Shown in pieces: positions 1 through 64,000 of a stretch of 64,000 bases of DNA. Every line of letters begins with the position of its first letter. Position 1 is the stretch's first letter. This stretch comes from Micromonospora cremea (lineage in GTDB: Bacteria > Actinomycetota > Actinomycetes > Mycobacteriales > Micromonosporaceae): contig NZ_FSQT01000001.1 in assembly GCF_900143515.1 (NCBI RefSeq), forward strand, positions 1,922,001 through 1,986,000. The letters run 5' to 3'. The translations under genes were made by a program, and so were the position numbers. The notes under the pieces are model-generated. The model was not told the origin of the DNA and did not search any database. It was given only the letters and a program-made list of their open reading frames with translations.

Positions 1-143
1 ACGGTGGCCGCGTCCGGGCGGGTGACGATGACGTAGAAGTTGGCGAAGGCCGCCGCGACGACCGCGCCGCCGGCGAGCGCGCGAGCCGCGACCGCGACGT
101 CCTCGGGGCGGTCCAGGTACAGGGTCGGTGTCGGGGCGTCCAT
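1..143 (-). CDS. Sua5/YciO/YrdC-like protein, N-terminal fragment
   Basis: Only the first 47 or so residues are visible; the gene runs off the left edge. It starts at ATG 143, with a GAGGAGG ribosome site 5 bases upstream. The visible peptide has an ARALAGGAVVAAAF stretch followed by YVIVTRPDAA. This resembles the beginning of the threonylcarbamoyl-AMP synthase fold, where a glycine-rich strand precedes the nucleotide pocket. The canonical PTDTVYGL motif is replaced by AAAFANFYVIV, so this would be a divergent Sua5-like paralogue rather than the housekeeping enzyme. The family assignment rests on a short fragment and is tentative. Confidence 0.4.
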   Translation of the reverse strand, partial: MDAPTPTLYLDRPEDVAVAARALAGGAVVAAAFANFYVIVTRPDAAT

Positions 144-394
144 GAGTCCTCCTCGGCGGTGGCCGTGAGGCAGTTCTACGTCGGTTGACCGGTACGACGG
201 CCGGGTCCGTCGTCGATCCGATAGCCGGCCCGCCCTACCCGGTGCGGGCGGCCGATGTCAGGGCTGTACCGACGGCGGACGGTATCGGCCGGACGGACGA
301 TCCGCAGGGGCGGTCGCGGGCAGCAGTTAGCGGCTCGACCCGATTGGGTACATCGCCTGCACCTCGATCCACCACATTCCCTCAGGAGGCAGCG

Positions 395-601
395 ATGCGC
401 GGCACCTCGATACTCGGAGTCATCGTCGTGATCTGGTTGGTGATCGGCGCGATCGCCGCCGGCCAGCGGGGCTACTACGGCAACGACGACACCAACTGCG
501 CCGAAGCCGGCACGATCCTGGTCACCATCGTGGCCGGGCCCCTGAACTACATCGGCGCGAACCCCAAGGTCGACTGTGAGCTGCCTGAGCCGTCCAAGTA
601 G
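395..601 (+). CDS. small single-pass membrane or secreted protein (68 aa)
   Basis: The ATG at 395 has a perfect AGGAGG at 384-389, which fixes this start over longer upstream readings. Residues 5-23 form one hydrophobic segment (ILGVIVVIWLVIGAIAAG). A short polar part follows with two cysteines (in DTNCAEAG and VDCELPEP), which could form a disulfide outside the membrane. A strong hairpin follows the stop directly, so this looks like a monocistronic gene. I recognise no family; similar tiny membrane proteins are common in actinobacteria. Confidence 0.6.
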   Translation: MRGTSILGVIVVIWLVIGAIAAGQRGYYGNDDTNCAEAGTILVTIVAGPLNYIGANPKVDCELPEPSK

Positions 602-613
602 GACCGAGCCGCC

Positions 614-640
614 GGCCCGCGCCCTTTCGGGGCGCGGGCC
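614..640 (+). terminator. hairpin terminator after the small membrane protein
   Basis: GGCCCGCGCCC (614-624) pairs perfectly with 630-640 around a short TTTCG loop, 13 bases after the stop codon. There is no T tract, as is usual for GC-rich actinobacterial terminators. Confidence 0.7.
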
Positions 641-1060
641 ATTCGCTGTCCGGACAGCCGTGGGCGTCCCTCGGCCGCGAGTCTCGCGGCTGTCCGGTCG
701 CGTGTCCGACGGGGCACACCCCGTATCGCGTCCTAGGAGGCTGGTTTGCACGTCCGGTAGGCGCATGGCGCTGAGGCGCCGACGAGGCGACGCCGGGCAT
801 GGGTCGCCAACAAGCGGTATACCTCAGAGTCATATCTATGACTCTGAGGTATACCGCTTGCCACACCGACCGCCCGGAAAGGACGGCCGTGGCTGGCGTC
901 CACCGCCGAGGACCGAACACACCAGCGATCACCAGCGGGATCCGGGCCCAGCGCAAGGATCGACGCGAACGACGACCCCGACGAGACGAACGGGTCTGCC
1001 CGGACGATCGTCGCGATCGTCCGGGCGGCCGGCTGCCCACGGGATGGGTACGCGCCCCGC
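641..1060. other. intergenic region without a convincing gene
   Basis: About 420 bases lie between the terminator of the small plus-strand gene and the end of the minus-strand beta-helix gene. Open frames here read through a large palindrome and are Arg/Pro-rich, with no recognisable domain. The notable content is the perfect 24-bp inverted repeat at 811-860. Confidence 0.6.
811..860. repeat. perfect 24-bp inverted repeat, probable dispersed palindromic element
   Basis: Arms 811-834 and 837-860 are exact reverse complements separated only by TC. The arms are clearly more AT-rich (GGTATACCTCAGAGTCATA) than the surrounding GC-rich DNA. A stem this long and exact, in a gene-free stretch, suggests a REP/MITE-like repeat or a strong bidirectional terminator. 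I recall similar TATACCTCAGAGTCAT palindromes in Micromonospora intergenic DNA, but that memory needs a genome search. Confidence 0.75.
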
Positions 1061-2554
1061 TCATCGGAAGCAGTGCGCGATCGGTACCGCGCTGCCCTCG
1101 CAGTTGATCGGCTCATTCTCGACGACCACACTCTCGTCGTCGATCTTGACCTGGGCGTGCTCGCCGAAGATGCCGCCCGGCTTCAACGTGGCCGCGTTCC
1201 GGGTGACCTTGCTGGTGTAGATCGCCGCCGACCCCTGGGTGGCGTAGATGCCGCCGCCCTTGGACGTCACGCCGACCGCCTCGTTGGCGGTCACGTCGCT
1301 GCCGCGCACCAGCAGATTCGACTTGGCGGCGTAGATGCCGGCGCCGATGCCGTGGGTGATGTTGCCTTCGACCACGCTGTCATCGAGCGGCAGCAGGCCC
1401 TGTACGGTCGAGATGCCGCCGCCGTTGACGGTGGAGGTGTTGCCGCGAATGGTCATCGTGCGCATCACCAGCACCGCGTCGGAGTTCGCGGCGCCGCCGC
1501 CGATCTGCGCGGTGTTGTGCAGCAGCTCGGTGTCGTAGACCTTGGTCCGGGCCGAGAAGCTGGCCAGGCCTCCGCCCTGGCCGGCGCTGTTCTGCGCGAA
1601 GGTGGTGCTCTCCACCTCGGCCGCGCCCCGGTAGTTGCCGAGCCCGCCGCCGTAGCCGTTGGCGCTGTTGCGGTGGAACTCGGAGCGCTTCAGCGTCAGC
1701 ACACCACCGTTGAGCAGGCCCCCGCCCTTGCCCGCGGCGCCGGACGCGCTGTTGCCGATGAACGTGGAGTCGGTGACCACCATGTTGCCGTCGTTGAAGA
1801 TCCCGCCGCCGCCCCCTTCGGGAGACAGCGACGTGCTCTGGGTGACGGTGACCCGCTCCACCACGGCGGTGGCGCCGTGCACCACGTGCACGCTGCCGCC
1901 CTCGATGGCCGAGCGGCCGTTGTGCAGCTCCAGGTCGCGCAGGGTCAGCTCGCCACCGTCGCGGACGGTGAAGAAGCGGAACGCCGCGGCCTGGGCCTCG
2001 CGGGCGATGGTGGCGCCGGCACCGTCGATGGTGATGGGCTGGTAGATCGCCGGCAGGCCGGCGGTGTCGTCGGCCGGGTTGTGCGGCGGCGCATCGGCGT
2101 CGCCGGGGGTCTCCGCGGCGTCCGCCGCCTCCCGCGCGTCGCGGATCCCGCCGTCGTACTGGTCGGTCTCGTGGAACGCCTCACTGAGGGTGTACCGGCA
2201 CTTCGGCGCGAGCCGCAGCTCGGCGCCGCCCTCGGCGTTGGCCGCCACGAGCGCCGCCACCAGCTTCGCCGCGTCGCAGGGCACCGACACCACCTCCCGC
2301 TTGCCGGTGCCCGGGGTGTCCGGCCGGCCCCGCTCGGCGCCGTCGCGCTCCGGCGTGGTCCGGTCGTCGTCCTGGGCCGTGGCGGTGAGCCGGCCCAGGC
2401 CCGGGAGAGAGATGTCGCGGTCGGCGGCGGCGGCGACACCAGCAACGCCGGCCGCCCCCACCACCAGGCTCCCGGCCAGGAACCCACCGGCTAAGAACCA
2501 TCGGGACCGCCGTCTGGGTCGTGCCGGGCGATCTCCTCCTCGGTCTGTGGACAT
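1061..2554 (-). CDS. secreted or membrane-anchored parallel beta-helix protein
   Basis: The 497-aa protein begins at ATG 2554 (a GTG sits directly upstream; AGGAAGG precedes both). The N-terminus has an arginine cluster and then a hydrophobic segment (about residues 15-43), indicating export or anchoring. After an acidic low-complexity stretch come about ten repeats with short hydrophobic strands and GGGI/GGGL turns (for example GGGGGIFNDG, GGGLGNYRG, GGGISTVQG). This is the pattern of right-handed parallel beta-helices, as in pectate lyase-like and polymorphic outer-membrane-type repeats. Two cysteines close the C-terminus (NCEGS and HCFR). No catalytic residues can be assigned, so an adhesive or carbohydrate-binding role is only a guess. 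The downstream side is gene-poor and the gene appears to stand alone. Confidence 0.75.
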   Translation of the reverse strand: MSTDRGGDRPARPRRRSRWFLAGGFLAGSLVVGAAGVAGVAAAADRDISLPGLGRLTATAQDDDRTTPERDGAERGRPDTPGTGKREVVSVPCDAAKLVAALVAANAEGGAELRLAPKCRYTLSEAFHETDQYDGGIRDAREAADAAETPGDADAPPHNPADDTAGLPAIYQPITIDGAGATIAREAQAAAFRFFTVRDGGELTLRDLELHNGRSAIEGGSVHVVHGATAVVERVTVTQSTSLSPEGGGGGIFNDGNMVVTDSTFIGNSASGAAGKGGGLLNGGVLTLKRSEFHRNSANGYGGGLGNYRGAAEVESTTFAQNSAGQGGGLASFSARTKVYDTELLHNTAQIGGGAANSDAVLVMRTMTIRGNTSTVNGGGISTVQGLLPLDDSVVEGNITHGIGAGIYAAKSNLLVRGSDVTANEAVGVTSKGGGIYATQGSAAIYTSKVTRNAATLKPGGIFGEHAQVKIDDESVVVENEPINCEGSAVPIAHCFR

Positions 2555-2727
2555 CACGGTGCCTGCCTTCCTGCCTGCGTGAACGTGACCGCGCGCCGAT
2601 TCGGGCGCGGGGGAATCGACGCGCCGCCGACCACCAAAGGCCACGATAAGCCGCAATACGGACAGGTAGGTGTGAACGTGAAGAAGTGCCGCTATTCATC
2701 TTCCACGTGCGCGGGATCGCGCGTCGA

Positions 2728-4827
2728 TCAACCGCCGACGTGGATGCCGGGCCGGCGCAGCGGGTCCGGCTCGGTGCGGCGGATGATCTCCCGCACCACC
2801 GGCGGGGTGTCCCCCCGGCCGAGGATCAGGTAGCGCAGCAGGTGCGCGATGGGGCTGCCCTCGGACCACTCGAAGTGCGCGTGCGGCCGGACCCGGGTGG
2901 CGTCGCGCAGCGCGAGCAGGATAGCGGCGATCGCGTTGGGCGCGGCCGGGCTGCTGGCCCGCAGCACCCGGAAGCCGCCCACCTCGACCCCGTGCACCCG
3001 CAACACCTGGCTGAACTCGGACGGGTCGACCACGTCGATCTCCAGGAACAGCACGTCGGCGGCCCCGGGCACCGGGTTCATTCCGCGCTGCGCCCGCTCC
3101 TTGACGGTGTACTCCTTTACCGAGCCGCTCTGCCGCTTGTTCGCGATCAGGTGCAGCTTCCCGTCGTGGGCCAGCGACTCGGTGATGAACCGGCGGGCCG
3201 GCTCGTCGAACTCGATCCGCTCGGCGCGCAGCTCGGTGGTCCGGGTGACCCGGGAGACCAGCGAGACCCCGATGATGCCGAGGATGAACAGCGCCGAGAT
3301 GGTGATCCCGTCCGGCTGCTCGATGACGTTCTCCAGCAGCGCGTACACCAGCACGAGGGTCAGCACGGTGAAGCCGACGGCGGCGGCGCGCCGGTGGTGG
3401 CGGGCCGCGGAGATCGTCACCGCCACCGCGCCGGAGACCATCATCGCCAGGATGCCGGTGGCGTACGCCCCGGCCTGGGCGTTGACGTCGGCCCGGAAGG
3501 CGATGGTGATGGCGACGCTGACCAGGGTGTAGACGATCACCACCGGACGCACCGCCCGCGCCCACTCCGGGGCCATGCCGTACGAGGGCAGGTAGCGGGG
3601 CACGATGTTGATCAGGCCGGCCATCGCCGAGGCGCCGGCGAACCAGAGGATGAGCACGCTGCTCAGGTCGTAGACGGTGCCAAAGGCCTCACCCAGGTAC
3701 GTGTGCGCCAGGAAGGCCAGCGCACGGCCGTTCGCGGCGCCGCCCGGCCGGAACTCCTCGGCCGGGATGAGCGCCGTGGTCACGAAGGTGGTCGAGATCA
3801 GGTACACCGACATGATCAGCGCGGCGGTGGTGAGCAGCCGGCGGGTGTTGCGGATCCGGGTGGTCAGCCGGGCCTGCCGGTCCGGTCCGCCGGCCGCCAC
3901 CAGCGGCATCATGCTGACCCCGGTCTCGAACCCGGACAGCCCCAGCACCAGCAGCGGGAAGGCCAACGCGGCGGTCAGCAGCACGCCGCCCAGCCCGCCG
4001 CCGCCCGCGGTCACCGCGGTGGTCCAGTCCGACAGGACGCCCGGGTCGGTCGCGATCCGGGTCACCGCGACCAGCACGATCACCGCGTTGAGCAGCAGGA
4101 AGATCGCGACCAGCGGGATGGCCACCACTACCGCCTCGCGGAAGCCGAGCAGGAACACCCCGCCGAGGATGAGCAGCAGCGCCACGGTGACCGCCACCGG
4201 GACGAAGCGGCCGTGCAGGGCGTCCGGCAGGTACGGGTTCTCCAGCAGGTGCACGGTGGCGTCGGCCGAGGAGAGCGTGATCGTGATGATCCAGGAGGTG
4301 GCCACGAAACCGAGCAGCACGAGCACGAAGATCTTGCCCCGCCAGAACGGCAGCAGCCGCTCCAGCATCGCCACCGAACCCTGCCCGTGCGGGCTCTCAT
4401 GGGCGACCCGCCGGTACATCGGAAGCATCCCGAACAGGGTGAGCGCGACGATCAGCAGCGTCGCCAGCGGAGAGAGCGCCCCGGCCGCCACCGCCGCGAT
4501 GCCCGGCAGGTACGACAGGGTGGAGAAGTAGTCCACCCCGGTCAGGCACATCACCTGCCACCAGGCGTGCGCCCGGCTCTGCCCCTCGGTCGCCTCCGGG
4601 CCGGGCGGCTGCACCTGGTGCTGGAAGAGCCACCGGCGCAGCGGGCTGGCCGGCGCCACCGGGCGGACCGGGCTGGCCACCCGTTCGGGCACCACGACAC
4701 CCTGCCGACCACCCCGGTGCGGACGGGCCGGGTCACGGGCGGCGCGCAGCGCCGGGTCCGGGCCGGTGGGCGGGTGGTGGCGGCGTCCGCCCCCGCGTCG
4801 CGGTTTCCCCCGGTGCTCGTCAGCCAT
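2728..4827 (-). CDS. APC-superfamily amino-acid/cation permease
   Basis: This polytopic membrane protein of 699 aa starts at ATG 4827; an in-frame GTG at 4839 is also possible. A basic, proline-rich cytoplasmic leader of about 75 residues precedes some twelve hydrophobic segments. The first contains [18 protein letters not shown] and is followed by [21 protein letters not shown], a layout typical of the large APC-type transporters of actinobacteria. The last 150 residues form a soluble cytoplasmic domain beginning after the final helix ([17 protein letters not shown] region). Family membership is visible from length and topology. The substrate cannot be read from the sequence; amino acids are the usual annotation, and potassium-type KUP uptake is the alternative. 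Confidence 0.75.
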
Positions 4828-4914
4828 CGCCCGTCCCACCCTCGCAGGTCCTGATCCGACGGTAGGCGGTGCCCCGCGCCCCGACCGGCGGAACGGGGCA
4901 GGCAGGTTGCCTGC

Positions 4915-5316
4915 TCAGGGCAGGTCCGGGCCGGCGAACAGCCGGGCCAGGGCGGGCGGATCGGCGATGGTCACCGTGACCGCCGGGTGCCGGGGCCACC
5001 CCCCGGGCGCCACGGCCGGCACCGGTACGCCGAAAAGTAGGCAGACCCCGCCGGCCGTGCTGCTGCCGAAGCTCACACCGCCGTCGGCCAGCGACACGTG
5101 CGGGCCGATCGCCCGCCACCACCGGTACGGGCCGCTCACCTCGGCGCCGGTCACATTGTCCCGGTCGGTGCGCAACCGCCACGGCCCGTACCGGATCAGC
5201 AGTTCCCGGTCGGTGACGGCGACCCAGGCCGTCGCCGGCCGCACCCCCAGCAGCGCCAGCGCCGGGCGGAACACCGGGTCGAAGCGGAACGGGAACCGGG
5301 TCGCGGGACCCATCAT
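4915..5316 (-). CDS. conserved hypothetical protein (about 133 aa)
   Basis: I chose ATG 5316 (a second ATG follows at 5313) because the upstream extension is only Ala/Pro/Arg-rich. The body has alternating strands: FRFDPVFRPALALLGV, then AWVAVTDRELLIRYGPWRLRTDRDNVTGAEV, then SFGSSTAGGVCLLF and AVTVTIADPPALARLF. This is the appearance of a small beta-rich, PH-like domain with a terminal helix, widespread in actinobacteria without known function. It is not operonic with its neighbours: a gap of some 400 bases separates it from the DUF5995 gene. Confidence 0.6.
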   Translation of the reverse strand: MMGPATRFPFRFDPVFRPALALLGVRPATAWVAVTDRELLIRYGPWRLRTDRDNVTGAEVSGPYRWWRAIGPHVSLADGGVSFGSSTAGGVCLLFGVPVPAVAPGGWPRHPAVTVTIADPPALARLFAGPDLP

Positions 5317-5718
5317 CCCGCACCGGGCCGGACGGTGGGTCGCGGCACCGGGCCACCCGGCCGCAGTGGGCCGGGCCGCGCGGGCCGGGGTCGGGCGGCG
5401 GGCCGGCGCCGGGCCAGGACGGTCATTGCGCGGGCGTACCCCGTTCAGGCCCGACGACACCCCCCGTCCGGTCGGATCCTCCCGCCACCGGCGACGGGGA
5501 CCCGGTGCCCCCTCCCACCAACTCCCCCACCGCCGGCCGGCACCCCCCGGGCCGGCCGACGATGGCAGACGGTCGACACCCCCCGGGTCGGCCGGCTGTC
5601 ACCCGGAGCCGACCGGAATCCCGGGCGGCGTCGCGGGTGGGTGGAGCTGGCGGGGCGGGACGCGTCCCCGCGCTCCGCCGCCCCCCATCGGGCGGAGCGC
5701 GGGGACCCCCCGTCCCGG
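5317..5718. other. intergenic region, cytosine-rich
   Basis: This 400-base stretch carries two imperfect copies of a CACCCCCCGGG(C/T)CGGCC unit around 5541-5600 and the hairpin listed separately at its right end. No coding potential convinced me; the frames are extremely Pro/Arg-rich. Confidence 0.5.
5664..5706 (-). terminator. hairpin terminator of the DUF5995 gene
   Basis: GTCCCCGCGCTCCGCC (5664-5679) is exactly complementary to 5691-5706, giving a 16-bp stem with an 11-base loop. It lies 13 bases past the stop codon of the minus-strand gene. Confidence 0.75.
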
Positions 5719-6489
5719 CTACTGCAGGAACGCCCCCAGGGGCGAGAGCAGCAACCGGCCGAGCGCCGCGGCGTTGTCGTCCAACCGCGTGCGCTCACAC
5801 TCGCGGGCGTCCGGATCGTGCCGGCACCGCCAGATCTTCTGCGCGTTGCGCCAGGCGACATCGCGGGTGTACTCGACCAGTTCCCCCTGGTACCAGTCGT
5901 CGATGTCACCGTTGAGCATGTCGATGAGCAGCTGCCACCGCTCCAGGTAACCCCGACGCAGGCCGGGGATCTTGTCCGCGAAGATGTTGTTGATCTCGAG
6001 GTAGTCGTGGTGCTGGTCGCTGCCGTCGACCGGCTCCGACTCCAGGTGGTCGAACGTGGTGACCAGGGCGAACGGCAGGTCGAAGTTGATGTGCGCGTTG
6101 ACCCCGGCCGCCGCCGACGGCAGCGGGCGGGCGTCCGGCCCGCCCATCCGCTCGAACAGGCACGACCACGCCTTCGGGGTGCCCGGGCTGGAGTCGGTCC
6201 ACAGTCGCATCGCGTCGAAATACCGCGCGGCGAACTCGACGTCCAGCCGGGAGAGGAACGCCGGGTCGACGAAGCGGTCGTCGTACAGCCCGTCGAGGAC
6301 GCTGCTGGTGATGGTCAGGTAGAGCTTGTTGAAGTCGGCCAACGGGCAGCTCTCCTCCAGCGGAGGCAGCCGCACCAGCAGGTCCTGGAGCTTGGTGAGG
6401 TGATCGACAACGGCTGGCACGTCAGCCGGATGGTCGGCGAGCAGGTCGACGATGTCCCGGTGCACGGGCCCCCAGACCGGTCCGGTCAT
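5719..6489 (-). CDS. DUF5995 family protein
   Basis: The 256-aa protein starts at ATG 6489 behind GGAGGAAAG. It is all-helical in appearance, with no signal peptide or membrane segment. The signature stretch VNAHINFDLPFALV near residue 128, and the later HHDYLEINNIF and DIDDWYQGELVEY, match the actinobacterial DUF5995 family as I know it. Conserved His, Asp and Asn residues there hint at a metal- or ligand-binding site, but no activity is established. The gene is transcribed away from the LAL regulator region on the same strand, with about 130 bases between them. Confidence 0.75.
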   Translation of the reverse strand: MTGPVWGPVHRDIVDLLADHPADVPAVVDHLTKLQDLLVRLPPLEESCPLADFNKLYLTITSSVLDGLYDDRFVDPAFLSRLDVEFAARYFDAMRLWTDSSPGTPKAWSCLFERMGGPDARPLPSAAAGVNAHINFDLPFALVTTFDHLESEPVDGSDQHHDYLEINNIFADKIPGLRRGYLERWQLLIDMLNGDIDDWYQGELVEYTRDVAWRNAQKIWRCRHDPDARECERTRLDDNAAALGRLLLSPLGAFLQ

Positions 6490-6604
6490 CTTTCCTCCAT
6501 GGTGGTCCGCGGCACCCCCGTGCCGCCGTCGACGGTGCTCAGCCTTTCAGCCGACACCGACCGCCGGATCAGTAGAACGACGTATCCCGGCGCGCACAGG
6601 CGCC

Positions 6605-6628
6605 GGCTGACCGACCGGTCGGTCAGCC
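6605..6628. repeat. perfect 24-bp palindrome at the 3' end of the LAL regulator gene
   Basis: GGCTGACCGACC (6605-6616) is followed at once by its exact reverse complement (6617-6628), with no loop. The TGA stop of the LuxR-type gene (6623-6625) lies inside it. A loopless dyad favours a protein-binding site over a terminator, although in RNA the inner bases could open to form a loop. Confidence 0.6.
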
Positions 6629-9523
6629 GCGCCGGTTGCGCAACTGGATGGCGCTGGCCTGGACCCGGGTACGGACCTGGAGCTTGTCGAAGATGTGCGA
6701 CACGTGCACACCGATGGTCCGCTCGCTGATGAACAGCCGCTGCCCGATCTCCTTGTTGGTCAGTCCCTCGGCGACCAGCGCGAGCACCTCCCGCTCCCGC
6801 GCGGTGAGCGCCGCCAGCTCGTCGGCGACCGGCTCGGCCGGGGCCGCGCCCCGCGCACGGTCGCCGGCCTCGCGCTCCTCCAGCGACACCCGGGCCCGCC
6901 CGGCCAGCTCCCGGATCTCCGAGGTCAACGGCACCGCGCCCAACCCCTGCGCCACCCGGTACGCCTCGCGCAGCAGCTTGGCGGCGGTGGCCACCCGGCT
7001 GCGCCGCGCCAACAACGCCTCGGCCTGCCGCAGCCGCGAGTACGCCGCCGGGTAGGGGTGGTTGCGCCGGTCCCACTCGGCGACCGAGCTGGCCCACAGC
7101 TCCGGGTCGCTGCCGTCGAGTCGACTCACCTCGGCGGCGCAGAGCGCCAGGAAGCCATCCACCACCGATCGCACCGGACGGGCCGCGGACGCGCTCTTGC
7201 GCGCCACCCGTTCGGCGACGTCCCGCAGCCGGCGCACCGCCGTCGGGTCGACCGCCACCGTGCGGCTGGCGTGCGCCTCCGCCTCGGCGCGCAGGCCGTG
7301 CCAGACCAGCGCCGAGAGGATGGTCACGTCGTCGGAGCGGCTCTCGGTCAGGCCGCGCTGCACCGCCTGCCGCGCCACGTCGTGCCGGCCCTCCCACATG
7401 GCCAGCCCGGCGCGCAGGGTGAGCAGGGGGATGACGTGCCGGGCCCCGCCGCCCGCGAGCACCATGGCCACCGCGTCGAGGTCCCGGTCGGCGGCCTCGA
7501 TGTCGCCGTAGCCCACCGAGAGCCGGCACCGGGCCAGCAGCAGCTCGACGGCGTCCGCGCCCGACGGGCGGTGCCGGAGCGCGGCGGCGACCACCTTCTC
7601 CGCCTCGGCCCACTGGCCCACCCGGAACAGCCCGTTGGTGGCGATGGCCAGCAGCCGGGTCTCCCAGGTGCGGCCCAACCCCAGCTCGGCCACCCGCTCG
7701 GCGCCCCGGCGGGCCACCACCACCCCCTCCTCAAGGATGTTCAGCGGACCGGTCAGCAGCTCCGCCAGGTGCAGGTACGCGCAGGCCACGTCCTCCGGCC
7801 GGCCGGCGCGCTCGGCGGTGTCGAGCGCCTGGCGCATCACCGCCAGCCCGGCGTCCGGGTCTTCCAGGTATGCCTCGCTGAAGCCGAGCGCCGAGCTGGC
7901 CAGCACCACCTCGGTGGTGGCTCCCTCCACCGTGGCGGCCAGCGCCAGGGCCTCCCGGGCCCGCTGGCCGGCGTCGGCGTACCGGCCGAGGTGCAGCAGC
8001 AGCTCGGCCAGGTGCGCGGCGGCGGTGGCCCGCTCACCCGGGGAGCAGTCCGCCGCCTCCAACGCCCGCTGGTACTCCTCCTCGGCCAGCGCCGAGCGCC
8101 CGGCGGCGGCCAGGTAGCGGGCCCGGCGGATGTGCAGCGCGCAGCTCGGCTCGTTGCCCCGCACCGCGGCCAGCTCCTCCAGCAGGGCCAGCGCCCGAGC
8201 GTGCTCCCCACAGTGGTGGGCCGCCTCGGCGGCGTGCCCGAGCAGCTCGACCCGGTCCACACCCGGCGTGCCGGGGTCGCCGGCCAGCTGCAGCGCCGCC
8301 GACCAGTGCCGGTGCGCCTCGGCGTAGCCGTGCAGCCGCTCGGCCTCCTGCGCGGCGGCCACCGCCGCCGGCAACGCCCGGGCCGGTTCGCCGGCCAGCC
8401 GCCAGTGGTGCGCCAGTCGGGCCTGGTGCAGCTCGGCCGGCGCGGCGGTCAGGGCCTCGGCGTAGCGACGGTGCAACCCGGAGCGCTCGGCCGGAAGCAG
8501 CTCGTGCGCCAGGACCTCGGCCACCAGCCTGTGCCGCAGCCGGTAGCCGTCGTCGGCGCCGACCAGCAGCCGGTGCGCCACCGCGGCGCGGGCCGCCTCG
8601 ATCAGCTCCTCCTCCGGCAGCCGGAGCACCTGGGCCAGCAGCCAGTGCTCCACCGGCTCGACGCCGGCGGCCACCGCGTGCACCACGGCGTGCGCGTGCT
8701 GGGGCAGCGCGTCGACCCGGGCCAGGAAGATCTCACGTAGCGTCTCGGACAGCCCGTCCCGGCCGTCGCGCAGGTCGCGGGCCAGCTCCTCGATGACGAA
8801 CGGGTTGCCGCCGCTGCGCTGCCACACCTGCTCGGCCGCGTCGACGGCGAGCTCCCGGCCGACCACCGCGGTGGCGAGCCGTTCGGTGCCGGCCCGGTCC
8901 AGCGGGGCCAGGTCGAGCACCCGCACCGTCCGCAGTCGACGGAGCTCGGTGAGCACCCGACGCAGCGGGTGTGCGCCCTGCAACGACTCGGCGCGGACCG
9001 CGGCCAGCACCGAGAGCTGAAGGTCGCCGAGCCCGGCCAGCAGGTAGAGCAGCAGCTGGCGGGTGCTCCGGTCGACCCACTGGAGGTCGTCCAGGATCAG
9101 CACCAGCGGCCGGCCCTCGGCGATCAGGTGCAGCCCCCGGGAGACCCGCTCCAGCAGCGCGCCCGCGCCGTCCGGACCGGCGGTCTCGTCGGCGAACATC
9201 TGCAACAGCCCGCGTACGGCCGAGGAGGTGCGCGCCTGCGAGGTGGACAGGTCAGCGTCGAAGCGCCGCAGTGCCTGCAGCAGCGGGTGCAGCGGGGAGG
9301 CGTCACCGATGTCCAGGCAGCTGCCGGTCAGCACCAACGCGCCCTGGTCCCGCAGCCGCGCGCCGATCTCGCCGAGCAGCCGGGTCTTGCCCACACCGCT
9401 CTCACCGGTCAGGAAGACGGCGGCGGTCTGCCCGTGCGCGACGTCACCGAGCAAAGCGGACCGAACCGTCTGCACCAGCTCGGCCCGGCCCACGAGCGGT
9501 GCGGTGTCCACATCGCTGGCCAT
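6623..9523 (-). CDS. LuxR-family LAL transcriptional regulator with AAA ATPase domain
   Basis: The 966-aa regulator starts at ATG 9523; there is no clear ribosome site, so leaderless translation is possible. The N-terminal STAND/AAA ATPase has a P-loop GESGVGKT at residues 40-47 and a Walker B strand LVLILDD at 140-146. A long helical middle follows, rich in Ala/Leu/Glu TPR-like units. The C-terminus is a LuxR helix-turn-helix (TAREREVLALVAEGLTNKEI, then TIGVHVSHIFDKL). This is the classic LAL (large ATP-binding regulator of LuxR family) architecture and size. Such proteins are thought to act as inducer-responsive activators. The divergent neighbour, a cyclase-domain ATPase, shares the 182-base intergenic region, so co-regulation is plausible. 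The target genes are unknown. Confidence 0.9.
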   Translation of the reverse strand: MASDVDTAPLVGRAELVQTVRSALLGDVAHGQTAAVFLTGESGVGKTRLLGEIGARLRDQGALVLTGSCLDIGDASPLHPLLQALRRFDADLSTSQARTSSAVRGLLQMFADETAGPDGAGALLERVSRGLHLIAEGRPLVLILDDLQWVDRSTRQLLLYLLAGLGDLQLSVLAAVRAESLQGAHPLRRVLTELRRLRTVRVLDLAPLDRAGTERLATAVVGRELAVDAAEQVWQRSGGNPFVIEELARDLRDGRDGLSETLREIFLARVDALPQHAHAVVHAVAAGVEPVEHWLLAQVLRLPEEELIEAARAAVAHRLLVGADDGYRLRHRLVAEVLAHELLPAERSGLHRRYAEALTAAPAELHQARLAHHWRLAGEPARALPAAVAAAQEAERLHGYAEAHRHWSAALQLAGDPGTPGVDRVELLGHAAEAAHHCGEHARALALLEELAAVRGNEPSCALHIRRARYLAAAGRSALAEEEYQRALEAADCSPGERATAAAHLAELLLHLGRYADAGQRAREALALAATVEGATTEVVLASSALGFSEAYLEDPDAGLAVMRQALDTAERAGRPEDVACAYLHLAELLTGPLNILEEGVVVARRGAERVAELGLGRTWETRLLAIATNGLFRVGQWAEAEKVVAAALRHRPSGADAVELLLARCRLSVGYGDIEAADRDLDAVAMVLAGGGARHVIPLLTLRAGLAMWEGRHDVARQAVQRGLTESRSDDVTILSALVWHGLRAEAEAHASRTVAVDPTAVRRLRDVAERVARKSASAARPVRSVVDGFLALCAAEVSRLDGSDPELWASSVAEWDRRNHPYPAAYSRLRQAEALLARRSRVATAAKLLREAYRVAQGLGAVPLTSEIRELAGRARVSLEEREAGDRARGAAPAEPVADELAALTAREREVLALVAEGLTNKEIGQRLFISERTIGVHVSHIFDKLQVRTRVQASAIQLRNRRG

Positions 9524-9705
9524 GGCACGCAGCCTAATCACACGCCCCCGTACCGTTCTACGGCCATCAGCCGCTTGTGGTACTCCTCGCGTCGACATTG
9601 CGACTAAAGGTTGCGTGTGGCCGACATACGTCGTTCTGCCGATCCCCCGTCAGCCCAGGAATGCCAATCTCCGAGGGTCGTCAGACAGCAGTGGGAGAAA
9701 GGCCG

Positions 9706-12183
9706 GTGCGATACCCCATGACCACCATCGTCACGCAGCGGACCACCGCCCCACACTGGCCGGTGCCGGAGGAGAGACGCACGGTGACCGTGCTCTTCGC
9801 CGACATCGTCGGCTCCACCGCCCTGGTGGACCGACTGGACCCGGAGGACGTCCGGGCGCTGCAACGGGCCTACTTCGACACCGTCGCCGGCGTGCTGCAC
9901 CGCTGGCAGGGGGTGGTCGAGAAGTATGTCGGCGACGCGGTGATGGCTCTCTTCGGCGCACGGCACTCCGATGGCTTCGACGCGTACCGCGCGGTCCGCG
10001 CCGGATTGGAGATCCAGGCCGCGCTGGACCGCCGGCCGATGGTGGGTGACATCGCGCTGCGGGTGCGGGTCGGCGTGGCCACCGGCGAGGTGGTGGTCGA
10101 CCTGGCCAGCGCGGTCAACGGCGGTCACGGCGTGGCCAGCGGCGCGGTCATCACCACCGCGGCCCGCCTGCAGGAGTACGCGCCACCCGGCGCCGTCGCG
10201 CTCTGTGCGGCCACCGCCCGGGCCACCGCCGGTCTGATCGCCCAGCGTCAACTGGCACCGGTGCCGGGCACCGGGCGGGTGCCGCCGGTGCCGATCTGGC
10301 ACGCCGTCGGCCCGGTACGCCCGAGTGCCGACCCGCACGACGGCCCGCTGATCGGCCGCCGTCGCGAGCTGGCCACCGTGCGGGACCAGCTGAGCCGGGC
10401 GGTCCGCGAGCACAACCCGCGCTGGGTGTCCCTGGTCGGTCCGACGGGCAGCGGTCGTAGCCGTCTGCTGCACGAGCTGACCTCGTCGCTGACCACGGTG
10501 GACGGGGTGGCCGTGCGCTGGTGCGTGGCGACCTGCCAGCCGTACCCGGATCAGGTGCTGGCGCCGGTCGCCGACCTGCTCCGCGTACTCACCGGGATCC
10601 GCCACGGCGACGGCCCGGCAGTGGTTCGGGACCGGTTGACGGCGACCCTGGCACCGCTGCTCCCGCCGTCCCGGGTCGCTGCGGCGGTCCCGGCGCTGGA
10701 ACGGTTGCTGGCCACCCCGGACGGCTCGGCGGCCGCGCTGGCCGGCGCCGCGGCGTGCCGCGATGCCCTGCTGCGCCTGGCCGCCCGACGGCCGCTGATC
10801 GTGGCCGTGGACGACCTGGACCGGGCCGCGTCCGCGGTGAGCCGGTTCCTGCACGCGCTGTTCACCGCCGCCACGGCACGCGGGCTGCCGCTGGCCGTGG
10901 TCACCCTGCACCAGCCGCACTGGGCCGACACGCGACCCGGCGCGGCCCGGCGGGTGGCGGTCCGGCCCCTGGCCACGGTGCAGAGCGGGCGGCTGCTGCG
11001 CCTCCTGCTGACCCGGGCGGGGCAACCGGTGGCGCTGGTCGACCGGCTGCTGCCGGTGGTGGGTGGCCGTCCCGGGCACGCGGCGGCGTACGTGCGTTCC
11101 ATCGTCGACGGTGCCGACCCGGCGACGCTCCCGCTGCCCGACGAGGTGCGCCGGGCCGTCGGCGCGGAGCTGGACCGGCTCGACGGCGAGCGGCGAGCGG
11201 TGCTGATGGCCGCTGCCACCCTCGGCGGCGTGATCACCGGCGCGGCGGTGGACCGCGCGCTCGGCTGGACACCCGGCCGGTCCGCACCGGCGCTGCGCGG
11301 CCTCGTCGCCGCCGGGCTGCTGCTCCCCCGCCGCGCCGGTGGGTACGCCTTCGCCGCACCCGCTCTGCGCCGGGTCGCTGCCGAGCGGCTGCCCCGCGCG
11401 CTGCGGGCCGCCTTCGCCCACCGCGCGGCCAACGTCGCCCACCCCGCCCCGCCGGATGCGGTCGCGCAGGACGCCCGCTCCGCCCCCGACCGGCCGGCCG
11501 CGGTCGGCGCCGACAAGGCCGTCCCCGCCACGCACCGCGCGGACACCGCCGTCTCCGCCGCACAGCGGACCGAGGCTCGCGGCTCCACCGTGCGCCGCAC
11601 GGACGCTTCCGGCTCCGTCGCGCACCGCGCGGAGGTCGCCGGCTCCGTCGCGCACCGCACGCCTGCTGCCGGCTCCGCCGCGCGCGCGCAGGTCAGCGCT
11701 CGGGCGGAGGTCGTGCCGCTCAACTCCGCCCGATCCCGGGCCCACCGCCTCGACGCCGTCTTCGCGGCACTGGCCGCGTGGCCGGCCACGTCGACTGCTC
11801 CGGCGGGGTCGCGCCGGCACTCCGGCACGCCGGCGGCTGCCCCGCCGCCCCGGACCGACCCTCCGGCGCCCGTGCGGCGGCTCCGGACGGCCGCCTCGGC
11901 GGATGACGTGTCCCCGGCCCGATCGTCCCCCGCCCTCGCCCCGGCCCTGGCGACCTCGGCCGCACCGATGCCGCCGGCCACCGCGGGCAGTGACCGGAGA
12001 TCGAGCGTGGACCCGCCGCTGGCATCGGTCCGCGCGGCGCCCGCCGCACGGGGTTCGTCCGGGCCGCGGCGCACGCCCCCGCCCGGCGCGCTGACCGTCG
12101 TCCATGGTGCGACCGGCGCGGCGCGCGCCGTACCTCGCCCGCCGTTGATCCACCCGCTGGACGGCCTTGCCGCGTCCGCGTGA
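9706..12183 (+). CDS. class III adenylate/guanylate cyclase-domain protein with AAA ATPase domain
   Basis: GTG 9706 is preceded by GGGAGAAAGG and gives 825 aa; ATG 9718 is the alternative. Residues about 25-200 form a class III cyclase domain: the first metal Asp lies in FADIVGST (D33) and the second in KYVGDAVMALFG (D77). In the usual VN-x-AARL segment the transition-state Asn is replaced (ITTAARL), so cyclase activity is uncertain and a sensory or degenerate role is possible. A STAND-type ATPase follows, with GPTGSGRS near residue 240 and a VAVDDLD Walker B. The last 200 residues are a Pro/Ala/Arg-rich low-complexity tail with imperfect 17-residue repeats. The protein is soluble and has no LuxR domain. 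It is divergent from the LAL regulator. Confidence 0.8.
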   Translation: MRYPMTTIVTQRTTAPHWPVPEERRTVTVLFADIVGSTALVDRLDPEDVRALQRAYFDTVAGVLHRWQGVVEKYVGDAVMALFGARHSDGFDAYRAVRAGLEIQAALDRRPMVGDIALRVRVGVATGEVVVDLASAVNGGHGVASGAVITTAARLQEYAPPGAVALCAATARATAGLIAQRQLAPVPGTGRVPPVPIWHAVGPVRPSADPHDGPLIGRRRELATVRDQLSRAVREHNPRWVSLVGPTGSGRSRLLHELTSSLTTVDGVAVRWCVATCQPYPDQVLAPVADLLRVLTGIRHGDGPAVVRDRLTATLAPLLPPSRVAAAVPALERLLATPDGSAAALAGAAACRDALLRLAARRPLIVAVDDLDRAASAVSRFLHALFTAATARGLPLAVVTLHQPHWADTRPGAARRVAVRPLATVQSGRLLRLLLTRAGQPVALVDRLLPVVGGRPGHAAAYVRSIVDGADPATLPLPDEVRRAVGAELDRLDGERRAVLMAAATLGGVITGAAVDRALGWTPGRSAPALRGLVAAGLLLPRRAGGYAFAAPALRRVAAERLPRALRAAFAHRAANVAHPAPPDAVAQDARSAPDRPAAVGADKAVPATHRADTAVSAAQRTEARGSTVRRTDASGSVAHRAEVAGSVAHRTPAAGSAARAQVSARAEVVPLNSARSRAHRLDAVFAALAAWPATSTAPAGSRRHSGTPAAAPPPRTDPPAPVRRLRTAASADDVSPARSSPALAPALATSAAPMPPATAGSDRRSSVDPPLASVRAAPAARGSSGPRRTPPPGALTVVHGATGAARAVPRPPLIHPLDGLAASA

Positions 12184-12406
12184 CCGTTCCGGCGGCGATT
12201 CGGGCCGACGCTCGCCGGGAGGCGGTCTCGCGTACGCCCCGCTGCCGGCCCGGCTGCTGATGCCGATCATCGGGCCCTGGCTCTTCGCCGCGCACGCCAA
12301 GCGGGTCCACGGCACCGCCCCCGCGCGTCGGCGTTGGCGCCGCCCGCTGAGCCCGGAACCCCGATCGACGACCTGATCGTGGTGCCGCTCCGGCTGGGCG
12401 CGACGC

Positions 12407-12973
12407 TCAGGGAGTGGCGAGGAAGGCCAGCACCCGCGGCCAGGTCGCCGCGGCGGCGTCCGGGGCGTACTCGGCGAGGTCCGGGTCGGTGAACAGGTGC
12501 CCCGCCTCGGGGTAGCGGAACACCGTCAGGTCGGCGCCGGCACCGGACATCGCCCGCCGCCACTCGTCGACCTCGTCCGGCGCGTCGTACGGGTCGGGGT
12601 CGGCGAGATGCAGCTGGACCGGCAGCCCGGCGCGGACGGCTTCCGGCGCGCCACCGGTGCCGTGCAGCAGGAGCAGACCAGCGGCGTCCGGGCGTTCGGC
12701 CAGGAGTGCCCCGGCCACTCCGGCACCCATCGAGAAACCGGCCAGCACGGTCTGCGCCGGCAGCTCCCGCAGCGCCGCCCGGGCGCGGTCGAGCACCACC
12801 TCCTGGCCGATCTTGTCGAGCAGCGCGAAGCCCTCCTCGACGGTGTCGGTGGCCTGGACGCCGTAGAGGTCGGGAGTGACGACCCGGTGCCCGGCGGCAC
12901 GTAGCCGGTCCGCGGCGGCGCGCACAGCGGGCCGCAGCCCGTACACGGAGTGGAACAGCACGACGTGTCGCAT
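12407..12973 (-). CDS. dienelactone hydrolase family protein
   Basis: ATG 12973 begins a compact 188-aa alpha/beta hydrolase (MRHVVLFHSVYGLR). The first strand and oxyanion region are followed by TPDLYGVQATDTVEEGF, typical of dienelactone hydrolases. The nucleophile elbow is GFSMGAG, so the nucleophile is Ser rather than the Cys of classical enzymes. A late Asp-containing strand and the GHLF histidine complete a plausible triad. It is probably a cytosolic esterase or lactonase of unknown substrate. It lies 56 bases after the glycosyltransferase gene on the same strand and may be co-transcribed. The long in-frame extension upstream overlaps the glycosyltransferase and was rejected. Confidence 0.8.
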   Translation of the reverse strand: MRHVVLFHSVYGLRPAVRAAADRLRAAGHRVVTPDLYGVQATDTVEEGFALLDKIGQEVVLDRARAALRELPAQTVLAGFSMGAGVAGALLAERPDAAGLLLLHGTGGAPEAVRAGLPVQLHLADPDPYDAPDEVDEWRRAMSGAGADLTVFRYPEAGHLFTDPDLAEYAPDAAAATWPRVLAFLATP

Positions 12974-13029
12974 CCGCTCATCCTGCCCCAGCTGGGCGGC
13001 CGTGCGGTGTGGGCACGCAGGGGCGGCCG

Positions 13030-14136
13030 TCAGACCAGCGCGGCCAGCCGGGCCACCAGCTCGGACGGCGGCGGCATCGCGGCGATCTCGCGGCCAACCT
13101 GCCCAGCCGCGGTCCGCAGGCCGTCGTCGGTGAGCAGCCGGGTCAGCGTCCGCGGGGTGATGTCGCGGGAACGTAGTGCCAGGCCGGCGCCACGACGGGC
13201 CACCAGCTCGGCATTGTGCCGCCGGTCCCCCGGACCGACGGTGGCCAGCTGCGGCAGGCCGGCGGCGAGGGCACCGAAGACGCTGCCCGCCCCGCCGTGG
13301 TGGACCAGCGCCGCGGTCGCCGGCAGCGCCTCGTCGAGCGGGATCCAGTCGACCACCCGGACGTTGCCGGGCAGCGCACGGGTCGAGCGATGGTCCGGCC
13401 GGACCAGCACGATTTCGGCGTCCACCTGGGCGGCGGCCGCGACCACGGCGGGCATCGGCCCCCGGTCGCCGGGGCCGGTGAGGGTGCTGCGGGTGACCAG
13501 GATCCGGGGCCGGTCGCCCGGCTCGCGCAGCCAGGCCGGTAGTTCGCCGCCGCCGACGAAGGAGGTGTACCGCATCGGCCAGCCGTCCTGCGTGGTCACG
13601 CTCGGCGGGGCCACGGCGAGGGCCGCGGCCGGCGGCGGCAGCTCGGTCAGGCCGTGCCGGCGCAGCGCGGCGCCGAGCCGGGCGGTGGTGGCGCGGACCA
13701 GATCCCGACCGTCGAAGAGGGCGTTCTCCTGCCGGACCGCCGGCACGCCCAGCCGGGCGGCGGCCACCGCGCCGGCCACCGCGAACGGCTCGTGCAGCAC
13801 CAGGTCCGGATGCCACCGGGTGGCCAGCGCGACGACCGGATCGGTGAGCTGGTCGTTGAGCGCCCCGAAGAGCAGGCCGGCGCCCCGGGTGCCGGCCGTG
13901 CCGGCCAGCTCGGCGCGGGCGACGAACGGGTGGCGCGGCAGCACGCGCAGCGCGATCCGGCCGAAGTCGAAGCCCGGCGCGACGTCGTGCACCGGCAGGC
14001 CGGCGTCGGCGGCGGCCAGGCCACCGCCACCGGTCGCCAGCAGCACGTCGTGGCCGGCGTCGCGTAGCGCGACGGCGAGCGGCACCAGCGGAAAGACGTG
14101 GCCGACGAGCGGCGCGGACACCACCAGGACACGCAT
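13030..14136 (-). CDS. GT1-family glycosyltransferase (MGT/EryCIII-like)
   Basis: The 368-aa protein has the two-domain GT-B layout. The N-terminal acceptor half opens with RVLVVSAPLVGHVFPLVPLAVALRDAGH, the usual start of macrolide- and UDP-type glycosyltransferases. The C-terminal donor half carries RILVTRSTL, VDWIPLDEALP and the nucleotide-sugar motif ALVHHGGAGSVFGAL with its HGG. It is cytosolic, and sugar and acceptor cannot be predicted. No deoxysugar or polyketide genes are nearby, so it may be an orphan tailoring or detoxifying (macrolide-inactivating-like) enzyme. It starts at ATG 14136, ten bases downstream of the PaaI stop on the same strand. Confidence 0.85.
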   Translation of the reverse strand: MRVLVVSAPLVGHVFPLVPLAVALRDAGHDVLLATGGGGLAAADAGLPVHDVAPGFDFGRIALRVLPRHPFVARAELAGTAGTRGAGLLFGALNDQLTDPVVALATRWHPDLVLHEPFAVAGAVAAARLGVPAVRQENALFDGRDLVRATTARLGAALRRHGLTELPPPAAALAVAPPSVTTQDGWPMRYTSFVGGGELPAWLREPGDRPRILVTRSTLTGPGDRGPMPAVVAAAAQVDAEIVLVRPDHRSTRALPGNVRVVDWIPLDEALPATAALVHHGGAGSVFGALAAGLPQLATVGPGDRRHNAELVARRGAGLALRSRDITPRTLTRLLTDDGLRTAAGQVGREIAAMPPPSELVARLAALV

Positions 14137-14145
14137 GGGCGGATC

Positions 14146-14559
14146 CTATGTCGACGGTGGCGACGCCGATGACCGGCTGCGGCCCCGGAACTCCGCGACC
14201 ACCTCGCCATCGTCCCGCGCGACCGTGACGTCGTAGATGCCGCTGCGGCCGTAGCGGGTGCGCTCGGTGGCGCGGGCGGTGAGCAGGTCACCGGCGCGCG
14301 CCGGCCGGACGAAGGTGATCTCACCGCCCGCCGCGACGGTGACCGGGCCCCGGCTGTTGCAGGCCAGCGCGAAGGCCGTGTCGGCGAGCAGGAAGACGAA
14401 GCCGCCGTGCGCGATCGCGTGGCCGTTGAGCATCCGCTCGGTCACCCGCATCCGGGCCACCGCCGCGCCGTCGCCCGCCTCGACCAGCTCGATGCCGAGA
14501 CCGCGCGAGGCCGCGTCGGCGGCGAACATGTCGTACGCCGGGTTGTGCTGTTCCGCCAC
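14146..14559 (-). CDS. paaI: PaaI-type hydroxyphenylacetyl-CoA thioesterase
   Basis: A 137-aa hot-dog fold thioesterase. The family signature HGGFVFLLADTAFALACN is intact and includes the catalytic Asp. An N-terminal helix contains YDMFAADAASRGLGIEL, as in PaaI proteins. In the phenylacetate pathway it removes stalled CoA thioesters. It begins with GTG 14559, two bases downstream of the PaaK stop, so the two are translationally linked. The other paa genes (paaABCDE, paaZ) are absent from the window. Confidence 0.88.
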   Translation of the reverse strand: MAEQHNPAYDMFAADAASRGLGIELVEAGDGAAVARMRVTERMLNGHAIAHGGFVFLLADTAFALACNSRGPVTVAAGGEITFVRPARAGDLLTARATERTRYGRSGIYDVTVARDDGEVVAEFRGRSRSSASPPST

Positions 14560-14560
14560 G

Positions 14561-15868
14561 TCAGCCGGCCCGCCGCTGGTCGACGATGCGCCGCATCTTG
14601 CCCACCGAACGCTCCACCCCGTCCGGGGCGAGCACCTCGACCGCCACGCTCACCCCGATGGTGTTCTTCACCAGCTCCACCAGGGTCGCGCCGGCGCGCT
14701 CGGCGGCGTCCACGGCGACCCCATCCCGCCGTTCGACCCGCACCGTCAGGGTGTCCAGCCGGCCCTGCCGGTCGAGTACGCACTGGAAGTGCGGCGACAG
14801 CTGCGGGGTCCGCAGAATCAGCTCCTCGATCTGGGTCGGGAAGACGTTCACCCCGCGCACGATCATCATGTCGTCCGTCCGGCCGGTGATCTTCTCGATC
14901 CGGCGCATCGGGCGGGCGGTACCGGGCAGCAGCCGGGTCAGGTCCCGGGTCCGGTAGCGGACCACCGGCATCGCCTCCTTGGTCAGTGAGGTGAGCACCA
15001 GCTCGCCCTGCTCGCCGTCGGGCAGCACCGCGCCGGTGAGCGGGTCGATGATCTCGGGATAGAAGTGGTCCTCCCAGAGGTGCAGCCCGTCCTTTGTCTC
15101 GACGCACTCGGTGGCCACACCCGGGCCCATCACCTCGGAGAGCCCGTAGATGTCGACCGCGTGGATGTCCAGCCGGTGCTCCATCTCCCGGCGCATGTCC
15201 TCGGTCCACGGTTCCGCGCCGAAGATGCCCACCCGCAGCGAGGTCGCCCGAGGGTCCAGGCCCTGGCGCTGCATCTCGTCCACGATGGCCAGCATGTAGC
15301 TGGGCGTGACCATGATGACCTCGGGTTCGAAGTCGCGGATCAGCATGACCTGGCGCTCGGTCATGCCGCCGGAGACCGGGATGACGGTGCAGCCCAACTC
15401 CTCGGCGCCGTAGTGCGCGCCGAGCCCGCCGGTGAACAGCCCGTAGCCGTACGCCACGTGCACCCGGTCGCCCGGACGGCCGCCGGACGCGCGGATCGAC
15501 CGGGCCATCAGCCGGGCCCAGGTGCGCAGGTCGTCGCGGGTGTAGCCGACCACGGTCGGCCGGCCGGTGGTGCCCGAGGAGGCGTGCAGCCGGGCGACCC
15601 GCTCGCGGGGCACGGCGAACATGCCGAACGGGTAGTTCTCCCGCAGCTCCGCCTTGCCCGTGAACGGGAAACGGGCCAGGTCGTCGAGGTCGCGGCAGTC
15701 GTCGGGATGCACCCCGGCCGCGTCGAACGCCCGACGGTAGTGCGGCACGTTGTCGTACGCGTGCCACAACGACCAGCGCAGCCGCTCGCGTTGCAGGTCG
15801 CGTAGCTCGTCGACGCCGACTCGCTCGATCGGCTCCAACTCCTCCAGGCGAGGGGTGCGGTCCTGCAT
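14561..15868 (-). CDS. paaK: phenylacetate-CoA ligase
   Basis: The 435-aa adenylate-forming enzyme starts at ATG 15868 behind GGAGGC. The P-loop-like ATP motif LHASSGTTGRPTVV near residue 96, the aromatic-substrate stretch YGYGLFTGGLGAHYG and the A8-like hinge near RTDDMMIVRGVNVFP are all in place. It activates phenylacetate to phenylacetyl-CoA using ATP in the cytosol. Length and motifs match PaaK closely. It forms a two-gene unit with the adjacent thioesterase. Without the ring epoxidase genes nearby, it could serve catabolism encoded elsewhere or supply aryl-CoA starters. Confidence 0.92.
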   Translation of the reverse strand: MQDRTPRLEELEPIERVGVDELRDLQRERLRWSLWHAYDNVPHYRRAFDAAGVHPDDCRDLDDLARFPFTGKAELRENYPFGMFAVPRERVARLHASSGTTGRPTVVGYTRDDLRTWARLMARSIRASGGRPGDRVHVAYGYGLFTGGLGAHYGAEELGCTVIPVSGGMTERQVMLIRDFEPEVIMVTPSYMLAIVDEMQRQGLDPRATSLRVGIFGAEPWTEDMRREMEHRLDIHAVDIYGLSEVMGPGVATECVETKDGLHLWEDHFYPEIIDPLTGAVLPDGEQGELVLTSLTKEAMPVVRYRTRDLTRLLPGTARPMRRIEKITGRTDDMMIVRGVNVFPTQIEELILRTPQLSPHFQCVLDRQGRLDTLTVRVERRDGVAVDAAERAGATLVELVKNTIGVSVAVEVLAPDGVERSVGKMRRIVDQRRAG

Positions 15869-15939
15869 CGGGGGTGCCTCCTGTCCACGGGCGCGGCCGG
15901 TTCCACGCCGGCCGCCCCGGGTAAGGTACGCCGCCTCGG

Positions 15940-16368
15940 TCAAGCGTTCTCCGGGTCCAGGTTCCGCTCCCGCAGCAGCGCGTCGAGCTTGGCCTCGATC
16001 CGCTCGTCGGACTCACGGGACTGCGACGAGCCCCAGTAGTAGAAGAGGGCCAGCCCGGCCGCCTGCCAGATCAACTGGAGGAACTCGGACTGCCAGTTCT
16101 CGAAGGTGGAGGCGAAGAACTGGGGTAGGAACTCGCTCCAGGCGAAGGACTGCCCGTGCTGGGTCGCCTCGTTGCTCTCGACCACCAGCTGGAAGACGAA
16201 CTGGCCGAGCCAGGAGAAGACGAACAGCGCCCCGGTGACCAGGGCGAAGGCGTACGCCTTGGGCCAGCGCGGCTTACGGAACGGTGGCCGGTCGGCCCGC
16301 CCGGCGCCGCGGTGGGCCGTTGTGCTGCCGGGTGAGCGCCGGCCATTGGACGTGGTGGCCTCGGCCAT
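15940..16368 (-). CDS. DUF6766 family membrane protein
   Basis: A 142-aa protein starting at ATG 16368 behind GAGGGGG. A basic, Pro-rich leader is followed by a first membrane helix (YAFALVTGALFVFSWLGQFVFQL). A loop contains HGQSFAWSEFLPQFF, then the highly conserved ENWQSEFLQLIWQAAGLALFYYWGSSQS, which enters the second helix. The C-terminal DERIEAKLDALLRERN is charged and helical. This is the signature of the DUF6766 family found across actinobacteria and proteobacteria; its function is unknown. The gene appears to be on its own. Confidence 0.8.
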   Translation of the reverse strand: MAEATTSNGRRSPGSTTAHRGAGRADRPPFRKPRWPKAYAFALVTGALFVFSWLGQFVFQLVVESNEATQHGQSFAWSEFLPQFFASTFENWQSEFLQLIWQAAGLALFYYWGSSQSRESDERIEAKLDALLRERNLDPENA

Positions 16369-16463
16369 CACGCACCCCCTCTCGACGATCCTCTGACTGG
16401 GCTTGCCCCAGCTCAGCGGCCTCGAAACGGTGCACGGGCGCGCCGCCCACCAGGGCGTGCCGG

Positions 16464-16913
16464 TCAGCCGGTCGTCGGCAACCGGTGCAGCGCGGCCACG
16501 AGCGGGGCCAGCTCAGGGGTGGCCTGCGCCTCGGCCAGCGCGTCCTCCAGCACCTGGTCGTGGGTGGGTCGGGCCCGCGTGAGCAGCTCGGAGCCGGCCG
16601 GGGTCAGCTCGGTGTAGATGCCGCGCCGGTCGTCGGCGCAGAGGATCCGGGTGAGCAGGCCCCGCTGTTCGAGCCGGTTGACCAGGCGGGTGGTGGCGCT
16701 GCCGGAGAGCGCGGCGGCGCGCGCGAGCTGGCTCATCCGCATGTGCCAGCCGTCCTGCCGGGAGAGCGCGTCGAGCACCGTGTACTCGACGACGGACAGG
16801 TCGTGGGTGGCCTGCAACGCCCGCTCCAGGGAGGTCTCGATCAGCCCGTGCAGGGCGGCGAGGGTGCGCCAGCCCTGCGCGCGGATCTCGACCGCGTCGT
16901 CGGCGATGCCCAT
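16464..16913 (-). CDS. MarR-family transcriptional regulator
   Basis: A 149-aa winged-helix repressor. An N-terminal dimer helix leads into LSVVEYTVLDALSRQ, the recognition region MSQLARAAALSGSATTRLVNRLEQRGLLTR, and the wing CADDRRGIYTELTPAG. All of this is standard MarR sequence. It is divergent from an MFS efflux gene, and the shared 136-base region holds an inverted repeat suitable as operator. The usual logic of such pairs is that the regulator represses both itself and the pump and is released by the exported compound. Confidence 0.9.
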   Translation of the reverse strand: MGIADDAVEIRAQGWRTLAALHGLIETSLERALQATHDLSVVEYTVLDALSRQDGWHMRMSQLARAAALSGSATTRLVNRLEQRGLLTRILCADDRRGIYTELTPAGSELLTRARPTHDQVLEDALAEAQATPELAPLVAALHRLPTTG

Positions 16914-17049
16914 GCCGGCCTCCTCGGATGTGATCTGAACGGCCCCAGGCTAGCACGCTTGCGCCGGTATAACGCGCGTGCAAGTATTTCGTTGTTGCCG
17001 CGCGTAGTTGCACGCGCTGCCTATCTGACCCCTCCCCGATGGGACGACC
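16914..17049. promoter_or_regulatory. divergent promoter/operator region, marR / MFS exporter
   Basis: GCGCGTGCAA (16974-16983) and its exact reverse complement TTGCACGCGC (17008-17017) face each other 24 bases apart. The match extends imperfectly to ACGCGCGTGCAAGT and AGTTGCACGCGCTG. A third partial copy (CGCTTGCGC) lies at about 16956. The dyads sit where both promoters must be, as expected for a MarR operator. Confidence 0.6.
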
Positions 17050-18270
17050 ATGTCCGTACGCCACAAGTCCATGCCGCCCGGCCTGATCGCGCTGGCCCTC
17101 GGCGCCTTCGGCATCGGGCTCACCGAATTCGTGATCATGGGGCTGCTGCCCGAGGTCGCCGCCGACTTCGCGGTCACCGAGCCGGTGGCCGGATGGCTGA
17201 TCTCCGGCTACGCGCTCAGCGTGGCCGTCGGCGGGGTGGCGCTCACCGCCGCGGTCACCCGCCTGCCGCGCAAGCCGGTGCTGCTCGGCCTGATGGTGCT
17301 CTTCATCATCGGCAACCTGCTCTCGGCGGTCGCCGGCGACTATGCCGTGATGATGGCCGGCCGGATCGTGGCCGCGCTCTGCCACGGCGCGTTCTTCGGC
17401 ATCGGCGCCGTGGTGGCCGCCGGCCTGGTCGCACCGGCCCGCCGAGCGGGCGCGATCGCGCTGATGTTCGCCGGGCTGACCATCGCGAACGTGCTCGGCG
17501 TCCCCTTCGGCACCTTCCTCGGCCAGCACTTCGGCTGGCGGTCGACGTTCTGGGCGATCACCGGTATCGGGGTGGTCGCGCTGATCGGGCTGGCCCTGCT
17601 CATTCCCGGCCGCGGCTCCGTCGACGCGCAGCGCCCGGCAGGCGGGCTGCGCGGCGAACTGCGCGCCTTCACCCACCCGCAGGTCTGGCTCTCCCTGGTG
17701 ATCACGATCCTCGGCTTCGGCGGCATGTTCGGCGCGTTCACCTACATCGCCTACACGCTCACCGAGGTCAGCGGCTTCGCCACCAGCACCGTGCCGTGGC
17801 TGCTGGTCCTCTTCGGAGTCGGGCTCTTCGCCGGCAACCTGCTCGGCGGTCGGGCGGCGGACGTGTCGCTGTCGCGCACCCTGGTCACCGTTCTGGCGGC
17901 GCTCACCGTGGTGCTCGTCGGGTTCGCCCTGACGGCGTCGAGCCCGGTGCTGACCATCGCCTCGCTGGTGCTGATGGGCGCGTTCGGCTTCGCCACCGTT
18001 CCGCCGTTGCAGATGCGCATCATGCGGTACGCGCACCAGGCGCCCACCCTCGCCTCCGGAGCGAACATCGCGGCGTTCAACCTCGGCAACGCGCTGGGCG
18101 CCTGGATCGGCGGGGTGACCATCGCCGCCGGGCTCGGCTACACCGCACCGATTTGGGCGGGGGCCGCGCTCACCCTGGCCGGCCTGGGCGTCCTGCTCGC
18201 CTCGCTCCGGCTGGCCCGCCGCAGCGAGGCGACGACGGCCGACGCGGACCTGGCCCCGACCGCGGTCTGA
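17050..18270 (+). CDS. DHA1-type MFS efflux transporter
   Basis: A 406-aa transporter with twelve predicted membrane helices and no extension. Helix 1 has GLTEFVIMGLLPEVAADF, the hallmark of the AraJ/Cmx-like DHA1 exporters, and helix 4-5 carries the ALCHGAFFGIGAVVAAGLV and FAGLTIANVLGVPFGTFLGQ antiporter motif C. These proteins use proton motive force to expel drugs or sugars such as chloramphenicol or arabinose analogues; the substrate here is unknown. ATG 17050 is the first start after the divergent operator region. A hairpin at 18298-18329 ends the unit. Confidence 0.88.
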   Translation: MSVRHKSMPPGLIALALGAFGIGLTEFVIMGLLPEVAADFAVTEPVAGWLISGYALSVAVGGVALTAAVTRLPRKPVLLGLMVLFIIGNLLSAVAGDYAVMMAGRIVAALCHGAFFGIGAVVAAGLVAPARRAGAIALMFAGLTIANVLGVPFGTFLGQHFGWRSTFWAITGIGVVALIGLALLIPGRGSVDAQRPAGGLRGELRAFTHPQVWLSLVITILGFGGMFGAFTYIAYTLTEVSGFATSTVPWLLVLFGVGLFAGNLLGGRAADVSLSRTLVTVLAALTVVLVGFALTASSPVLTIASLVLMGAFGFATVPPLQMRIMRYAHQAPTLASGANIAAFNLGNALGAWIGGVTIAAGLGYTAPIWAGAALTLAGLGVLLASLRLARRSEATTADADLAPTAV

Positions 18271-18297
18271 TCCCGGGCCGCTCCAGTCGCGGGCGGA

Positions 18298-18329
18298 GCG
18301 CCGGGCCGGGCGGACGACCGGCCCGGCGC
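18298..18329 (+). terminator. hairpin terminator after the MFS gene
   Basis: GCGCCGGGCCGG (18298-18309) pairs perfectly with 18318-18329 around an 8-base loop, 28 bases after the stop codon. Confidence 0.65.
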
Positions 18330-18362
18330 CCCTGTGATCATCGCGTTGCCATCCTCTAGCAA

Positions 18363-18423
18363 TTGCAAATTATGTGCAACAAGGTCTGGACAGGCGCCGA
18401 GCTACGTAACTAGCCTGATAGTC
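18363..18423 (+). promoter_or_regulatory. leaderless-type promoter with upstream inverted repeat
   Basis: TGGACA (18387-18392) and TAGCCT (18411-18416), spaced 18 bases apart, place the transcription start at or next to the ATG at 18424. An AT-rich inverted repeat TTGCA-N7-TGCAA (18363-18379) lies just upstream, where an activator or competing repressor could bind. Confidence 0.5.
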
Positions 18424-19182
18424 ATGACTCCTTACATCACGGATCTGTCGGCGTGGCAGGAGAGCTGGAATCGCCAGCAGGAGGCGTACCTACCGGACCG
18501 CGAGCACCGGTTCACCGCCATGCTCGACGCGGTGGACGCGGTCCGCGACGGCCGGTCGCCGCGTGTGCTCGATCTGGCCGGCGGCACCGGCACCATCTCC
18601 CTGCGGACGCTGGCGCGGTTCCCCACCGCCGAGGTGACCCTGGTGGACCTCGACCCGGCGTTGCTGGCCATCGCCCACGCCTCCCTGACGGACCGGGCCA
18701 CCATCGTCACCGCCGACCTCGGCGCCCCCGAATGGCTCTCCGCGCTGCCCCACCGCGAGTACGACGCCGTGCTCACCGCCACCGCGCTGCACTGGCTTCC
18801 GGCCGAGCGGCTCGGCCGGCTCTACCGCGAGATCCGCGACCTGCTGCGGCCGGGCGGGATCTTCGTCAACGCCGACCACATGCCCGACGACACCCTGCCG
18901 GAGCTGACCAAGCGGCTGCTCGACCGGGCGCGGGACCGGCGGGCCGCCCGGTACGCCACCGGGTCCGTGCTGTCCTGGTCGGACTGGTGGGACCGGGCCG
19001 GCGCCGACCCGGTGCTCGCCCCGCTGGTCGCCCAGCGGCATGCCATCTACCCGACCGGGCACAGCCCCGAGTGGAACCCGCCGGTCTCCTGGCACCTGGC
19101 CACGCTGACCGCGGCCGGCTTCAGCGAGGCCGGCACGGTGTGGCGCGGCGGCCCGGACGCCGCGGTCGCGGCGGTGCGCTGA
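18424..19182 (+). CDS. class I SAM-dependent methyltransferase
   Basis: A 252-aa cytosolic enzyme. Motif I is VLDLAGGTGTIS near residue 44, the acidic end of strand 2 is TLVDLDPALL, and the post-motif region TATALHWLPAERLGRLYREI leads to LLRPGGIFVNADHMP, all characteristic of the Methyltransf_11/25 group. The C-terminal half is helical and ends in AGFSEAGTVWRGGPDAAVAAVR, as in actinobacterial small-molecule methyltransferases. The substrate is not evident. The start is taken at ATG 18424, where the promoter predicts a leaderless message. It stands alone before the crcB leader. Confidence 0.85.
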   Translation: MTPYITDLSAWQESWNRQQEAYLPDREHRFTAMLDAVDAVRDGRSPRVLDLAGGTGTISLRTLARFPTAEVTLVDLDPALLAIAHASLTDRATIVTADLGAPEWLSALPHREYDAVLTATALHWLPAERLGRLYREIRDLLRPGGIFVNADHMPDDTLPELTKRLLDRARDRRAARYATGSVLSWSDWWDRAGADPVLAPLVAQRHAIYPTGHSPEWNPPVSWHLATLTAAGFSEAGTVWRGGPDAAVAAVR

Positions 19183-19247
19183 CCGGCCAAACCCGGCGCC
19201 CGCCGATCGGGCCGGCCCCCGCCGGTCGGCCCGGCGCTGCACGGGCC

Positions 19248-19380
19248 GGGCGATATGCTGACGCCGGAGCCGGACGGTTCCCGGCGGTGGGGCTCGCCGT
19301 CCCGATGTAGCACCGGGAAAACCCCGACGCCGCTCGCCAACGGTCCCTGCCAGTGAGACCCGTGCTGGTAGGGAGGCATC
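19248..19380 (+). promoter_or_regulatory. structured leader of the crcB pair, candidate fluoride riboswitch
   Basis: A GGGCG...CGCC hairpin with an AT-containing loop (19248-19264) could form a pseudoknot with GTAGCA at 19307-19312, which follows a GAT as in crcB-motif RNAs. A stem GGACGG/CCGTCC lies between. Further on, TCCCTGCCAG (19344-19353) can pair with CTGGTAGGGA (19365-19374), masking the AGGGAGG ribosome site of crcB. Layout and the downstream gene favour a fluoride riboswitch, but the consensus is not matched cleanly, so a generic structured leader remains possible. Confidence 0.45.
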
Positions 19381-19875
19381 ATGTCCGGACCATCCGACCC
19401 TCGCACCGATCCCGACGTCGATCTGCGTGTCCCCGCCGACCGGGGCGAGCTGCCCGCCCGCCCCGCCGCGGTGCTCACCGCGATCGCGGCCGGCGGCGTG
19501 CTCGGCGCGCTGGCCCGGGCCGGCCTGCAACACGCCGTCCCGCACCAGCCGACCGGTTTCCCGTGGGCGACCTTCGGCATCAACCTGACCGGCTGCCTGC
19601 TGATCGGCGTCCTCATGGCGGTGCTCGGGCATGTCGGCGGTGGACGTCCGTTGGCCCGCCCCTTCCTCGGCGTCGGGGTGCTCGGTGGATTCACCACCTT
19701 CTCCACCTACGCGGTGGACGTGCAGCAGGCGGTGGTCGCGGGCGCTCCGGGCACCGCGCTGGCGTACCTGGCCGCGACGGTGCTCGGTGCGCTGGTCGCG
19801 GTGTGGCTCGGTGACGCCGCCGCCGCTCGGCTGCTCGATCGCAACGGCCGCGACGACGGACCGGCCGCCCGGTGA
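19381..19875 (+). CDS. crcB: fluoride efflux channel subunit CrcB/Fluc, first copy
   Basis: A 164-aa membrane protein with four helices after a 35-residue polar N-terminus. It shows the Fluc signature: GGVLGALARAGL, then FPWATFGINLTGCLLIG with the conserved Asn, and GVGVLGGFTTFSTYAVD with the paired Phe and the TTFST sodium-site motif. Fluc channels are dual-topology dimers; actinobacteria often encode two subunits in tandem, as here, forming a heterodimer that exports fluoride. The start ATG 19381 follows the masked AGGGAGG site. The stop overlaps the start of the second copy by 4 bases. Confidence 0.93.
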   Translation: MSGPSDPRTDPDVDLRVPADRGELPARPAAVLTAIAAGGVLGALARAGLQHAVPHQPTGFPWATFGINLTGCLLIGVLMAVLGHVGGGRPLARPFLGVGVLGGFTTFSTYAVDVQQAVVAGAPGTALAYLAATVLGALVAVWLGDAAAARLLDRNGRDDGPAAR

Positions 19876-20234
19876 CCGTGCTGCTCATCGCGCTCGGGGC
19901 GGCCGTCGGCGCGCCGCTGCGCTACCTCACCGACCGGGCCGTCCAGGCCCGGCACGACTCGGCGTTCCCGTGGGGGACGTTGACCGTCAACGTGCTCGGA
20001 TCGCTGCTGCTCGGCGTACTCGTCGGGCTGCCGGCCGGGCCGGCGGTCAGCGCGCTGCTCGGCACCGGTTTCTGCGGCGCGCTGACCACCTACTCCACCT
20101 TCAGCTATGAGACGCTGCGACTGGCCAGGACCGGCAACCGGCTCTTCGCGCTGGCCAACGTGCTGGCCAGTGTGACCGCCGGACTCGCCGCCGCGACCGC
20201 CGGCTACGCCCTCGCCCGGGCCCTGACCGGCTGA
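19872..20234 (+). CDS. crcB: fluoride efflux channel subunit CrcB/Fluc, second copy
   Basis: A 120-aa, four-helix Fluc subunit: GAAVGAPLRYLTDRAV, FPWGTLTVNVLGSLLLG and GTGFCGALTTYSTFSYE carry the conserved Arg, Asn, Phe and TTYSTF residues. It begins with GTG 19872 inside a GTGA overlap with the first subunit, so the two should be made in equal amounts. Having an inward- and an outward-oriented subunit as separate genes is the known heterodimeric Fluc arrangement. The transcription unit ends at the hairpin 20315-20354. Confidence 0.93.
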   Translation: MTVLLIALGAAVGAPLRYLTDRAVQARHDSAFPWGTLTVNVLGSLLLGVLVGLPAGPAVSALLGTGFCGALTTYSTFSYETLRLARTGNRLFALANVLASVTAGLAAATAGYALARALTG

Positions 20235-20314
20235 CGTCCCGCCGCCAGCGAGGACCGCCCCGGAGCGGGCGTCGCCCCATCGACGGGAACCGCCGCACGA
20301 TCACGCTGCATCGT

Positions 20315-20354
20315 GGAAGTAGTGGCCTTCCCCGTGGGCGAGGCCACTACTTCC
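20315..20354. terminator. bidirectional hairpin terminator between crcB and cbiX-cobA
   Basis: GGAAGTAGTGGCC (20315-20327) is the exact complement of 20342-20354, a 13-bp stem with a 14-base loop. It lies between two convergent transcription units and can serve both. Confidence 0.75.
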
Positions 20355-20382
20355 GGGATCGAGCGCGATCATGCGCGGGGCT

Positions 20383-22011
20383 TCACGCGGGAGGCGCCGC
20401 CAGGGCGACCACCGGGCCGAGGACGAAGACGGCCGGCGGGGCGATGCCCTCGCGGGCGGCCACCGCGCCGATCTCGTCCAGCCGGGCCGGCACCGACCGC
20501 TGGTCGGGGTGCCCGGCGTCCTGGATCGCGAGCACCGGAGTGTCCGGGGCGCGGCCGTGCTCGACCAGCGCGGCGGCGATCTTCCCGATGGTGTCCACCG
20601 CCATCAGCAGCACCAGGGTGCCCCGGGCCCGAGCCAGCGCCGCCCAGTCGACCAGCGAGTCGGGGTGGCCGGGCGGCAGGTGCCCGGAGACCACGGTGAC
20701 GTCGTGCGCCACGCCCCGGTGGGTCACCGGCACCCCGGCCAGCGCCGGTGCGGCGATCGCACTGCTCACCCCGGGCACCACGGTCACCGGTACACCGGCG
20801 GCCCGGCAGGCCTGCACCTCCTCGTGGCCGCGGCCGAAGACGTACGGGTCACCGCCCTTGAGGCGGACGACCCGCCGGCCGGCGCGGGCGTGCGACACCA
20901 GGGCCGCGTTGATCGCGTCCTGGGCCATCGAGGGGCCACGGGGCACCTTGGCGGCGTCGACCACCAGCACGTCGGAGCGCAGGCCGGCGAGCAGCCCCTG
21001 CGGTGCCAGCCGGTCGACCACCACCACATCCGCGGCGTCGAGCAGCGCCTGGCCGCGTACCGTGATCAGGTCGTCGGGCCCCGGCCCGCCGCCGACCACC
21101 GCGACCGAACCGTGCCCGTGGTGGTGGTCGTGCCCGTGGTGATGATGGTCGCCGCCGACCGGGTCGTCGGGATGGTCGTGCGGGCGTTGCGGGCGGCCCA
21201 CCTTGTCGGCGAAGCCCGGCATCAGCACCCGGTACGCGCAGGTGTCGCAGTTCATCCGGATGTCCCCGCCCAGCGCCTCGGCGTACCGCTCCAGCACCAG
21301 GTCGGCCAGCGCGTCGCAGTCGCCGATCAGGTCGGCGACCCGCACGTCCAGCTCGCGGTGGGCGGCGGCGAACTCCGCCGCCTGGGCGACGATCCGGTCC
21401 GGCAGCACCCCGGCGAACAGGAAGTACGGCGCGACCACGATCCGCCGCGCGCCGAGCCGACGCAGCCGGTCCAGCACCGCCGGCACCGACGGCTCCGCGA
21501 GGGAGATGAATCCCGGCTCGACGCCCGCGTAGCCACGCCCCTCCCAGAGCAGCCGGGCGACCTTGGCCACCTCGGCGTTGGCGTCCGGGTCGGTGGAGCC
21601 CCGGCCGATCAGCGCGACCCAGGTGCCGGCCCGGTCCGCGCCGGCCAACGCCGCGTCGATGCGCTGTTCGAGGGCGTCGTGCAGCAGCGGGTGCGGCCCG
21701 AGCGGGCGACCGTAGCGGTAGCTCAGCCCAGGGTGGCGCTGCTGCTCGCGCGCCATCGCGGCGGGGATGTCGCCCTTGCCGTGCCCGGCCCCGGTGAGCA
21801 CCAGCGGCAGCGCCACCAACGCCCGGTGCCCGCGCGCGACCAGCGCGCCGACCGCGTCGGTCAGCGGCGGGCGGGACAGCTCGATGAAGCCGCCCTCGAC
21901 GTCGCCGACGTCGCCCGCGCCACGGCGGCGGACCCGCTCGACCAGCGCGGCGAACTGCTCGACCCCGGCCGCGCTGCGCGTGCCGTGCCCGACGATCACC
22001 AACCCGTTCAT
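20383..22011 (-). CDS. cbiX-cobA: fused sirohydrochlorin cobaltochelatase - uroporphyrinogen-III C-methyltransferase
   Basis: This 542-aa fusion starts at ATG 22011, overlapping the cobH stop (ATGA). Residues 1-250 are a CbiX chelatase: VIVGHGTRSAAG holds the metal-binding His9, and IGRGSTDPDANAEVAK is the second family block. NCDTCAYRVLMPGFADKVG (Cys255, Cys258) matches the C-terminal Fe-S/Cys motif of long CbiX proteins. A His/Asp-rich linker (278-300, ten or more His) probably binds cobalt. Residues 302-542 are the CobA/SUMT methyltransferase (VVGGGPGPDDLITVRG, RLKGGDPYVFGRG, VVPGVSSAIAAPALAGVPVTHRG). One protein would thus both make precorrin-2 from uroporphyrinogen III and insert Co2+ into sirohydrochlorin. 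It is the last gene of the cob operon. Confidence 0.9.
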   Translation of the reverse strand: MNGLVIVGHGTRSAAGVEQFAALVERVRRRGAGDVGDVEGGFIELSRPPLTDAVGALVARGHRALVALPLVLTGAGHGKGDIPAAMAREQQRHPGLSYRYGRPLGPHPLLHDALEQRIDAALAGADRAGTWVALIGRGSTDPDANAEVAKVARLLWEGRGYAGVEPGFISLAEPSVPAVLDRLRRLGARRIVVAPYFLFAGVLPDRIVAQAAEFAAAHRELDVRVADLIGDCDALADLVLERYAEALGGDIRMNCDTCAYRVLMPGFADKVGRPQRPHDHPDDPVGGDHHHHGHDHHHGHGSVAVVGGGPGPDDLITVRGQALLDAADVVVVDRLAPQGLLAGLRSDVLVVDAAKVPRGPSMAQDAINAALVSHARAGRRVVRLKGGDPYVFGRGHEEVQACRAAGVPVTVVPGVSSAIAAPALAGVPVTHRGVAHDVTVVSGHLPPGHPDSLVDWAALARARGTLVLLMAVDTIGKIAAALVEHGRAPDTPVLAIQDAGHPDQRSVPARLDEIGAVAAREGIAPPAVFVLGPVVALAAPPA

Positions 22012-22604
22012 GACGTCTCCTCGACATAGAGCAGGGCGTTGAGGGCGGCGGCGGCGACCGCCGACCCGCCCTTCTCCCCCACGTTGGACACCCCGGGCAG
22101 GCCGCTGGCCCGCAGCGCCGCCTTCGACTCGGCCGCGCCCACGAAGCCGACCGGCAGGCCGACGACCAGCGCCGGCGCGGCGTCCAGGGTGAGCAGTTCG
22201 ACCAGTGCCGTCGGGGCGCAACCGACCACCCAGACCGCGCCCGGGCCGACCCGGTCCAGCGCGATCCGCACGGCCGCCGCCGAGCGGGTGATCCCGGCCG
22301 TCCGACCCAACTCGGCGGCGGCCGGCTCGGCGATCGGGCAGACCAGCTCCAGACCGGCCCGGGTGATCCCGGCGGCGACCATCGCCACGTCGGTGACCAC
22401 CGGCACGCCGGCCCGCAGCGCGGCCAGCCCCGATTCCAGGGCGGCCTCGTCGCAGACCAGCTCGTCGACGTACGCCAGGTCGGCGCTGGCGTGCACCACC
22501 CGCTCGGTCACCGCCCGGCTCAGCGGCGGCAGGTGGGACAGGTCGACCCGGTCGCGCAGGATCCGGTACGACTCGGCCTCGATCGGGTGCACCACGCGGC
22601 TCAC
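22008..22604 (-). CDS. cobH: precorrin-8X methylmutase
   Basis: A 198-aa enzyme converting precorrin-8X (or its cobalt form) to hydrogenobyrinate by moving the C11 methyl to C12. It has HPIEAESYRIL at the N-terminus and the catalytic His in TERVVHASAD. The core IRALDRVGPGAVWVVGCAPTALVELL-type stretch and the C-terminal GLPVGFVGAAESKAAL and SNVGEKGGSAVAAAALNALLY are near-diagnostic. It starts at GTG 22604 in a GTGA overlap with the transporter gene and ends in an ATGA overlap with cbiX-cobA. The long upstream frame overlaps the transporter and was excluded. Confidence 0.93.
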   Translation of the reverse strand: MSRVVHPIEAESYRILRDRVDLSHLPPLSRAVTERVVHASADLAYVDELVCDEAALESGLAALRAGVPVVTDVAMVAAGITRAGLELVCPIAEPAAAELGRTAGITRSAAAVRIALDRVGPGAVWVVGCAPTALVELLTLDAAPALVVGLPVGFVGAAESKAALRASGLPGVSNVGEKGGSAVAAAALNALLYVEETS

Positions 22605-23704
22605 CGCTGCTCCTGCACACCGACGGCGGGCTGGGCGGCCCCGTAGCGGCGGTCGTAGCCGCGCAGCTTCCATAGTGCGACCGCGCCGACCCACGAGGCG
22701 ACGAAGAGGCCCACCACCACGTAGCCGAGCTGCTCGAAGTGGTCGGCGACGCCCGCGTACCCGGCGAGCGCGGTCATCCCCAGGTGGTCGACCAGCAGAC
22801 CGGCCAGGTAGACGCTGGCCACCACGGCACCGACCAGCACCGTCATCGCCGTGGTGGCCAGGTTGTAATAGAGCCGCCGAGCCGGCTGCCGGTACGCCCA
22901 CGAGTAGGCGCGGCTCATCAGCAGGCTGTCCGCGGTGTCCATCGCGGACATCCCGGCGGCGAACAGCAGGGGCAGGGTGAGCAGGGCCAGCACCGGCAGC
23001 CCGCCCGAGGCGGCGGTGCTCGCCGACAGCGCCAGCAGGGTGACCTCGCTGGCCGTCTCCAGACCCAGGCCGAAGAGGAACCCGACCGGGGCCATGTGCC
23101 ACGAGGAGCGGACCAGCGCCCGGGCCCGCGAACCGAGCACCCGCTGCATCAGCCCCCGGTTGAGCAGTTGCAGGTCCAGCTCCCGCTCGTCGAGCTCACC
23201 GTGGCGCAGCCGGCGCCACAGCCGTGCCAGCCCGCCGAGCACCACCGCGTTGAGCGCGGCGACCAGCGCCAGGAACAGGGTCGCGGTGACGATCGCAACG
23301 GTGGCGCCCAGCTCACGGGCCTGCTCCAGCCCCGGGCCGGTGAGGTTGGCCGAGGCCAGCCCGACGATCAGGGCGAGCAGCAGCACCACCGCGCTGTGCC
23401 CGAGGGCGAAGAAGAAGCCGACGCCCACCGGCCGCCGGCCGCGCAGCAGCATCAGCCGGGTGGTGTCGTCGATGGCGGCGATGTGGTCGGCGTCGAAGGC
23501 GTGCCGCACGCCGAGCACGTACGCGAGGGCGCCGGCGCCAGCCAGGCCGCCGGCCGCCACGGGCTGGTCGTTCCAGTACAGGTACAGACTCCAGCCGGCG
23601 ATGTGCAGCACCGCGACGGCGAGCACGATGCCGCCGAGGCGTACCCGCTCGGCGCGGCTCCACCGGCCGGCCGGGGGTGCGGTGCTGACGGCGGTCGAAC
23701 TCAT
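22601..23704 (-). CDS. nickel/cobalt permease of the NiCoT family (HoxN/NixA)
   Basis: A 367-aa inner-membrane transporter with eight or so helices. It shows the NiCoT signature RHAFDADHIAAIDD in helix 2, then GFFFALGHSAVVLL, and LGLETASEVTLLAL. These motifs carry the His and Asp ligands that select Ni2+/Co2+. Its position inside the cobalamin operon, with ATGA/GTGA overlaps on both sides, argues that cobalt is the cargo here and that uptake is matched to chelatase supply. ATG 23704 overlaps the ferredoxin stop. Confidence 0.93.
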   Translation of the reverse strand: MSSTAVSTAPPAGRWSRAERVRLGGIVLAVAVLHIAGWSLYLYWNDQPVAAGGLAGAGALAYVLGVRHAFDADHIAAIDDTTRLMLLRGRRPVGVGFFFALGHSAVVLLLALIVGLASANLTGPGLEQARELGATVAIVTATLFLALVAALNAVVLGGLARLWRRLRHGELDERELDLQLLNRGLMQRVLGSRARALVRSSWHMAPVGFLFGLGLETASEVTLLALSASTAASGGLPVLALLTLPLLFAAGMSAMDTADSLLMSRAYSWAYRQPARRLYYNLATTAMTVLVGAVVASVYLAGLLVDHLGMTALAGYAGVADHFEQLGYVVVGLFVASWVGAVALWKLRGYDRRYGAAQPAVGVQEQR

Positions 23705-23889
23705 CGGGCTCCTCCACGTTCATCGGGTTCGGCGACGCGGATGGCGTCGACCGGGCAGATCTCCAGGCACTCCAGGCAGCCGGTGCAGCGGTCGGCGCGG
23801 ACGGTCAGTCCGCCGGCGACCGGCCGGATCGCGTGGGTGGGGCAGGTGAGCAGGCAGGCGCCGCAGCCCTGGCAGGCGCCGATGGTCAC
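23701..23889 (-). CDS. small 2[4Fe-4S] ferredoxin of the cobalamin operon
   Basis: A 62-aa protein with two CxxCxxCxxxCP clusters: CQGCGACLLTCP near the start and CTGCLECLEICP later. This is the compact clostridial-type ferredoxin fold. GTG 23889 makes a GTGA overlap with the cobJ stop; a GTG at 23898 is an alternative. A dedicated electron donor in this operon could serve a reductive step such as cobalt reduction before adenosylation by CobO, or the ring-contraction branch. No cobG or cobR gene is seen nearby. Confidence 0.85.
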   Translation of the reverse strand: MTIGACQGCGACLLTCPTHAIRPVAGGLTVRADRCTGCLECLEICPVDAIRVAEPDERGGAR

Positions 23890-25625
23890 GATCGCCACCG
23901 GTACCCCCGGGGTGTGACCATCCGGCCGGCGACCAGCCGGGTGTCGCTGCTGCCGACCACCACGACGCTGTACATGTCGACCACGGCCGGGTCGAGGGTG
24001 GCCAGGGTGGCCAGGTGCACCCGTTCGCCGGGCCGGCTGGCGTTGCGCACCACACCGACCGGGGTGTCCGGGGGCCGGTGGCTGGCCAGGATGCCGAGCG
24101 CCCTGCCGAGCTGCCAGTCGCGGGCCCGGCTGCGCGGGTTGTAGAAGAGCGTCACGAAGTCGCCCTGCGCGGCGGCGGTCACCCGCCGCTCGATGACCTC
24201 CCACGGGGTGTGCAGGTCGGACAGGCTCAGGTAGGCGTGATCGTGGCCGAGCGGGGCGCCGAGCAGCGCGCCGGCGGCGAGCGCGGCGGTCACCCCCGGC
24301 ACGCCGACCACGTCGATCCGCTCGTCGGCGTACTCCAGGGCAGGGCTCGCCATCGCGTACACGCCGGCGTCGCCGGAGCCGATCAGCGCGACCGCCCGGC
24401 CGGCGGTGGCCTCGGCGACGGCGACGCGGGCCCGCGCTTCCTCGGCGCCCAGCCCGCTGGAGAGCACGCGGGTTCCCGGTCTGAGCAGGTCGCGGACCTG
24501 GTCGAGGTACTGGTCGAGGCCGACCACGACGGCGGCGCGGCGCAGCTCGGCCACCGCGCGCGGGGTGCGCAGGTCGGCGGCGCCCGGACCGAGCCCGACG
24601 ACGGCCAGCCGACCGCGCGGCGCGTGCCGCGCCACCGCCACGGTGGCCATCGCCGACGCGGTCTTCGGCACCAGCAGCGCGGCGTCGGCCGGCCGGCCGG
24701 CCGGGCCGAGCAGCGCGGCGGCCTCGGCCACGCTCGGCGTGCCGACCGCGGCGCGGACCACCTCGCTGGGATGCGGCACATCGACCGCCGCCAGCTGCGC
24801 CGCCGGCCAGGTCACCAGGGGTACGCCGAGCGCGTCGGCGGTGCACAGGATGCCCGCCTCGTCGGCCTTGACGTCGGCGCTGGCCAGGCAGCGCAGGCTG
24901 GCCGGGCTGAGGCCGGCCTCGGCCAGCACCCGGTGCAGCAGCTCCGACACCTCGGCGGCGGGTACGCCCCGACTGGCGCCGACCCCGGCGACCAGCGACG
25001 GTGGTCGCAGCACCGCGGTCCGCCCGTCCAGCGGCACCTCCCGGTCGGTGACCAGCAGCCGGTACCCGACATCCGCCGCGCCGCCGTCGGTGCCTACCGC
25101 CTCGGGGTGGACGTTCGGTGGCAGCGCGGGCAGCGGCCAGTCTGCGTCGGCGATGAGGCGGACCGGCTCACCGTCCAGGATGGCCCGGGACACCGCGGCG
25201 ACCGCGCCCTGCACCGGCCAGCCGAGGGTGTCCAGCCCGGGTAGCCCGACCGCGTCGGTGGCGGTGGTGACCACCGGCCGCGCGTCGAGCAGCGCGCCGA
25301 CCTGCTCGGCGAGGTCGTTGCCGCCACCGGCGTGCCCGCCGAGCAGCGCCACCGCGTGCCGGGCGGCCTCGTCGACGACCACCACGGCCGGGTCGGTGCG
25401 CTTGTCGCCGAGCAGCGGGGCGAGGATCCGCACGACCGCGCCGGTGGCCAGGAAGGCGACCACCGCGTCGCACCGCGTCCAGGCGGTACGCAGCGCGTCG
25501 GCGACGCTCTCCCCCTCGACCAGCCGGGCGTGTGGCCAGGCCGTGGCGACGGTGTGGGCGTGCCGCCGACCGGCCGCGGTGCCCGCGACCAGGCCGATCC
25601 GGGTGGGCGTACTCAGGTCGTTCAC
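23886..25625 (-). CDS. cbiG-cobJ: fused cobalt-precorrin-5A hydrolase (CbiG) - precorrin-3B C17-methyltransferase (CobJ/CbiH)
   Basis: The 579-aa protein starts at GTG 25625 (GTGA overlap with cobL). Residues 1-335 are CbiG: CDAVVAFLATGAVVRILAPLLGDK, VVVDEAARHAVALLGGHAGGGNDLAEQV and, in the C-terminal CbiG domain, GVGASRGVPAAEVSELL, SADVKADEAGI and VGTPSVAEAAAL. From about 338 the SAM methyltransferase begins (AVVGLGPGAADLRTPRA). It continues with GSGDAGVYAMASPALE, VGVPGVTAALAAGALLGAPLGHD and FYNPRSRARDWQL, as in CobJ/CbiH. The fusion joins ring contraction at C17/C20 with hydrolytic loss of the C2 fragment as acetaldehyde. CbiG belongs to the cobalt-early (anaerobic) route. Confidence 0.92.
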   Translation of the reverse strand: MNDLSTPTRIGLVAGTAAGRRHAHTVATAWPHARLVEGESVADALRTAWTRCDAVVAFLATGAVVRILAPLLGDKRTDPAVVVVDEAARHAVALLGGHAGGGNDLAEQVGALLDARPVVTTATDAVGLPGLDTLGWPVQGAVAAVSRAILDGEPVRLIADADWPLPALPPNVHPEAVGTDGGAADVGYRLLVTDREVPLDGRTAVLRPPSLVAGVGASRGVPAAEVSELLHRVLAEAGLSPASLRCLASADVKADEAGILCTADALGVPLVTWPAAQLAAVDVPHPSEVVRAAVGTPSVAEAAALLGPAGRPADAALLVPKTASAMATVAVARHAPRGRLAVVGLGPGAADLRTPRAVAELRRAAVVVGLDQYLDQVRDLLRPGTRVLSSGLGAEEARARVAVAEATAGRAVALIGSGDAGVYAMASPALEYADERIDVVGVPGVTAALAAGALLGAPLGHDHAYLSLSDLHTPWEVIERRVTAAAQGDFVTLFYNPRSRARDWQLGRALGILASHRPPDTPVGVVRNASRPGERVHLATLATLDPAVVDMYSVVVVGSSDTRLVAGRMVTPRGYRWRS

Positions 25626-26827
25626 GGGCGCTCCCCGGTGAGGACGACCACCGGGTTGGTGGCCGCGAGGCGGATCGACCCGCCGGGCAGGTCGGCGAGG
25701 CGGGCGGCGGAGAGCTGGCTGCCCTCGACCGTGTAGCCGGCGGCGCGCAGCAGGCCGACGGCCGGCACGACCCGGTCCAGGGCGGCGAGGGTGAGCACCA
25801 CCCGGTCGGGCCGGCGGGCCGTCACGGCGGCGAGGACGTCGGCACCACCGCCGCCGACGAAGACCGCGTCCGGCTCGGGCAGGCCGGCCAGCGCCGCCGG
25901 AGCCCGCCCGACGACCAGTCGGAGATCGACGTCGTGGGCGGCGGCGTTGGCCCGGATCGTCTCGGCGCCCCGCGGGTCCTGCTCGACGGCGAGCACGGCC
26001 GCGCCGAGCAGCGCGCACTCGATGCCGACCGAGCCGCTGCCGGCGCCGATGTCCCACAACAGCCGGCCGAGCCGGGGGCGCAGCCGGGCGATGACGAGGG
26101 CGCGCACCTCCGACTTGGTGATCATCGAGTCGCGGTGGGCGTACCGGCTCTCCGGCAGCGCCCAACCGCCGGCCGGCGCGGCGGCGGGCTGGTTGTCCGC
26201 GCGCATCCCACCGGGCGCCGCCTCGGCGAGGCTGAGCAGCACGTGCGGATCGGACCAGGTGCCGGCGGCCGCCTGCTCGGGGGTCACCTCGCGGATCCGC
26301 TCGGCGTCGGTGCCGAGGTGCTCGGCGACCACCAGCCGGCGGGACCAGCCGGCCAGCCCGGCGCCCAGTTCGGCGGCACCGGCGCCCGGTGCGGTGAGCA
26401 CCGCGACCAGCGGGAGCGCCCGGCAGGCGTTCAGCGCCGGTCGCGGGTCGCGACCGTGCGCGGTGACGACGGCGGCGCCGTCCCACGGCAGCCCGGCGCG
26501 GGCGAACGCGGCGGCCACACTGGACACCGCGGGCACCACCCGCAGCGGCAGCCCGGCAGCGCGCAGCCGCCGGACGATGCCGAACAGGCCGGGATCGCCG
26601 CTGGCCAGCACCACGGCCGGCACGCCGTCGGTGACGGCGGCGGCCAGCCGCTGCACGGCGGGAGCGAGCGGCCCGAGGGCGACGGTTGTCGCGCCGGGCG
26701 GTACCGGCACCGCGGCCAGGTGCCGGGCGGCCCCGACCAGCAGCCCGGCGGCGGCCAGCGCGGGCGCGAGCGCCGGGTGCGGCGGGGCGCCGGCGGCGTC
26801 CAGGCCGACCACGGTCACCGGGGTCAT
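25622..26827 (-). CDS. cobL: precorrin-6Y C5,C15-methyltransferase (decarboxylating)
   Basis: A 401-aa two-domain enzyme. The CbiE-type tetrapyrrole methylase domain (1-205) has TVVGLDAAG, LASGDPGLFGIVRRL and VPAVSSVAAAFARAGLPWDGA. The CbiT-type domain (from about 225) has the RDSMITKSEVRALVIARL entry helix, then the SAM motif LLWDIGAGSGSVGIE and VFVGGGGADVL. Together they methylate C5 and C15 and decarboxylate the C12 acetate. Start ATG 26827 overlaps the cbiD stop; the end overlaps cbiG-cobJ. Confidence 0.93.
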   Translation of the reverse strand: MTPVTVVGLDAAGAPPHPALAPALAAAGLLVGAARHLAAVPVPPGATTVALGPLAPAVQRLAAAVTDGVPAVVLASGDPGLFGIVRRLRAAGLPLRVVPAVSSVAAAFARAGLPWDGAAVVTAHGRDPRPALNACRALPLVAVLTAPGAGAAELGAGLAGWSRRLVVAEHLGTDAERIREVTPEQAAAGTWSDPHVLLSLAEAAPGGMRADNQPAAAPAGGWALPESRYAHRDSMITKSEVRALVIARLRPRLGRLLWDIGAGSGSVGIECALLGAAVLAVEQDPRGAETIRANAAAHDVDLRLVVGRAPAALAGLPEPDAVFVGGGGADVLAAVTARRPDRVVLTLAALDRVVPAVGLLRAAGYTVEGSQLSAARLADLPGGSIRLAATNPVVVLTGERP

Positions 26828-27975
26828 CGGGGCCACCGGCCCGAGGAGGCGACCACCCGGGCGCCCGCGAAGTCGACCATCGCCACGTCCACCGTGACCG
26901 CCTGCTCGGCGAACCGCAGCAGCACCTGGCGGACGCGCTGGCAGAGCAGGTCGCCGGCCGACGCCAGCAGCCCGGCGTCCTCCCACAGCTCGTACGCGTG
27001 CCGGCCGGTGTTCGCCTCGGTCACCGCGGCGACCAGCGCCGGGTCGCCGCCGGCTTCGGCGGTCACCGCGCCGAGCAGGGAGAGGTCCACCTTGGAGCGG
27101 GTGTAGTGGGTCATCAGGATGCCGGCGGCGAGTTTGGCCAGCTTTCCGGCCATGCCGACGAAGACCACCCCGGTCATCGCGTCGCCCACGGCGGCGGTGA
27201 CCGCGGCCCCGGTGAAGTCGCCGACCTCGACGAAGCAGACCTCGGGCAGCTCGGGCAGCAGCGCGCGGGCGGCCCGCTCGGTGCGCCCGCCGGTGCAGAG
27301 CACCACCGTCCGCTCGCCCTGGGCGGCCATCACGTGCACGGCCTGCACCACGCTGGCCCGCCAGGAGGCGGTGGAGAACGGTCGGACGATCCCGGTGGTG
27401 CCGAGGATCGAGATGCCGCCGAGGATGCCGAGCCGCCGGTTGGTGGTCTTGCGGGCCATGATCTCGCCCCGCGGGACGCTGATCACCACCTGGACGCCGA
27501 CCTCGGTGAGGTCGACCACCTCGGCCACCGCCTCGCTGATCATCCGGCGTGGGGTGTCGTTGATCGCCGGGCCGCCGACCGCGAGCCCGAGGCCCGGTCT
27601 GGTGACCGTGCCGACGCCGGGGCCGCCGGCCAGCCGCAGCCCGGGGACGTCGGTCCAGTCCACGGTGGCGGTCAACTCGGCGCCGTGGGTGACGTCCGGG
27701 TCGTCGCCGGCGTCCTTGACCACCACCGCCTCGGCCCGGGCCGGCGGCGTGCCGGTCAGCTCGCAGCGGGCGACCGGGAAGCGCACCCGGCGCCCGGCGG
27801 GCAGCCCGATCTCCACCTCCGGCTGGGCCGCGCCGGTGACCAGCGCGGTGACCGCGGCCTTGGCCGCCGCCGTCGCGCAGGCGCCGGTGGTCCAGCCGGT
27901 ACGCAGCGCGGTCGGCCGGACCTTCGCGGTACGCGGCAGGTCCGGCTCGCGCAGCGGCGGCTCGGCGTACGTCAC
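26824..27975 (-). CDS. cbiD: cobalt-precorrin-5B C1-methyltransferase
   Basis: A 383-aa enzyme with the family's diagnostic N-terminus LRTGWTTGACATAAAKAAV. It also has VGTVTRPGLGLAVGGPAINDTPRRMI, RRLGILGGISILGTTGIVRPFS and VGMAGKLAKLAAGILMTHYTRSKVD. CbiD adds the C1 methyl in the cobalt-early pathway, where aerobic organisms use CobF. Its presence with CbiG argues that the main flux carries cobalt from the start. It starts at GTG 27975, four bases into cobM's stop (GTGA). Confidence 0.94.
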   Translation of the reverse strand: MTYAEPPLREPDLPRTAKVRPTALRTGWTTGACATAAAKAAVTALVTGAAQPEVEIGLPAGRRVRFPVARCELTGTPPARAEAVVVKDAGDDPDVTHGAELTATVDWTDVPGLRLAGGPGVGTVTRPGLGLAVGGPAINDTPRRMISEAVAEVVDLTEVGVQVVISVPRGEIMARKTTNRRLGILGGISILGTTGIVRPFSTASWRASVVQAVHVMAAQGERTVVLCTGGRTERAARALLPELPEVCFVEVGDFTGAAVTAAVGDAMTGVVFVGMAGKLAKLAAGILMTHYTRSKVDLSLLGAVTAEAGGDPALVAAVTEANTGRHAYELWEDAGLLASAGDLLCQRVRQVLLRFAEQAVTVDVAMVDFAGARVVASSGRWPR

Positions 27976-28844
27976 GAGGTGGGCCCGACATCGGGTGTCG
28001 CCGGCACGCCGCCGGCCTGGACCGTCCCGCTGGCGCGGGTGCCCGCCTGGCGGCGGAGTTCGGCGCGGGCGGTCGGCTCGGCCCGTCGGAACGTGTGGAA
28101 GTGCCCGGGGTGGTACAGGTGCGAACGGGTGCCCTCGGCGGCCAGCGCCGGCCCGACCAGGAAGAGGGTGTGCTTCCACAGCCGGTGCTGCTTGACCGTC
28201 GCCTCCAGGGTGCCGACCGTGCAGCGCACCACCAGCTCGTCCGGCCAGGTCGCCTGGTACGCCACCACGGCCGGGGTGTCCGCCGGGTAGCCGCCGGCCA
28301 GCAGCTCGGCCTGCACCTGCCCGGAGCGGGCCGCGGAGAGGAACAGCGCCATGGTGGTGCCGTGCCGGGCGAAGTCGCGCACCCGCTCCCCGGGCGGCAT
28401 CGGGGTCTTGCCGCCCTCCAGCCGGGTGAGGATCACCGACTGCGCCACCTCGGGGACGGTCAGCTCCCGCCCGACGATCGCCGCGACGGCGGTGAACGAG
28501 GAGACCCCGGGCACGATCTCGACGGCCAGGCCGAGCGCCCGGCACACGTCCAGCTGCTCCTGCACCGCGCCCCACAGCGCCGGGTCGCCGGAGTGGATCC
28601 GCGCCACGGTCAACCCCTGCTCGGCGGCCCGCGTATAGAGCGGGAGCACCCCCTCGATGGGTAGCTGCGAGGAGTCCACGATCTCGGCGTCGGGCCGGGC
28701 GTGCGCGAGCACGTCGGCGTGCACCAGGCTGGCCGCCCAGATCACAATGTCCGCCTCGGCGATCACCCGGGCGGCCCGCAGGGTCAGCAGGTCCGCCGCC
28801 CCGGGGCCGGCGCCGACGAACCACACCGTGCCGTCGCTGGTCAC
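27972..28844 (-). CDS. cobM: precorrin-4 C11-methyltransferase
   Basis: A 290-aa SAM methyltransferase of the tetrapyrrole methylase fold. It contains VWFVGAGPGAADLLTLRAAR, WAASLVHADVLAHARPDAEI, RIHSGDPALWGAVQEQ and VPGVSSFTAVAAIVGREL. VILTRLEGGKTPMPPGE, typical of CobM/CbiF, is also present. The last 35 residues are a polar, Pro/Ala-rich tail beyond the usual family end. GTG 28844 overlaps the cobI stop by four bases. Confidence 0.93.
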   Translation of the reverse strand: MTSDGTVWFVGAGPGAADLLTLRAARVIAEADIVIWAASLVHADVLAHARPDAEIVDSSQLPIEGVLPLYTRAAEQGLTVARIHSGDPALWGAVQEQLDVCRALGLAVEIVPGVSSFTAVAAIVGRELTVPEVAQSVILTRLEGGKTPMPPGERVRDFARHGTTMALFLSAARSGQVQAELLAGGYPADTPAVVAYQATWPDELVVRCTVGTLEATVKQHRLWKHTLFLVGPALAAEGTRSHLYHPGHFHTFRRAEPTARAELRRQAGTRASGTVQAGGVPATPDVGPTS

Positions 28845-29629
28845 AGCTTTCCTCCTCGGTGTTCGCGGCGCGCCGGGACCAGCAGCGTCGACAGGTACGG
28901 CAGGTCGTGCTCGGAGTCGTCGACCGGGCCGATGCGTTCCCCGGGCAGCCCCAGGCTCCGCCCGAGCACGGCGTCGGCGAGCCGGCCCTGTCGGCGCAGC
29001 TCGGCGAGCAGTTCCGGGTGCCGCCGCCAGCCCTTGTACGCGACCACGGTGCCCGGCCCGGCCAGCGCGTCGGCGAACAGCGCCAACCCGGCGGTGGCCG
29101 GCAGCAGGGTCAGCGGCTCGCGTCCCTCGCAGAGCGGGGTGCCGCTGCGCGCGGCCAGCTCCTGCATGGCGGTGACGCCCGGCACGGTCGCCACGCGCAC
29201 CGCCGGGCGCAGCGCGCGGACGCTCTGCGCCAGGTAGCCGAAGGTGGAGTAGACGTTCGGGTCACCGATGGTGGCGAAGGCCAGCGACCGGGCGCCCGCG
29301 CCGATCGCCTCGATGACGACCCGCGCGGCGGCGTCCCAGGCCGCGGCCCGCCGGGCGGTCACCCCGCCCCGGTCGTCCAGGGCGAAGGGCAGCCGGCGCA
29401 ACCGGTCGGCCGCGACGTGGGCCCGCACCGTCCGCTCGGCGCGCCCCGGGTCCGCGCCCGGCGGACCGGCGGTCGCGGTCGGCTCGGCCCGGTCGGCCAT
29501 CACGGGTACGAGGACCAGGTCCGCCTCGCGCAGCACCCGCACCGCCTTGACGGTGAGCAGTTCCGGGTCGCCTGGCCCGACACCCACTCCGGTCAGCGTG
29601 GCCACCGCCCGGGCGCCGTCGGCGCTCAC
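28841..29629 (-). CDS. cobI: precorrin-2 C20-methyltransferase
   Basis: A 262-aa enzyme methylating C20 of precorrin-2 or cobalt-sirohydrochlorin-derived factor II. The SAM fold is recognisable by GVGVGPGDPELLTVKAVRVL, LAFATIGDPNVYSTFGYL (the CobI-typical YSTF) and VPGVTAMQELAARSGTPL. A Pro/Arg/Glu-rich loop at about residues 50-70 enlarges the protein slightly. It starts at GTG 29629 in a GTGA overlap with cobB and is translationally coupled to cobM downstream. Confidence 0.93.
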   Translation of the reverse strand: MSADGARAVATLTGVGVGPGDPELLTVKAVRVLREADLVLVPVMADRAEPTATAGPPGADPGRAERTVRAHVAADRLRRLPFALDDRGGVTARRAAAWDAAARVVIEAIGAGARSLAFATIGDPNVYSTFGYLAQSVRALRPAVRVATVPGVTAMQELAARSGTPLCEGREPLTLLPATAGLALFADALAGPGTVVAYKGWRRHPELLAELRRQGRLADAVLGRSLGLPGERIGPVDDSEHDLPYLSTLLVPARREHRGGKL

Positions 29630-30987
29630 TGGCACGCCTCGACGAGACGACGGGCGGCACCGGGGTGGCCGGCCCAGTGGGTGTGCAGGTAGGAGGCGTG
29701 CACCCGGCCGGCGACGAAGCCGTGCTCCGCGCCGTTCCAGCGCCACGCCGGCCGGTCGCCGTGCCCCGGGTCGGTGGCGGTGCGGTGGAACTCGTGCCCG
29801 CGTACCGGCTCGCCGGCCCGGGCCACCGGGGAGTCGGTGACGGCCAGGGCCTCCCGGTAGCCGAGGGTGAGCCGGCCGGTCATCCGGGCGGTCAGGTCCA
29901 GCCGACCGCACATCGGCGCGCCGTCCAGGGACCGCCCGAGGTAGAGCAGCCCGGCGCACTCGGCCACGATCGGCCCGTCGAAGGCGGCCAGCTCGGCGCG
30001 GAGCGCCGCGTTGCCGGCCAGCGCCTCCGCGTACGCCTCGGGAAAGCCGCCGCCGACCACCACGGCGCGGGTGCCGGCGGGCAGCGCCGGATCGCGCAAC
30101 GGGTCGACGGTGACCACGTCCGCGCCGGCCGCGGTGAGCAGTTCGGCGGTCTCCGCGTACGAGAAGGTGAAGGCGGGACCACCGGCCAGCGCGACCGGCG
30201 GCCGCTCCCTGCCGGCCGGCCCGCCGACGGCGGTGACCGGGTCCCAGGCCAAGGCCGTCAGCGGTGGGGCGCTGCGGGCCAAGTCGAGCACCGCGTCGAG
30301 GTCCACGGTGGACTCGACCAGCTCGGCCAGGGCGGTGACGATCGCGAGGGACTCGGGTGCCCGCTCGGCGACCGGGACCAGGCCCAGGTGCCGGGCCGGG
30401 GCGGCCACCTCGGCGGCCCGGGTGACCGCCCCGAGCACCGGTACGCCCACCTCGGCCAGCGCGTCGCGCAGCAGGGTCTCGTGCCGGGGCGAGCCGACCC
30501 GGTTGAGGATCACCCCGCCGATCCGCACGGCGGGGTCGAAGGCGGCCATGCCGAGGGTCAGCGCGGCGGCCGAGCGGCCCTGGGCGGTGGTGTCCAGCAC
30601 CAGCAGCACGGGGGCCTCGATGAGCCGGGCGACGTGCGCGGTGGAGGCGTAGTCGCGGCGGCCGACCGCGCCGTCGTGCAGACCCATCACGCCCTCCACC
30701 ACGGCCACGTCGGCGGGCGTCGGGACGTTCGCGCCGTGCCGCAGCAACGGGGCGATCCGCTCCGCGCCGACCAGGAACGGGTCGAGGTTGCGGCCGGGTC
30801 GCCCGGCGGCGAGGGCGTGGTAGCCGGGGTCGATGTAGTCCGGGCCGACTTTGTGCGGGCTGACCGTGAGGCCCCGGCGGCGCAGCGCGGCGAGCAGCCC
30901 GGTGGCGACGGTGGTCTTGCCGTGGCCGCTGGCCGGCGCGGCGACCACCACCCGGGGCAGCGGCCACGGGTCGGCGTGGACGCTCAC
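29626..30987 (-). CDS. cobB: cobyrinate a,c-diamide synthase
   Basis: A 453-aa glutamine amidotransferase/ligase that amidates the a and c carboxylates using ATP and glutamine. The N-terminal dethiobiotin-synthetase-like ATPase has VVAAPASGHGKTTVATGL, KVGPDYIDPGYH and VVEGVMGLHDG. The class I glutaminase domain at the C-terminus shows VVGGGFPEAYAEAL, the nucleophile Cys in VAECAGLLYLG, and the late His in LHTHWAGHP. All are standard for CobB/CbiA. The start is GTG 30987, overlapping the cobO stop. Confidence 0.94.
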   Translation of the reverse strand: MSVHADPWPLPRVVVAAPASGHGKTTVATGLLAALRRRGLTVSPHKVGPDYIDPGYHALAAGRPGRNLDPFLVGAERIAPLLRHGANVPTPADVAVVEGVMGLHDGAVGRRDYASTAHVARLIEAPVLLVLDTTAQGRSAAALTLGMAAFDPAVRIGGVILNRVGSPRHETLLRDALAEVGVPVLGAVTRAAEVAAPARHLGLVPVAERAPESLAIVTALAELVESTVDLDAVLDLARSAPPLTALAWDPVTAVGGPAGRERPPVALAGGPAFTFSYAETAELLTAAGADVVTVDPLRDPALPAGTRAVVVGGGFPEAYAEALAGNAALRAELAAFDGPIVAECAGLLYLGRSLDGAPMCGRLDLTARMTGRLTLGYREALAVTDSPVARAGEPVRGHEFHRTATDPGHGDRPAWRWNGAEHGFVAGRVHASYLHTHWAGHPGAARRLVEACQ

Positions 30988-31595
30988 CACTCGATGCCCT
31001 TCTGGCCCTTCTGGCCGGCGTCCATCGGGTGCTTGACCTTGGTCAGCTCCGCCACCAGGTCGGCGGCGGCCACCAGGCGCGGGTCGGCGTCCCGGCCGGT
31101 GATGACCACGTGCTGGAAGCCGGGGCGGTCGGCCAGGGTGGCCACCACCTCGTCGACGTCCACCCAGCCCCACTTCATCGGGTAGGTGAACTCGTCCAGC
31201 ACGTACAGCCCGTAGCGCTCGGCGGCCAGGTCGCGCTGGATCTGCCGCCAGCCCTCCAGGGCGTCGGCGGCGTGGTCGGCGTCGCCGCCGCGCTGGATCC
31301 AGGACCAGCCCTCGCCCATCTTGTGCCACGCCACCGGCGCGCCCTGGCCGGTGCGCTCGTGCACCTCGCCGAGGGCCCGGAAGGCGTTCTCCTCCCCCAC
31401 CCGCCACTTGGCGCTCTTGACGAACTGGAACACCCCGACCGGCAGGCCGGCGGTCCACGCCCGCAGCGCGAGCCCGAAGGCGGCCGTGGACTTACCCTTC
31501 ATCTGTCCGGTGTGGACGATCAGCAGTGGCCGGTGCCGTCGCTGCCGGGTGGTCAACCCGTCGGCGGGCACCGTGCTCGGCTTTCCCTGCGGCAT
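30984..31595 (-). CDS. cobO: cob(I)yrinic acid a,c-diamide adenosyltransferase
   Basis: A 203-aa BtuR/CobO-type enzyme that transfers adenosine from ATP to reduced cobalt. It has the P-loop variant HTGQMKGKSTAAFGLALRA, FQFVKSAKWRVGEE, HKMGEGWSWIQRGGDAD and YVLDEFTYPMKWGWVD. ATG 31595 with AGGAGAG eight bases upstream is a strong independent start. This fits with cobO opening the second part of the cluster after the 105-base repeat region. The C-terminus KHPMDAGQKGQKGIEW is the usual family end. Confidence 0.94.
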   Translation of the reverse strand: MPQGKPSTVPADGLTTRQRRHRPLLIVHTGQMKGKSTAAFGLALRAWTAGLPVGVFQFVKSAKWRVGEENAFRALGEVHERTGQGAPVAWHKMGEGWSWIQRGGDADHAADALEGWRQIQRDLAAERYGLYVLDEFTYPMKWGWVDVDEVVATLADRPGFQHVVITGRDADPRLVAAADLVAELTKVKHPMDAGQKGQKGIEW

Positions 31596-31631
31596 CAGCA
31601 ATCTCTCCTTCTCGTCCCCACGCCCGGCACC

Positions 31632-31775
31632 CACACCCGCACCCGCACCCGCACCCGCACGATCTTGCAGTTTCGGTCGGCCATATATGTGCTTCGTCCG
31701 CTATGACCGGGCAGCAAGTGCAAGATCGCGGGTGGGGGTGCGGGTGGGGGTGCGGGTGAGGGTGGGGGGTTGGGT
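31632..31775. repeat. tandem hexamer tracts flanking an inverted repeat (cobO / chelatase junction)
   Basis: CACCCG-type tracts (31632-31659) and GGGTGC/GGGTGG tracts (31729-31775) flank CGATCTTGCA (31660-31669) and its exact complement TGCAAGATCG (31719-31728). An AT-richer core with CCATATATG lies between. The whole element is roughly palindromic. It supplies the 3' end of the chelatase gene and most of the gap before cobO. It could act as a terminator and/or hold a promoter for cobO. Confidence 0.6.
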
Positions 31776-33944
31776 CAGGGTGGTTAGGGGGTGGTGGGGG
31801 GCGTTGTTGAGTTGGGTTGCCAGGCGGCGGGCCAGGTGCAGGCGGACGGGGCCGGACTCGCAGTCGACGACGACGCAGGCCGCGCCCGTCGCGGCCAGCA
31901 CCGCCGCCGCTGCCGCCGCGCGGTCCAGCGGGCGCTGGCCGGCGGTGGCCCGGCCGTCGGTGACGACCAGGACCAGCGGGCGCCGCTTCGGGTCGCGCAG
32001 GCGCTCCACCCGCAGCAGGTCGGCGGCGGCGAGCAGCCCCTCGGCCAACGGGGTACGCCCGCCGGTGGGCAGCTCGGCCAAGCGGGTCGATGCGGCCAGC
32101 ACCGACGAGGTGGCCGGCAGCACCGTCCGCGCGCCGGCGCCCCGGAAGGCGATCACCGCGACCTTGTCCCGCCGCTGGTACGCGTCGGTGAGCAGGGCCA
32201 GCACCGCGTCCTTGACGGCGGTCATCCGCTGCCGGGCGCCCATCGAGCCGCTCGCGTCCACCACGAACAGCACCAGGTTGCCCTCACGCCCCTCGCGGAC
32301 CGCCGCACGAACGTCGGCCGGGCGCAGCCGCAGCGGGCCGGCCAGCCGCCCCCGGGCGGCCTGGTGCGGGGCGGCGGCGCGGACCGTGGCCGGCAGGTGC
32401 AGCGCACCGACCCGACCCGAAGGCACCCGGGCCCCGGTGGTGCGGCCCCGCCCGGTGCGGGCACGCGAGCGCCGACCCGGCACCCCGTCACCCACACCGG
32501 GCGCGGTGAGCAGCCGCGCTCTCAATCCACCCCGGGGTACGGCCACCGGCTGACCGCTCCGGCCGTCTCCGGCGCTGCCCCGCCCACCGGACGGGTCGTC
32601 CTCGCCGCCGGCCGTTCCGTCCCGTCCGTCGGTCCGGCCGGCTTCCTGCCCGCCCGCACCATTGTCGTTCGTCGCACGCTGGGGCCACTCGCCGTCGGCG
32701 GGCCCGTTCGCCCCCTCGGCCGGCCAGTCCGGCCCGGTGCCCGGATACGCGGTCGAGGTGGCTCTGCCCTGGTCGGCTCCGTCGTCCCTTCCCTCGGCGC
32801 TCGCGTCGGGGCCACGTCCGTCCGGGCCGCCGTCGCCGGCTGGACCACCGCCGGGACCGCCCCCACCGGCCGGACCGCCGCCGTCGGGGCCACGGTCGTC
32901 GGGGCCGCCGTCGTCCGGGTCATCGGGGTGCGCGTCCTCGGCCCGTTGCAACGCCTCGTCGAGGCGCTTCTCGTCCAGGCCCGGAGTGTCGAACGGGTCG
33001 CGGCGACGGCGGTGCGGCAGGGCCAGCCGGGCGGCCACCCGTACGTCGTCGATGGTGACCCGGTCCCGGCCGTGCCAGGCGGCATGCGCCAGCGCGGTAC
33101 GCGCGGTGACGATGTCGGCGCGCATCCCGTCCACATCGAACGCGGCGCACACCTCGGCGATCTGGCGCAGCGCGGCGTCGGGCAGACGTACCCCCGGAAG
33201 CCGGCGGCGGGCGGCCGCCACCTGGCCGGCGATCTCGGCGTCGGCGTCGGCCCAGCGGGCGGCGAAGCCGGCCGGATCGGCGTCGGCGGCGAGCCGGCGG
33301 CGCACCACCTCGACCCGGACGGCCGGGTCCCGGCTGGCGCCGACCTCGACCGTGAGCCCGAACCGGTCGAGCAGCTGCGGGCGCAGCTCCCCCTCCTCCG
33401 GGTTCATGGTGCCGACCAGCAGGAACCGGGCGGCGTGACTGACCGAGACGCCCTCCCGCTCGACGTGGCTGCGGCCCATCGCCGCCGCGTCCAGCAGCAG
33501 GTCGACCAGGTGGTCGTGCAGCAGGTTGACCTCGTCGACGTAGAGCACGCCCCGGTGCGCGGCGGCGAGCAGGCCCGGCTCGAAGGCGCGTACCCCCTCG
33601 CCGAGGGCCTTCTCCAGGTCCAGCGAGCCGACCACCCGGTCCTCGGCGGCGCCCACCGGCAGCTCCACCAGCCGGGCCGGACGGGTCTCGGGGGCGGCGC
33701 CCGCCGGGTGCGGGCCGTCCGGGCAGGCCGGGTCGGGCTCGGCCGGGTCGCAGCCGAACCGGCAGCCGGCGACCCGGTGCACCGGCGGCAGCAGCGCGGC
33801 GAGGGCGCGCACGGCGGTGGACTTGGCGGTGCCCTTCTCGCCGCGGACCAGCACCCCGCCGATCGCCGGGGAGACCGCGTTGAGCAGCAACGCCAGCCGC
33901 ATGTCGGCCATGCCGAGCACGGCACTGAACGGGTAGGTGGTCAT
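31701..33944 (-). CDS. magnesium-chelatase-like (ChlI-ChlD fusion) cobaltochelatase ATPase subunit
   Basis: The 747-aa protein combines ChlI and ChlD halves. The AAA+ motor (1-330) has [13 protein letters not shown] (P-loop), a Cys cluster CRFGCDP and ACPDGPH, and [17 protein letters not shown] (Walker B). A long Gly/Pro/Asp-rich linker (about 350-480) follows. The C-terminal VWA domain has the MIDAS motif [13 protein letters not shown]. Such proteins replace CobS/CobT and energise CobN for ATP-driven Co insertion into hydrogenobyrinate diamide. ATG 33944 overlaps the cobN stop. The last 20 or so residues ([11 protein letters not shown]) derive from the repeat element at 31632-31775 and are unlikely to be ancestral. 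Confidence 0.9.
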
Positions 33945-36900
33945 GCGCGGTCCTCCAGGTCACCCTCGCTGGCCAGGTACGTGTCGCGGAGCCGGTCGAG
34001 GGTGGCCGGCTCCGGTTCGGCCCACAGCCCCCGGTCGGCGGCCTCCAGCAGCCGCTCGGTGATGCCGCGCAGCGCCCACGGGTTGGACCGCTCCAGGAAC
34101 TCCCGGGTGGTCTCGTCGAAGAGGTACGCGGCGGCCAGGTGCTCGTACATCCAGTCGTCGACGACACCGGCGGTGGCGTCGTAGCCGAACAGGTAGTCCA
34201 CGGTGGCGGCCAGCTCGAAGGCGCCCTTGTAGCCGTGCCGGCGCATCGCGGCGATCCACTTCGGATTGACCACCCGGGCCCGGAACACCCGCCGGGTCTC
34301 CTCGCCCAACGTGCGGGTACGCACGTCGTGCGGCATCGCCGAGTCGCCCACGTACGCCTGGGGCGAGGCGCCGGTGAGGTGGCGGACCATCGCCACCATC
34401 CCGCCGTGGTACTGGAAGTAGTCGTCGGAGTCGACGATGTCGTGCTCGCGGGTGTCCTGGTTCTTCACCGCCACCGCGATCCGGGCGAACGAGCGTTCCA
34501 TGTCGGCACGTGCCTCCCGCCCGTCCAGGCCACGGCCGTAGGCGTAGCCGCCCCAGACCGCGTACACCTCGGCCAGGTCGGCGTCGCTGCGCCAGGTCCG
34601 GGCATCGATCAGCGGCAGCAGCCCGGCGCCGTACGCACCGGGTTTGGAGCCGAAGATCCGGGCGGTGGCCCGCCGTTCGTCGCCGTGCTCGGCGAGGTCG
34701 GCGGCGACGTGCGCTCGCACGTAGTTCTCCGCGTCCGGCTCGTCCAGGGCGGCGACCCGGCGGACGGCGTCGTCGAGCAGCGCCACAACGTGCGGGAACG
34801 CGTCGCGGAAGAAGCCGGAGATGCGCACGGTGACGTCGACGCGGGGCCGGCCCAGCTCGGCCGTCGGCACCACCTCGATCCCGGTGACCCGCCGCGACCG
34901 GTCGTCCCAGACCGGCCGGCAGCCCAGCAGCGCGAGCACCTCGGCGATGTCGTCGCCCTGGGTGCGCATGGCGCTGGTGCCCCACACGGTCAACCCCACC
35001 GAGCGGGGGTACTCGCCGGTGTCGGCGAGGTGTCGGGCCAGCAGCGAGTCCGCGAGGGCCACCCCGACGTCCCAGGCGTTGCGGCTGGGGATGGCCTTAG
35101 GGTCGACGGAGTAGAAGTTGCGGCCGGTGGGCAGCACGTTGACCAGACCCCGGGTGGGTGAGCCGGACGGGCCGGGCGGTACGAACCGGCCGTCGAGCGC
35201 GCCGAGGGTGTTGGTCAGCTCGTCGGTGGTCCGGTCCAGCCGGGGCACCAGCTCGGTGGCGGCGAAGCGCAGCACGGCGGCGACGTCCGGGATCGGTCGG
35301 CCGGTCACCTCCTCGACCACCGCGTCGACGGCTTCGGCGGTCCAGCCGAGGGTTTCCATCCCGACCACCAGCCGGCGGGCCAGCGCCTCGATCAGGTCGA
35401 CCGCGTCGGCGGCGGTGCCGGCCGGCCCGTCCGCGACGTCGGTCAGCGCCGCGGGCAGGGTCAGTCGCTGTCCCGGCGACGCGAGCAACTCCTGCTCATC
35501 GAGCCCGTACGCGGCGGCGAGGGCCTGCCGCAGGCCGGGCAGGGCGCGGGTGCCGCCCCAGATCTGCGGGGCGCGCAGCACCGCGAGGACCAGGTTGACC
35601 CGGGGCTCGCCGGTGGGCGCATCGGCGAGGATGTGCAGCCCGTCGCGGATCTGCACGTCCTTGACCTCGCAGAGGTACCCGTCGAGGTGCAGCACGAAGT
35701 CGTCGAAGTCGTCGGCGTCCGGCATCGCGTCGGCGTTCAGGTCGTGGTGCAGCTCGGCGGCGCGCACCAGGTCCCAGATCTGCGCCCGCACGGTGGGCAC
35801 CTTGGCCGGGTCGAGCGCCTGCACGGTCGCGTACTCGTCGAGCAGTTGCTCCAGCTTGGCCAGGTCGCCGTAGGTCTCGGCGCGGGCCATCGGCGGCACC
35901 AGGTGGTCGATGACCACGGCGTGCGCCCGCCGCTTGGCCTGGGTGCCCTCGCCCGGATCGTTGACGATGAACGGGTAGACCAGCGGCAGGTCGCCGAGGA
36001 CCGCGTCGGGGGCGCAGTCGGCGGCGAGGCCGAGGCCCTTGCCGGGGAGCCATTCGAGGGTGCCGTGCTTGCCCAGGTGCACCACGGCGTCGGCGCCGAA
36101 CCCACCGTCGGCGACCGGCGCCGCCAGCCAGCGGTACGCGGCCAGGTAATGGTGGCTGGGCGGCAGGTCCGGGTCGTGGTAAATGGCGATCGGGTTCTCG
36201 CCGAAACCGCGCGGCGGCTGGATCAGCAGCACCACATTGCCGAAGCGCAGCCCGGCGAGCACGATGTCCCCGCCGTCGGTGTACAGCTCGCCGGGGGGCT
36301 CGCCCCAGTGTGCGAGCATCCGCTCGCGCAGCGCGCCGGGCACCTGCTCGAACCAGCGCCGGTAGGTCACGCCGGGCACCCGGGCCTCGGCCGCGGCCAG
36401 CTGCTCCGGGGTGAGCCACTCCACGTCGTGACCGCCGGCGGCGATCAGCGCGTGGATCAGCGCGTCGCCGTCGTCGGGAACCGGGGTGTCGCCGAGGTGG
36501 TAGCCGGCGTCGGCGAGCGCGGCGAGGAGCCGGACCGCCGAGACCGGGGTGTCCAGCCCGACGGCGTTGCCGACCCGCGAGTGCTTGGTGGGGTACGAGC
36601 TGAGCACGACCGCGATCCGCTTGTCCGCGTTGGGCACGTACCGCAGCCGGGCGTGGCGCACCGCGATGCCGGCCACCCGGGCCGCGCGTTCCTCGTCGGC
36701 GGCGTAGACGGAGAGCCCGTCGGCGTCGATCCGCTTGAACGAGAACGGCACGGTGACGATCCGGCCGTCGAACTCGGGAATGGCGACCTGCATCGCGGCG
36801 TCCAACGGGGACATTCCGGCGTCGCTGCCGGCCCACTGCTCGCGGGTGCTGGTCAGGCAGAGCGCCTGGATGATCGGCACGTCCAGGGCGGCCAGCACGC

Positions 36901-37609
36901 CGACGTCCCAGGCGTCGGAGTCCCCGCCGCCGGACGCGTCCGCGGCGACCGCGCCGCCGGCCGCGAGCACGGTGACCAGCAACGCGTCGCAGCGGGCGAA
37001 GAGCCCGAGGGGGCCGGCGCCGGTGGTCAGCCCGCGTAGCGAGCCGCAGAAGATCGGCAGCGGGTTGCCGCCGGCCGCCCGCACCGCGTCGGCCAGCACG
37101 TCGACGAAGCCGGTGTTGCCGGCCAGCGCGTGCGCCCGGTAGAAGACGATTCCCACCGTGGGCCGGTCCGACTCCGCCGGGTGGTCGCCGTGCACGCCGT
37201 ATGCCGGGGTGGGCGCGGGCGGGGCGAAACCCTCGCCGGTGAGCAGCACCGTGTCGGAGAGGAACCGGGCCAGTTGCCCCAGGTTCTCCGGACCGCCCTC
37301 GACCAGGTACGCCAGCGCCTCGGTGACCACACCGGACGGCACGGTGGAGACGGCCATCAGCTCCGCGTCGGGCACCGCCTCGCCGCCGAGCACCACCGTC
37401 GGCAGGCCGGTGGCGAGCACCTGGGCGAGGCCGTCCGGCCATGCCTGCCGGCCTCCGAGCAGGCGTACGACGACGAGGTCCACCCCGTCGAGCAGGGCGG
37501 GCACCTCGTCGGCGGCGACCCGCGCGGGATTGGCCAGGCGGTAGTCGGTGCCGCTGGCGCGGGCGGCCAGCAGGTCGGTGTCGGCGGTGGAGAGCAGCAG
37601 GATGCGCAC
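33941..37609 (-). CDS. cobN: cobaltochelatase subunit CobN
   Basis: The 1222-aa large subunit of the ATP-dependent cobaltochelatase starts at GTG 37609 with GGAG nearby. It has the family's N-terminal flavodoxin-like start [15 protein letters not shown] and the core block [47 protein letters not shown], with its conserved His residues, and the C-terminal [37 protein letters not shown] and [16 protein letters not shown] follow. It binds the corrin ring and cobalt. It is the first large gene after the riboswitch and is coupled to the ChlID-type motor by an ATGA overlap, so both chelatase parts are made together. Confidence 0.96.
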
Positions 37610-37748
37610 GGAGGACTCCGGAGAGTGACGCCCGGACCGCCACGGGGCGGCCTGGACGAAGTGGGTGGGTGCGGCGTCAGCGGGTACGACGAGCCGGCCA
37701 GGTCACCGACGCGGGCGTCGGGGAACGGTCAGCGCGGCGACGCGCAGC

Positions 37749-37889
37749 TCAGCGGTGCCGGTGGCCGGCGCGGCCGACAGCCCGGGGCAGGTCGGTACGA
37801 CCGGGGCCGGGTGCAGCGGTGGGAGCGGCGGAGCGTCCGCCGTACGGATCATGACGATGTTCGTCGATGAAAGAGACGCCGTGCGTCAT
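37749..37889 (-). CDS. 46-aa His-rich peptide behind the cobalamin riboswitch
   Basis: ATG 37889 has a strong GAGGAGGA ribosome site five bases upstream, and the short frame ends 140 bases before cobN. The peptide begins MTHGVSFIDEHRHDPYGG and ends in GHRHR, with six His among 46 residues, and has no membrane helix. It is not CbtB, which is membrane-bound. It may be a leader peptide, a cobalt-binding microprotein, or only a spacer frame. Position and ribosome site are the evidence; no family is recognised. Confidence 0.5.
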   Translation of the reverse strand: MTHGVSFIDEHRHDPYGGRSAAPTAAPGPGRTDLPRAVGRAGHRHR

Positions 37890-37927
37890 CGGGTCCTCCT
37901 CGGGTGTCCACGCCCTGGGGCACATCC

Positions 37928-38078
37928 CGACGGCCGAAGTATCCTGGCTTCCGGATCGACGCTCTCCCCCGGCCTTCCAACCGCAGACACACGGCCGTGA
38001 CTCACGAGGGGGGATCACTCCCCGGTGACAGTGGCGGGACCGCGTCGGAATCACACCGACTTCCTTCACTGCCGTCAG
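37928..38078 (-). promoter_or_regulatory. cobalamin riboswitch
   Basis: Read on the minus strand, the element contains GAAGGAAGTCGGTG, then TCCGACGCGGTCCC, followed directly by the B12 box GCCACTGTCAC. Further 3' is GAAGCCAGGATAC, the other highly conserved block. GACGGC/GCCGTC at the ends can form P1. This order is that of the AdoCbl riboswitch. It sits about 25 bases before the ribosome site of the His-rich peptide and 320 bases before cobN, and should shut down the operon when cobalamin is plentiful. Confidence 0.93.
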
Positions 38079-38099
38079 GCCGCGAATGCTGCCACACCC

Positions 38100-38593
38100 G
38101 TCCGTCGCCGGTCAACGCCGGCCCCGGCACCGCCGAGCTGGTGCCAGCCATCGATATCTGACCGTTGATGGATGCTCGAACGCCAGCATCGGAATGCCCC
38201 GGTCAATGCGACACGTCCTTTGCTCTGCTTCATCCAGCGCAACAGTGACGACGCCTTTTCGTTGCGTCCGGGTAAGCAGAGCAAAGGACGCGCACACGTA
38301 CTCCGGCCTGCCCCGATCGTCTGACAGGGCGGCGGCTCGCGGCCCGGTCGACCAGGGTCAGCGAATCGCCAAGGCAGCGTCCGCGATCAATCTGGCGGCG
38401 AGGACATCGTCGCCATGCGGTTCCGCCATGTGACGGCCGCGGCGGGCGCTCTCTCGCCGGGCGATCCCGACCCGGACGCGGTCCCGGCCGGCGTCGCCAT
38501 GGTGGCCGACAGGGCGGCGGTGTGATGATCGACGCTGGGCAGAGCCCGACAGGCCGGCGGAATCCAGGCCGCGTCGACGGGTGCGGGCTGTGC
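38100..38593. other. intergenic region upstream of the cobalamin riboswitch
   Basis: About 490 bases hold the promoter region of the riboswitch transcript and a 17-bp inverted repeat (38214-38290). A 23-codon minus-strand frame (MAEPHGDDVLAARLIADAAL, 38358-38429) looks protein-like but is too short to claim as a gene. Confidence 0.5.
38214..38290. repeat. 17-bp inverted repeat with internal dyad, probable dispersed palindromic element
   Basis: CGTCCTTTGCTCTGCTT (38214-38230) is exactly complementary to 38274-38290. The 43-base interior contains a second dyad (GCGCAAC / GTTGCGT). Its composition is AT-richer than the surroundings. I associate this TTTGCTCTGCTT palindrome with Micromonospora intergenic repeats from memory. 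Confidence 0.65.
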
Positions 38594-38929
38594 TCAGCGG
38601 GCGTGGCGTTCCGGGTGGGCCCGGCTCCAGGTGCGCATCCGCTCCGGGTAGCCGGTGCGGGCCGCCTCGTACAGCGGCACCGCGTGCTTGCGCGCGATGG
38701 CGCCCGCCGCGCGGGGCGTGCCGGTCCGGCGGCGGATCCACTCGCCGTCGTGGGCGATCGCCACCACCGTGGTGTCGGTGGCGGTGGTCTCCGGCTCAAG
38801 GTAGAACTCCACCCCACGCCGGCTGGCGATGAACGCCTCGAGCGCGGCGAGGTCGTCCCGGGTCGCCTCCCGGTCCAACTTGGTCGGGGTCGCCTCGGCG
38901 CCCCGGGCCCGCCGACTGAACCAGCCCAT
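38594..38929 (-). CDS. conserved hypothetical protein (111 aa)
   Basis: ATG 38929 has GGAG upstream and gives MGWFSRRARG. The region LDREATRDDLAALEAFIASRRGVEFYLEPETTATDTTVVAIAHDGEWIRRR resembles a short actinobacterial protein of unknown function that couples a helix with a small beta sheet. AIARKHAVPLYEAARTGYPERMRTW completes it. There are no membrane segments. It is divergent from the sigma factor gene, so a link to the stress regulon is conceivable but unsupported. Confidence 0.7.
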   Translation of the reverse strand: MGWFSRRARGAEATPTKLDREATRDDLAALEAFIASRRGVEFYLEPETTATDTTVVAIAHDGEWIRRRTGTPRAAGAIARKHAVPLYEAARTGYPERMRTWSRAHPERHAR

Positions 38930-39049
38930 GCCCGACTCCTCTCCTCGACGCCCCTCCAGTGCACCACCGGATCCTGGCAATACGCTGCACGCCGGGTGGG
39001 AGTGAGCTGACCGGACCGCGGATGGAACCCGCGGCGCCCGGGCGGTGTC

Positions 39050-39634
39050 ATGAGTGTGATCCAACCGGAGGTCCCCCTGGACGACGACGACGTGCTCGTC
39101 ACCCGCGCTCGGGCAGGTGACCTGGAGGCGTACGACCTCCTGGTCGCCCGGCACACTGCGTCCGCGTACCGGACGGCGGTGCTGCTCGGCGCGGGCTCGG
39201 ACTCCGAGGACGTCATCCAGGAGGCCTTCGTGAAGGGGTACCGCAAGCTCTCCCGCTATCGGGGGGACTCGTCGTTCCGCTCCTGGCTGCTGGCGATCGT
39301 CGCCAACGAGACCCGCAACCTGCACCGGTCGCGTAGCCGCCGGGACGGCCTCGTCCTGCGCGCCGCGGCGGCGAACCCGGCGTCGGAGATCGCCGAGGAC
39401 GGCGCGGTCGGCGCGGTCCTCGCCGGGGAGCGCCGCGCCGCGCTGGTGGAGGCCCTCCGCCAACTGCCGGTACGCGACCGTGAGGTGATCGTCTGCCGGT
39501 TCCTCCTCGACCTCAGCGAGGAGGAGACGGTGGCGACGTTGGGCTGGCCCCGGGGCACGGTGAAGTCGCGGACGTCCCGGGCACTGGCGAAGCTCCGCGG
39601 CCTGCTCGACCGTGAGGGGGTCCGGCGTGGATGA
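39050..39634 (+). CDS. ECF-type RNA polymerase sigma factor
   Basis: A 194-aa sigma-70 family protein with regions 2 and 4 only. Region 2 contains DLLVARHTASAYRTAVLL, SEDVIQEAFVKGYRKL and FRSWLLAIVANETRNLHRS. Region 4 is LPVRDREVIVCRFLLDLSEEETVATLGWPRGTVKSRTSRALAKL. It binds core polymerase and directs it to stress promoters. Its stop overlaps the start of the next gene by 8 bases, and that product looks like the cognate membrane anti-sigma factor. Confidence 0.92.
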   Translation: MSVIQPEVPLDDDDVLVTRARAGDLEAYDLLVARHTASAYRTAVLLGAGSDSEDVIQEAFVKGYRKLSRYRGDSSFRSWLLAIVANETRNLHRSRSRRDGLVLRAAAANPASEIAEDGAVGAVLAGERRAALVEALRQLPVRDREVIVCRFLLDLSEEETVATLGWPRGTVKSRTSRALAKLRGLLDREGVRRG

Positions 39635-40340
39635 CCTCGAACGGGAGCTGCGCGACCTCTCTTCGTGGCTGGAGACACCCGACGCGCCCGACGTGACCGC
39701 GCGCGTGCGCGCTCGGCTCACCGCGCCCCGGCGGCGCCGGTGGCGCGCCTGGGTCGCCGCGGCGCTCGTCGCTCTGCTCGTGGCGGTGCTGCCGCCGGGG
39801 CGGGCCGCCCTCGCCGACGCCGTCGCGCAACTGCTGCGCTTCGCCGGAGTCACCGTTGTCACGTCGTCCGCCCCGGTGCTGCCCACCGGCACCCCGTCGC
39901 CGTTGCCCACGCAGCGAACCGCCGCCCTGGACGAGGCACAACGGGCGGTGCGGTTCCCGATCCGCCTACCGGCGAAGCTCGGCCCGCCCGAGCAGGTGCT
40001 GGTCGCCGATCCCGACGACACGGGCGCCTGTCGGGTGGCGACGCTGCTCTACCGCGGGGGTGCGCTGCGCGTCGACGCCTTCGATGGTCGTCTCGACGTG
40101 GCGTTCCACAAGCAGTCCAGCCGGCCGGGAGCGGAGTGGGTCCATGTCAGCGGCGGCTTCGCCGTCTGGGTCGGCGGTCCGCACGTCCTGGCCTACGTGG
40201 ACCGGTCCGGAGAGGTCCGGATGGAGACCGCCCGGCTCGCCGCCTCGACCCTGATCTGGCAGGAGGCCGACGTGAGCTACCGGCTTGAAGGCGACCTCAC
40301 CAAGGCCGAGGCGATCGAGATCGCCAGATCGCTGGACTAG
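39627..40340 (+). CDS. membrane-anchored protein, probable cognate anti-sigma factor
   Basis: GTG 39627, overlapping the sigma gene, gives 237 aa. An N-terminal cytoplasmic segment (DDLERELRDLSSWLETPDAPDVTARVRARL) precedes one membrane helix (WVAAALVALLVAVLPPG, about residues 46-64). An extracytoplasmic domain of about 150 residues has LDEAQRAVRFPIRLPAKLG, GGFAVWVGGP and LEGDLTKAEAIEIARSL, resembling the sensor domains of anti-sigma factors. There is no HxxxCxxC zinc motif, so it is not a ZAS protein. The role is inferred from position and topology. Confidence 0.75.
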   Translation: MDDLERELRDLSSWLETPDAPDVTARVRARLTAPRRRRWRAWVAAALVALLVAVLPPGRAALADAVAQLLRFAGVTVVTSSAPVLPTGTPSPLPTQRTAALDEAQRAVRFPIRLPAKLGPPEQVLVADPDDTGACRVATLLYRGGALRVDAFDGRLDVAFHKQSSRPGAEWVHVSGGFAVWVGGPHVLAYVDRSGEVRMETARLAASTLIWQEADVSYRLEGDLTKAEAIEIARSLD

Positions 40341-40442
40341 GTGTACCGCCCAGGGAGGCGCGGATCGGGAACCTGGCGGGCGCGTCCGGTGTCTTGATGG
40401 TGCGACACACGTTCCGAGTCCTCGACATCCGGAAGGGGCGAG

Positions 40443-40946
40443 ATGGGTTCATGGGGCAGGTTGATGATGGGGTCGGTGCTCCTGCTGACGGCGTGCACGA
40501 CAGCCGGTCGGTCGGCCACGCCGGTCGACGCGCCGACCAGCACGGCCTCCGCGACCGCCGCGACGAGTTGCGGCTCGCGGATCGAGACGGGGTCCCTGCC
40601 CGACTGGGCCGCCGGCGGGTTCAGCGGGGACGCCCGGGGCCCGCACGTCTTCGGCGCCAAGGGCGACATCGTGGCGGTGCTGTTCGCCCACCCGCTGGCG
40701 CAGGTCAGACAGGACGGGTCGAACAACAAGATCCTGTGGGTGTCCCGCACTGCCTCGACGTCGCCGGACGACCTGGCGATCACCGCGACGCTGCACGGCA
40801 CCGACACCAGGGTGACCCGGGAGGTCGCCGGCGGTCCGGGTCCGTCGATCATCGACATGCCGCGCGCGGGTTGCTGGCACCTCGAGCTCCGCTGGTCCGG
40901 GCACACCGACACGATGGACCTGGTCTACGCCGACCGGCTGCCCTAG
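40443..40946 (+). CDS. secreted lipoprotein (167 aa)
   Basis: ATG 40443 follows GAAGGGG. A short signal peptide ends in the lipobox LLTAC (Cys18), so the mature protein should be lipid-anchored outside the membrane. A Thr/Ala/Ser-rich linker follows. The folded part includes SLPDWAAGGFSGDARGPHVFGAKGDIVAVLF and ends with AGCWHLELRWSGHTDTMDLVYA, a small beta-sandwich pattern common in actinobacterial lipoproteins of unknown role. It lies 100 bases after the anti-sigma gene and may be in its regulon. Confidence 0.75.
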   Translation: MGSWGRLMMGSVLLLTACTTAGRSATPVDAPTSTASATAATSCGSRIETGSLPDWAAGGFSGDARGPHVFGAKGDIVAVLFAHPLAQVRQDGSNNKILWVSRTASTSPDDLAITATLHGTDTRVTREVAGGPGPSIIDMPRAGCWHLELRWSGHTDTMDLVYADRLP

Positions 40947-40985
40947 GTGTTCCGTCCATCGGACAGAACACCTAGGCTGCGCGGC
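40942..40985 (+). promoter_or_regulatory. palindrome overlapping a leaderless -10 box
   Basis: CCTAGGTGTTC (40942-40952) and its exact complement (40966-40976) enclose a further GTCC/GGAC pair with an ATC loop. The right arm overlaps a TAGGCT -10 box (40973-40978) placed seven bases before GTG 40986. It may be the terminator of the lipoprotein gene, an operator of the next gene, or both. Confidence 0.5.
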
Positions 40986-41741
40986 GTGCCCGAGGACGTG
41001 CGGGAGTCGGCGGCCCGCAACAACGCCGAATGGTGCGCCGTGGTCTGCGGCAGCCATGGGCTGGCCGGCCGGACCGACGGCTACGCCTGGTCGGTTCCCC
41101 GCCGCTCCCCCACCTGGTACCCGGACGCGGTCACGCTGCGCCCCGGCGTCGACGCCGACGCCCTGCTGGCCCGGATCGACGCCGGGCCCGGCGCCTCGGT
41201 GAAGGACAGCTTCGCCGACCTCGACCTGTCCCGGTACGGCTTCCGGGTGCTCTTCGACGCACAGTGGATCCGCGGACCATCGCTGGACCCGCCCACCGGC
41301 GCTCCGCTGACCCCGGTCACCACGCCGACGCAACTCGCCACCTGGGCGGCGGCGCACGGTGGCGGGACGCTGTTCCGGCCGGCCCTGCTGGCCGATCCGC
41401 GGGTGCGGATACTGGCCCGGTACGACGACCGGGGCACGGTCGTGGGCGGCGCGGTGGTCAGCGGCGACACCGTGTACGGGGTCTCCAACCTCTTCGCCCA
41501 CGGAGTCGACCCCAGCGAGATCTGGCACGGCGTCCTCGCCACCGTGCCCCGGGTACCGCTGGTCGGCTACGAATCCGGGCCGGATCTGACCCCAGCCCAG
41601 GCGGCGGGCTTCACCCGACAGGGCCCCCTCCGCGTCTGGCTCCACCCCCCCAACCCCGGTGATCATGAAGTTGGCGTCCTCGCCACCGGCGTGTCGCGCC
41701 GCCAACTTCATGAACACCGAGGCAGAACCGGGGTCAGGTGA
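40986..41741 (+). CDS. conserved protein with GNAT-like C-terminal region
   Basis: GTG 40986 (VPEDVRESAARNNAEWCAVVC) is preferred to the in-frame upstream start because of the -10 box. The 251-aa protein has a mixed alpha/beta N-terminal half and a C-terminal half resembling an acetyltransferase fold: RILARYDDRGTVVGGAVVSGD, GVSNLF and VPLVGYESGPDLTPAQAAGFTRQGPLRVWL. The last 25 or so residues are encoded by a palindromic repeat (41658-41718), so the natural end has probably been replaced. Its stop overlaps that of the convergent aldo/keto reductase by 8 bases. Confidence 0.65.
   Translation: MPEDVRESAARNNAEWCAVVCGSHGLAGRTDGYAWSVPRRSPTWYPDAVTLRPGVDADALLARIDAGPGASVKDSFADLDLSRYGFRVLFDAQWIRGPSLDPPTGAPLTPVTTPTQLATWAAAHGGGTLFRPALLADPRVRILARYDDRGTVVGGAVVSGDTVYGVSNLFAHGVDPSEIWHGVLATVPRVPLVGYESGPDLTPAQAAGFTRQGPLRVWLHPPNPGDHEVGVLATGVSRRQLHEHRGRTGVR
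41658..41718. repeat. 19-bp imperfect inverted repeat inside a gene end
   Basis: TCATGAAGTTGGCG (41663-41676) is exactly complementary to 41700-41713. With flanking bases the arms reach 19 bp with two mismatches. It lies where two genes converge and encodes the C-terminus of the plus-strand gene. I recall ATCATGAAGTTG palindromes as frequent Micromonospora intergenic elements. Confidence 0.65.
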
Positions 41742-42630
41742 GGAGGGCCAGGTCTTCGGGGGTCAGGCGGAGGGCGGCGGCGGCGATGTTCGCGGTCAGG
41801 TGCGCCGGGTCGCCGGTGCCGGGGATGGCCAGCACGTGCGGCCCCTGGTGCAGGGTCCAGGCCAGGCGTACCTGGTGCGGGGTGACGCCGTGGGCCCGGG
41901 CGACGGCCCGAACGGCCTCGCCCTGCTCGGGGCTCGCGCCCGCCTCCCGGCCGCTGCCGGCAAGCGCGAAGAATGGCACGTAGGCGATTCCCCGCTCGCC
42001 GCAGACGCGGACGAACTCGTCCTGCTCCCGGTAGGCGTCCACCCCGTAGTTGTTCTGCACGCAGACCACCGGCGCGATGTCCGCCACCTCCTCCAGCCGT
42101 TCGGGCCGAATGTTGGAGAGCCCGAGGTGCCGGATCAGCCCGGCGGCGCGCAGCTCGGCCAGGGCGCCGAACCGCTCGGTGAGCGGCACCGGGCCGGACC
42201 CCCGGCCGTGCCGCAGGTTCACCACGTCCAGGCAGTCCAGGCCGAGCCGACGCAGGTTCTCCTCCACCTGAGCGCGCAACTGCGCCGGGGTGAGCGCTTC
42301 GGTGAAGCCGGACACCGGGTCGTACCCGAAGCCGACCTTGGTGACGATCACCAGATCCTCGGGGTACGGGGCGAGCGCCGCCCGGATCAGCTCGGTGGCG
42401 TACCGCGCCGGGCCGGTGCCCACCCCCAGGGTCCCGCCGGGCGAGACGTAGAAGGCGGCGGTGTCGATGTGGTTGACACCCAGCTCCACGGCGCGGCGCA
42501 GCAGGGCGATCGCCCGGTCGCGGTCCGGATTGGCGGTGATCCGCATGGAGCCGAAGCCCATCCGGCGCACCGCGCGGTCACCAAGGGTCCAGCTGCCCGC
42601 CGCGGCGGCGGTGATCGAGTCGGTAGGCAT
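41734..42630 (-). CDS. aldo/keto reductase
   Basis: A 298-aa (beta/alpha)8 NADPH-dependent oxidoreductase. RRMGFGSMRI opens the barrel, and NHIDTAAFYVSP holds the catalytic Asp and Tyr. The Lys is in VIVTKVGFG; the usual active-site His position reads LDVVNLRHG. SNIRPERLEEV and VQNNYGVD follow, then the C-terminal cofactor block AIPGTGDPAHLTANIAAA. It is typical of the large group of actinobacterial reductases with unknown carbonyl substrate. It stands alone. Confidence 0.88.
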   Translation of the reverse strand: MPTDSITAAAAGSWTLGDRAVRRMGFGSMRITANPDRDRAIALLRRAVELGVNHIDTAAFYVSPGGTLGVGTGPARYATELIRAALAPYPEDLVIVTKVGFGYDPVSGFTEALTPAQLRAQVEENLRRLGLDCLDVVNLRHGRGSGPVPLTERFGALAELRAAGLIRHLGLSNIRPERLEEVADIAPVVCVQNNYGVDAYREQDEFVRVCGERGIAYVPFFALAGSGREAGASPEQGEAVRAVARAHGVTPHQVRLAWTLHQGPHVLAIPGTGDPAHLTANIAAAALRLTPEDLALLT

Positions 42631-42703
42631 CGGGCGACCGTAGCCAGCCGGGGCGCGCGGCGCAGTCGGCCGCGCGCCCGATACCGCTCGGCGGCGTTCC
42701 TTG

Positions 42704-43969
42704 TTAGTTTTTCTGTGCTGGCGGGGTCGGTTCGGCGGCGCCCGGCGGGCGCAGCACCGGCACCAGCGCCAGCGTCGGCAGCAGCAGCAACGGCACCACC
42801 AGCAGCGCGTGCAGGATGCCGACCCGGTCGCCGAGCAACCCCAGCAGCGGTGGCCCGCCCAGGAACGCGGTGTAGCCGATCACCGCGACCACGCTGACCC
42901 GGACGGGCGCGTGCGCCTCCTCGTCGGCCGCCGCGCTCATCCCGACCGGGAAGCCCAGCGACGCGCCGAGTCCCCAGAGCGCGACGCCGACGATGGCCAC
43001 CGGCCCCGAGCCGGCCAGCACGGCCAGGCCCGCGCCGAACGCGGCGAGCAGGACGGTGCCGGTGAGCACCGGCACGCGACCCCACCGGTCCAGCGCGACC
43101 GTGCCGGCGGTACGCCCGAGAGTCATGCCGACGACGAAGACGCCGAAGACCGCCGCGCCGGCCGCCTCGCTCACGTCGCGGCCATCGACGAAGGCCACCG
43201 CCAGCCAGTCGTTGGCGCTGCCCTCGGTGAAGGCCGCCACCAGCACGAAGAGCCCGATCAGCAGGGTGCGCGGCTCTCGCCAGGCGGCGAGCTGGGCGCG
43301 GCGGCGAGCGCGCGGACCGGCGTCCGCCGTACCCTCCGCCTGATCGACGACCGGCTGGGGCAGGAACGCCCGCGCGCCGAGCACGGTGCCGGCCAGCACC
43401 ACCACCGCCACACCGGCGAGATGCGTGCCGACGGGCAGGTCGAACCGGGCCGCCCCGGCCCCGAGCGCCGCGCCCGCCACCGAACCGAGGCTCCAGGCCG
43501 CGTGGAAGCGGGGCATGACGGTACGCCGCAGGCGCCGCTCCACCGCCGCGCCCTCGACATTCATCGCCACGTCGCAGGCGCCGGAGCCGTACCCGAACGC
43601 GGCCAGGCCCACCGCGACGACGACGACCGAACCGGCCACCGTGGCGCCCAGCCCGGCGACGGTCAGGCCGACCGCGACCAGCACGGTGGCGAGCGTCACG
43701 GTGCGGGCCGCGCCGAGACGCTGGGCGAGCAGGCCGGAGGTGGGCATGGCGAGCAGCGCGCCGACGCTCATCGCGAGCAGCAGCAGCCCGAGCCGGCCGG
43801 CGGAGAGGTCCAACGCCTCGCGGACCGCCGGCACCCGGGAGAACCAGCTGCCGACCGCCAGCCCGTTGAGGGTGAACACGACGGCCACGCCGTTGCGGGC
43901 GGTCCGCACGGCCCGGGAGGGCGCGGGGGCGGTGGCCGAGGGGACGGGCGGACTGGTGGCGGCGCTCAC
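42704..43969 (-). CDS. MFS transporter
   Basis: A 421-aa protein with twelve helices, starting at GTG 43969 behind GAGGAA. It opens with a polar Pro/Ala leader and VRTARNGVAVVFTLNGLAVGSWFSRVPAVREAL. The central block FGYGSGACDVAMNVEGAAVERRL and FHAAWSLGSVAGAALGAGAA is typical of the FucP/YbjJ-like family of sugar-type or drug exporters. A divergent LacI-family gene and the operator between them suggest sugar-responsive control, so a carbohydrate or glycoside substrate is a reasonable guess. Confidence 0.85.
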   Translation of the reverse strand: MSAATSPPVPSATAPAPSRAVRTARNGVAVVFTLNGLAVGSWFSRVPAVREALDLSAGRLGLLLLAMSVGALLAMPTSGLLAQRLGAARTVTLATVLVAVGLTVAGLGATVAGSVVVVAVGLAAFGYGSGACDVAMNVEGAAVERRLRRTVMPRFHAAWSLGSVAGAALGAGAARFDLPVGTHLAGVAVVVLAGTVLGARAFLPQPVVDQAEGTADAGPRARRRAQLAAWREPRTLLIGLFVLVAAFTEGSANDWLAVAFVDGRDVSEAAGAAVFGVFVVGMTLGRTAGTVALDRWGRVPVLTGTVLLAAFGAGLAVLAGSGPVAIVGVALWGLGASLGFPVGMSAAADEEAHAPVRVSVVAVIGYTAFLGGPPLLGLLGDRVGILHALLVVPLLLLPTLALVPVLRPPGAAEPTPPAQKN

Positions 43970-44018
43970 GGGGACGGTTCCTCTTCCTCGGGGTGATCTC
44001 CTGGCACGATCGCACACC

Positions 44019-44032
44019 TGAGAGCGCTTCCA
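44019..44032. promoter_or_regulatory. LacI-family operator
   Basis: TGAGAGCGCTTCCA is a near-perfect dyad around AGCGCT, the central core of LacI/GalR/CebR operators. It lies 50 bases upstream of the MFS start and about 100 bases upstream of the divergent lacI-type gene. Confidence 0.75.
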
Positions 44033-44133
44033 CCACAACCGGGGTGACCGCCCCTTACCGCCGGTGACCCGGGCGGGGCATGATGCCGGACAGGCGTCCG
44101 TCCGCCCGGACGGGCGGTCGGGGGGAGACAACG

Positions 44134-45123
44134 ATGACGGCAGCGGCACACCGACCGGCCACGCTGGAGGACGTCGCGCGGGCCGCCGGGGTGTCCCGGT
44201 CCACGGCCTCACGGGTGATCGCCGGGACCGGGTTCGCCTCGCCGGCCGCCCGGGAGCAGGTCGCGGCGGCCGCCGACCGGCTCGGCTACGTGCCCAACCC
44301 GGCCGCCCGGGCACTGGTCCGCGGCGGCGGCGTACGGCTGGTGGTCGCGGTCGCCGGGCCCAGCGCGGCGGTGCTGGACGACCCGTACGTGCACCGGGTG
44401 GTCGGCTCGGCGGCCCGGGTCTGCGCGCCGGCCGCCATCGGGGTGGCGCTGCACTGGCTCCCGCTGAACGAGCCGAACAGCCTGGACCAGCTCGCCGGCG
44501 ACGGCAGCGTGTGCGGGGTGGTGCTGGTGAACACCACCGAAGAGCTGCTGGACGCCGTGCCGCGGTCGCTGCGCGGCCGAATCGCCTCGATCGGCATCGG
44601 CTCGGCCACCGTCCCGTCGTTCGACGTCGACAACGGCGCCGGCGCCGACGAGGTGCTGCGCCACGTGTACGCCAGCGGTCGCCGCCGGATCGCCATGGTG
44701 ACCGGCCCCCGCTGGCTGCCGTGCTCCCAACGGCCGGTGCAGGCGTACCGCCGGCTGATGCGCCAGGCGGGGCTGCCGGAGCGGGTGCTGCCCGGGGACT
44801 TCACCGCGGCGAGCGGCCGCGCGGCGGCCGGCGAGGCGTTGCGCCGCTGGCCGGACCTCGACGCGGTCTACGCGATCAGCGACGAGACCGCGCTCGGGGT
44901 GATCGCGGCGCTGCGCGACGGTGGGGTGCGGGTGCCCGGCGACGTCGCGGTGGCCGGCTTCGACGACATTCCGCTGGCCGGGATGACCGCCCCCGCGCTG
45001 ACCACCGCGAGCCACCCGGTGGGCCGGATCGCCGCCGCCGCGGCCACGGCTGTGCTGGACCGGCGCCCGGCCGCGCCGGTGACCCTCTTCCCGTCCGTCC
45101 TGGTGGCCCGCGACAGCGCCTGA
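44134..45123 (+). CDS. LacI-family transcriptional regulator
   Basis: A 329-aa repressor starting at ATG 44134 behind GGGGGAG. The DNA-binding head is TLEDVARAAGVSRSTASRVI, with the hinge helix in NPAARALV. The periplasmic-binding-protein-like effector domain follows: VVAVAGPSAAVLDDPYVHRVV, SFDVDNGAGADEVLRHVYASGRRRIAMVTGP and VYAISDETALGVIAALRDGGVRVPGDVAVAGFDDIPLAG. A sugar is the likely inducer. The adjacent operator and divergent MFS gene form a self-contained control unit. Confidence 0.92.
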   Translation: MTAAAHRPATLEDVARAAGVSRSTASRVIAGTGFASPAAREQVAAAADRLGYVPNPAARALVRGGGVRLVVAVAGPSAAVLDDPYVHRVVGSAARVCAPAAIGVALHWLPLNEPNSLDQLAGDGSVCGVVLVNTTEELLDAVPRSLRGRIASIGIGSATVPSFDVDNGAGADEVLRHVYASGRRRIAMVTGPRWLPCSQRPVQAYRRLMRQAGLPERVLPGDFTAASGRAAAGEALRRWPDLDAVYAISDETALGVIAALRDGGVRVPGDVAVAGFDDIPLAGMTAPALTTASHPVGRIAAAAATAVLDRRPAAPVTLFPSVLVARDSA

Positions 45124-45193
45124 CCCGCTGCCGACGGTTAACCTGCGGCGGGCCGGGTAACCGCGGCGCACACCCCGCCGACAGCGAGGAGCC

Positions 45194-45901
45194 GTGACCG
45201 TGTCCGACCCCACGCCGCCAGACCGTGAGCAGGGGAACGACTCCCGGCACGGCCGGTTGACCGCCCGCGCCCACCCGCCGGTGGCGCCGGCGCCCGCCGG
45301 GCTGATGCCGCTGAGCGCCCCCGGCGGTGGGCTGTTGGCGATGGTGTACGCCCCGGAGCCCGCCGCCGACGACGCCGCGTACCGGCTGGTGGTGCTGCTG
45401 CACGGGGCGGGCGGCTCCGCGCGGCAGGGCCTGGACCTGCTGCTGCCGGTCGCCGACGCACACCACCTGCTGCTGGTCGCCCCGCAGGCGGCCGCCAGCA
45501 GCTGGGACCTGATCGCCGGGGGCTTCGGGGTGGACGTGCGGCGCATCGACGGGCTGCTGGCCAACGTCTTCGACGGCTACCCGGTACGCGACGTGACGTT
45601 CGGCGGGTTCTCCGACGGCGCCTCGTACGCGCTCTCGCTCGGCCTGACCAACGGCGACCTGGTCGACGCGGTGCTGGCCTTCTCCCCCGGTTTCGCCGCG
45701 CCGCTGGCGACCCAGGGCCGGCCACGGATCTTCGTCTCGCACGGGGTGGACGACCGCGTCCTGCCGATCGACGTGTGCAGCCGCCGGCTCGTCCCGCACC
45801 TGCACGACCTCGGCTACGACGTCACCTACGAGGAGTTCCCCGGCGGCCACGAAATTCCCACCCCGATACGGGAGTCCGCCACCGCCTGGCTGACCACCTG
45901 A
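45194..45901 (+). CDS. alpha/beta hydrolase, carboxylesterase/phospholipase-like
   Basis: GTG 45194 follows GAGGAG and gives 235 aa. The catalytic triad is visible: Ser in FGGFSDGASYAL, Asp in GVDDRVLPI, and His in PGGHEIP. The oxyanion strand VVLLHGAGGSARQGLDLLLPVAD is of the esterase PHB depolymerase/phospholipase type. There is no signal peptide, so it acts in the cytosol. It lies 70 bases after the LacI-type gene, and co-transcription is possible. Substrate unknown. Confidence 0.85.
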   Translation: MTVSDPTPPDREQGNDSRHGRLTARAHPPVAPAPAGLMPLSAPGGGLLAMVYAPEPAADDAAYRLVVLLHGAGGSARQGLDLLLPVADAHHLLLVAPQAAASSWDLIAGGFGVDVRRIDGLLANVFDGYPVRDVTFGGFSDGASYALSLGLTNGDLVDAVLAFSPGFAAPLATQGRPRIFVSHGVDDRVLPIDVCSRRLVPHLHDLGYDVTYEEFPGGHEIPTPIRESATAWLTT

Positions 45902-45922
45902 GCCCGACCGCCCGGGTGCGGG

Positions 45923-47044
45923 TCAGAGCGGGGGAAGGCCGAGGGCGTCGTCCACCCGGGTGAGGACGGCGACGTCGTCGTCGGGGTTGACGCCGCGCAA
46001 CAGGTCGATGGCCGTGGCCCGGACCTGGCCGATGATCATGGCGAGCGGGAGGGTCTGGGTCGGCCCGAAGAGCTGTCCGGCGGTGTGCACGGCGGCCAGC
46101 GCCGCCTCGTTCGCCCGGTCGGCGTGCCGGTCGGCTGCCTCGTCCTGCCCGTCCAGGTCGGCCGCGAGGGCCGCACCGGCCTCCCGGACCGCCTCGGCCA
46201 GCGCACGGAGGGCCGCGCCCAGCTCGGGGGGCGCCGGGGATTGCAGCCGGCTGAGTGTCACCCCGGCGCGGGCCAGCACCCGGACGTTGCGTACCGCGTA
46301 GTCGATCTGCCGGATCGACTCGTCCACCGACCGCAGCCGGCCGATGTGCCGGCGCCGGCGCACGTTGAGCCGCAGCGCCTCGCCGGCCGCGAGCACCCCG
46401 TCGCGCAGCCCGTCGACCCGGGCGTCCATGCCGCGCGCCCGGGTCAGCGCGGCGACCGCCCCGGGCTCGTCGCGGCGATCCAGCGCATCGGCGATCCCGC
46501 CCAGCAGTCCGGCCAGCTCGTCGAAGGTCCGGCGTACCTCGGCGACCAGCGGGGCCAGCGGGTGCCGGGCGTCGACGAGCAGACTGACGGCGAGCGCGAC
46601 CGCGCCGCCGATCAGCGCGTCGACGAAGCGGAACGGCACCAGCGACCCGTCCGGCGGTGCGACCACCACCAGGTAGAGCGCGGAGACCGCGGCCTGCACC
46701 AACGTCACGCCGGTGGCGCCGAAGGCCGCCGAGAGCAGGACGGTGAGCAGGATGACGGTGAACACCGTCCAGGTGCTGCCCGTGCCCAGCGCCTGCACCA
46801 CCAGGTCCGCCACCAGCACGCCGGCGGCGACACCGAGGACGACCTCGACGGCCCGCCGGATCCGTTGTCCCCGGGCCTGGCCGAGGACGATGAGCGCCGC
46901 CGCCGGGGCGAAGAAGGGCTGCGGGTGCCCGACCAGCCGGGTGGCGAGCAGCCAGGCCACGGTCGCCGCGAGAGTCGTCTCCAGCACCGGCCGCCAGTCC
47001 CGGCGCAGCCGGTCACCGGCGACCCGCAGTCCCCTGAACCGCAC
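45923..47044 (-). CDS. FUSC/ArAE family membrane protein
   Basis: GTG 47044, preceded by GGAAGG, gives 373 aa; a start 33 bases upstream is possible. Six membrane helices come first (VLETTLAATVAWLLATRLVG, FFAPAAALIVLG, VEVVLGVAAGVLVADLVV, and so on). A long cytoplasmic helical domain then runs from about residue 175, rich in Arg/Glu/Ala. This is the layout of FUSC or aromatic-acid exporter proteins. The exported compound is unknown. It is divergent from the AraC gene. Confidence 0.85.
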   Translation of the reverse strand: MRFRGLRVAGDRLRRDWRPVLETTLAATVAWLLATRLVGHPQPFFAPAAALIVLGQARGQRIRRAVEVVLGVAAGVLVADLVVQALGTGSTWTVFTVILLTVLLSAAFGATGVTLVQAAVSALYLVVVAPPDGSLVPFRFVDALIGGAVALAVSLLVDARHPLAPLVAEVRRTFDELAGLLGGIADALDRRDEPGAVAALTRARGMDARVDGLRDGVLAAGEALRLNVRRRRHIGRLRSVDESIRQIDYAVRNVRVLARAGVTLSRLQSPAPPELGAALRALAEAVREAGAALAADLDGQDEAADRHADRANEAALAAVHTAGQLFGPTQTLPLAMIIGQVRATAIDLLRGVNPDDDVAVLTRVDDALGLPPL

Positions 47045-47111
47045 CTTCGCCCACCTTCCGCACCACGTCACCGGCACCGCGAGTCCCCTCGCGATCGTCT
47101 ACCATCGCGCG

Positions 47112-48050
47112 GTGGACCCCCTCACCGGGCTGCTCGACGGCCCCCGGGCCCGGGGCGCCTTCCTGCTCCGCTCGGTACTCGAGCCGCCGTACGCGCTACG
47201 GATCGAGGACCGAGCGCCGCTGACCGTCGTGGCGCTGGTCAGCGGCACCGCCTGGCTCGTACCGGACGACGCCGCCTCGGCGGCGCTGCGCCCCGGCGAC
47301 GTGGCGGTGCTGCGCGGGCCGGACGGTTACCTCGTCGCCGACGATCCGGCCACCCCACCGCAGGTGGTGATCCATCCCGGTCAGCGCTGCACCACCCTGC
47401 GCGGCGAGCCACTGACCGAGTCGATGGCGCTGGGCGTACGCACCTGGGGCACCGGCCCACACGGGTCGACCGTGCTGCTGACCGGCACGTACCAGCTGCC
47501 CGGCGAGGTGAGCCGGCGGCTGCTCACCGCGCTGCCGCCGCTGCTGGTGGTGCCCGCCGACGAGTGGCGCAGCCCGCTGGTCCCGCTGCTGGCGCAGGAG
47601 GTGGCCCGGGACGCGCCCGGCCAGGCGGCGGTCCTGGACCGGCTGCTGGACCTGCTGCTGATCGGCGCGCTGCGCGCCTGGTTCGGCCGCCCGGACGCGG
47701 CGCCGGGCTGGTACCGGGCGGCCGGCGACCCGGTGGTCGGCCCGGCAATGCGGCTGCTGGAGAACGACCCGGCCCGACCGTGGACGGTCGCCGCGCTCGC
47801 CGCCGAGGTGGGCGTCTCCCGGGCGGTGCTGGCCCGCCGGTTCACCGACCTGGTCGGTGAGCCCCCGATGGCGTACCTGACCGGGTGGCGGCTGGCCCTC
47901 GCCGCGGACCTGTTGCGCGAACCGGACGCGACGCTGGGCGCGGTGGCCCGCCGGGTCGGCTACGCCAGCCCGTTCGCGCTGAGCACCGCGTTTCGTCGGG
48001 TCCGCGGGATCAGCCCGAGCCAGCACCGGGTCGGCGCCACCGTCGACTGA
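47112..48050 (+). CDS. AraC-family transcriptional regulator
   Basis: GTG 47112, with a TACCAT -10 box just upstream (47100-47105), points to a leaderless message. The 312-aa protein has an N-terminal cupin domain (LRIEDRAPLTVVALVSGTAWLVPDD, ALRPGDVAVLRGPDGYLVADDP). The C-terminal AraC double helix-turn-helix is WTVAALAAEVGVSRAVLARRFTDLVGEPPMAYLTGWRLALAADLL, ending GYASPFALSTAFRRVRGISPSQHR. It is divergent from the FUSC exporter, its most obvious target. Confidence 0.9.
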   Translation: MDPLTGLLDGPRARGAFLLRSVLEPPYALRIEDRAPLTVVALVSGTAWLVPDDAASAALRPGDVAVLRGPDGYLVADDPATPPQVVIHPGQRCTTLRGEPLTESMALGVRTWGTGPHGSTVLLTGTYQLPGEVSRRLLTALPPLLVVPADEWRSPLVPLLAQEVARDAPGQAAVLDRLLDLLLIGALRAWFGRPDAAPGWYRAAGDPVVGPAMRLLENDPARPWTVAALAAEVGVSRAVLARRFTDLVGEPPMAYLTGWRLALAADLLREPDATLGAVARRVGYASPFALSTAFRRVRGISPSQHRVGATVD

Positions 48051-48062
48051 TCGCCGGCGGGG

Positions 48063-48692
48063 TCAGCTCCCGGTCAGGGCGTGCAGCAGCGTGCGGACGG
48101 CGGCGGTCAGGTCGGCCCGGCTGGCCGGGCTGCCGGGCTCCGGGGCGGTGAGCGCGCCGGCGCCGACCAGCCGGTCGAAGAGCAGCCCGTCCACGAACGC
48201 GACGAACTGGTCGCCCTGCCGGTGCGGGTCGGTGGCGCCGGCCCGGGTCAGCAGGTCGCGGGCCTGGACCCGCAGGCCGGTGCCGTGGTGCAGGATGCCG
48301 CGCAGCTCGGGACGGTGCACGGCCTCCAGCAGGCAGGCGTAGCGGGCCAGCGTCCGGCTGCGTCCGGTGCTCAGCCAGCGGTCGAGCACCTGGGCGACGC
48401 CGGCGGCGAGCCGGTCGAGGTCGTCGCCGTCGAGCCGGGGACCCGGCGCCGGTGGTGGCGTGCCGGTCGGCAGGTCGTACGCCGCCAGGTCGGCGCGATC
48501 CCGTTCGGCGAGCCGTTCCACCACCGCCTCGATCAGCGCCTGCCGGGTCCGCAGGTACGCGGAGGTGGTGCCGGGCGGCATGTCGGCGCGGCCGTCCACC
48601 GCCCGGTGCGTCAGCGCTCGCATGCCGCCGTCGGCGATCAGCTCGATGGCCGCGTCGGCCAGCAGCGCGATCCGGTTCGTCCGGGCCGTCAC
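48063..48692 (-). CDS. TetR-family transcriptional regulator
   Basis: A 209-aa repressor. The N-terminal helix-turn-helix is NRIALLADAAIELIADGGMRALTHRAVDGRADMPPGTTSAYLRTRQALIEAV, where the third helix carries PPGTTSAYL. A helical ligand pocket follows (VLDRWLSTGRSRTLARYACLLEAV, and VAFVDGLLFDRLVGAGAL). It is divergent from the FAD monooxygenase, and the TTCTACAG-CTGTAGAA palindrome between them is the natural operator. The monooxygenase substrate or product is the likely inducer. Confidence 0.92.
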   Translation of the reverse strand: MTARTNRIALLADAAIELIADGGMRALTHRAVDGRADMPPGTTSAYLRTRQALIEAVVERLAERDRADLAAYDLPTGTPPPAPGPRLDGDDLDRLAAGVAQVLDRWLSTGRSRTLARYACLLEAVHRPELRGILHHGTGLRVQARDLLTRAGATDPHRQGDQFVAFVDGLLFDRLVGAGALTAPEPGSPASRADLTAAVRTLLHALTGS

Positions 48693-48731
48693 GCACCTCC
48701 CCCTTTCCGATGGTCCGCAGTAGTATCACCC

Positions 48732-48747
48732 TTCTACAGCTGTAGAA
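48732..48747. promoter_or_regulatory. perfect TetR-type operator palindrome
   Basis: TTCTACAG is followed at once by its reverse complement CTGTAGAA. The 16-bp dyad is AT-rich against its surroundings and lies between the divergent tetR and FAD-monooxygenase genes, 11 bases before the ATG at 48759. Confidence 0.8.
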
Positions 48748-48758
48748 AGGCGGTCGAC

Positions 48759-49922
48759 ATGGACGACCCGCACGCGGTGGTGGTCGGCGCCGGGATCGGC
48801 GGGCTGAGCGCGGCGCTCGCCCTGCACCGACACGGATGGCGGGTCACCGTCCTGGAGCGCGCCGCCGAGCTGCGCGAGGTCGGCGCCGGGCTCACCCTGA
48901 TGGCGAACGCGCTGCGCGCGCTGGACGCGCTCGGTCTCGGCCCGGCCGTCCTCGAAGGCGAGCACGCCGAGGCGCCCGGCGGGATCCGCGACCGGCACGG
49001 CCGGTGGCTGTCCAGGGTGGACGGAGCGGAGATGACCCGCCAGCTGGGCACCACGGCGCTCGGCGTGCACCGGGCCACCCTGCACCGCATCCTGCGCGAG
49101 GCGCTGCCGGCCTCGTCGCTGCGGACCCGGGCCGAGGTGGAGCACGTCGAGCCCGGCCCGGAGCGCGCCGACGTGCGCTACCGGACGCCCGACGGCCGGC
49201 GGACGCTCACCGCCGACCTGGTGGTCGGCGCCGACGGCCTGCGCAGCCGGCTGCGCGCCCAGCTCTGGCCGCAGACCCCCGCCCCGGCGTACGCGGGCTC
49301 GACTGCTTGGCGGGCCGCCATCGCGTTCCCCGAGCCGGTGCCGGCGGCGATCAGCTGGGGTCCGGCGGCCGAGTTCGGCATGGTGCCGCTCGGCGCCGGT
49401 CAGGTCTACTGGTACGCCGCGCTCACCGCCCCGCCCGGCGGCCACGCCCCGGACGAGCTGGCCGCCGTCCGGGAGCGCTTCGGCGACTGGCACGCCCCCA
49501 TCCCGGAGCTGCTGGCGGCGACCCCACCCGGGGTCGTACTGCGCAACGACATCTACCACCTGGCCACCCCGCTCCCCTCGTACGTGCGGGGGCGCGTGGT
49601 CCTGCTCGGCGACGCCGCACACGCGATGACGCCCAACCTCGGGCAGGGCGCCGGCCAGGCCATCGAGGACGCGGTGGTGCTCGGTGCGGTCTGCAGAGGC
49701 GGCCTCGACGGGCTGCCGGCCGCCCTGGCGGAGTACGACCGACTGCGTCGCCCCCGCAGCCAGGCTCTCGCCCGGGCCGCCTTCCGCGCCGGCCGGTACG
49801 GCCAGCAGCTCCGCAACCCTGTCGCCGTGGCGGTGCGGGACGCCGCGTTGCGGCTCACCCCGGCCCGGGCGGCACTTCGCGGGATGGCCCGCTACGCCGA
49901 CTGGCGGCCTCCAGCGGGCTGA
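48759..49922 (+). CDS. FAD-dependent aromatic hydroxylase (PHBH/salicylate hydroxylase type)
   Basis: A 387-aa class A flavoprotein monooxygenase starting at ATG 48759. It has the dinucleotide fold VVVGAGIGGLSAALALHRHGW and LERAAELREVGAGLTL with the ribose-binding Glu. The DG motif is LVVGADGLRSRLR and the second FAD motif is RGRVVLLGDAAHAMTPNLGQGAGQAIEDA. It hydroxylates an aromatic or polycyclic substrate with NAD(P)H and oxygen. The divergent TetR gene and operator indicate substrate-induced expression. Fast-evolving enzymes of this kind also inactivate antibiotics such as tetracyclines or rifamycins, but nothing here identifies the substrate. Confidence 0.9.
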   Translation: MDDPHAVVVGAGIGGLSAALALHRHGWRVTVLERAAELREVGAGLTLMANALRALDALGLGPAVLEGEHAEAPGGIRDRHGRWLSRVDGAEMTRQLGTTALGVHRATLHRILREALPASSLRTRAEVEHVEPGPERADVRYRTPDGRRTLTADLVVGADGLRSRLRAQLWPQTPAPAYAGSTAWRAAIAFPEPVPAAISWGPAAEFGMVPLGAGQVYWYAALTAPPGGHAPDELAAVRERFGDWHAPIPELLAATPPGVVLRNDIYHLATPLPSYVRGRVVLLGDAAHAMTPNLGQGAGQAIEDAVVLGAVCRGGLDGLPAALAEYDRLRRPRSQALARAAFRAGRYGQQLRNPVAVAVRDAALRLTPARAALRGMARYADWRPPAG

Positions 49923-49941
49923 GCCGGTCCCGGCGGTCGTC

Positions 49942-50364
49942 TCAGCCGGCGGTGGCCGTGCCGGCGTACCCGGTTGCGGCGAGGAACCGGGTCAGCACCT
50001 CGACGGTGCCCGGTGTGTAGGGGCGGCCGTCGAGCACCTCGCCGCGGGGCACGAAGACCATCGCCGCCCCCTCGCCGAGCACCACGTCCTCCTGGCGGGC
50101 CCCGGTGCCGCCGATGAAGTAGTGCTTGACCCGCCCCAGCTCCGGCAGCGGCTGCACCGCGTACGGGCGCAGCGGGCCGTCGGCGCGCAGGCCGGTCTCC
50201 TCCCACAGCTCCCGCTCGGCGGTCTGCTCCGGCGTCTCCCCTGCCTCGGCGTGCCCGCCGGGCAACCCCCACACGTTGGGGTGGTAGCGGGCGTTGCCGT
50301 CGCGCAGTTGCAGCAACAGTCGTCCATCGGAATCCACCAGCAGCACACACGCGATCACGATCAT
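49942..50364 (-). CDS. NUDIX hydrolase
   Basis: A 140-aa MutT-like pyrophosphohydrolase. The NUDIX box is complete (GGHAEAGETPEQTAERELWEETGL), with the metal-binding REL-EE residues. The N-terminal strand is IVIACVLLVDSDGRLLLQLRDGN, and NVWGLPGG precedes the box. KHYFIGGTG after it is typical of sanitising enzymes that cleave nucleoside diphosphate derivatives. It is convergent with the monooxygenase gene and is probably transcribed alone. Confidence 0.88.
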   Translation of the reverse strand: MIVIACVLLVDSDGRLLLQLRDGNARYHPNVWGLPGGHAEAGETPEQTAERELWEETGLRADGPLRPYAVQPLPELGRVKHYFIGGTGARQEDVVLGEGAAMVFVPRGEVLDGRPYTPGTVEVLTRFLAATGYAGTATAG

Positions 50365-50451
50365 TTCCGGAGCCTAGGCCGGGCGGGTGACACTGTCGGG
50401 TAGGCGCTGACGCGTCGGCAGTGGGGTGGACACGCCCTACCCTCGGATGAT

Positions 50452-51030
50452 ATGCGGTGGCGAATCGGTTACCGACTGCGCAACGCGCTCATCGTCGGCG
50501 GCACCGTCGGGATGGGCCTGTTCGGCTGGCAGACGTTGACCGCCGACGTGCCGAGCCGGCCCCCCGCCGTCGACGTCTGCAGTCTCGTCCGCCCCGAGAC
50601 GATCGCCCGGCTGGTGCCCGAGGCGTCGCCGCCGACGATCGAGCCCGGCAACGGGGGATACATCTGGTGCGTATACTCCGGATCGGTGGGTGCGGGCGAC
50701 GACCGGGCCGAGGTGGAGCTCTGGTTCGGTTACCACCGCCTCACCCGGGCGGAGGGCGAGTCCGCGGTGCAACGGGCCCGCGACGAAGCGCGCGCCTGGA
50801 GATGCATGATCTGCCGACCACGTCCGACGCCGGTCCGGATCGGCGACGAGTCCTACGAGTACGGCCGCACCGGCAACGACGGGCGGCAGTCGGCACAGGT
50901 CACGGCTCGGGTCGGCACGGTCGCGATCGTGGCCGAACTGGACACGCCCTACGCGTCCCGGGATGCCATTTTCGAGGCCGTGCGGAGTTTGGCGCAGGAG
51001 GTGGCCGCGCGATGCCACGCAAGATGCTGA
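50452..51030 (+). CDS. anchored or secreted DUF3558-like protein (192 aa)
   Basis: An N-terminal hydrophobic helix (NALIVGGTVGMGLFGWQTL, residues 10-30) anchors or exports the protein. The mature part opens with VDVCSLVRPETIARLVPEASPP, followed by GGYIWCVYSG. This pairs two Cys, as in the DUF3558 family of actinobacterial surface proteins. VAIVAELDTPYASRDAIFEAVRSLAQEVAARC is the usual terminal helix. It overlaps the next gene by 19 bases, and both encode surface proteins. Confidence 0.65.
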   Translation: MRWRIGYRLRNALIVGGTVGMGLFGWQTLTADVPSRPPAVDVCSLVRPETIARLVPEASPPTIEPGNGGYIWCVYSGSVGAGDDRAEVELWFGYHRLTRAEGESAVQRARDEARAWRCMICRPRPTPVRIGDESYEYGRTGNDGRQSAQVTARVGTVAIVAELDTPYASRDAIFEAVRSLAQEVAARCHARC

Positions 51031-51740
51031 GCGAGTCGGACCCCGTGCTGGTGCTCGTCGCCGTCACCCTCTTCCTGGGCGGCTACGCCCTGGGCAAGGT
51101 TGCCGCCACACCGGTGGAGCGCGCCCAGACCACGGTCGTGGACCGGTTGGTCGAGCCGGTACCGATACCCCCGTTGCCGGTGGCACCCCACTATCCACTG
51201 TCGACGCCGCGGCAACTGCCGTCGTCCACCGGATCGCCTGTCGGCGCGCAGTTCGCCCCGGGCGAGGCGACGCCCCTCGGCGAGCCGGGGCCGCCGGTCG
51301 CGGTGCTGGTACCCCGGGGCACCGAGTGGCGTTGCCTGGTGTTCAGTCTTGCCGGCACCGGCACCGCGTCGACCGCCGAGTGGGAGTGCTCCGAGGGGTC
51401 CCGGGACACCACCGGCAAGGGGACCTCGCTGCGCGTGCTGCTCGCACCGTGCCCGCAGCTGTGCGACGCCCAGGCGAGAGCCCGGTTACGGCCGCCCTTC
51501 GTGGACCGGCCCACCCGGGCAGTCGACGACACCACCTGGCTCGCCGACGGCTCGATCGCACCGGATCAGCTGAACGGCCCGGCCCTGCACCTGATGGAGC
51601 ACGTCTGGGCGGCGCCGGCCGGACTGCTGGGACCGGGCTCCCCGGGCCAGACCCTCTACGTGGCGGCCCGCGTGACGAACCGGCCCGCCGACCGGGCAAC
51701 CGCGGAAAAGATCATGAGCAGCCTGCGCAGCCAGATGTAG
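51012..51740 (+). CDS. membrane-anchored extracytoplasmic protein (242 aa)
   Basis: ATG 51012 has GGAGG ten bases upstream, inside the end of the previous gene. One helix near the N-terminus (PVLVLVAVTLFLGGYALG) is followed by a Pro-rich stalk (about 45-75) and a Cys-containing domain (EWRCLVF, WECSEG, APCPQLCDA), suggesting disulfides outside the cell. The C-terminal AARVTNRPADRATAEKIMSSLR resembles the end of the preceding DUF3558-like protein, so the pair may be distant paralogues. Family unknown. Confidence 0.65.
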   Translation: MPRKMLSESDPVLVLVAVTLFLGGYALGKVAATPVERAQTTVVDRLVEPVPIPPLPVAPHYPLSTPRQLPSSTGSPVGAQFAPGEATPLGEPGPPVAVLVPRGTEWRCLVFSLAGTGTASTAEWECSEGSRDTTGKGTSLRVLLAPCPQLCDAQARARLRPPFVDRPTRAVDDTTWLADGSIAPDQLNGPALHLMEHVWAAPAGLLGPGSPGQTLYVAARVTNRPADRATAEKIMSSLRSQM

Positions 51741-51874
51741 CGCCGAGGCGCGTGAAAAATCGCGTTGAGCCCAAAACTCCAGAGTAGTCATTTGTGCCGG
51801 CGCCGGCCTCGGCCGAACATGACAGCACACCGGTAATATCGGCGACCGCGTTGTGACTGATCGCCGACTGCTCG

Positions 51875-51890
51875 TGTGAATGCGATCACA
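51875..51890. promoter_or_regulatory. Crp-like site upstream of the LppM-like gene
   Basis: TGTGA-ATGCGA-TCACA matches the consensus half sites and spacing of Crp/GlxR-family regulators exactly. It is 13 bases from the ATG at 51903, so a bound protein would cover the start region and more likely repress. The DNA around it is AT-richer than usual for the window. Confidence 0.6.
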
Positions 51891-51902
51891 CACACTGAGC
51901 GC

Positions 51903-52805
51903 ATGAACAGGAGAGTCAACCGCGGTAGGGCACTCCGCGTCGCGGTGTGTCTCCTCCTTCTCGCCGTTCTGAGCGGCTGCATTCAGGACGGTCGAGGGCG
52001 CAGCGTTCTCGTCCGGCACGCACCGCCAACGCCCGATATCGTCGTACCAGTATTTCCGGGACTGGAACGACCCGTGTTCACCCGATTCTGGGCCGCTCAA
52101 CTCAACATGGGGCTCACCGTCAACACCGACGACACAGTCGACGGGCAGCTGCTGCTGACTGCTCACAGGTCCCGGCTGGTCGCCTTGAACAAGAATATCC
52201 CGGCGGCCATCGCCGAGTTGCGCCAGAACATCCCCGCGCTGCCGCCCGGCGAGGAGACCGGCTACGAGGACGGCAATCTCTTCGGCACCCAGATCAGTTA
52301 CCGCAAGGCACCACTGACGACCTTCGACCGCGAGAGCATGAAACTGGTCCGGGACAACGATTTCTACCGCTTCACGCTGCCGCTCGATCCGACGAAATAC
52401 GGCAGAAAAGCAGCCGAACAGAATCCGCAAAACCAGCAGGCATTCCTCAAGCTGATGTCGTTCGAGATCTCGGTGACATTTCCCGGCCGAGTGATCGACA
52501 CCAATGGCACCGTCAACGGCCGGTCGGTCAGCTGGAAGGTGAACTCCAACCAGGACAAGCCGATCGAGCTGCGGGCCGTCGCCGAGGCACCGCCCCGACC
52601 GTCGGCCTCGCCGGTCGCCGCCGCCGACGGAGGCGGGTTCCCCTGGCTGCTGATCGTCGGCGGGCTGCTCCTCCTGCTGCTGCTCGCCGCGGTGGGCGTA
52701 CTCCTGCTGCGTCGCCGCCGCCCGGCGGCGCCCGCCGCACCGGGCGCGACCGCAACGGGACCGACCTCGCCGGGCCCGCCCGCCGGCGCGCCCGGGCCCG
52801 GCTGA
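51903..52805 (+). CDS. LppM-like lipoprotein with C-terminal membrane anchor
   Basis: A 300-aa protein starting at ATG 51903. A lipobox LAVLSGC follows a hydrophobic signal, so the mature N-terminus should be lipidated. After it, LNMGLTVNTDDTVDGQLLLTAH resembles the LppM (DUF3153) domain. Near residues 247-270 a second hydrophobic helix (FPWLLIVGGLLLLLLLAAVGVLLL) is followed by RRRR and a Pro/Ala-rich tail facing the cytoplasm. It ends 140 bases before the first eCIS gene, and a role in anchoring or releasing that particle is possible but not shown. Confidence 0.7.
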   Translation: MNRRVNRGRALRVAVCLLLLAVLSGCIQDGRGRSVLVRHAPPTPDIVVPVFPGLERPVFTRFWAAQLNMGLTVNTDDTVDGQLLLTAHRSRLVALNKNIPAAIAELRQNIPALPPGEETGYEDGNLFGTQISYRKAPLTTFDRESMKLVRDNDFYRFTLPLDPTKYGRKAAEQNPQNQQAFLKLMSFEISVTFPGRVIDTNGTVNGRSVSWKVNSNQDKPIELRAVAEAPPRPSASPVAAADGGGFPWLLIVGGLLLLLLLAAVGVLLLRRRRPAAPAAPGATATGPTSPGPPAGAPGPG

Positions 52806-52947
52806 TCCATCCGGTGGCCGGCCCTGCCGGCCACGCCCTGCCCCGGCCGCCCGGCCACGACGGCGACCGGCCCCGGTGCTCCCACCCGGGAGCACCGGAC
52901 CTCACCACCACATCCCGGTCGCACCATCGCAGAAAAGGGGGATCGCC

Positions 52948-53292
52948 GTGAACGATCTCTTCACCTGGGCCGCCCTGGGCAGCCTCGCCGGCGCAAGCGC
53001 CGCCACCCTGCTGGCCACCAACGTCATCGGCGGGCTGATCGGCCCCAGCGGCGACAAGATCCGCAAGTGGATCGCCATCGGCATCGCGCTCCTGCTGTCC
53101 TACGTGACCGCGGCGTTCGCCGACGACGCCGGCGGCGAAAAGTGGATCATCGCGTTCTTCAACGCACTGGTGATCTTCTCCGCCGCGCTCGGCGTCAACC
53201 AGTTCCCGCCCGGCAACCGGCAGGCGACCCAGCCGTCGCCGACCCAGGTCGCGCAGGGTCGCGAGCCCCGTGTCTTCCGGTCCTGGGTCTGA
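52948..53292 (+). CDS. small membrane protein at the head of the eCIS operon
   Basis: GTG 52948 with AAAAGGGGG gives 114 aa. Three hydrophobic segments are visible: FTWAALGSLAGASAATLLATNVIGG, WIAIGIALLLSYVTAAF and WIIAFFNALVIFSAALGV. A short polar tail then runs to the end. Size and topology are holin-like, but no family is recognised. Its position, 12 bases before the next membrane protein gene and in line with the sheath and tube genes, suggests a particle-associated membrane function such as docking or release. Confidence 0.65.
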   Translation: MNDLFTWAALGSLAGASAATLLATNVIGGLIGPSGDKIRKWIAIGIALLLSYVTAAFADDAGGEKWIIAFFNALVIFSAALGVNQFPPGNRQATQPSPTQVAQGREPRVFRSWV

Positions 53293-53304
53293 AGGGGTGA
53301 CGTC

Positions 53305-53913
53305 ATGGTCTTCGGAATCATCAGCGCGGCGGTCCAGGTCGGCTTCGGCGCCCTGCTCGGCCTCCTGGCCGGCGGCCCGATCGGGCTGCTGATCGGCGCC
53401 GTCGTGGGCCTGCTGGTCGGCGCGGTCTTCGGCTGGGCGACGGCCTCCGCCGGGGTGGACGCATCGGATACCCGCGGCATCTTCCTCTTCATCGTCGACC
53501 ACACCTGGAGCCTGCTGAACACGGTCGTCGGTGCCATCTACCTGGCCGTGCACCTGCTCTTCGGGCACTCGCTGGATCGGCCCACCTCGCAGGGCAGCGG
53601 CCGGGTCAGCCTGGTGGAGGGTGTCTCGCCCCGCTACGCCACCACCATCGGCACCGTCTGCGCCGGCTCCAGCCCGGGCATCCAGCGGCACGAGGACGTG
53701 CACATCTTCCAGGGCCGCCTGCTCGGCCCGCTCTACATCCCACTGGTGCTGGCGAACTACGTGCTGTTCACCATCGCACCGGTGTGGCTGCTCTACCACG
53801 ACCACACCAACGCGCCGATCAACCGGTTCACCCGCTACTTCGAGATCGGCGTCTACCCGCACGTGTGGAACGAGGCCATCGCGTACCGGATTCAGGGGAC
53901 GCCACCGCGATGA
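53305..53913 (+). CDS. membrane protein with HExxH motif, eCIS-associated
   Basis: A 202-aa protein. Residues 10-48 are a Gly-rich hydrophobic hairpin (GALLGLLAGGPIGLLIGAVVGLLVGAVFG), with further helices near 57-87 and 142-165. The segment IQRHEDVHIFQGRLLGPLYIP (residues 127-147) contains HEDVH (129-133), the pattern of zincin metalloproteases, though other zinc ligands are not obvious. It could be a membrane protease, an effector, or a non-catalytic scaffold. ATGA overlap with the following tail-terminator gene ties it to the operon. Confidence 0.65.
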   Translation: MVFGIISAAVQVGFGALLGLLAGGPIGLLIGAVVGLLVGAVFGWATASAGVDASDTRGIFLFIVDHTWSLLNTVVGAIYLAVHLLFGHSLDRPTSQGSGRVSLVEGVSPRYATTIGTVCAGSSPGIQRHEDVHIFQGRLLGPLYIPLVLANYVLFTIAPVWLLYHDHTNAPINRFTRYFEIGVYPHVWNEAIAYRIQGTPPR

Positions 53914-54608
53914 GCACCGACGGGCGCGGACCGATCGAGACGGCGACCGCCGAGTTGGCCGCCTGGCTGACCAGCGCGGCGGGGGAAACCGTCCCGGTCG
54001 GCCCGCCCCGTACCGACGGCGACGCCGCCGGGCTCACCCTCTGGCCGATGGAGCTGCGTTCGGCGCGGCAGACCCGCTCCAGCGGCGCGGTCCGCGAGCC
54101 GTACCGGTTCACGGTCCGCTACCTGCTCTGCGTGACCGGTCCGGCCGGGCTGCCCCGGCTGGACCGGGTGCTCACCGCCGCGACCCGCGACGGTCGCTAC
54201 CCGGTGGTGCTGGAGGCCGGGGAGGCGCCGCTGTGGACCGCGTTCGGCACCGCGCCACGCCCCGGGCTGCTGATCGACGTGCCGGCGCAGGTGGACCACC
54301 CGACCCCGGCCGCGCCGCCGGTGCTGCAACCGCTGCGGCTGCGGCAACTGGAGCTGCGCACGCTCACCGGCCGGGTGGTCGGCCCCGAGGAGCAACCCCT
54401 CGCCGCGATGCGGGTCGAGCTGCCCGGCACGTCGTCCGTCACCCGCACCGACCCCGACGGCCGGTTCCTGATCGTCGGTGTACCGCACGACCCCGAGCGC
54501 CCGGGCCCGGTCCGGCTCCGGCTGACCGGGCGCGGGCTCGTGCTCACCGCCGAGGTCGACCCCGCCGAACCCGACATCGTCATCGTCTGCGCGCCACCGA
54601 CCCACTGA
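53910..54608 (+). CDS. probable tail terminator (Pvc16/DUF4255-like) with C-terminal Ig-like domain
   Basis: The 232-aa protein starts at ATG 53910. The N-terminal half (IETATAELAAWLT, PYRFTVRYLLCVTGPAGLPRLDRVLTAA) has the look of the tail-terminator/cap family that sits before the sheath gene in contractile systems. From about residue 155 a carboxypeptidase-regulatory-like domain follows (LTGRVVGPEEQPLAAMRVELPG, RTDPDGRFLIVGVP), a beta sandwich often used for binding. It is 23 bases before the sheath gene. The assignment depends on position as much as on sequence. Confidence 0.6.
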   Translation: MSTDGRGPIETATAELAAWLTSAAGETVPVGPPRTDGDAAGLTLWPMELRSARQTRSSGAVREPYRFTVRYLLCVTGPAGLPRLDRVLTAATRDGRYPVVLEAGEAPLWTAFGTAPRPGLLIDVPAQVDHPTPAAPPVLQPLRLRQLELRTLTGRVVGPEEQPLAAMRVELPGTSSVTRTDPDGRFLIVGVPHDPERPGPVRLRLTGRGLVLTAEVDPAEPDIVIVCAPPTH

Positions 54609-54631
54609 CGCCCACCCGCACAGGAGGACCG

Positions 54632-55897
54632 ATGCCCAGCTACTTCTCCCCCGGCATCTACGTCGAGGAGGTCCCCAGCGGCGCCCGACCGATCGGACCG
54701 GCGAGCACCAGCATCGCCGCCTTCGTCGGCGTCGCCCCGGACCGCTCCGCCCAACTGGGTAAGGCGGTGCCGGTCAACAACTGGACCGAGTTCCTGCGGC
54801 TCTACGCCGGCGGGGAGCAGGCGGAGAGCACCGCGCTGGCCCGGGCGGTCTTCGGCTTCCTGGACAACGGCGGCGCCCGCTGCTGGGTGGTCAACGTCGG
54901 TGAGGGCGGCGCGATCAGCGGCACCGGGCAGCGGCGCGGCGGCCTGCAACTGCTGGAGGCGATCGACGAGATCTCCATCATCGCCGCGCCCGGCTTCCAC
55001 GACGTCGTCGCGCACGAGGCGCTGCTGAGCATGGCCGAGCGGACCCGCACCATGGTGGCGATCTGCGACCCGGCGCCCGACATCGACGACATCTCCGCGT
55101 TGACCCGGGTCGCCACGCCGTCCTCCGGCAAGCCCCCCAAGCCCGCCGAGGGCGCGGGCGGGGGCCCGGCCAGCGGCTCGGGCGGCGGTTCCGGCGGCGG
55201 TCCTGGCGGCTCGGGTGGCCACGAGGGGGCGGCGTACCGGCCCCGGCAGTCGGAGTTCGGCGCCTTCTACTACCCGTGGCTGCGCGTGCGCGACCCGATC
55301 AGCGGGGAGCTGGAGCTGACCCCGCCGAGCGGTCACCTGGCCGGCATCTGGGCCCGCACCGACGCGCTGCGCGGCGTGCACAAGGCGCCGGCCAACGAGC
55401 CGGTCCGCGGCGCCGTCGACCTGGGCTACCTGGTCACCCGGCCGGAGCACGACGTGCTGAACCCCAAGGGCGTCAACGTGATCCGCTACTTCGCCGGTGA
55501 GGGCATCCGGGTCTGGGGCGCCCGTACGCTCGCCGCCGAAGCGAGCGAATGGCGCTACCTCAACGTGCGTCGGCTCAGCATCGCCATCGAGCAGGCCATC
55601 GCCAACGGCACCCGGTGGATGGTCTTCGAGCCCAACGACTTCACCCTCTGGCGCTCGATCCGGCGCGACATCGGGGCGTTCCTGACCCGGGTGTGGCGCG
55701 ACGGCGCGCTGCTCGGGCGCAGCCCCGAGGAGGCGTTCTTCGTCAAGTGCGACGAGGAGACCAACCCGGCGGAGGTCCGCGACGCGGGCATGGTGATCGC
55801 CCACATCGGCATCGCCGTCGTCAAGCCCGCCGAATTCGTGGTGTTCAAGCTGAGCCAGTGGGCCGGCGGCACCGAGACCGAGACGATCGGAGGCTGA
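54632..55897 (+). CDS. contractile tail sheath protein
   Basis: A 421-aa sheath starting at ATG 54632 behind AGGAGG. The opening SYFSPGIYVEEVPSGARPI is the diagnostic N-terminus of T4 gp18/Pvc/Afp sheaths. AAFVGVAP and the C-terminal WRYLNVRRLSIAIEQAIANGTRWMVFEPND and GALLGRSPEEAFFVKCDEETN are equally characteristic. Residues 164-199 are a Gly/Ser/Pro-rich insertion before SEFGAFYYPWL, probably a surface loop on the assembled sheath. The sheath stores the energy that drives the inner tube through the target envelope. Confidence 0.95.
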   Translation: MPSYFSPGIYVEEVPSGARPIGPASTSIAAFVGVAPDRSAQLGKAVPVNNWTEFLRLYAGGEQAESTALARAVFGFLDNGGARCWVVNVGEGGAISGTGQRRGGLQLLEAIDEISIIAAPGFHDVVAHEALLSMAERTRTMVAICDPAPDIDDISALTRVATPSSGKPPKPAEGAGGGPASGSGGGSGGGPGGSGGHEGAAYRPRQSEFGAFYYPWLRVRDPISGELELTPPSGHLAGIWARTDALRGVHKAPANEPVRGAVDLGYLVTRPEHDVLNPKGVNVIRYFAGEGIRVWGARTLAAEASEWRYLNVRRLSIAIEQAIANGTRWMVFEPNDFTLWRSIRRDIGAFLTRVWRDGALLGRSPEEAFFVKCDEETNPAEVRDAGMVIAHIGIAVVKPAEFVVFKLSQWAGGTETETIGG

Positions 55898-55898
55898 C

Positions 55899-56381
55899 AT
55901 GCCCACCACAGCCACCCCGCAACCGGGTGCCCCGGTCGACCCGTACCGGGCGTACAACTTCCGGCTGCTCATCAACGGCGTCACCAACGGCCACTTCACC
56001 GAAATGAGCGGGCTGGAGGTGAACATCCCCGGCCAGCCGTACCGGGAGCACGGCCTGGGCCGGATGCGGATGGTGCCGGGTCAGGCGGAGTACGAGCCGG
56101 TGACGCTGCACTTCGGGCTCACCGCGTCCCGGGAGCTGTGGGACTGGGTGCACGCCACGGCCCAGGGCACCCTCAACCGCCGCAACGTCTCGGTGGTGCT
56201 GCTGGACTCCGTCGGGACCGCCGAGGTGCTGCGCTGGAACCTGATCGACGCCTGGCCCACCCGGTGGCGCGGGGCGCACCTCAACACACTCAGCCACGAG
56301 ATCGCCGTCGCATCGCTGACCCTGCGCTACGAGGGTCTGGAGTTGGAGACCGGCGGTGCCACCGCGCCGACTCCCGCGTAG
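55899..56381 (+). CDS. tail tube protein (gp19-like)
   Basis: A 160-aa tube subunit: PYRAYNFRLLINGVTNGHFTEMSGLEVN is the standard start, followed by MRMVPGQAEYEPVTLHFGLTASRELWDWV and the C-terminal ALTLRYEGLELE-type strand (ASLTLRYEGLELETG). It belongs to the T4 gp19 / Afp1-5 family and forms the hexameric inner tube. Only one tube gene is seen here. It starts one base after the sheath stop and overlaps the next gene by 26 bases. Confidence 0.94.
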   Translation: MPTTATPQPGAPVDPYRAYNFRLLINGVTNGHFTEMSGLEVNIPGQPYREHGLGRMRMVPGQAEYEPVTLHFGLTASRELWDWVHATAQGTLNRRNVSVVLLDSVGTAEVLRWNLIDAWPTRWRGAHLNTLSHEIAVASLTLRYEGLELETGGATAPTPA

Positions 56382-58035
56382 CTGGCTCGCCGGCCGGCTG
56401 CGCTCAGCGGCCGGGGCGGTGCAGCGCCTCGCCGGGCGCGTCGAACCCCCCGGCGCGACCGGGCACCGGCCGTCGGACGTTCGCGCGGCCGCGCCGCGCC
56501 GCTTCGGGGAGCCACCGCAGCACTGGCTGGACCTCGTCGCCGCACACGCCCCCGGTCTGTTGCAGGACCTGGACCTCGACGGGCCGCCGGCCAGGCACGC
56601 CGCTGGCGACGGTACGGACGGACACCACGGCGGGCCCGACCACGAGGACGCCGTCCGGCGCGCAGAGGCCGGCGATGGGGCGGGCGGGGCCACCGAGGGA
56701 TCGGGCCGTCACCGGCCCACAGCCGACCCATCGGGTGGGTCCGGGGGGTATGACGCTGCCGAGTTCGGCGGTCCTGCCAGCGCTGGCCGCCCGGATGGCG
56801 CGTCCGGAGTTCCTGATACGGGCGGGTTCGGAGTGCCCGTTGCGGGTGGTGCATCCGGCGGGCCGAGGGCGCGCCGGTTCGGAGTGCTTGGCGCGGATGG
56901 TGCAGCTGATCGGATCGGCGATGTGAACCCAGGCAGCGGCGGCGGCTCGTCCGGTCGGGGCGCCAGGATCGACGCAGCCGGCTCCGCGGACGCGGGCGCT
57001 CCCGGCACCACGGGCATGTTTGGCGTGGGGATGGAGTTCGGGGCGCCGGATGGCCTGGCGGCCGACGGCACGAGGCCAGCCCGACCGCGCTTCCGCCGTG
57101 GGTTCGCTTCGCCGCCCGGGCCGGGTGCGCCGGCAGGGTCGACTGCGTTGGCGGGATCGGGTCCATCGGCGGGATCGGGTTCGAGCTCGGGGCTCGGCGG
57201 ACCGGCGCAATGGGCTGCCTCCGACGTCGTTGCCGGGATGGGCGGGGACCGGCCGCCGCGATCCGGACAGGCGGGGGAACACGTTGCGCCATTCCGGCCG
57301 ATGATCCGTCCTGCCGTCCCCGGCCCACCGCATCCGCCCGCCGGCACCGGCCCTTCGCACGGATCCGAGCACCCCGCAGCGGCCTCGCCCTCCACCGCCG
57401 CGCGCGACCCCCGCGGGCCGGGCCGCGTCGTGGACGGTTTCGGCCGCTCCAGGGGCACTTTCCCACCACGATCTGCTGTCGGATCCGAGCGCGGGCCGGA
57501 TGAATGGGGCAGCGACCGGTCCACGGCGGGCGGTAGCAGGCACCCGGCGGGAACGAGCGGCTTTGAGACGGGCAGCGATGGGTCCGAGGTCGGTCGAGGC
57601 GGGCTCGGGACGGGCGGTGGTCGAGCGGGGCGGCCGGGCGTGGCTTCGGCGGCGACTGGAGACGCGCCGCGCGGGCCGCACCCGGGCGAGGCCGAAAAGC
57701 GAGCGGGGCCCACGGGCCCGATGGGGCCCGCGACGGGTGGTGGCCCGCTCGACGTGGCCCGCGCCGCCGGCAGCGGACCCTGGCCGGCACTGCCCGACGA
57801 GCCGGCGTGGCCCGGGCACCGGCCCGGCGGGGCGGAGGCGGTCACCGGCGGAGCGGTCATCGGCGCGGCGTGGACGGGTGGGTCGGGGCGCGGCCCGTTC
57901 GGCGGAGGGTGGTTGGCGGTGACCGGCGATCTGTGGCCGGCGCTGCCGGACGACCGCCTGCTGTGGACGGTGCCCGATGCGGCGCTGGACGCGACTGATC
58001 TGGGCCGGCTGGAACGGGAACAGGCGGGTGACTGA
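56356..58035 (+). CDS. long disordered eCIS protein with conserved ends
   Basis: GTG 56356 inside the tube gene gives 559 aa. The first 70 residues (RRFGEPPQHWLDLVAAHAPGLLQDLDLD) and the last 75 (PWPALPDE, then LWPALPDDRLLWTVPDAALDATDLGRLERE) look folded. The 400 residues between are Gly/Pro/Ser/Ala-rich with no predicted structure. Position between tube and LysM hub, and the ATG overlap with the hub gene, make it part of the particle or its assembly. It may be a short conserved eCIS protein with a greatly expanded linker. Base composition and strand-symmetric open frames make the middle hard to judge. Confidence 0.7.
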   Translation: MPPRRLPRSWLAGRLRSAAGAVQRLAGRVEPPGATGHRPSDVRAAAPRRFGEPPQHWLDLVAAHAPGLLQDLDLDGPPARHAAGDGTDGHHGGPDHEDAVRRAEAGDGAGGATEGSGRHRPTADPSGGSGGYDAAEFGGPASAGRPDGASGVPDTGGFGVPVAGGASGGPRARRFGVLGADGAADRIGDVNPGSGGGSSGRGARIDAAGSADAGAPGTTGMFGVGMEFGAPDGLAADGTRPARPRFRRGFASPPGPGAPAGSTALAGSGPSAGSGSSSGLGGPAQWAASDVVAGMGGDRPPRSGQAGEHVAPFRPMIRPAVPGPPHPPAGTGPSHGSEHPAAASPSTAARDPRGPGRVVDGFGRSRGTFPPRSAVGSERGPDEWGSDRSTAGGSRHPAGTSGFETGSDGSEVGRGGLGTGGGRAGRPGVASAATGDAPRGPHPGEAEKRAGPTGPMGPATGGGPLDVARAAGSGPWPALPDEPAWPGHRPGGAEAVTGGAVIGAAWTGGSGRGPFGGGWLAVTGDLWPALPDDRLLWTVPDAALDATDLGRLEREQAGD

Positions 58036-58988
58036 TGGAACGCGTCGCCTTCCTCATCGACTCCTCCGGCGAACGGGTGGACTGCCTGCTCAACCCGGAG
58101 ACCGTGCAGGTGACCCGGCTGGCCGGGGTACGCCATCGGGCGGCCGCCGGTGGGCAGCTCACCGGGTCCGGGCTGGCCGACGACCCGCTGGTCTTCACCG
58201 GCGGCGGCCGGACCGAGCTGGTGCTCGACCTGCTCTTCGACGTCGATTTCGTGGAGGCGCAGGTTCGTCCGGGTGACGTACGGGTCCTCACCCGTCCGTT
58301 GTGGATGCTGGCGGAGAACTCCACCGCCGAGCACGGGTGGCTGCGTCCGCCGCTGGTCCGGCTGGTCTGGGGCAAGACCTGGAACGTGCCCGGCGTCATC
58401 ATCGCGGTGGCCGAACGGTTCGACGCGTTCACCGGCACCGGTTCGCCGCGCCGCTCCTGGCTGCGGCTGAAGCTGGTCCGGGCCGCCGAGACGGCCGATC
58501 AGGCGGAGGCCGGCTTCGCCGAGGAGTTGGCCGCGGCGAGCACCCCGACCGCCGCTCCGGGCAGCGCGGTGGTCGCCGCCGGTGACGGCGCCGCCGAGCC
58601 CGGTCGCTCCGGGGTGCGCTTCGATCTGCTGGCCAACGACGCGCTCGGCTCACCGCTGCGCTGGCGGCTGCTGGCTGAGCACAACCGGGTCACCGATCCG
58701 CTGGCCGTGCCGGCCGGCACCACGCTGGCCGTCCCGCCGCCCGGCGGCCCGGCCGGCGGTAGCGCGGGCGCGTCCGCGTTGACGGATGCGGTGGTCGGGA
58801 TGGCGAGGGCGGTGGCCGGTGCGGTGGGTGCCGGCGCGTCCTTCGTGGGCACCTCGATCGCCACCGCGCCCGCGGCCTGGGGAGCGACCGGAACGACGAC
58901 CGGCCCGGCACCGACCGGCGCCAGCCCGGCCAGCACCAACCCCGCCGGCACGAGCCCGGGCGGCACCGGTCTGGGCGGCGCGCCGTGA
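58035..58988 (+). CDS. LysM-containing baseplate/hub protein (Afp7/Pvc7-like)
   Basis: A 317-aa protein. The N-terminal contractile-injection-system tube-like domain has LIDSSGERVDCLLNPETVQVTR and FTGGGRTELVLDLLFDVDF. A middle segment LRPPLVRLVWGKTWNVPGVIIAVAERFDAF is typical of these hub adaptors. A degenerate LysM unit follows (DLLANDALGSPLRWRLLAEHNRVTDPLAVPAGTTLAVP). The last 75 residues are Ala/Gly/Thr/Pro-rich. It links tube to baseplate. Its start overlaps the previous stop by one base, and its stop overlaps the VgrG gene by four. Confidence 0.88.
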   Translation: MERVAFLIDSSGERVDCLLNPETVQVTRLAGVRHRAAAGGQLTGSGLADDPLVFTGGGRTELVLDLLFDVDFVEAQVRPGDVRVLTRPLWMLAENSTAEHGWLRPPLVRLVWGKTWNVPGVIIAVAERFDAFTGTGSPRRSWLRLKLVRAAETADQAEAGFAEELAAASTPTAAPGSAVVAAGDGAAEPGRSGVRFDLLANDALGSPLRWRLLAEHNRVTDPLAVPAGTTLAVPPPGGPAGGSAGASALTDAVVGMARAVAGAVGAGASFVGTSIATAPAAWGATGTTTGPAPTGASPASTNPAGTSPGGTGLGGAP

Positions 58989-60580
58989 CCAGCGTCGCGC
59001 CCCGGGCGCTGACCGTCCTGCTCGACGGCGTCGAGCTGGCCGGCGCGGCCCGCCAGCGGATCCGCTCGCTGCGGGTGGCCGCCCGGCTCGACCAGCCCAC
59101 CCAGGCCGAGCTGGTGCTCGCCACCACCGCTGGGAGCGGCGCGTTCGACCCCGCGGTACGCCCCGGCACGGCACTCGACGTACGGCTCGCCGATCACCCC
59201 GACGCGCTTTTCACCGGGGAGGTCACCTGCGTGGAGGTCGAGTACGGCGCCGACGGCGCGGCGGTGCTGCGCCTGCGGGCGTACGACGCGCTGCACCGGC
59301 TGCGCAAGCGACAGGGGCTGCGGGTGTTCACCTCGGTGACCGCCGCCGAGCTGGCCCGGGACCTGTGCGGCGAGGTCGGGCTGACGGTGACGGCGGAGAC
59401 CGACGGGCCGCGGCTGGAGCGGCTGCTCCAGCACCGGCACAGCGATCTGGAGCTGCTGCGCGAGATGACCGGCCGCGCCGGGCTGCACCTGGCCACCGAC
59501 GGCGACGGGGTCCGGCTAATCACCCTCGCCGGGTACGGGGAACCGGTCGCGTTGGCCCTCGGCGCGGGCGTGCACACCCTGCGGCTGGCGACCAACCTGG
59601 ACCAGGCCAGCGGCGCAAGCGCGGCGCTGGGCTGGCATCCACAGCGGGCCGAACCGATCAGCCAGCAGGCCGACGAGGCGCGCTGCGGCCGGCCGGCCGG
59701 TGACCGGCCGGACCCGGCGGACGTGGGCGCCGACGGGGTACGCACCGCCGTCGACCAGCCCGGCCGCAGCGACGACGAGCTGGCCGCGTTGGCCCAGGCC
59801 CGGCTGGACACCCGCGCCGCCGCGCTGGTCACCGCCGAGGGGGTGGCCGAGGGCGACCCGGCGCTGCGCCCCGGCCGGCGGATCGACCTGACCGGCGTGC
59901 CCGACCCGGTCGCCGGGGCGTACGTGCTGACCGAGGTGGTGCACACCGTGGACGGCAACGGGCACCTGACCCGGTTCTCCACCGTGCCACCGGCCGCGCC
60001 GCCCACCGCGTCGACCACCGGGGCGGTGGTCACGCTCGGGACGGTCACCGACGTCGCCGACCCGGACGGGCTGGGCCGGGTCCGGCTGACCCTGCCGGCG
60101 TACGGGGACCTGGACGCCGGGTGGCTCGGCGTGCTCTGTCCCGGTGCCGGGCGCGGCAAGGGGCTGGTGGCACTCCCCGACCCGGACGACACCGTGCTGG
60201 TGGTGCTGCCCGGCGGCGAGCCGGCCTCCGGCATCGTGCTCGGCTCGCTGTTCGGGGCCGTCGAGCCGTACGACGCGGGCATCGACGACGGCCGGGCCCG
60301 CCGTTGGACGCTGCGGACCGCCGGAGGGCAGTCGATCGTCGTCGACGACGTGCAGCGCAGCCTGCGGCTGGCCACCGAGGGCGGCAGCTGGCTGGAGCTC
60401 ACCCCCGACCTGGCCACCCTGCACGCGGCGACCGACCTGGTGATCTCCGCGCCCGGCCGGGCCATGGTGGTTCGCGCCCGCAGCGTGGACTTCCTGCACG
60501 CCGAGGCGACCGAGGACCCGACCACCGCGGCGGAGCGGGCCCGTGCGCTCGCCCGCGCACACCACGAAGGAGGCGGCTGA
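58985..60580 (+). CDS. VgrG/gp5-gp27-like spike protein
   Basis: A 531-aa protein. The gp27-like domain is LRVAARLDQPTQAELVLAT, GEVTCVEVEYGADGAAVLRLRAYDALHRLRKRQ and LLQHRHSDLELLREMTGRAGLHL. A gp5-type OB fold follows (GTVTDVADPDGLGRVRLTLPAYGDLDAGWLGVLCPGAGRGKG). A short beta-prismatic end comes next (RTAGGQSIVVDDVQRSLRL, SWLELTPD). It forms the trimeric spike under the tube. It is coupled by GTGA/ATGA-type overlaps to its neighbours. Confidence 0.93.
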   Translation: MTSVAPRALTVLLDGVELAGAARQRIRSLRVAARLDQPTQAELVLATTAGSGAFDPAVRPGTALDVRLADHPDALFTGEVTCVEVEYGADGAAVLRLRAYDALHRLRKRQGLRVFTSVTAAELARDLCGEVGLTVTAETDGPRLERLLQHRHSDLELLREMTGRAGLHLATDGDGVRLITLAGYGEPVALALGAGVHTLRLATNLDQASGASAALGWHPQRAEPISQQADEARCGRPAGDRPDPADVGADGVRTAVDQPGRSDDELAALAQARLDTRAAALVTAEGVAEGDPALRPGRRIDLTGVPDPVAGAYVLTEVVHTVDGNGHLTRFSTVPPAAPPTASTTGAVVTLGTVTDVADPDGLGRVRLTLPAYGDLDAGWLGVLCPGAGRGKGLVALPDPDDTVLVVLPGGEPASGIVLGSLFGAVEPYDAGIDDGRARRWTLRTAGGQSIVVDDVQRSLRLATEGGSWLELTPDLATLHAATDLVISAPGRAMVVRARSVDFLHAEATEDPTTAAERARALARAHHEGGG

Positions 60581-60918
60581 TGCGCTGGATCCACCGCGAC
60601 TCGGTGATCACCTGCGACCACGACGGCCGGGTCGAGAACCGGCCCTCGCAGCGGTGGGTGACCGTCACCGGCGTGCCGGTGCTGGTGGACGACGACCCGG
60701 AGGGACGGAAGATCATCGCCTGCCCGAACTACGGCCCGACCATCAAGCCGTGCACGACGACCGAGAGCCTGCGCGTCGGCTACAGCGACTGGCTGCGGGT
60801 CGACGGGCAGCGGGTGGTGCTGTCCCACCTGGAGGGGTTCACCAACGGGACGCCGCCCAACGTGGTCCATCACACGGTGCGCGACCCGCGCCAGCGGTTC
60901 CTGGGGGCGGACCGGTGA
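60580..60918 (+). CDS. PAAR-like spike tip protein
   Basis: A 112-aa protein starting at ATG 60580, the last base of the VgrG stop. The body (DHDGRVENRPSQRWVTVTGVPVLVDDDPEGRKIIACPNYGPTIKPCTTT) is rich in turns and beta strands with two Cys. GQRVVLSHLEGFTNGTPPNVVHHTV follows. Its position after VgrG is that of the PAAR or Afp10-type tip, which sharpens the spike and can carry effectors. Canonical PAAR repeats are not evident, so the call rests on order and size. Confidence 0.65.
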   Translation: MRWIHRDSVITCDHDGRVENRPSQRWVTVTGVPVLVDDDPEGRKIIACPNYGPTIKPCTTTESLRVGYSDWLRVDGQRVVLSHLEGFTNGTPPNVVHHTVRDPRQRFLGADR

Positions 60919-61349
60919 GGGCGTTCCGCTTCGTCGGCGCCGGCTTCGATGCCGGGCGCAGCGGCGGCCTGGCGCTCACCGCGGCCGGTGGCCTGGCCAT
61001 GACCGAAGGCGACGAGACCGTACGCCAGGCGCTGTTCCTGCTGTTGTCGACCACGCCGGGCGAGCGGCTGATGCGACCCGGGTACGGCTCCCGGCTGCAC
61101 CGGCTGATCTTCGCGCCCAACGACGACACCACCGCCGGGCTGGCCATCCACTACGTGCGCCAGGCGATCGCCCGCTGGGAGCCCCGGGTCGAGGTGATCG
61201 ACGTGGACGCCGGGCCGGATCCGGACGACGCGTGGCGGCTGGTGATCCGGCTGGACTACCGGGTGCGCGCCAGCCTGGCCCCCGGGCAGCTGGTCTTCTC
61301 CGTGGACCTGCTCCCGATCGACGAACCGGCACCGGGAGGACCGTCTTGA
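60915..61349 (+). CDS. gp25-like baseplate wedge protein
   Basis: GTG 60915 overlaps the previous stop (GTGA). The 144-aa protein has the gp25/IraD fold signature: DETVRQALFLLLSTTPGERLMRPGYGSRLHRLIFAPND, then AIARWEPRVEVIDVDA and LVIRLDYRVRA. It is the wedge that triggers sheath contraction. The last codons and the TGA stop (61347-61349) fall at the border of the TnpB element. The native reading probably continued for 3-5 codons and ended in an ATGA overlap with the next baseplate gene. Confidence 0.93.
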   Translation: MRAFRFVGAGFDAGRSGGLALTAAGGLAMTEGDETVRQALFLLLSTTPGERLMRPGYGSRLHRLIFAPNDDTTAGLAIHYVRQAIARWEPRVEVIDVDAGPDPDDAWRLVIRLDYRVRASLAPGQLVFSVDLLPIDEPAPGGPS

Positions 61350-61500
61350 CATCCTCCACCGCCGTGAAGGGCGGGGATTCCCTCGGTCGCCCGAGGGGGT
61401 TCCTGCTTCACCGGGCCGCGCCTTCGCCGCTTGCGCGGGTCGGGTCTTACCGTCCCTCCACAGGCGTTTTACCTCTCCGCCAGCCCGGCGGCGAGGATGT
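61346..61500 (-). ncRNA. putative TnpB guide RNA (omega/reRNA) at the element's right end
   Basis: The 3' end of tnpB and the following 120 bases contain two hairpins: CCCTCGG/CCGAGGG with a 4-base loop (61380-61397) and a CCGCC/GGGCGG-type stem next to the end. In TnpB systems this region forms the omegaRNA, and the bases just beyond (here the end of the gp25 gene, read on the minus strand) act as guide. Limits are approximate. Confidence 0.45.
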
Positions 61501-62581
61501 TCCTAGCGGCGTTGACGTCACGGTCGTGCACGGCATCACAGCCGGGGCACGTCCAGGCGCGAACGCCGAGGGTCATGGCGGTGTTGATCCGACCGCACGC
61601 CGAGCAGGTCTTCGTGCTCGGATGCCAGCGGTCGACGGCGATCACGGTCCGCCCGTACCAGGCGGCCTTGTACTCGATCATGCTGCGCAGTTGCGTCCAC
61701 GCCGCGTCGGAGATGGCGCGGGCCAGCGAGTGGTTGCGCAGCATGTTGCGCACGCTGAGGTCTTCGATCACGACCGTTTGGTTCTCGCGGACGAGTCGAG
61801 TCGACAGCTTGTGCAGGTGATCCCGCCGCCGGTCGGCGATGCGGGCATGAATCCGGGCCACCACAAGGCGGGCCTTGGCCCGATTCGCGGAGTCCTTGCC
61901 CTTGCGGGACAGGTCGCGTTGCGCCTTGGCCAACTTGCGCCGGTCAGCGCGCTCATGACGCGGGTTGGTGATCTTCTCCCCGGTGGACAGGGTGAGCAGA
62001 CTGGTGATGCCCGCGTCCATCCCCACCGCAGTGCTGAGCGGAGGAAGGGGCTCGACGGTGGGGTCGTCTACCAGCAGGGACACGAACCATCGGCCGGCCG
62101 CGTCGCGGGACACTGTGACCGTGGACGGTTGCGCGCCCGAGGGCAGGGGCCGGGACCACACGACGGTCAGCGGCGCGTCCATCTTGGCCAGGGTGAGCTG
62201 GCCGTCGCGCCAGCGGAACGCCGAGCGGGTGTATTCCGCCGACGCCCGGGACTTGCGCTTGGCCTTGAAACGCGGGTAACGCGAGCGCTTGTCCCAGAAC
62301 GCGGCGAACCCGGCTTGCAGGTGCCGCAGCGTCTGCTGCAAGGGCACCGAGCTGACCTCGTTAAGGAACGCCAGCTCCTCGGTGCGCTTCCACTCGGTCA
62401 GCCACGCCGAGGACTGCACATAGGTGCTGCGTTGCCGGTCGACGGCCCACGCCCGGGTGCGGGCGTCCAAGGCGAGGTTGTAGACCTTGCGCACGCACCC
62501 GAAGGTGCGGTTGAGCTGACCGGCCTGCTCAGGGGTCGGATAGCAGCGGTACTTGTATGCCCGCTTCACCACCTTACCCAT
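61469..62581 (-). CDS. tnpB: TnpB RNA-guided endonuclease
   Basis: A 370-aa protein starting at ATG 62581. The N-terminal KVVKRAYKYRCYPTPEQAGQL and RYPRFKAKRKSRASA lead into the RuvC nuclease. The three acidic residues appear intact: D189 in VGMDAGI, E273 in VIEDLSV and D355 in HDRDVNAARN. The zinc ribbon is CSACG (326-330) with CPGC (345-348). Length and motifs are those of active TnpB proteins, the relatives of Cas12. Without a neighbouring tnpA, movement would need help in trans. Confidence 0.95.
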   Translation of the reverse strand: MGKVVKRAYKYRCYPTPEQAGQLNRTFGCVRKVYNLALDARTRAWAVDRQRSTYVQSSAWLTEWKRTEELAFLNEVSSVPLQQTLRHLQAGFAAFWDKRSRYPRFKAKRKSRASAEYTRSAFRWRDGQLTLAKMDAPLTVVWSRPLPSGAQPSTVTVSRDAAGRWFVSLLVDDPTVEPLPPLSTAVGMDAGITSLLTLSTGEKITNPRHERADRRKLAKAQRDLSRKGKDSANRAKARLVVARIHARIADRRRDHLHKLSTRLVRENQTVVIEDLSVRNMLRNHSLARAISDAAWTQLRSMIEYKAAWYGRTVIAVDRWHPSTKTCSACGRINTAMTLGVRAWTCPGCDAVHDRDVNAARNILAAGLAER

Positions 62582-62682
62582 GCTTCACATTCTAGCTTTT
62601 ACCTATCTGAATCTGCTCTTGAGGGGAGGGAGCGGCGTTTCCTCCTCCGCCTGAAGGCGAAGGTGTCCACGCCGCGATCGCG

Positions 62683-64000
62683 ATGACGCTGCCCGTGCCG
62701 CACCTGGACGACCGCGCGTTCCTCGATCTGGTCACCGAGGCCCGCGAGCGGATCCGCCAGTCCTGTCCGGCCTGGACCGACCTGTCGGCGCACGACCCGG
62801 GCATGGCGCTGGTGGAGGCGTTCGCGCACCTCACCGAGGTGATGATCTACCGGCTGAACCAGTTGCCGGAGAAGGCGTACGTCTCCTTCCTGAACCTGCT
62901 CGGGGTGGCCCGGCACGCGTCCACCGCGGCCTGGGCGGACGTCCGGTTCACCCGCAGCGGCACCGACCGGGGCGCGGTGCGGATCCCGGCCGGCCTGCGG
63001 GTCGCGGCGGCTCGCGGCGCCGACCCGCGACCGGTCGTGTTCGTCACCACCGAGCCGGCGCTGCTGCCCGCCGGAGAGACCTCGATGACCGTGCGGATGC
63101 ACCACTGCGAGCCGGTCGAGGCGGAGCTGCTCGGCACCGGCACCGGTCAGCCGGGCCAGGTGCTGCGAGCGGCCCGGGCCCCGCTCGCGCACACCGCCGA
63201 GCCGCTGGACCTGCTGCTCGGGGTGGAGGTGCCGGCCGGCACCGTGGAGTTGGGCGCGGCGGCGCGCGAGCACGACGGCCGCACGTTCGAGATCTGGCGG
63301 CCGGTGGACAGCTTCGCCGGGGTCGGACCGCAGGCCAAGGTGTACCTGGTCGACCGCTGCTCGGGAACGGTCACCTTCGCCCCCGCCCTGGACCTGCGGC
63401 CGCCCGCCGGGCCGGCCCACCCCGGCGAGCCCGCGCCGGCCGAACCGGCCGCGCCCGCCGATCCTCCGGCCACACTCGGTGGCCCGGCGCGGTCGCCGGT
63501 GACCGTGGCGGCGGTCCCGTCGGCCGGGCGGCAGATCCGGCTCTGGTACCGGGCCGGCGGCGGGCCGACCGGCAACGTGGCCGCCGGCACGCTGACCAGC
63601 CTGCGCGACCCACTGCCCGGGGTACGCGTCGACAACCCCGGACCAGCGGCCGGCGGCCGGGAGATGGAGGCGCTGGAGTCGGTGCTGCTGCGCGGCCCGT
63701 ACGAGTTCTTCGCCCAGCAGCGTGCGGTCACCGCCCGCGACTTCGAGGTGCTGGCCACCAGCTCCGGCGCGGTGGCCCGGGCCCGGGCGTTCACCCGCGC
63801 CGCGGTGTACAGCTTCGCCCGGCCGGGCGAGGTCGAGGTGGTGCTGGTGCCGTACGTGCCGGCGGAGGCCCGGCCGGGTGGCCGGCTGCCGGTGGCGGTG
63901 CTGCGCGAGCACGAGGTGCCCGAGGCTCGGCGCCGGGTGGAGAGCGACCTGGAACAGCGGCGGATGGTCGGTATCCGGTCCCGGGCGACCTGGGCCCGGT
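62683..64000 (+). CDS. baseplate J/Afp11-like protein, 5' part
   Basis: ATG 62683 opens a frame that is still open at the right edge (439 codons visible). The start MTLPVPHLDDRAFLDLVTEARERI, and PAWTDLSAHDPGMALVEAFAHLTEVMIYRLNQLPEKAYVSFLNLLG, match the large actinobacterial 'putative baseplate assembly protein' of contractile systems. Next come FTRSGTDRGAVRIPAGLRVA and VLLRGPYEFFAQQRAVTARDFEVLA. It forms the wedge arms. The TnpB element separates it from gp25, so its transcription from the operon promoter is probably disturbed. Confidence 0.9.
   Translation, partial: MTLPVPHLDDRAFLDLVTEARERIRQSCPAWTDLSAHDPGMALVEAFAHLTEVMIYRLNQLPEKAYVSFLNLLGVARHASTAAWADVRFTRSGTDRGAVRIPAGLRVAAARGADPRPVVFVTTEPALLPAGETSMTVRMHHCEPVEAELLGTGTGQPGQVLRAARAPLAHTAEPLDLLLGVEVPAGTVELGAAAREHDGRTFEIWRPVDSFAGVGPQAKVYLVDRCSGTVTFAPALDLRPPAGPAHPGEPAPAEPAAPADPPATLGGPARSPVTVAAVPSAGRQIRLWYRAGGGPTGNVAAGTLTSLRDPLPGVRVDNPGPAAGGREMEALESVLLRGPYEFFAQQRAVTARDFEVLATSSGAVARARAFTRAAVYSFARPGEVEVVLVPYVPAEARPGGRLPVAVLREHEVPEARRRVESDLEQRRMVGIRSRATWAR

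Follow-up and report, generated by a model that had tools for sequence, protein, structure and literature searches.

A compact contractile injection locus of Micromonospora that is linked to membrane protein genes and lacks a recognised AAA+ ATPase

Afp/PVC-type extracellular contractile injection systems (eCIS) carry several sheath genes and follow a terminator logic. In the available portions of two papers, an AAA+ ATPase is described as "always" (PMC4122934) or "invariably" (PMC10020575) present in eCIS loci; the second also lists a Pvc16_N terminator as an eCIS feature. A survey, in the part available, accepted as eCIS only loci with at least ten core genes (PMC8213781). For the Streptomyces CIS, the accessible text reports that there are no fibres (PMC12237407) and that the ATPase is required for the death phenotype (PMC10020575). 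A system without ATPase may thus work otherwise.

We followed up a first-pass annotation that had placed an eCIS operon at the right end of the DNA stretch analysed here (the window, 64,000 nt), which comes from a soil Micromonospora. The CIS operon occupies 52948-68065 and ends 4 kb beyond the window; from the terminator-like gene to gpI it looks complete. Its features are as follows.

52948..53292, plus strand: tm1, small membrane protein (profile present in 53/80 named loci)
53305..53913, plus strand: membrane protein with an invariant HExxH...Q (present in 53/80 named loci)
53910..54608, plus strand: tail-terminator-like (Afp16-like) protein, CarboxypepD_reg-like C-terminal domain (present in 80/80 named loci)
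54632..55897, plus strand: sheath, short form, 421 aa (PF04984/PF17482)
55899..56381, plus strand: single inner tube (PF06841, TIGR02241)
56356..58035, plus strand: probable gene for an intrinsically disordered protein with conserved ends (ORF list and comparison with relatives)
58035..58988, plus strand: CIS_tube/LysM-type adaptor, Afp7-like (PF19266; LysM part judged by eye)
58985..60580, plus strand: VgrG-like spike/hub (PF05954, GPD; PF04717, Phage_base_V)
60580..60918, plus strand: PAAR-like spike tip of 112 aa (assigned by its place and a conserved C/H pattern)
60915..61349, plus strand: gp25-like wedge/sheath initiator (PF04965)
61346..62682, minus strand: IS200/IS605-type TnpB element, 1.34 kb, ORF 61469-62581 (right edge uncertain by ~5 bp)
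62683..65385 (past 64000, outside the window), plus strand: baseplate J with C-terminal beta-propeller-like region (TIGR02243/Baseplate_J)
65366-65881 (outside the window, extended coordinate), plus strand: gpI (profile searches)
65878-66810 (outside the window), plus strand: bitopic receptor, Ig-TM-lectin layout (predicted topology)
66807-67268 (outside the window), plus strand: small bitopic protein (comparison of relatives' loci)
67289-68065 (outside the window), plus strand: polytopic tm258 (found with the compact sheath across family genomes)

All eleven genes of the first-pass annotation are present in the order it gave, and profile searches matched the families listed above for the sheath, tube, adaptor, VgrG-like, gp25-like and J proteins. 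Its description of nearly all genes as overlapping was too strong: six of the ten junctions overlap and the remainder do not, with nine within 25 bp. Its gene list had also left out the TnpB element that separates gp25 from J. The core order is terminator-like gene, one sheath, one tube, disordered protein, LysM-type adaptor, VgrG, PAAR-like gene, gp25, J and gpI, and downstream of gpI follow the three membrane proteins (receptor, small bitopic protein, tm258). The junction of gp25 and J is the exact site of the TnpB element, which is near-full-length at eight places in the genome (this copy counted). None of the loci of 80 relatives carries TnpB, including the 63 that extend over gp25 and J. 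In this strain the element abolishes the gp25/J overlap and leaves the ribosome site at a distance from J, so that output may be low.

The rightward extension, proposed in the first-pass annotation as the place to look for a second baseplate gene, an ATPase and effectors, contained the remainder of J, then gpI and membrane proteins; neither an Afp15-like ATPase nor a recognisable effector gene was found there. Searches for an AAA+ ATPase had no match in the window, the extension or the compact loci, while the positive control (loci L094-L097) matched; against the whole source genome, the canonical ATPase query returned only two weak AAA matches, with 31% identity over part. No tape measure was recognised in operon and extension with canonical queries, and no lysis or fibre gene in the operon by profile searches. 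The source genome has no second CIS, with only one PF04984 match genome-wide. Judged by its gene content, the locus encodes one sheath, one tube, a baseplate and a linked membrane module, with no ATPase or recognisable tape measure. The first-pass annotation had named the absence of an ATPase and of the remaining baseplate as refuting it; half of this applies, in that no ATPase was found, whereas the remaining baseplate genes are there. The name "CIS" therefore stands, but "eCIS" in the ATPase-requiring sense does not. The eCIS gene set of contractile sheath, tube, gp25, VgrG, LysM-type adaptor and J is all in one operon here; core-type genes number ~9, below the ten-gene filter, by our own count rather than with the survey's HMMs.

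The ten flanking proteins scanned among the genes of the 98 kb extended sequence belong to transport, LacI, NUDIX, FUSC or oxidoreductase types or have no assignment, and none is a capsid, portal or terminase protein. No effector or immunity genes were recognisable among the flanking genes scanned, and defence-system models had no match to ten proteins. Next to the Micromonospora loci, inspected as far as eight genes upstream and in a few cases also downstream, no CHAT module appeared, which weighs against the docking model given below.

Family matches of the terminator-like gene are limited to CarboxypepD_reg-type domains, with no Pfam Pvc16_N match; its role as a terminator is supported at the profile level, by a profile-profile match (80.5%, E 1.3e-5) to terminator-like counterparts in canonical loci. 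The best-scoring solved chains for the compact sheath were 8bky, 8bl4 and 9ezm, the first two of which we take to be from Streptomyces. A second tube gene was not found in the operon. The PAAR-like protein had no family match in profile searches and none among solved structures. The HExxH membrane protein has a homologue on a Deinococcus plasmid; it is a possible member of PF13699 (eCIS_core), with no Pfam match.

The disordered ORF lies in the tape-measure position, where canonical tape-measure-sized queries match nothing. Against its being a gene, it was not called whole by the gene caller, and compared with three relatives its codon changes favour the third position only modestly. A WPx[LIF] motif occurs near the C terminus of some plus-strand ORF in the tube-LysM gap in 66/66 relatives having tube and LysM, compared with 17/1374 other called genes, the 66 having been picked over three frames and the control genes not. 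The ORF is probably a real gene. A membrane-active peptide was also considered and rejected, since within the first 78 residues the hydrophobic moment peaks away from the conserved basic start.

Relatives with the same plan were found in Actinomycetota, Chloroflexota, Deinococcota and Alphaproteobacteria (plasmids). Gene order is conserved in four phyla, and compact sheaths from different phyla fall into a common group. The compact sheath is present in 30 of 38 same-genus genomes; across the phylum, 3/396 genomes matched at E 1e-100 (G000 itself included), and the class is thus sparse outside the family. The single J is uninformative for the class either way, because the available part of one paper reports it as a general feature of Actinobacteria, Deinococci and Chloroflexi. 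We recognised no description of a compact CIS class in the available text of the open literature searched. None of the 2138 matching phage records covers 80% of the compact sheath. On viral contigs, relatives of the sheath occur at 15 loci, with identity no higher than 55%, and tm258 was confirmed on no viral contig. By the flanks scanned, its conservation and the phage and viral-contig comparisons, the locus is most likely not a prophage, in line with the initial reading as a phage-tail-like injection particle.

By co-occurrence, the membrane module is strictly linked to the compact CIS. Among 200 family genomes, the set with tm258 is identical to the set with a full-length compact sheath (45 genomes), and none of the 71 having only other sheaths has it. 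Two cases weigh against the docking model given below: in G112 the compact sheath is split and tm258 absent, and locus L106 is compact, is followed by an eCIS_core protein and lacks tm153/tm258. Across relatives, the receptor has one constant, Ig-like inner domain and a variable outer domain, which is PASTA in 12/28, a CBM fold here and mostly without assignment in the rest. The inner domain weakly matches a bitopic protein of canonical loci (35.8%, E 3.8e-4), which is at most a candidate CisA counterpart. At a cut-off of E 0.001 the fold search with tm258 was empty; the top-ranked rows, a rhodopsin (E 0.055) and folds like those of zinc transporters (E 0.12), were not adopted.

Our preferred reading, to which we give about even odds, is a model in which this compact CIS docks under its own membrane and is fired once on a cell-wall signal, resembling Streptomyces CIS/CisA without the ATPase. 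Particles would assemble in the cytoplasm, and the baseplate would dock on the inner face of the membrane via tm258 and the Ig-like inner domain of the receptor, whose gene neighbours J/gpI. The outer domain (PASTA or CBM) may sense peptidoglycan or glycan state, and on a signal the sheath would contract once, pushing the tube across the membrane of the producing cell itself. Programmed puncture or cell death would be the likeliest outcome rather than repeated secretion, because no sheath-recycling part is present and no cargo gene is obvious. This outcome is modelled on Streptomyces CIS/CisA. Firing of this kind would be a little-explored mode in bacteria.

A more tentative proposal, which we rate somewhat below even, is a distinct CIS class wired to its own envelope. 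The class would span at least four phyla, be partly plasmid-borne and have an obligate membrane module; its receptor would join a constant cytosolic coupling domain to swapped wall-sensing outer domains (PASTA, CBM, META, propeller), and wall damage or glycan state would fire it without an ATPase. An ATPase-less CIS contrasts with the invariable ATPase of eCIS-type loci in the portions of PMC4122934 and PMC10020575 available, and survey filters (ten core genes, PMC8213781; rules on Cis6 and Cis15), as far as they can be read from the available text, would probably drop such loci. Should the class prove real and active, a widespread branch is missing from the CIS catalogue. The trigger of intracellular CIS would then become testable, with candidate ligands named by the outer domains (peptidoglycan for PASTA, glycans for CBM), and loss of one gene should alter firing.

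Less likely, though the strongest of the alternatives, is a T6SS-like device with the same docking, its tube fired outward to bring spike-linked effectors to neighbours and its membrane module acting as a trans-envelope complex. VgrG with a PAAR-like tip, the lack of a recognisable tape measure and the strictly linked membrane module parallel T6SS logic, an eCIS_core effector-type protein follows one compact locus, and near the Rhodovulum locus lies another VgrG/PAAR pair, with TssI as its annotation. However, there is no ClpV-like ATPase for re-use, the sheath is a single gene, the flanks scanned hold no recognisable effector or immunity gene, and the membrane proteins have no Pfam/NCBIfam match to T6SS membrane (Tss) families. 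We consider improbable an ordinary secreted eCIS that lost its ATPase in this lineage, with particles freed by lysis and membrane proteins for release or self-protection: the core genes are homologous to canonical loci and the J propeller could serve as the target-binding part, but the clustering of compact sheaths across phyla means that ATPase loss is not recent, the module is strictly linked, and the operon has no recognisable gene for lysis or fibres. A domesticated prophage tail or tailocin remnant with no current function is very improbable, since the phage-like sheath, tube and baseplate and the TnpB element splitting the operon in this strain are outweighed by the presence of the compact sheath in 30/38 same-genus genomes, an order kept in four phyla, and scanned flanks and viral contigs free of capsid, portal or terminase genes and of confirmed tm258, respectively.

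The membrane-docked, singly fired CIS that we prefer can be set against known systems. Like the T6SS it is a membrane-linked contractile syringe with no recognised tape measure, but it has a single PF04984-type sheath gene instead of the two-gene TssB/TssC, no ClpV-like ATPase and no TssJLM-type family match. With Afp/PVC-type eCIS it shares tube, sheath, gp25, VgrG, J and terminator logic; it differs in having one sheath gene, no ATPase and no recognised fibre gene. Canonical Micromonosporaceae CIS (L094-L097) have homologous sheath, tube, LysM adaptor, VgrG, gp25 and one J, and gpI where the sequence reaches that far. Although they belong to the same family of organisms, they possess an ATPase and two tubes; a gene of 617-992 aa occupies the tape-measure position, the sheath measures 515-544 aa, and J, at most 651 aa long, has no propeller region. 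Genomes with only canonical-type sheaths have no tm258. The Streptomyces cytoplasmic CIS (CIS-Sc, subtype IId, CisA) is alike in its sheath, to which 8bky and 8bl4 point, and its CisA is a possible counterpart of the receptor, which has the same place and predicted topology. Missing fibres do not set the compact class apart, because Streptomyces CIS lack them as well. Compared with the latter, the compact locus has no AAA+ ATPase, one tube gene, a shorter sheath, a J with a propeller-like region, a receptor with a PASTA or CBM outer domain, and two further membrane proteins.

The window lies on contig 1 (1922001-1986000) of a 7.76-Mb genome, with Micromonospora as the closest named relatives. 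Genes were called with a custom script on the window and its continuation (98 kb in total), and these features are relevant here:

37915-38091, minus strand: cobalamin riboswitch (84.2 bits), upstream of a series of genes on the same strand, the first being a 1222-aa ORF
51876-52805: gene for an LppM-domain protein, just upstream of the CIS operon; LppM-profile matches in 47 of 80 relatives' loci
52948-68065, plus strand: CIS operon

Downstream of 68065 there are opposite-strand genes, sugar-type ABC transport genes among them. Pfam and NCBIfam matches in the operon comprise a sheath, a gp19-type tube, a CIS_tube adaptor, a GPD/Phage_base_V spike and gp25, and at the baseplate end a TIGR02243 baseplate J and Tail_P2_I. 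For the terminator-like protein, family matches were limited to the CarboxypepD_reg type, but a profile-profile comparison aligned it with the terminator-like proteins encoded at canonical loci (80.5%, E 1.3e-5). The putative PAAR-like protein was assigned solely by position and conserved residues. The script gave no whole call for the disordered ORF, which was retained because its ends are conserved in relatives; the protein (237-616 aa across relatives) could be a ruler, a plug or cargo. A C-terminal region of J, called propeller-like after one NCBIfam match, was found in 67/67 J proteins above 800 aa from compact loci (those with the short, 421-aa sheath form of the window) and in 0/6 from canonical loci.

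A scan of named genomes gave 219 stretches with sheath relatives, of which the best 80 were retained and all examined. Sheath, tube and terminator were each present in 80/80; the later genes were found less often (LysM 66; VgrG, PAAR and gp25 64; J 63; gpI 59) because contigs or stretches end. The hosts, partly MAGs, are Micromonospora, Verrucosispora, Hamadaea, Catellatospora, Rhizocola, Allorhizocola, Actinopolymorpha, Microlunatus, Arthrobacter and Chloroflexota. Fifteen IMG/VR contigs (L144-L158) also carry sheath relatives (27-55% identity). In the family sample, 117/200 genomes had a sheath match, full-length in 45 and split in one (G112); the remaining 71 matched mostly the C-terminal half of longer sheaths, among the matches listed. 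The full-length compact sheath occurred in 30/38 same-genus genomes, and in the phylum sample in 3/396 at E 1e-100, the window's genome counted. A midpoint-rooted FastTree built from 25 rows each of compact and canonical sheaths plus the two sheath pieces of L129, the G112 locus, separated the compact rows (Actinomycetota and Chloroflexota) and these pieces from the canonical rows with an SH-like support of 0.881. The G112 sheath is split across two frames and tm258, a polytopic membrane protein, is missing; this locus is perhaps decaying.

In the window, gp25 and J are separated by a TnpB element that the first reading had overlooked. Among relatives, the two genes overlap by 4 bp in 55/57 loci, and a Shine-Dalgarno core lies at most 20 nt from J in 40/57; in the window they are 1.34 kb apart and no such core is near J. 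Both reading frames remain open despite the insertion, which looks recent from its distribution, since TnpB was found in 0/80 relatives' loci (gp25 and J both reached in 63). The genome holds eight near-full-length sites of the element including this one (79-100% identity), plus fragments.

The first-pass annotation had called an extracellular contractile injection system (eCIS) and proposed looking for an ATPase to the right. Judged by its genes, the system is a CIS by its parts, but not a canonical eCIS: queries built from canonical genes, which recovered the canonical loci as positive control, had no match in the window or the extension, the ATPase query included. In L094-L097, four canonical loci from the same family, there are two tube genes, an ATPase gene with Walker A and, at the tape-measure place, a gene of 617-992 aa; the 20-kb stretches of two further long-sheath loci (L093, L098) showed no ATPase. 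In compact loci the only canonical-gene query to match was HExxH/eCIS_core, which hit the gene after one locus (L106:13357-18815). This second Rhizocola compact locus is without the membrane proteins tm153 and tm258; after it come an eCIS_core (PF13699) protein and ORFs lacking Pfam matches, possibly effectors. At E 1e-30, 12/46 compact-sheath genomes (the 45 plus G112) have an ATPase. Among the matches listed, it lies at most ~22 kb from a second, canonical sheath in 11 of the 12, and on a contig without a sheath in G183; G125 has a second ATPase copy with no sheath listed beside it. Each of these ATPases sits on a contig other than that of the compact locus or, if on the same one, 337 kb or more from it; in the window's genome, AAA matches were limited to two weak ones. 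Neither the single J nor the lack of fibres sets the compact class apart, because the former is noted for these phyla (in passages of PMC4122934) and the latter for Streptomyces CIS (in passages of PMC12237407).

Directly 3' of gpI follow a bitopic protein (Ig-TM-lectin, termed receptor), a small bitopic protein and tm258. Wherever gpI was followed by 1300 bp or more of sequence, the receptor was present (57/57 loci), as was the small protein wherever 2000 bp followed (21/21). tm258 was found in 35/80 named loci, but many stretches stop short of its place, and whole genomes were therefore tested. At E 1e-15 its profile matched 45/200 family genomes, exactly the 45 with a full-length compact sheath; no match came from G112 or from the 71 genomes that have sheaths of other forms only. 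All 16 genomes reached via named compact loci (7 Arthrobacter, 2 Actinopolymorpha, Microlunatus, one actinobacterial MAG, Hamadaea and 4 Chloroflexota) have one tm258 each, at E ~1e-54 or better; by its coordinates the Hamadaea MAG looks identical to a family-sample genome (G039), so that 15 are new. The link between tm258 and the compact sheath is strict, although relatedness inflates the count of independent events. Of 7997 candidates scored against tm258, 1826 were homologues at E 1e-5, and the 120 of these that were listed show no Pfam domain.

Searching J against plasmids gave 53 records, five covering at least 80% of J. Three of the five were read (Rhodovulum MB263, Deinococcus AJ005, Paracoccus MC1862). 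All encode sheath, tube, LysM-type protein, baseplate V, PAAR-like protein, gp25, long J and gpI, together with a PASTA protein matched by the receptor profile and tm258 (on the opposite strand in two, upstream in one). None of the three matched canonical accessory genes or the profiles of tm153, tm1 (the small membrane protein at the operon start) and the disordered protein, although small proteins occupy some of these places; the terminator profile had no match in Rhodovulum. The Deinococcus stretch contains a HExxH membrane protein (E 6e-8); its annotated "AAA family ATPase" looks from the sequence like a ParA-type partition protein. In Rhodovulum, a second VgrG/PAAR pair lies upstream of the locus.

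No description of the compact class was recognised in the open literature searched. In the passages cited, such clusters always have an ATPase (Sarris 2014, PMC4122934), which is invariably present (Vladimirov 2023, PMC10020575), and ten core genes are required (Geller 2021, PMC8213781); a 2025 metagenome survey, in the part cited, selects by rules on Cis6 and Cis15.

We propose that the compact CIS would dock to the cell's own membrane and that firing would be one-shot. In 12 distinct loci (Catellatospora, Rhizocola/Allorhizocola, Actinopolymorpha and one further genome), neighbour clustering by BLAST placed a CHAT-TPR protein, an S8 protease, a sigma factor and a ~147-aa protein beside the operon; Pfam was run on L059 (L059:4287-9164). 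The module was not seen beside Micromonospora loci within up to eight genes upstream and, in a few, downstream. These neighbours fit a role in cell death. Streptomyces data speak against such a role: without the ATPase, a mutant no longer shows the death phenotype while its particles look normal (passages of PMC10020575), so the ATPase-less class would have replaced that step or act otherwise.

Canonical CIS loci encode a bitopic protein, A5 (L095:3023-4468), with Ig-like repeats by eye, which may be the Micromonosporaceae counterpart of CisA, the Streptomyces CIS membrane protein. The predicted partner of CisA is Cis11 (passages of PMC12237407). The receptor described here matches CisA in position and in predicted topology, and carries recognisable wall- or glycan-binding outer domains.
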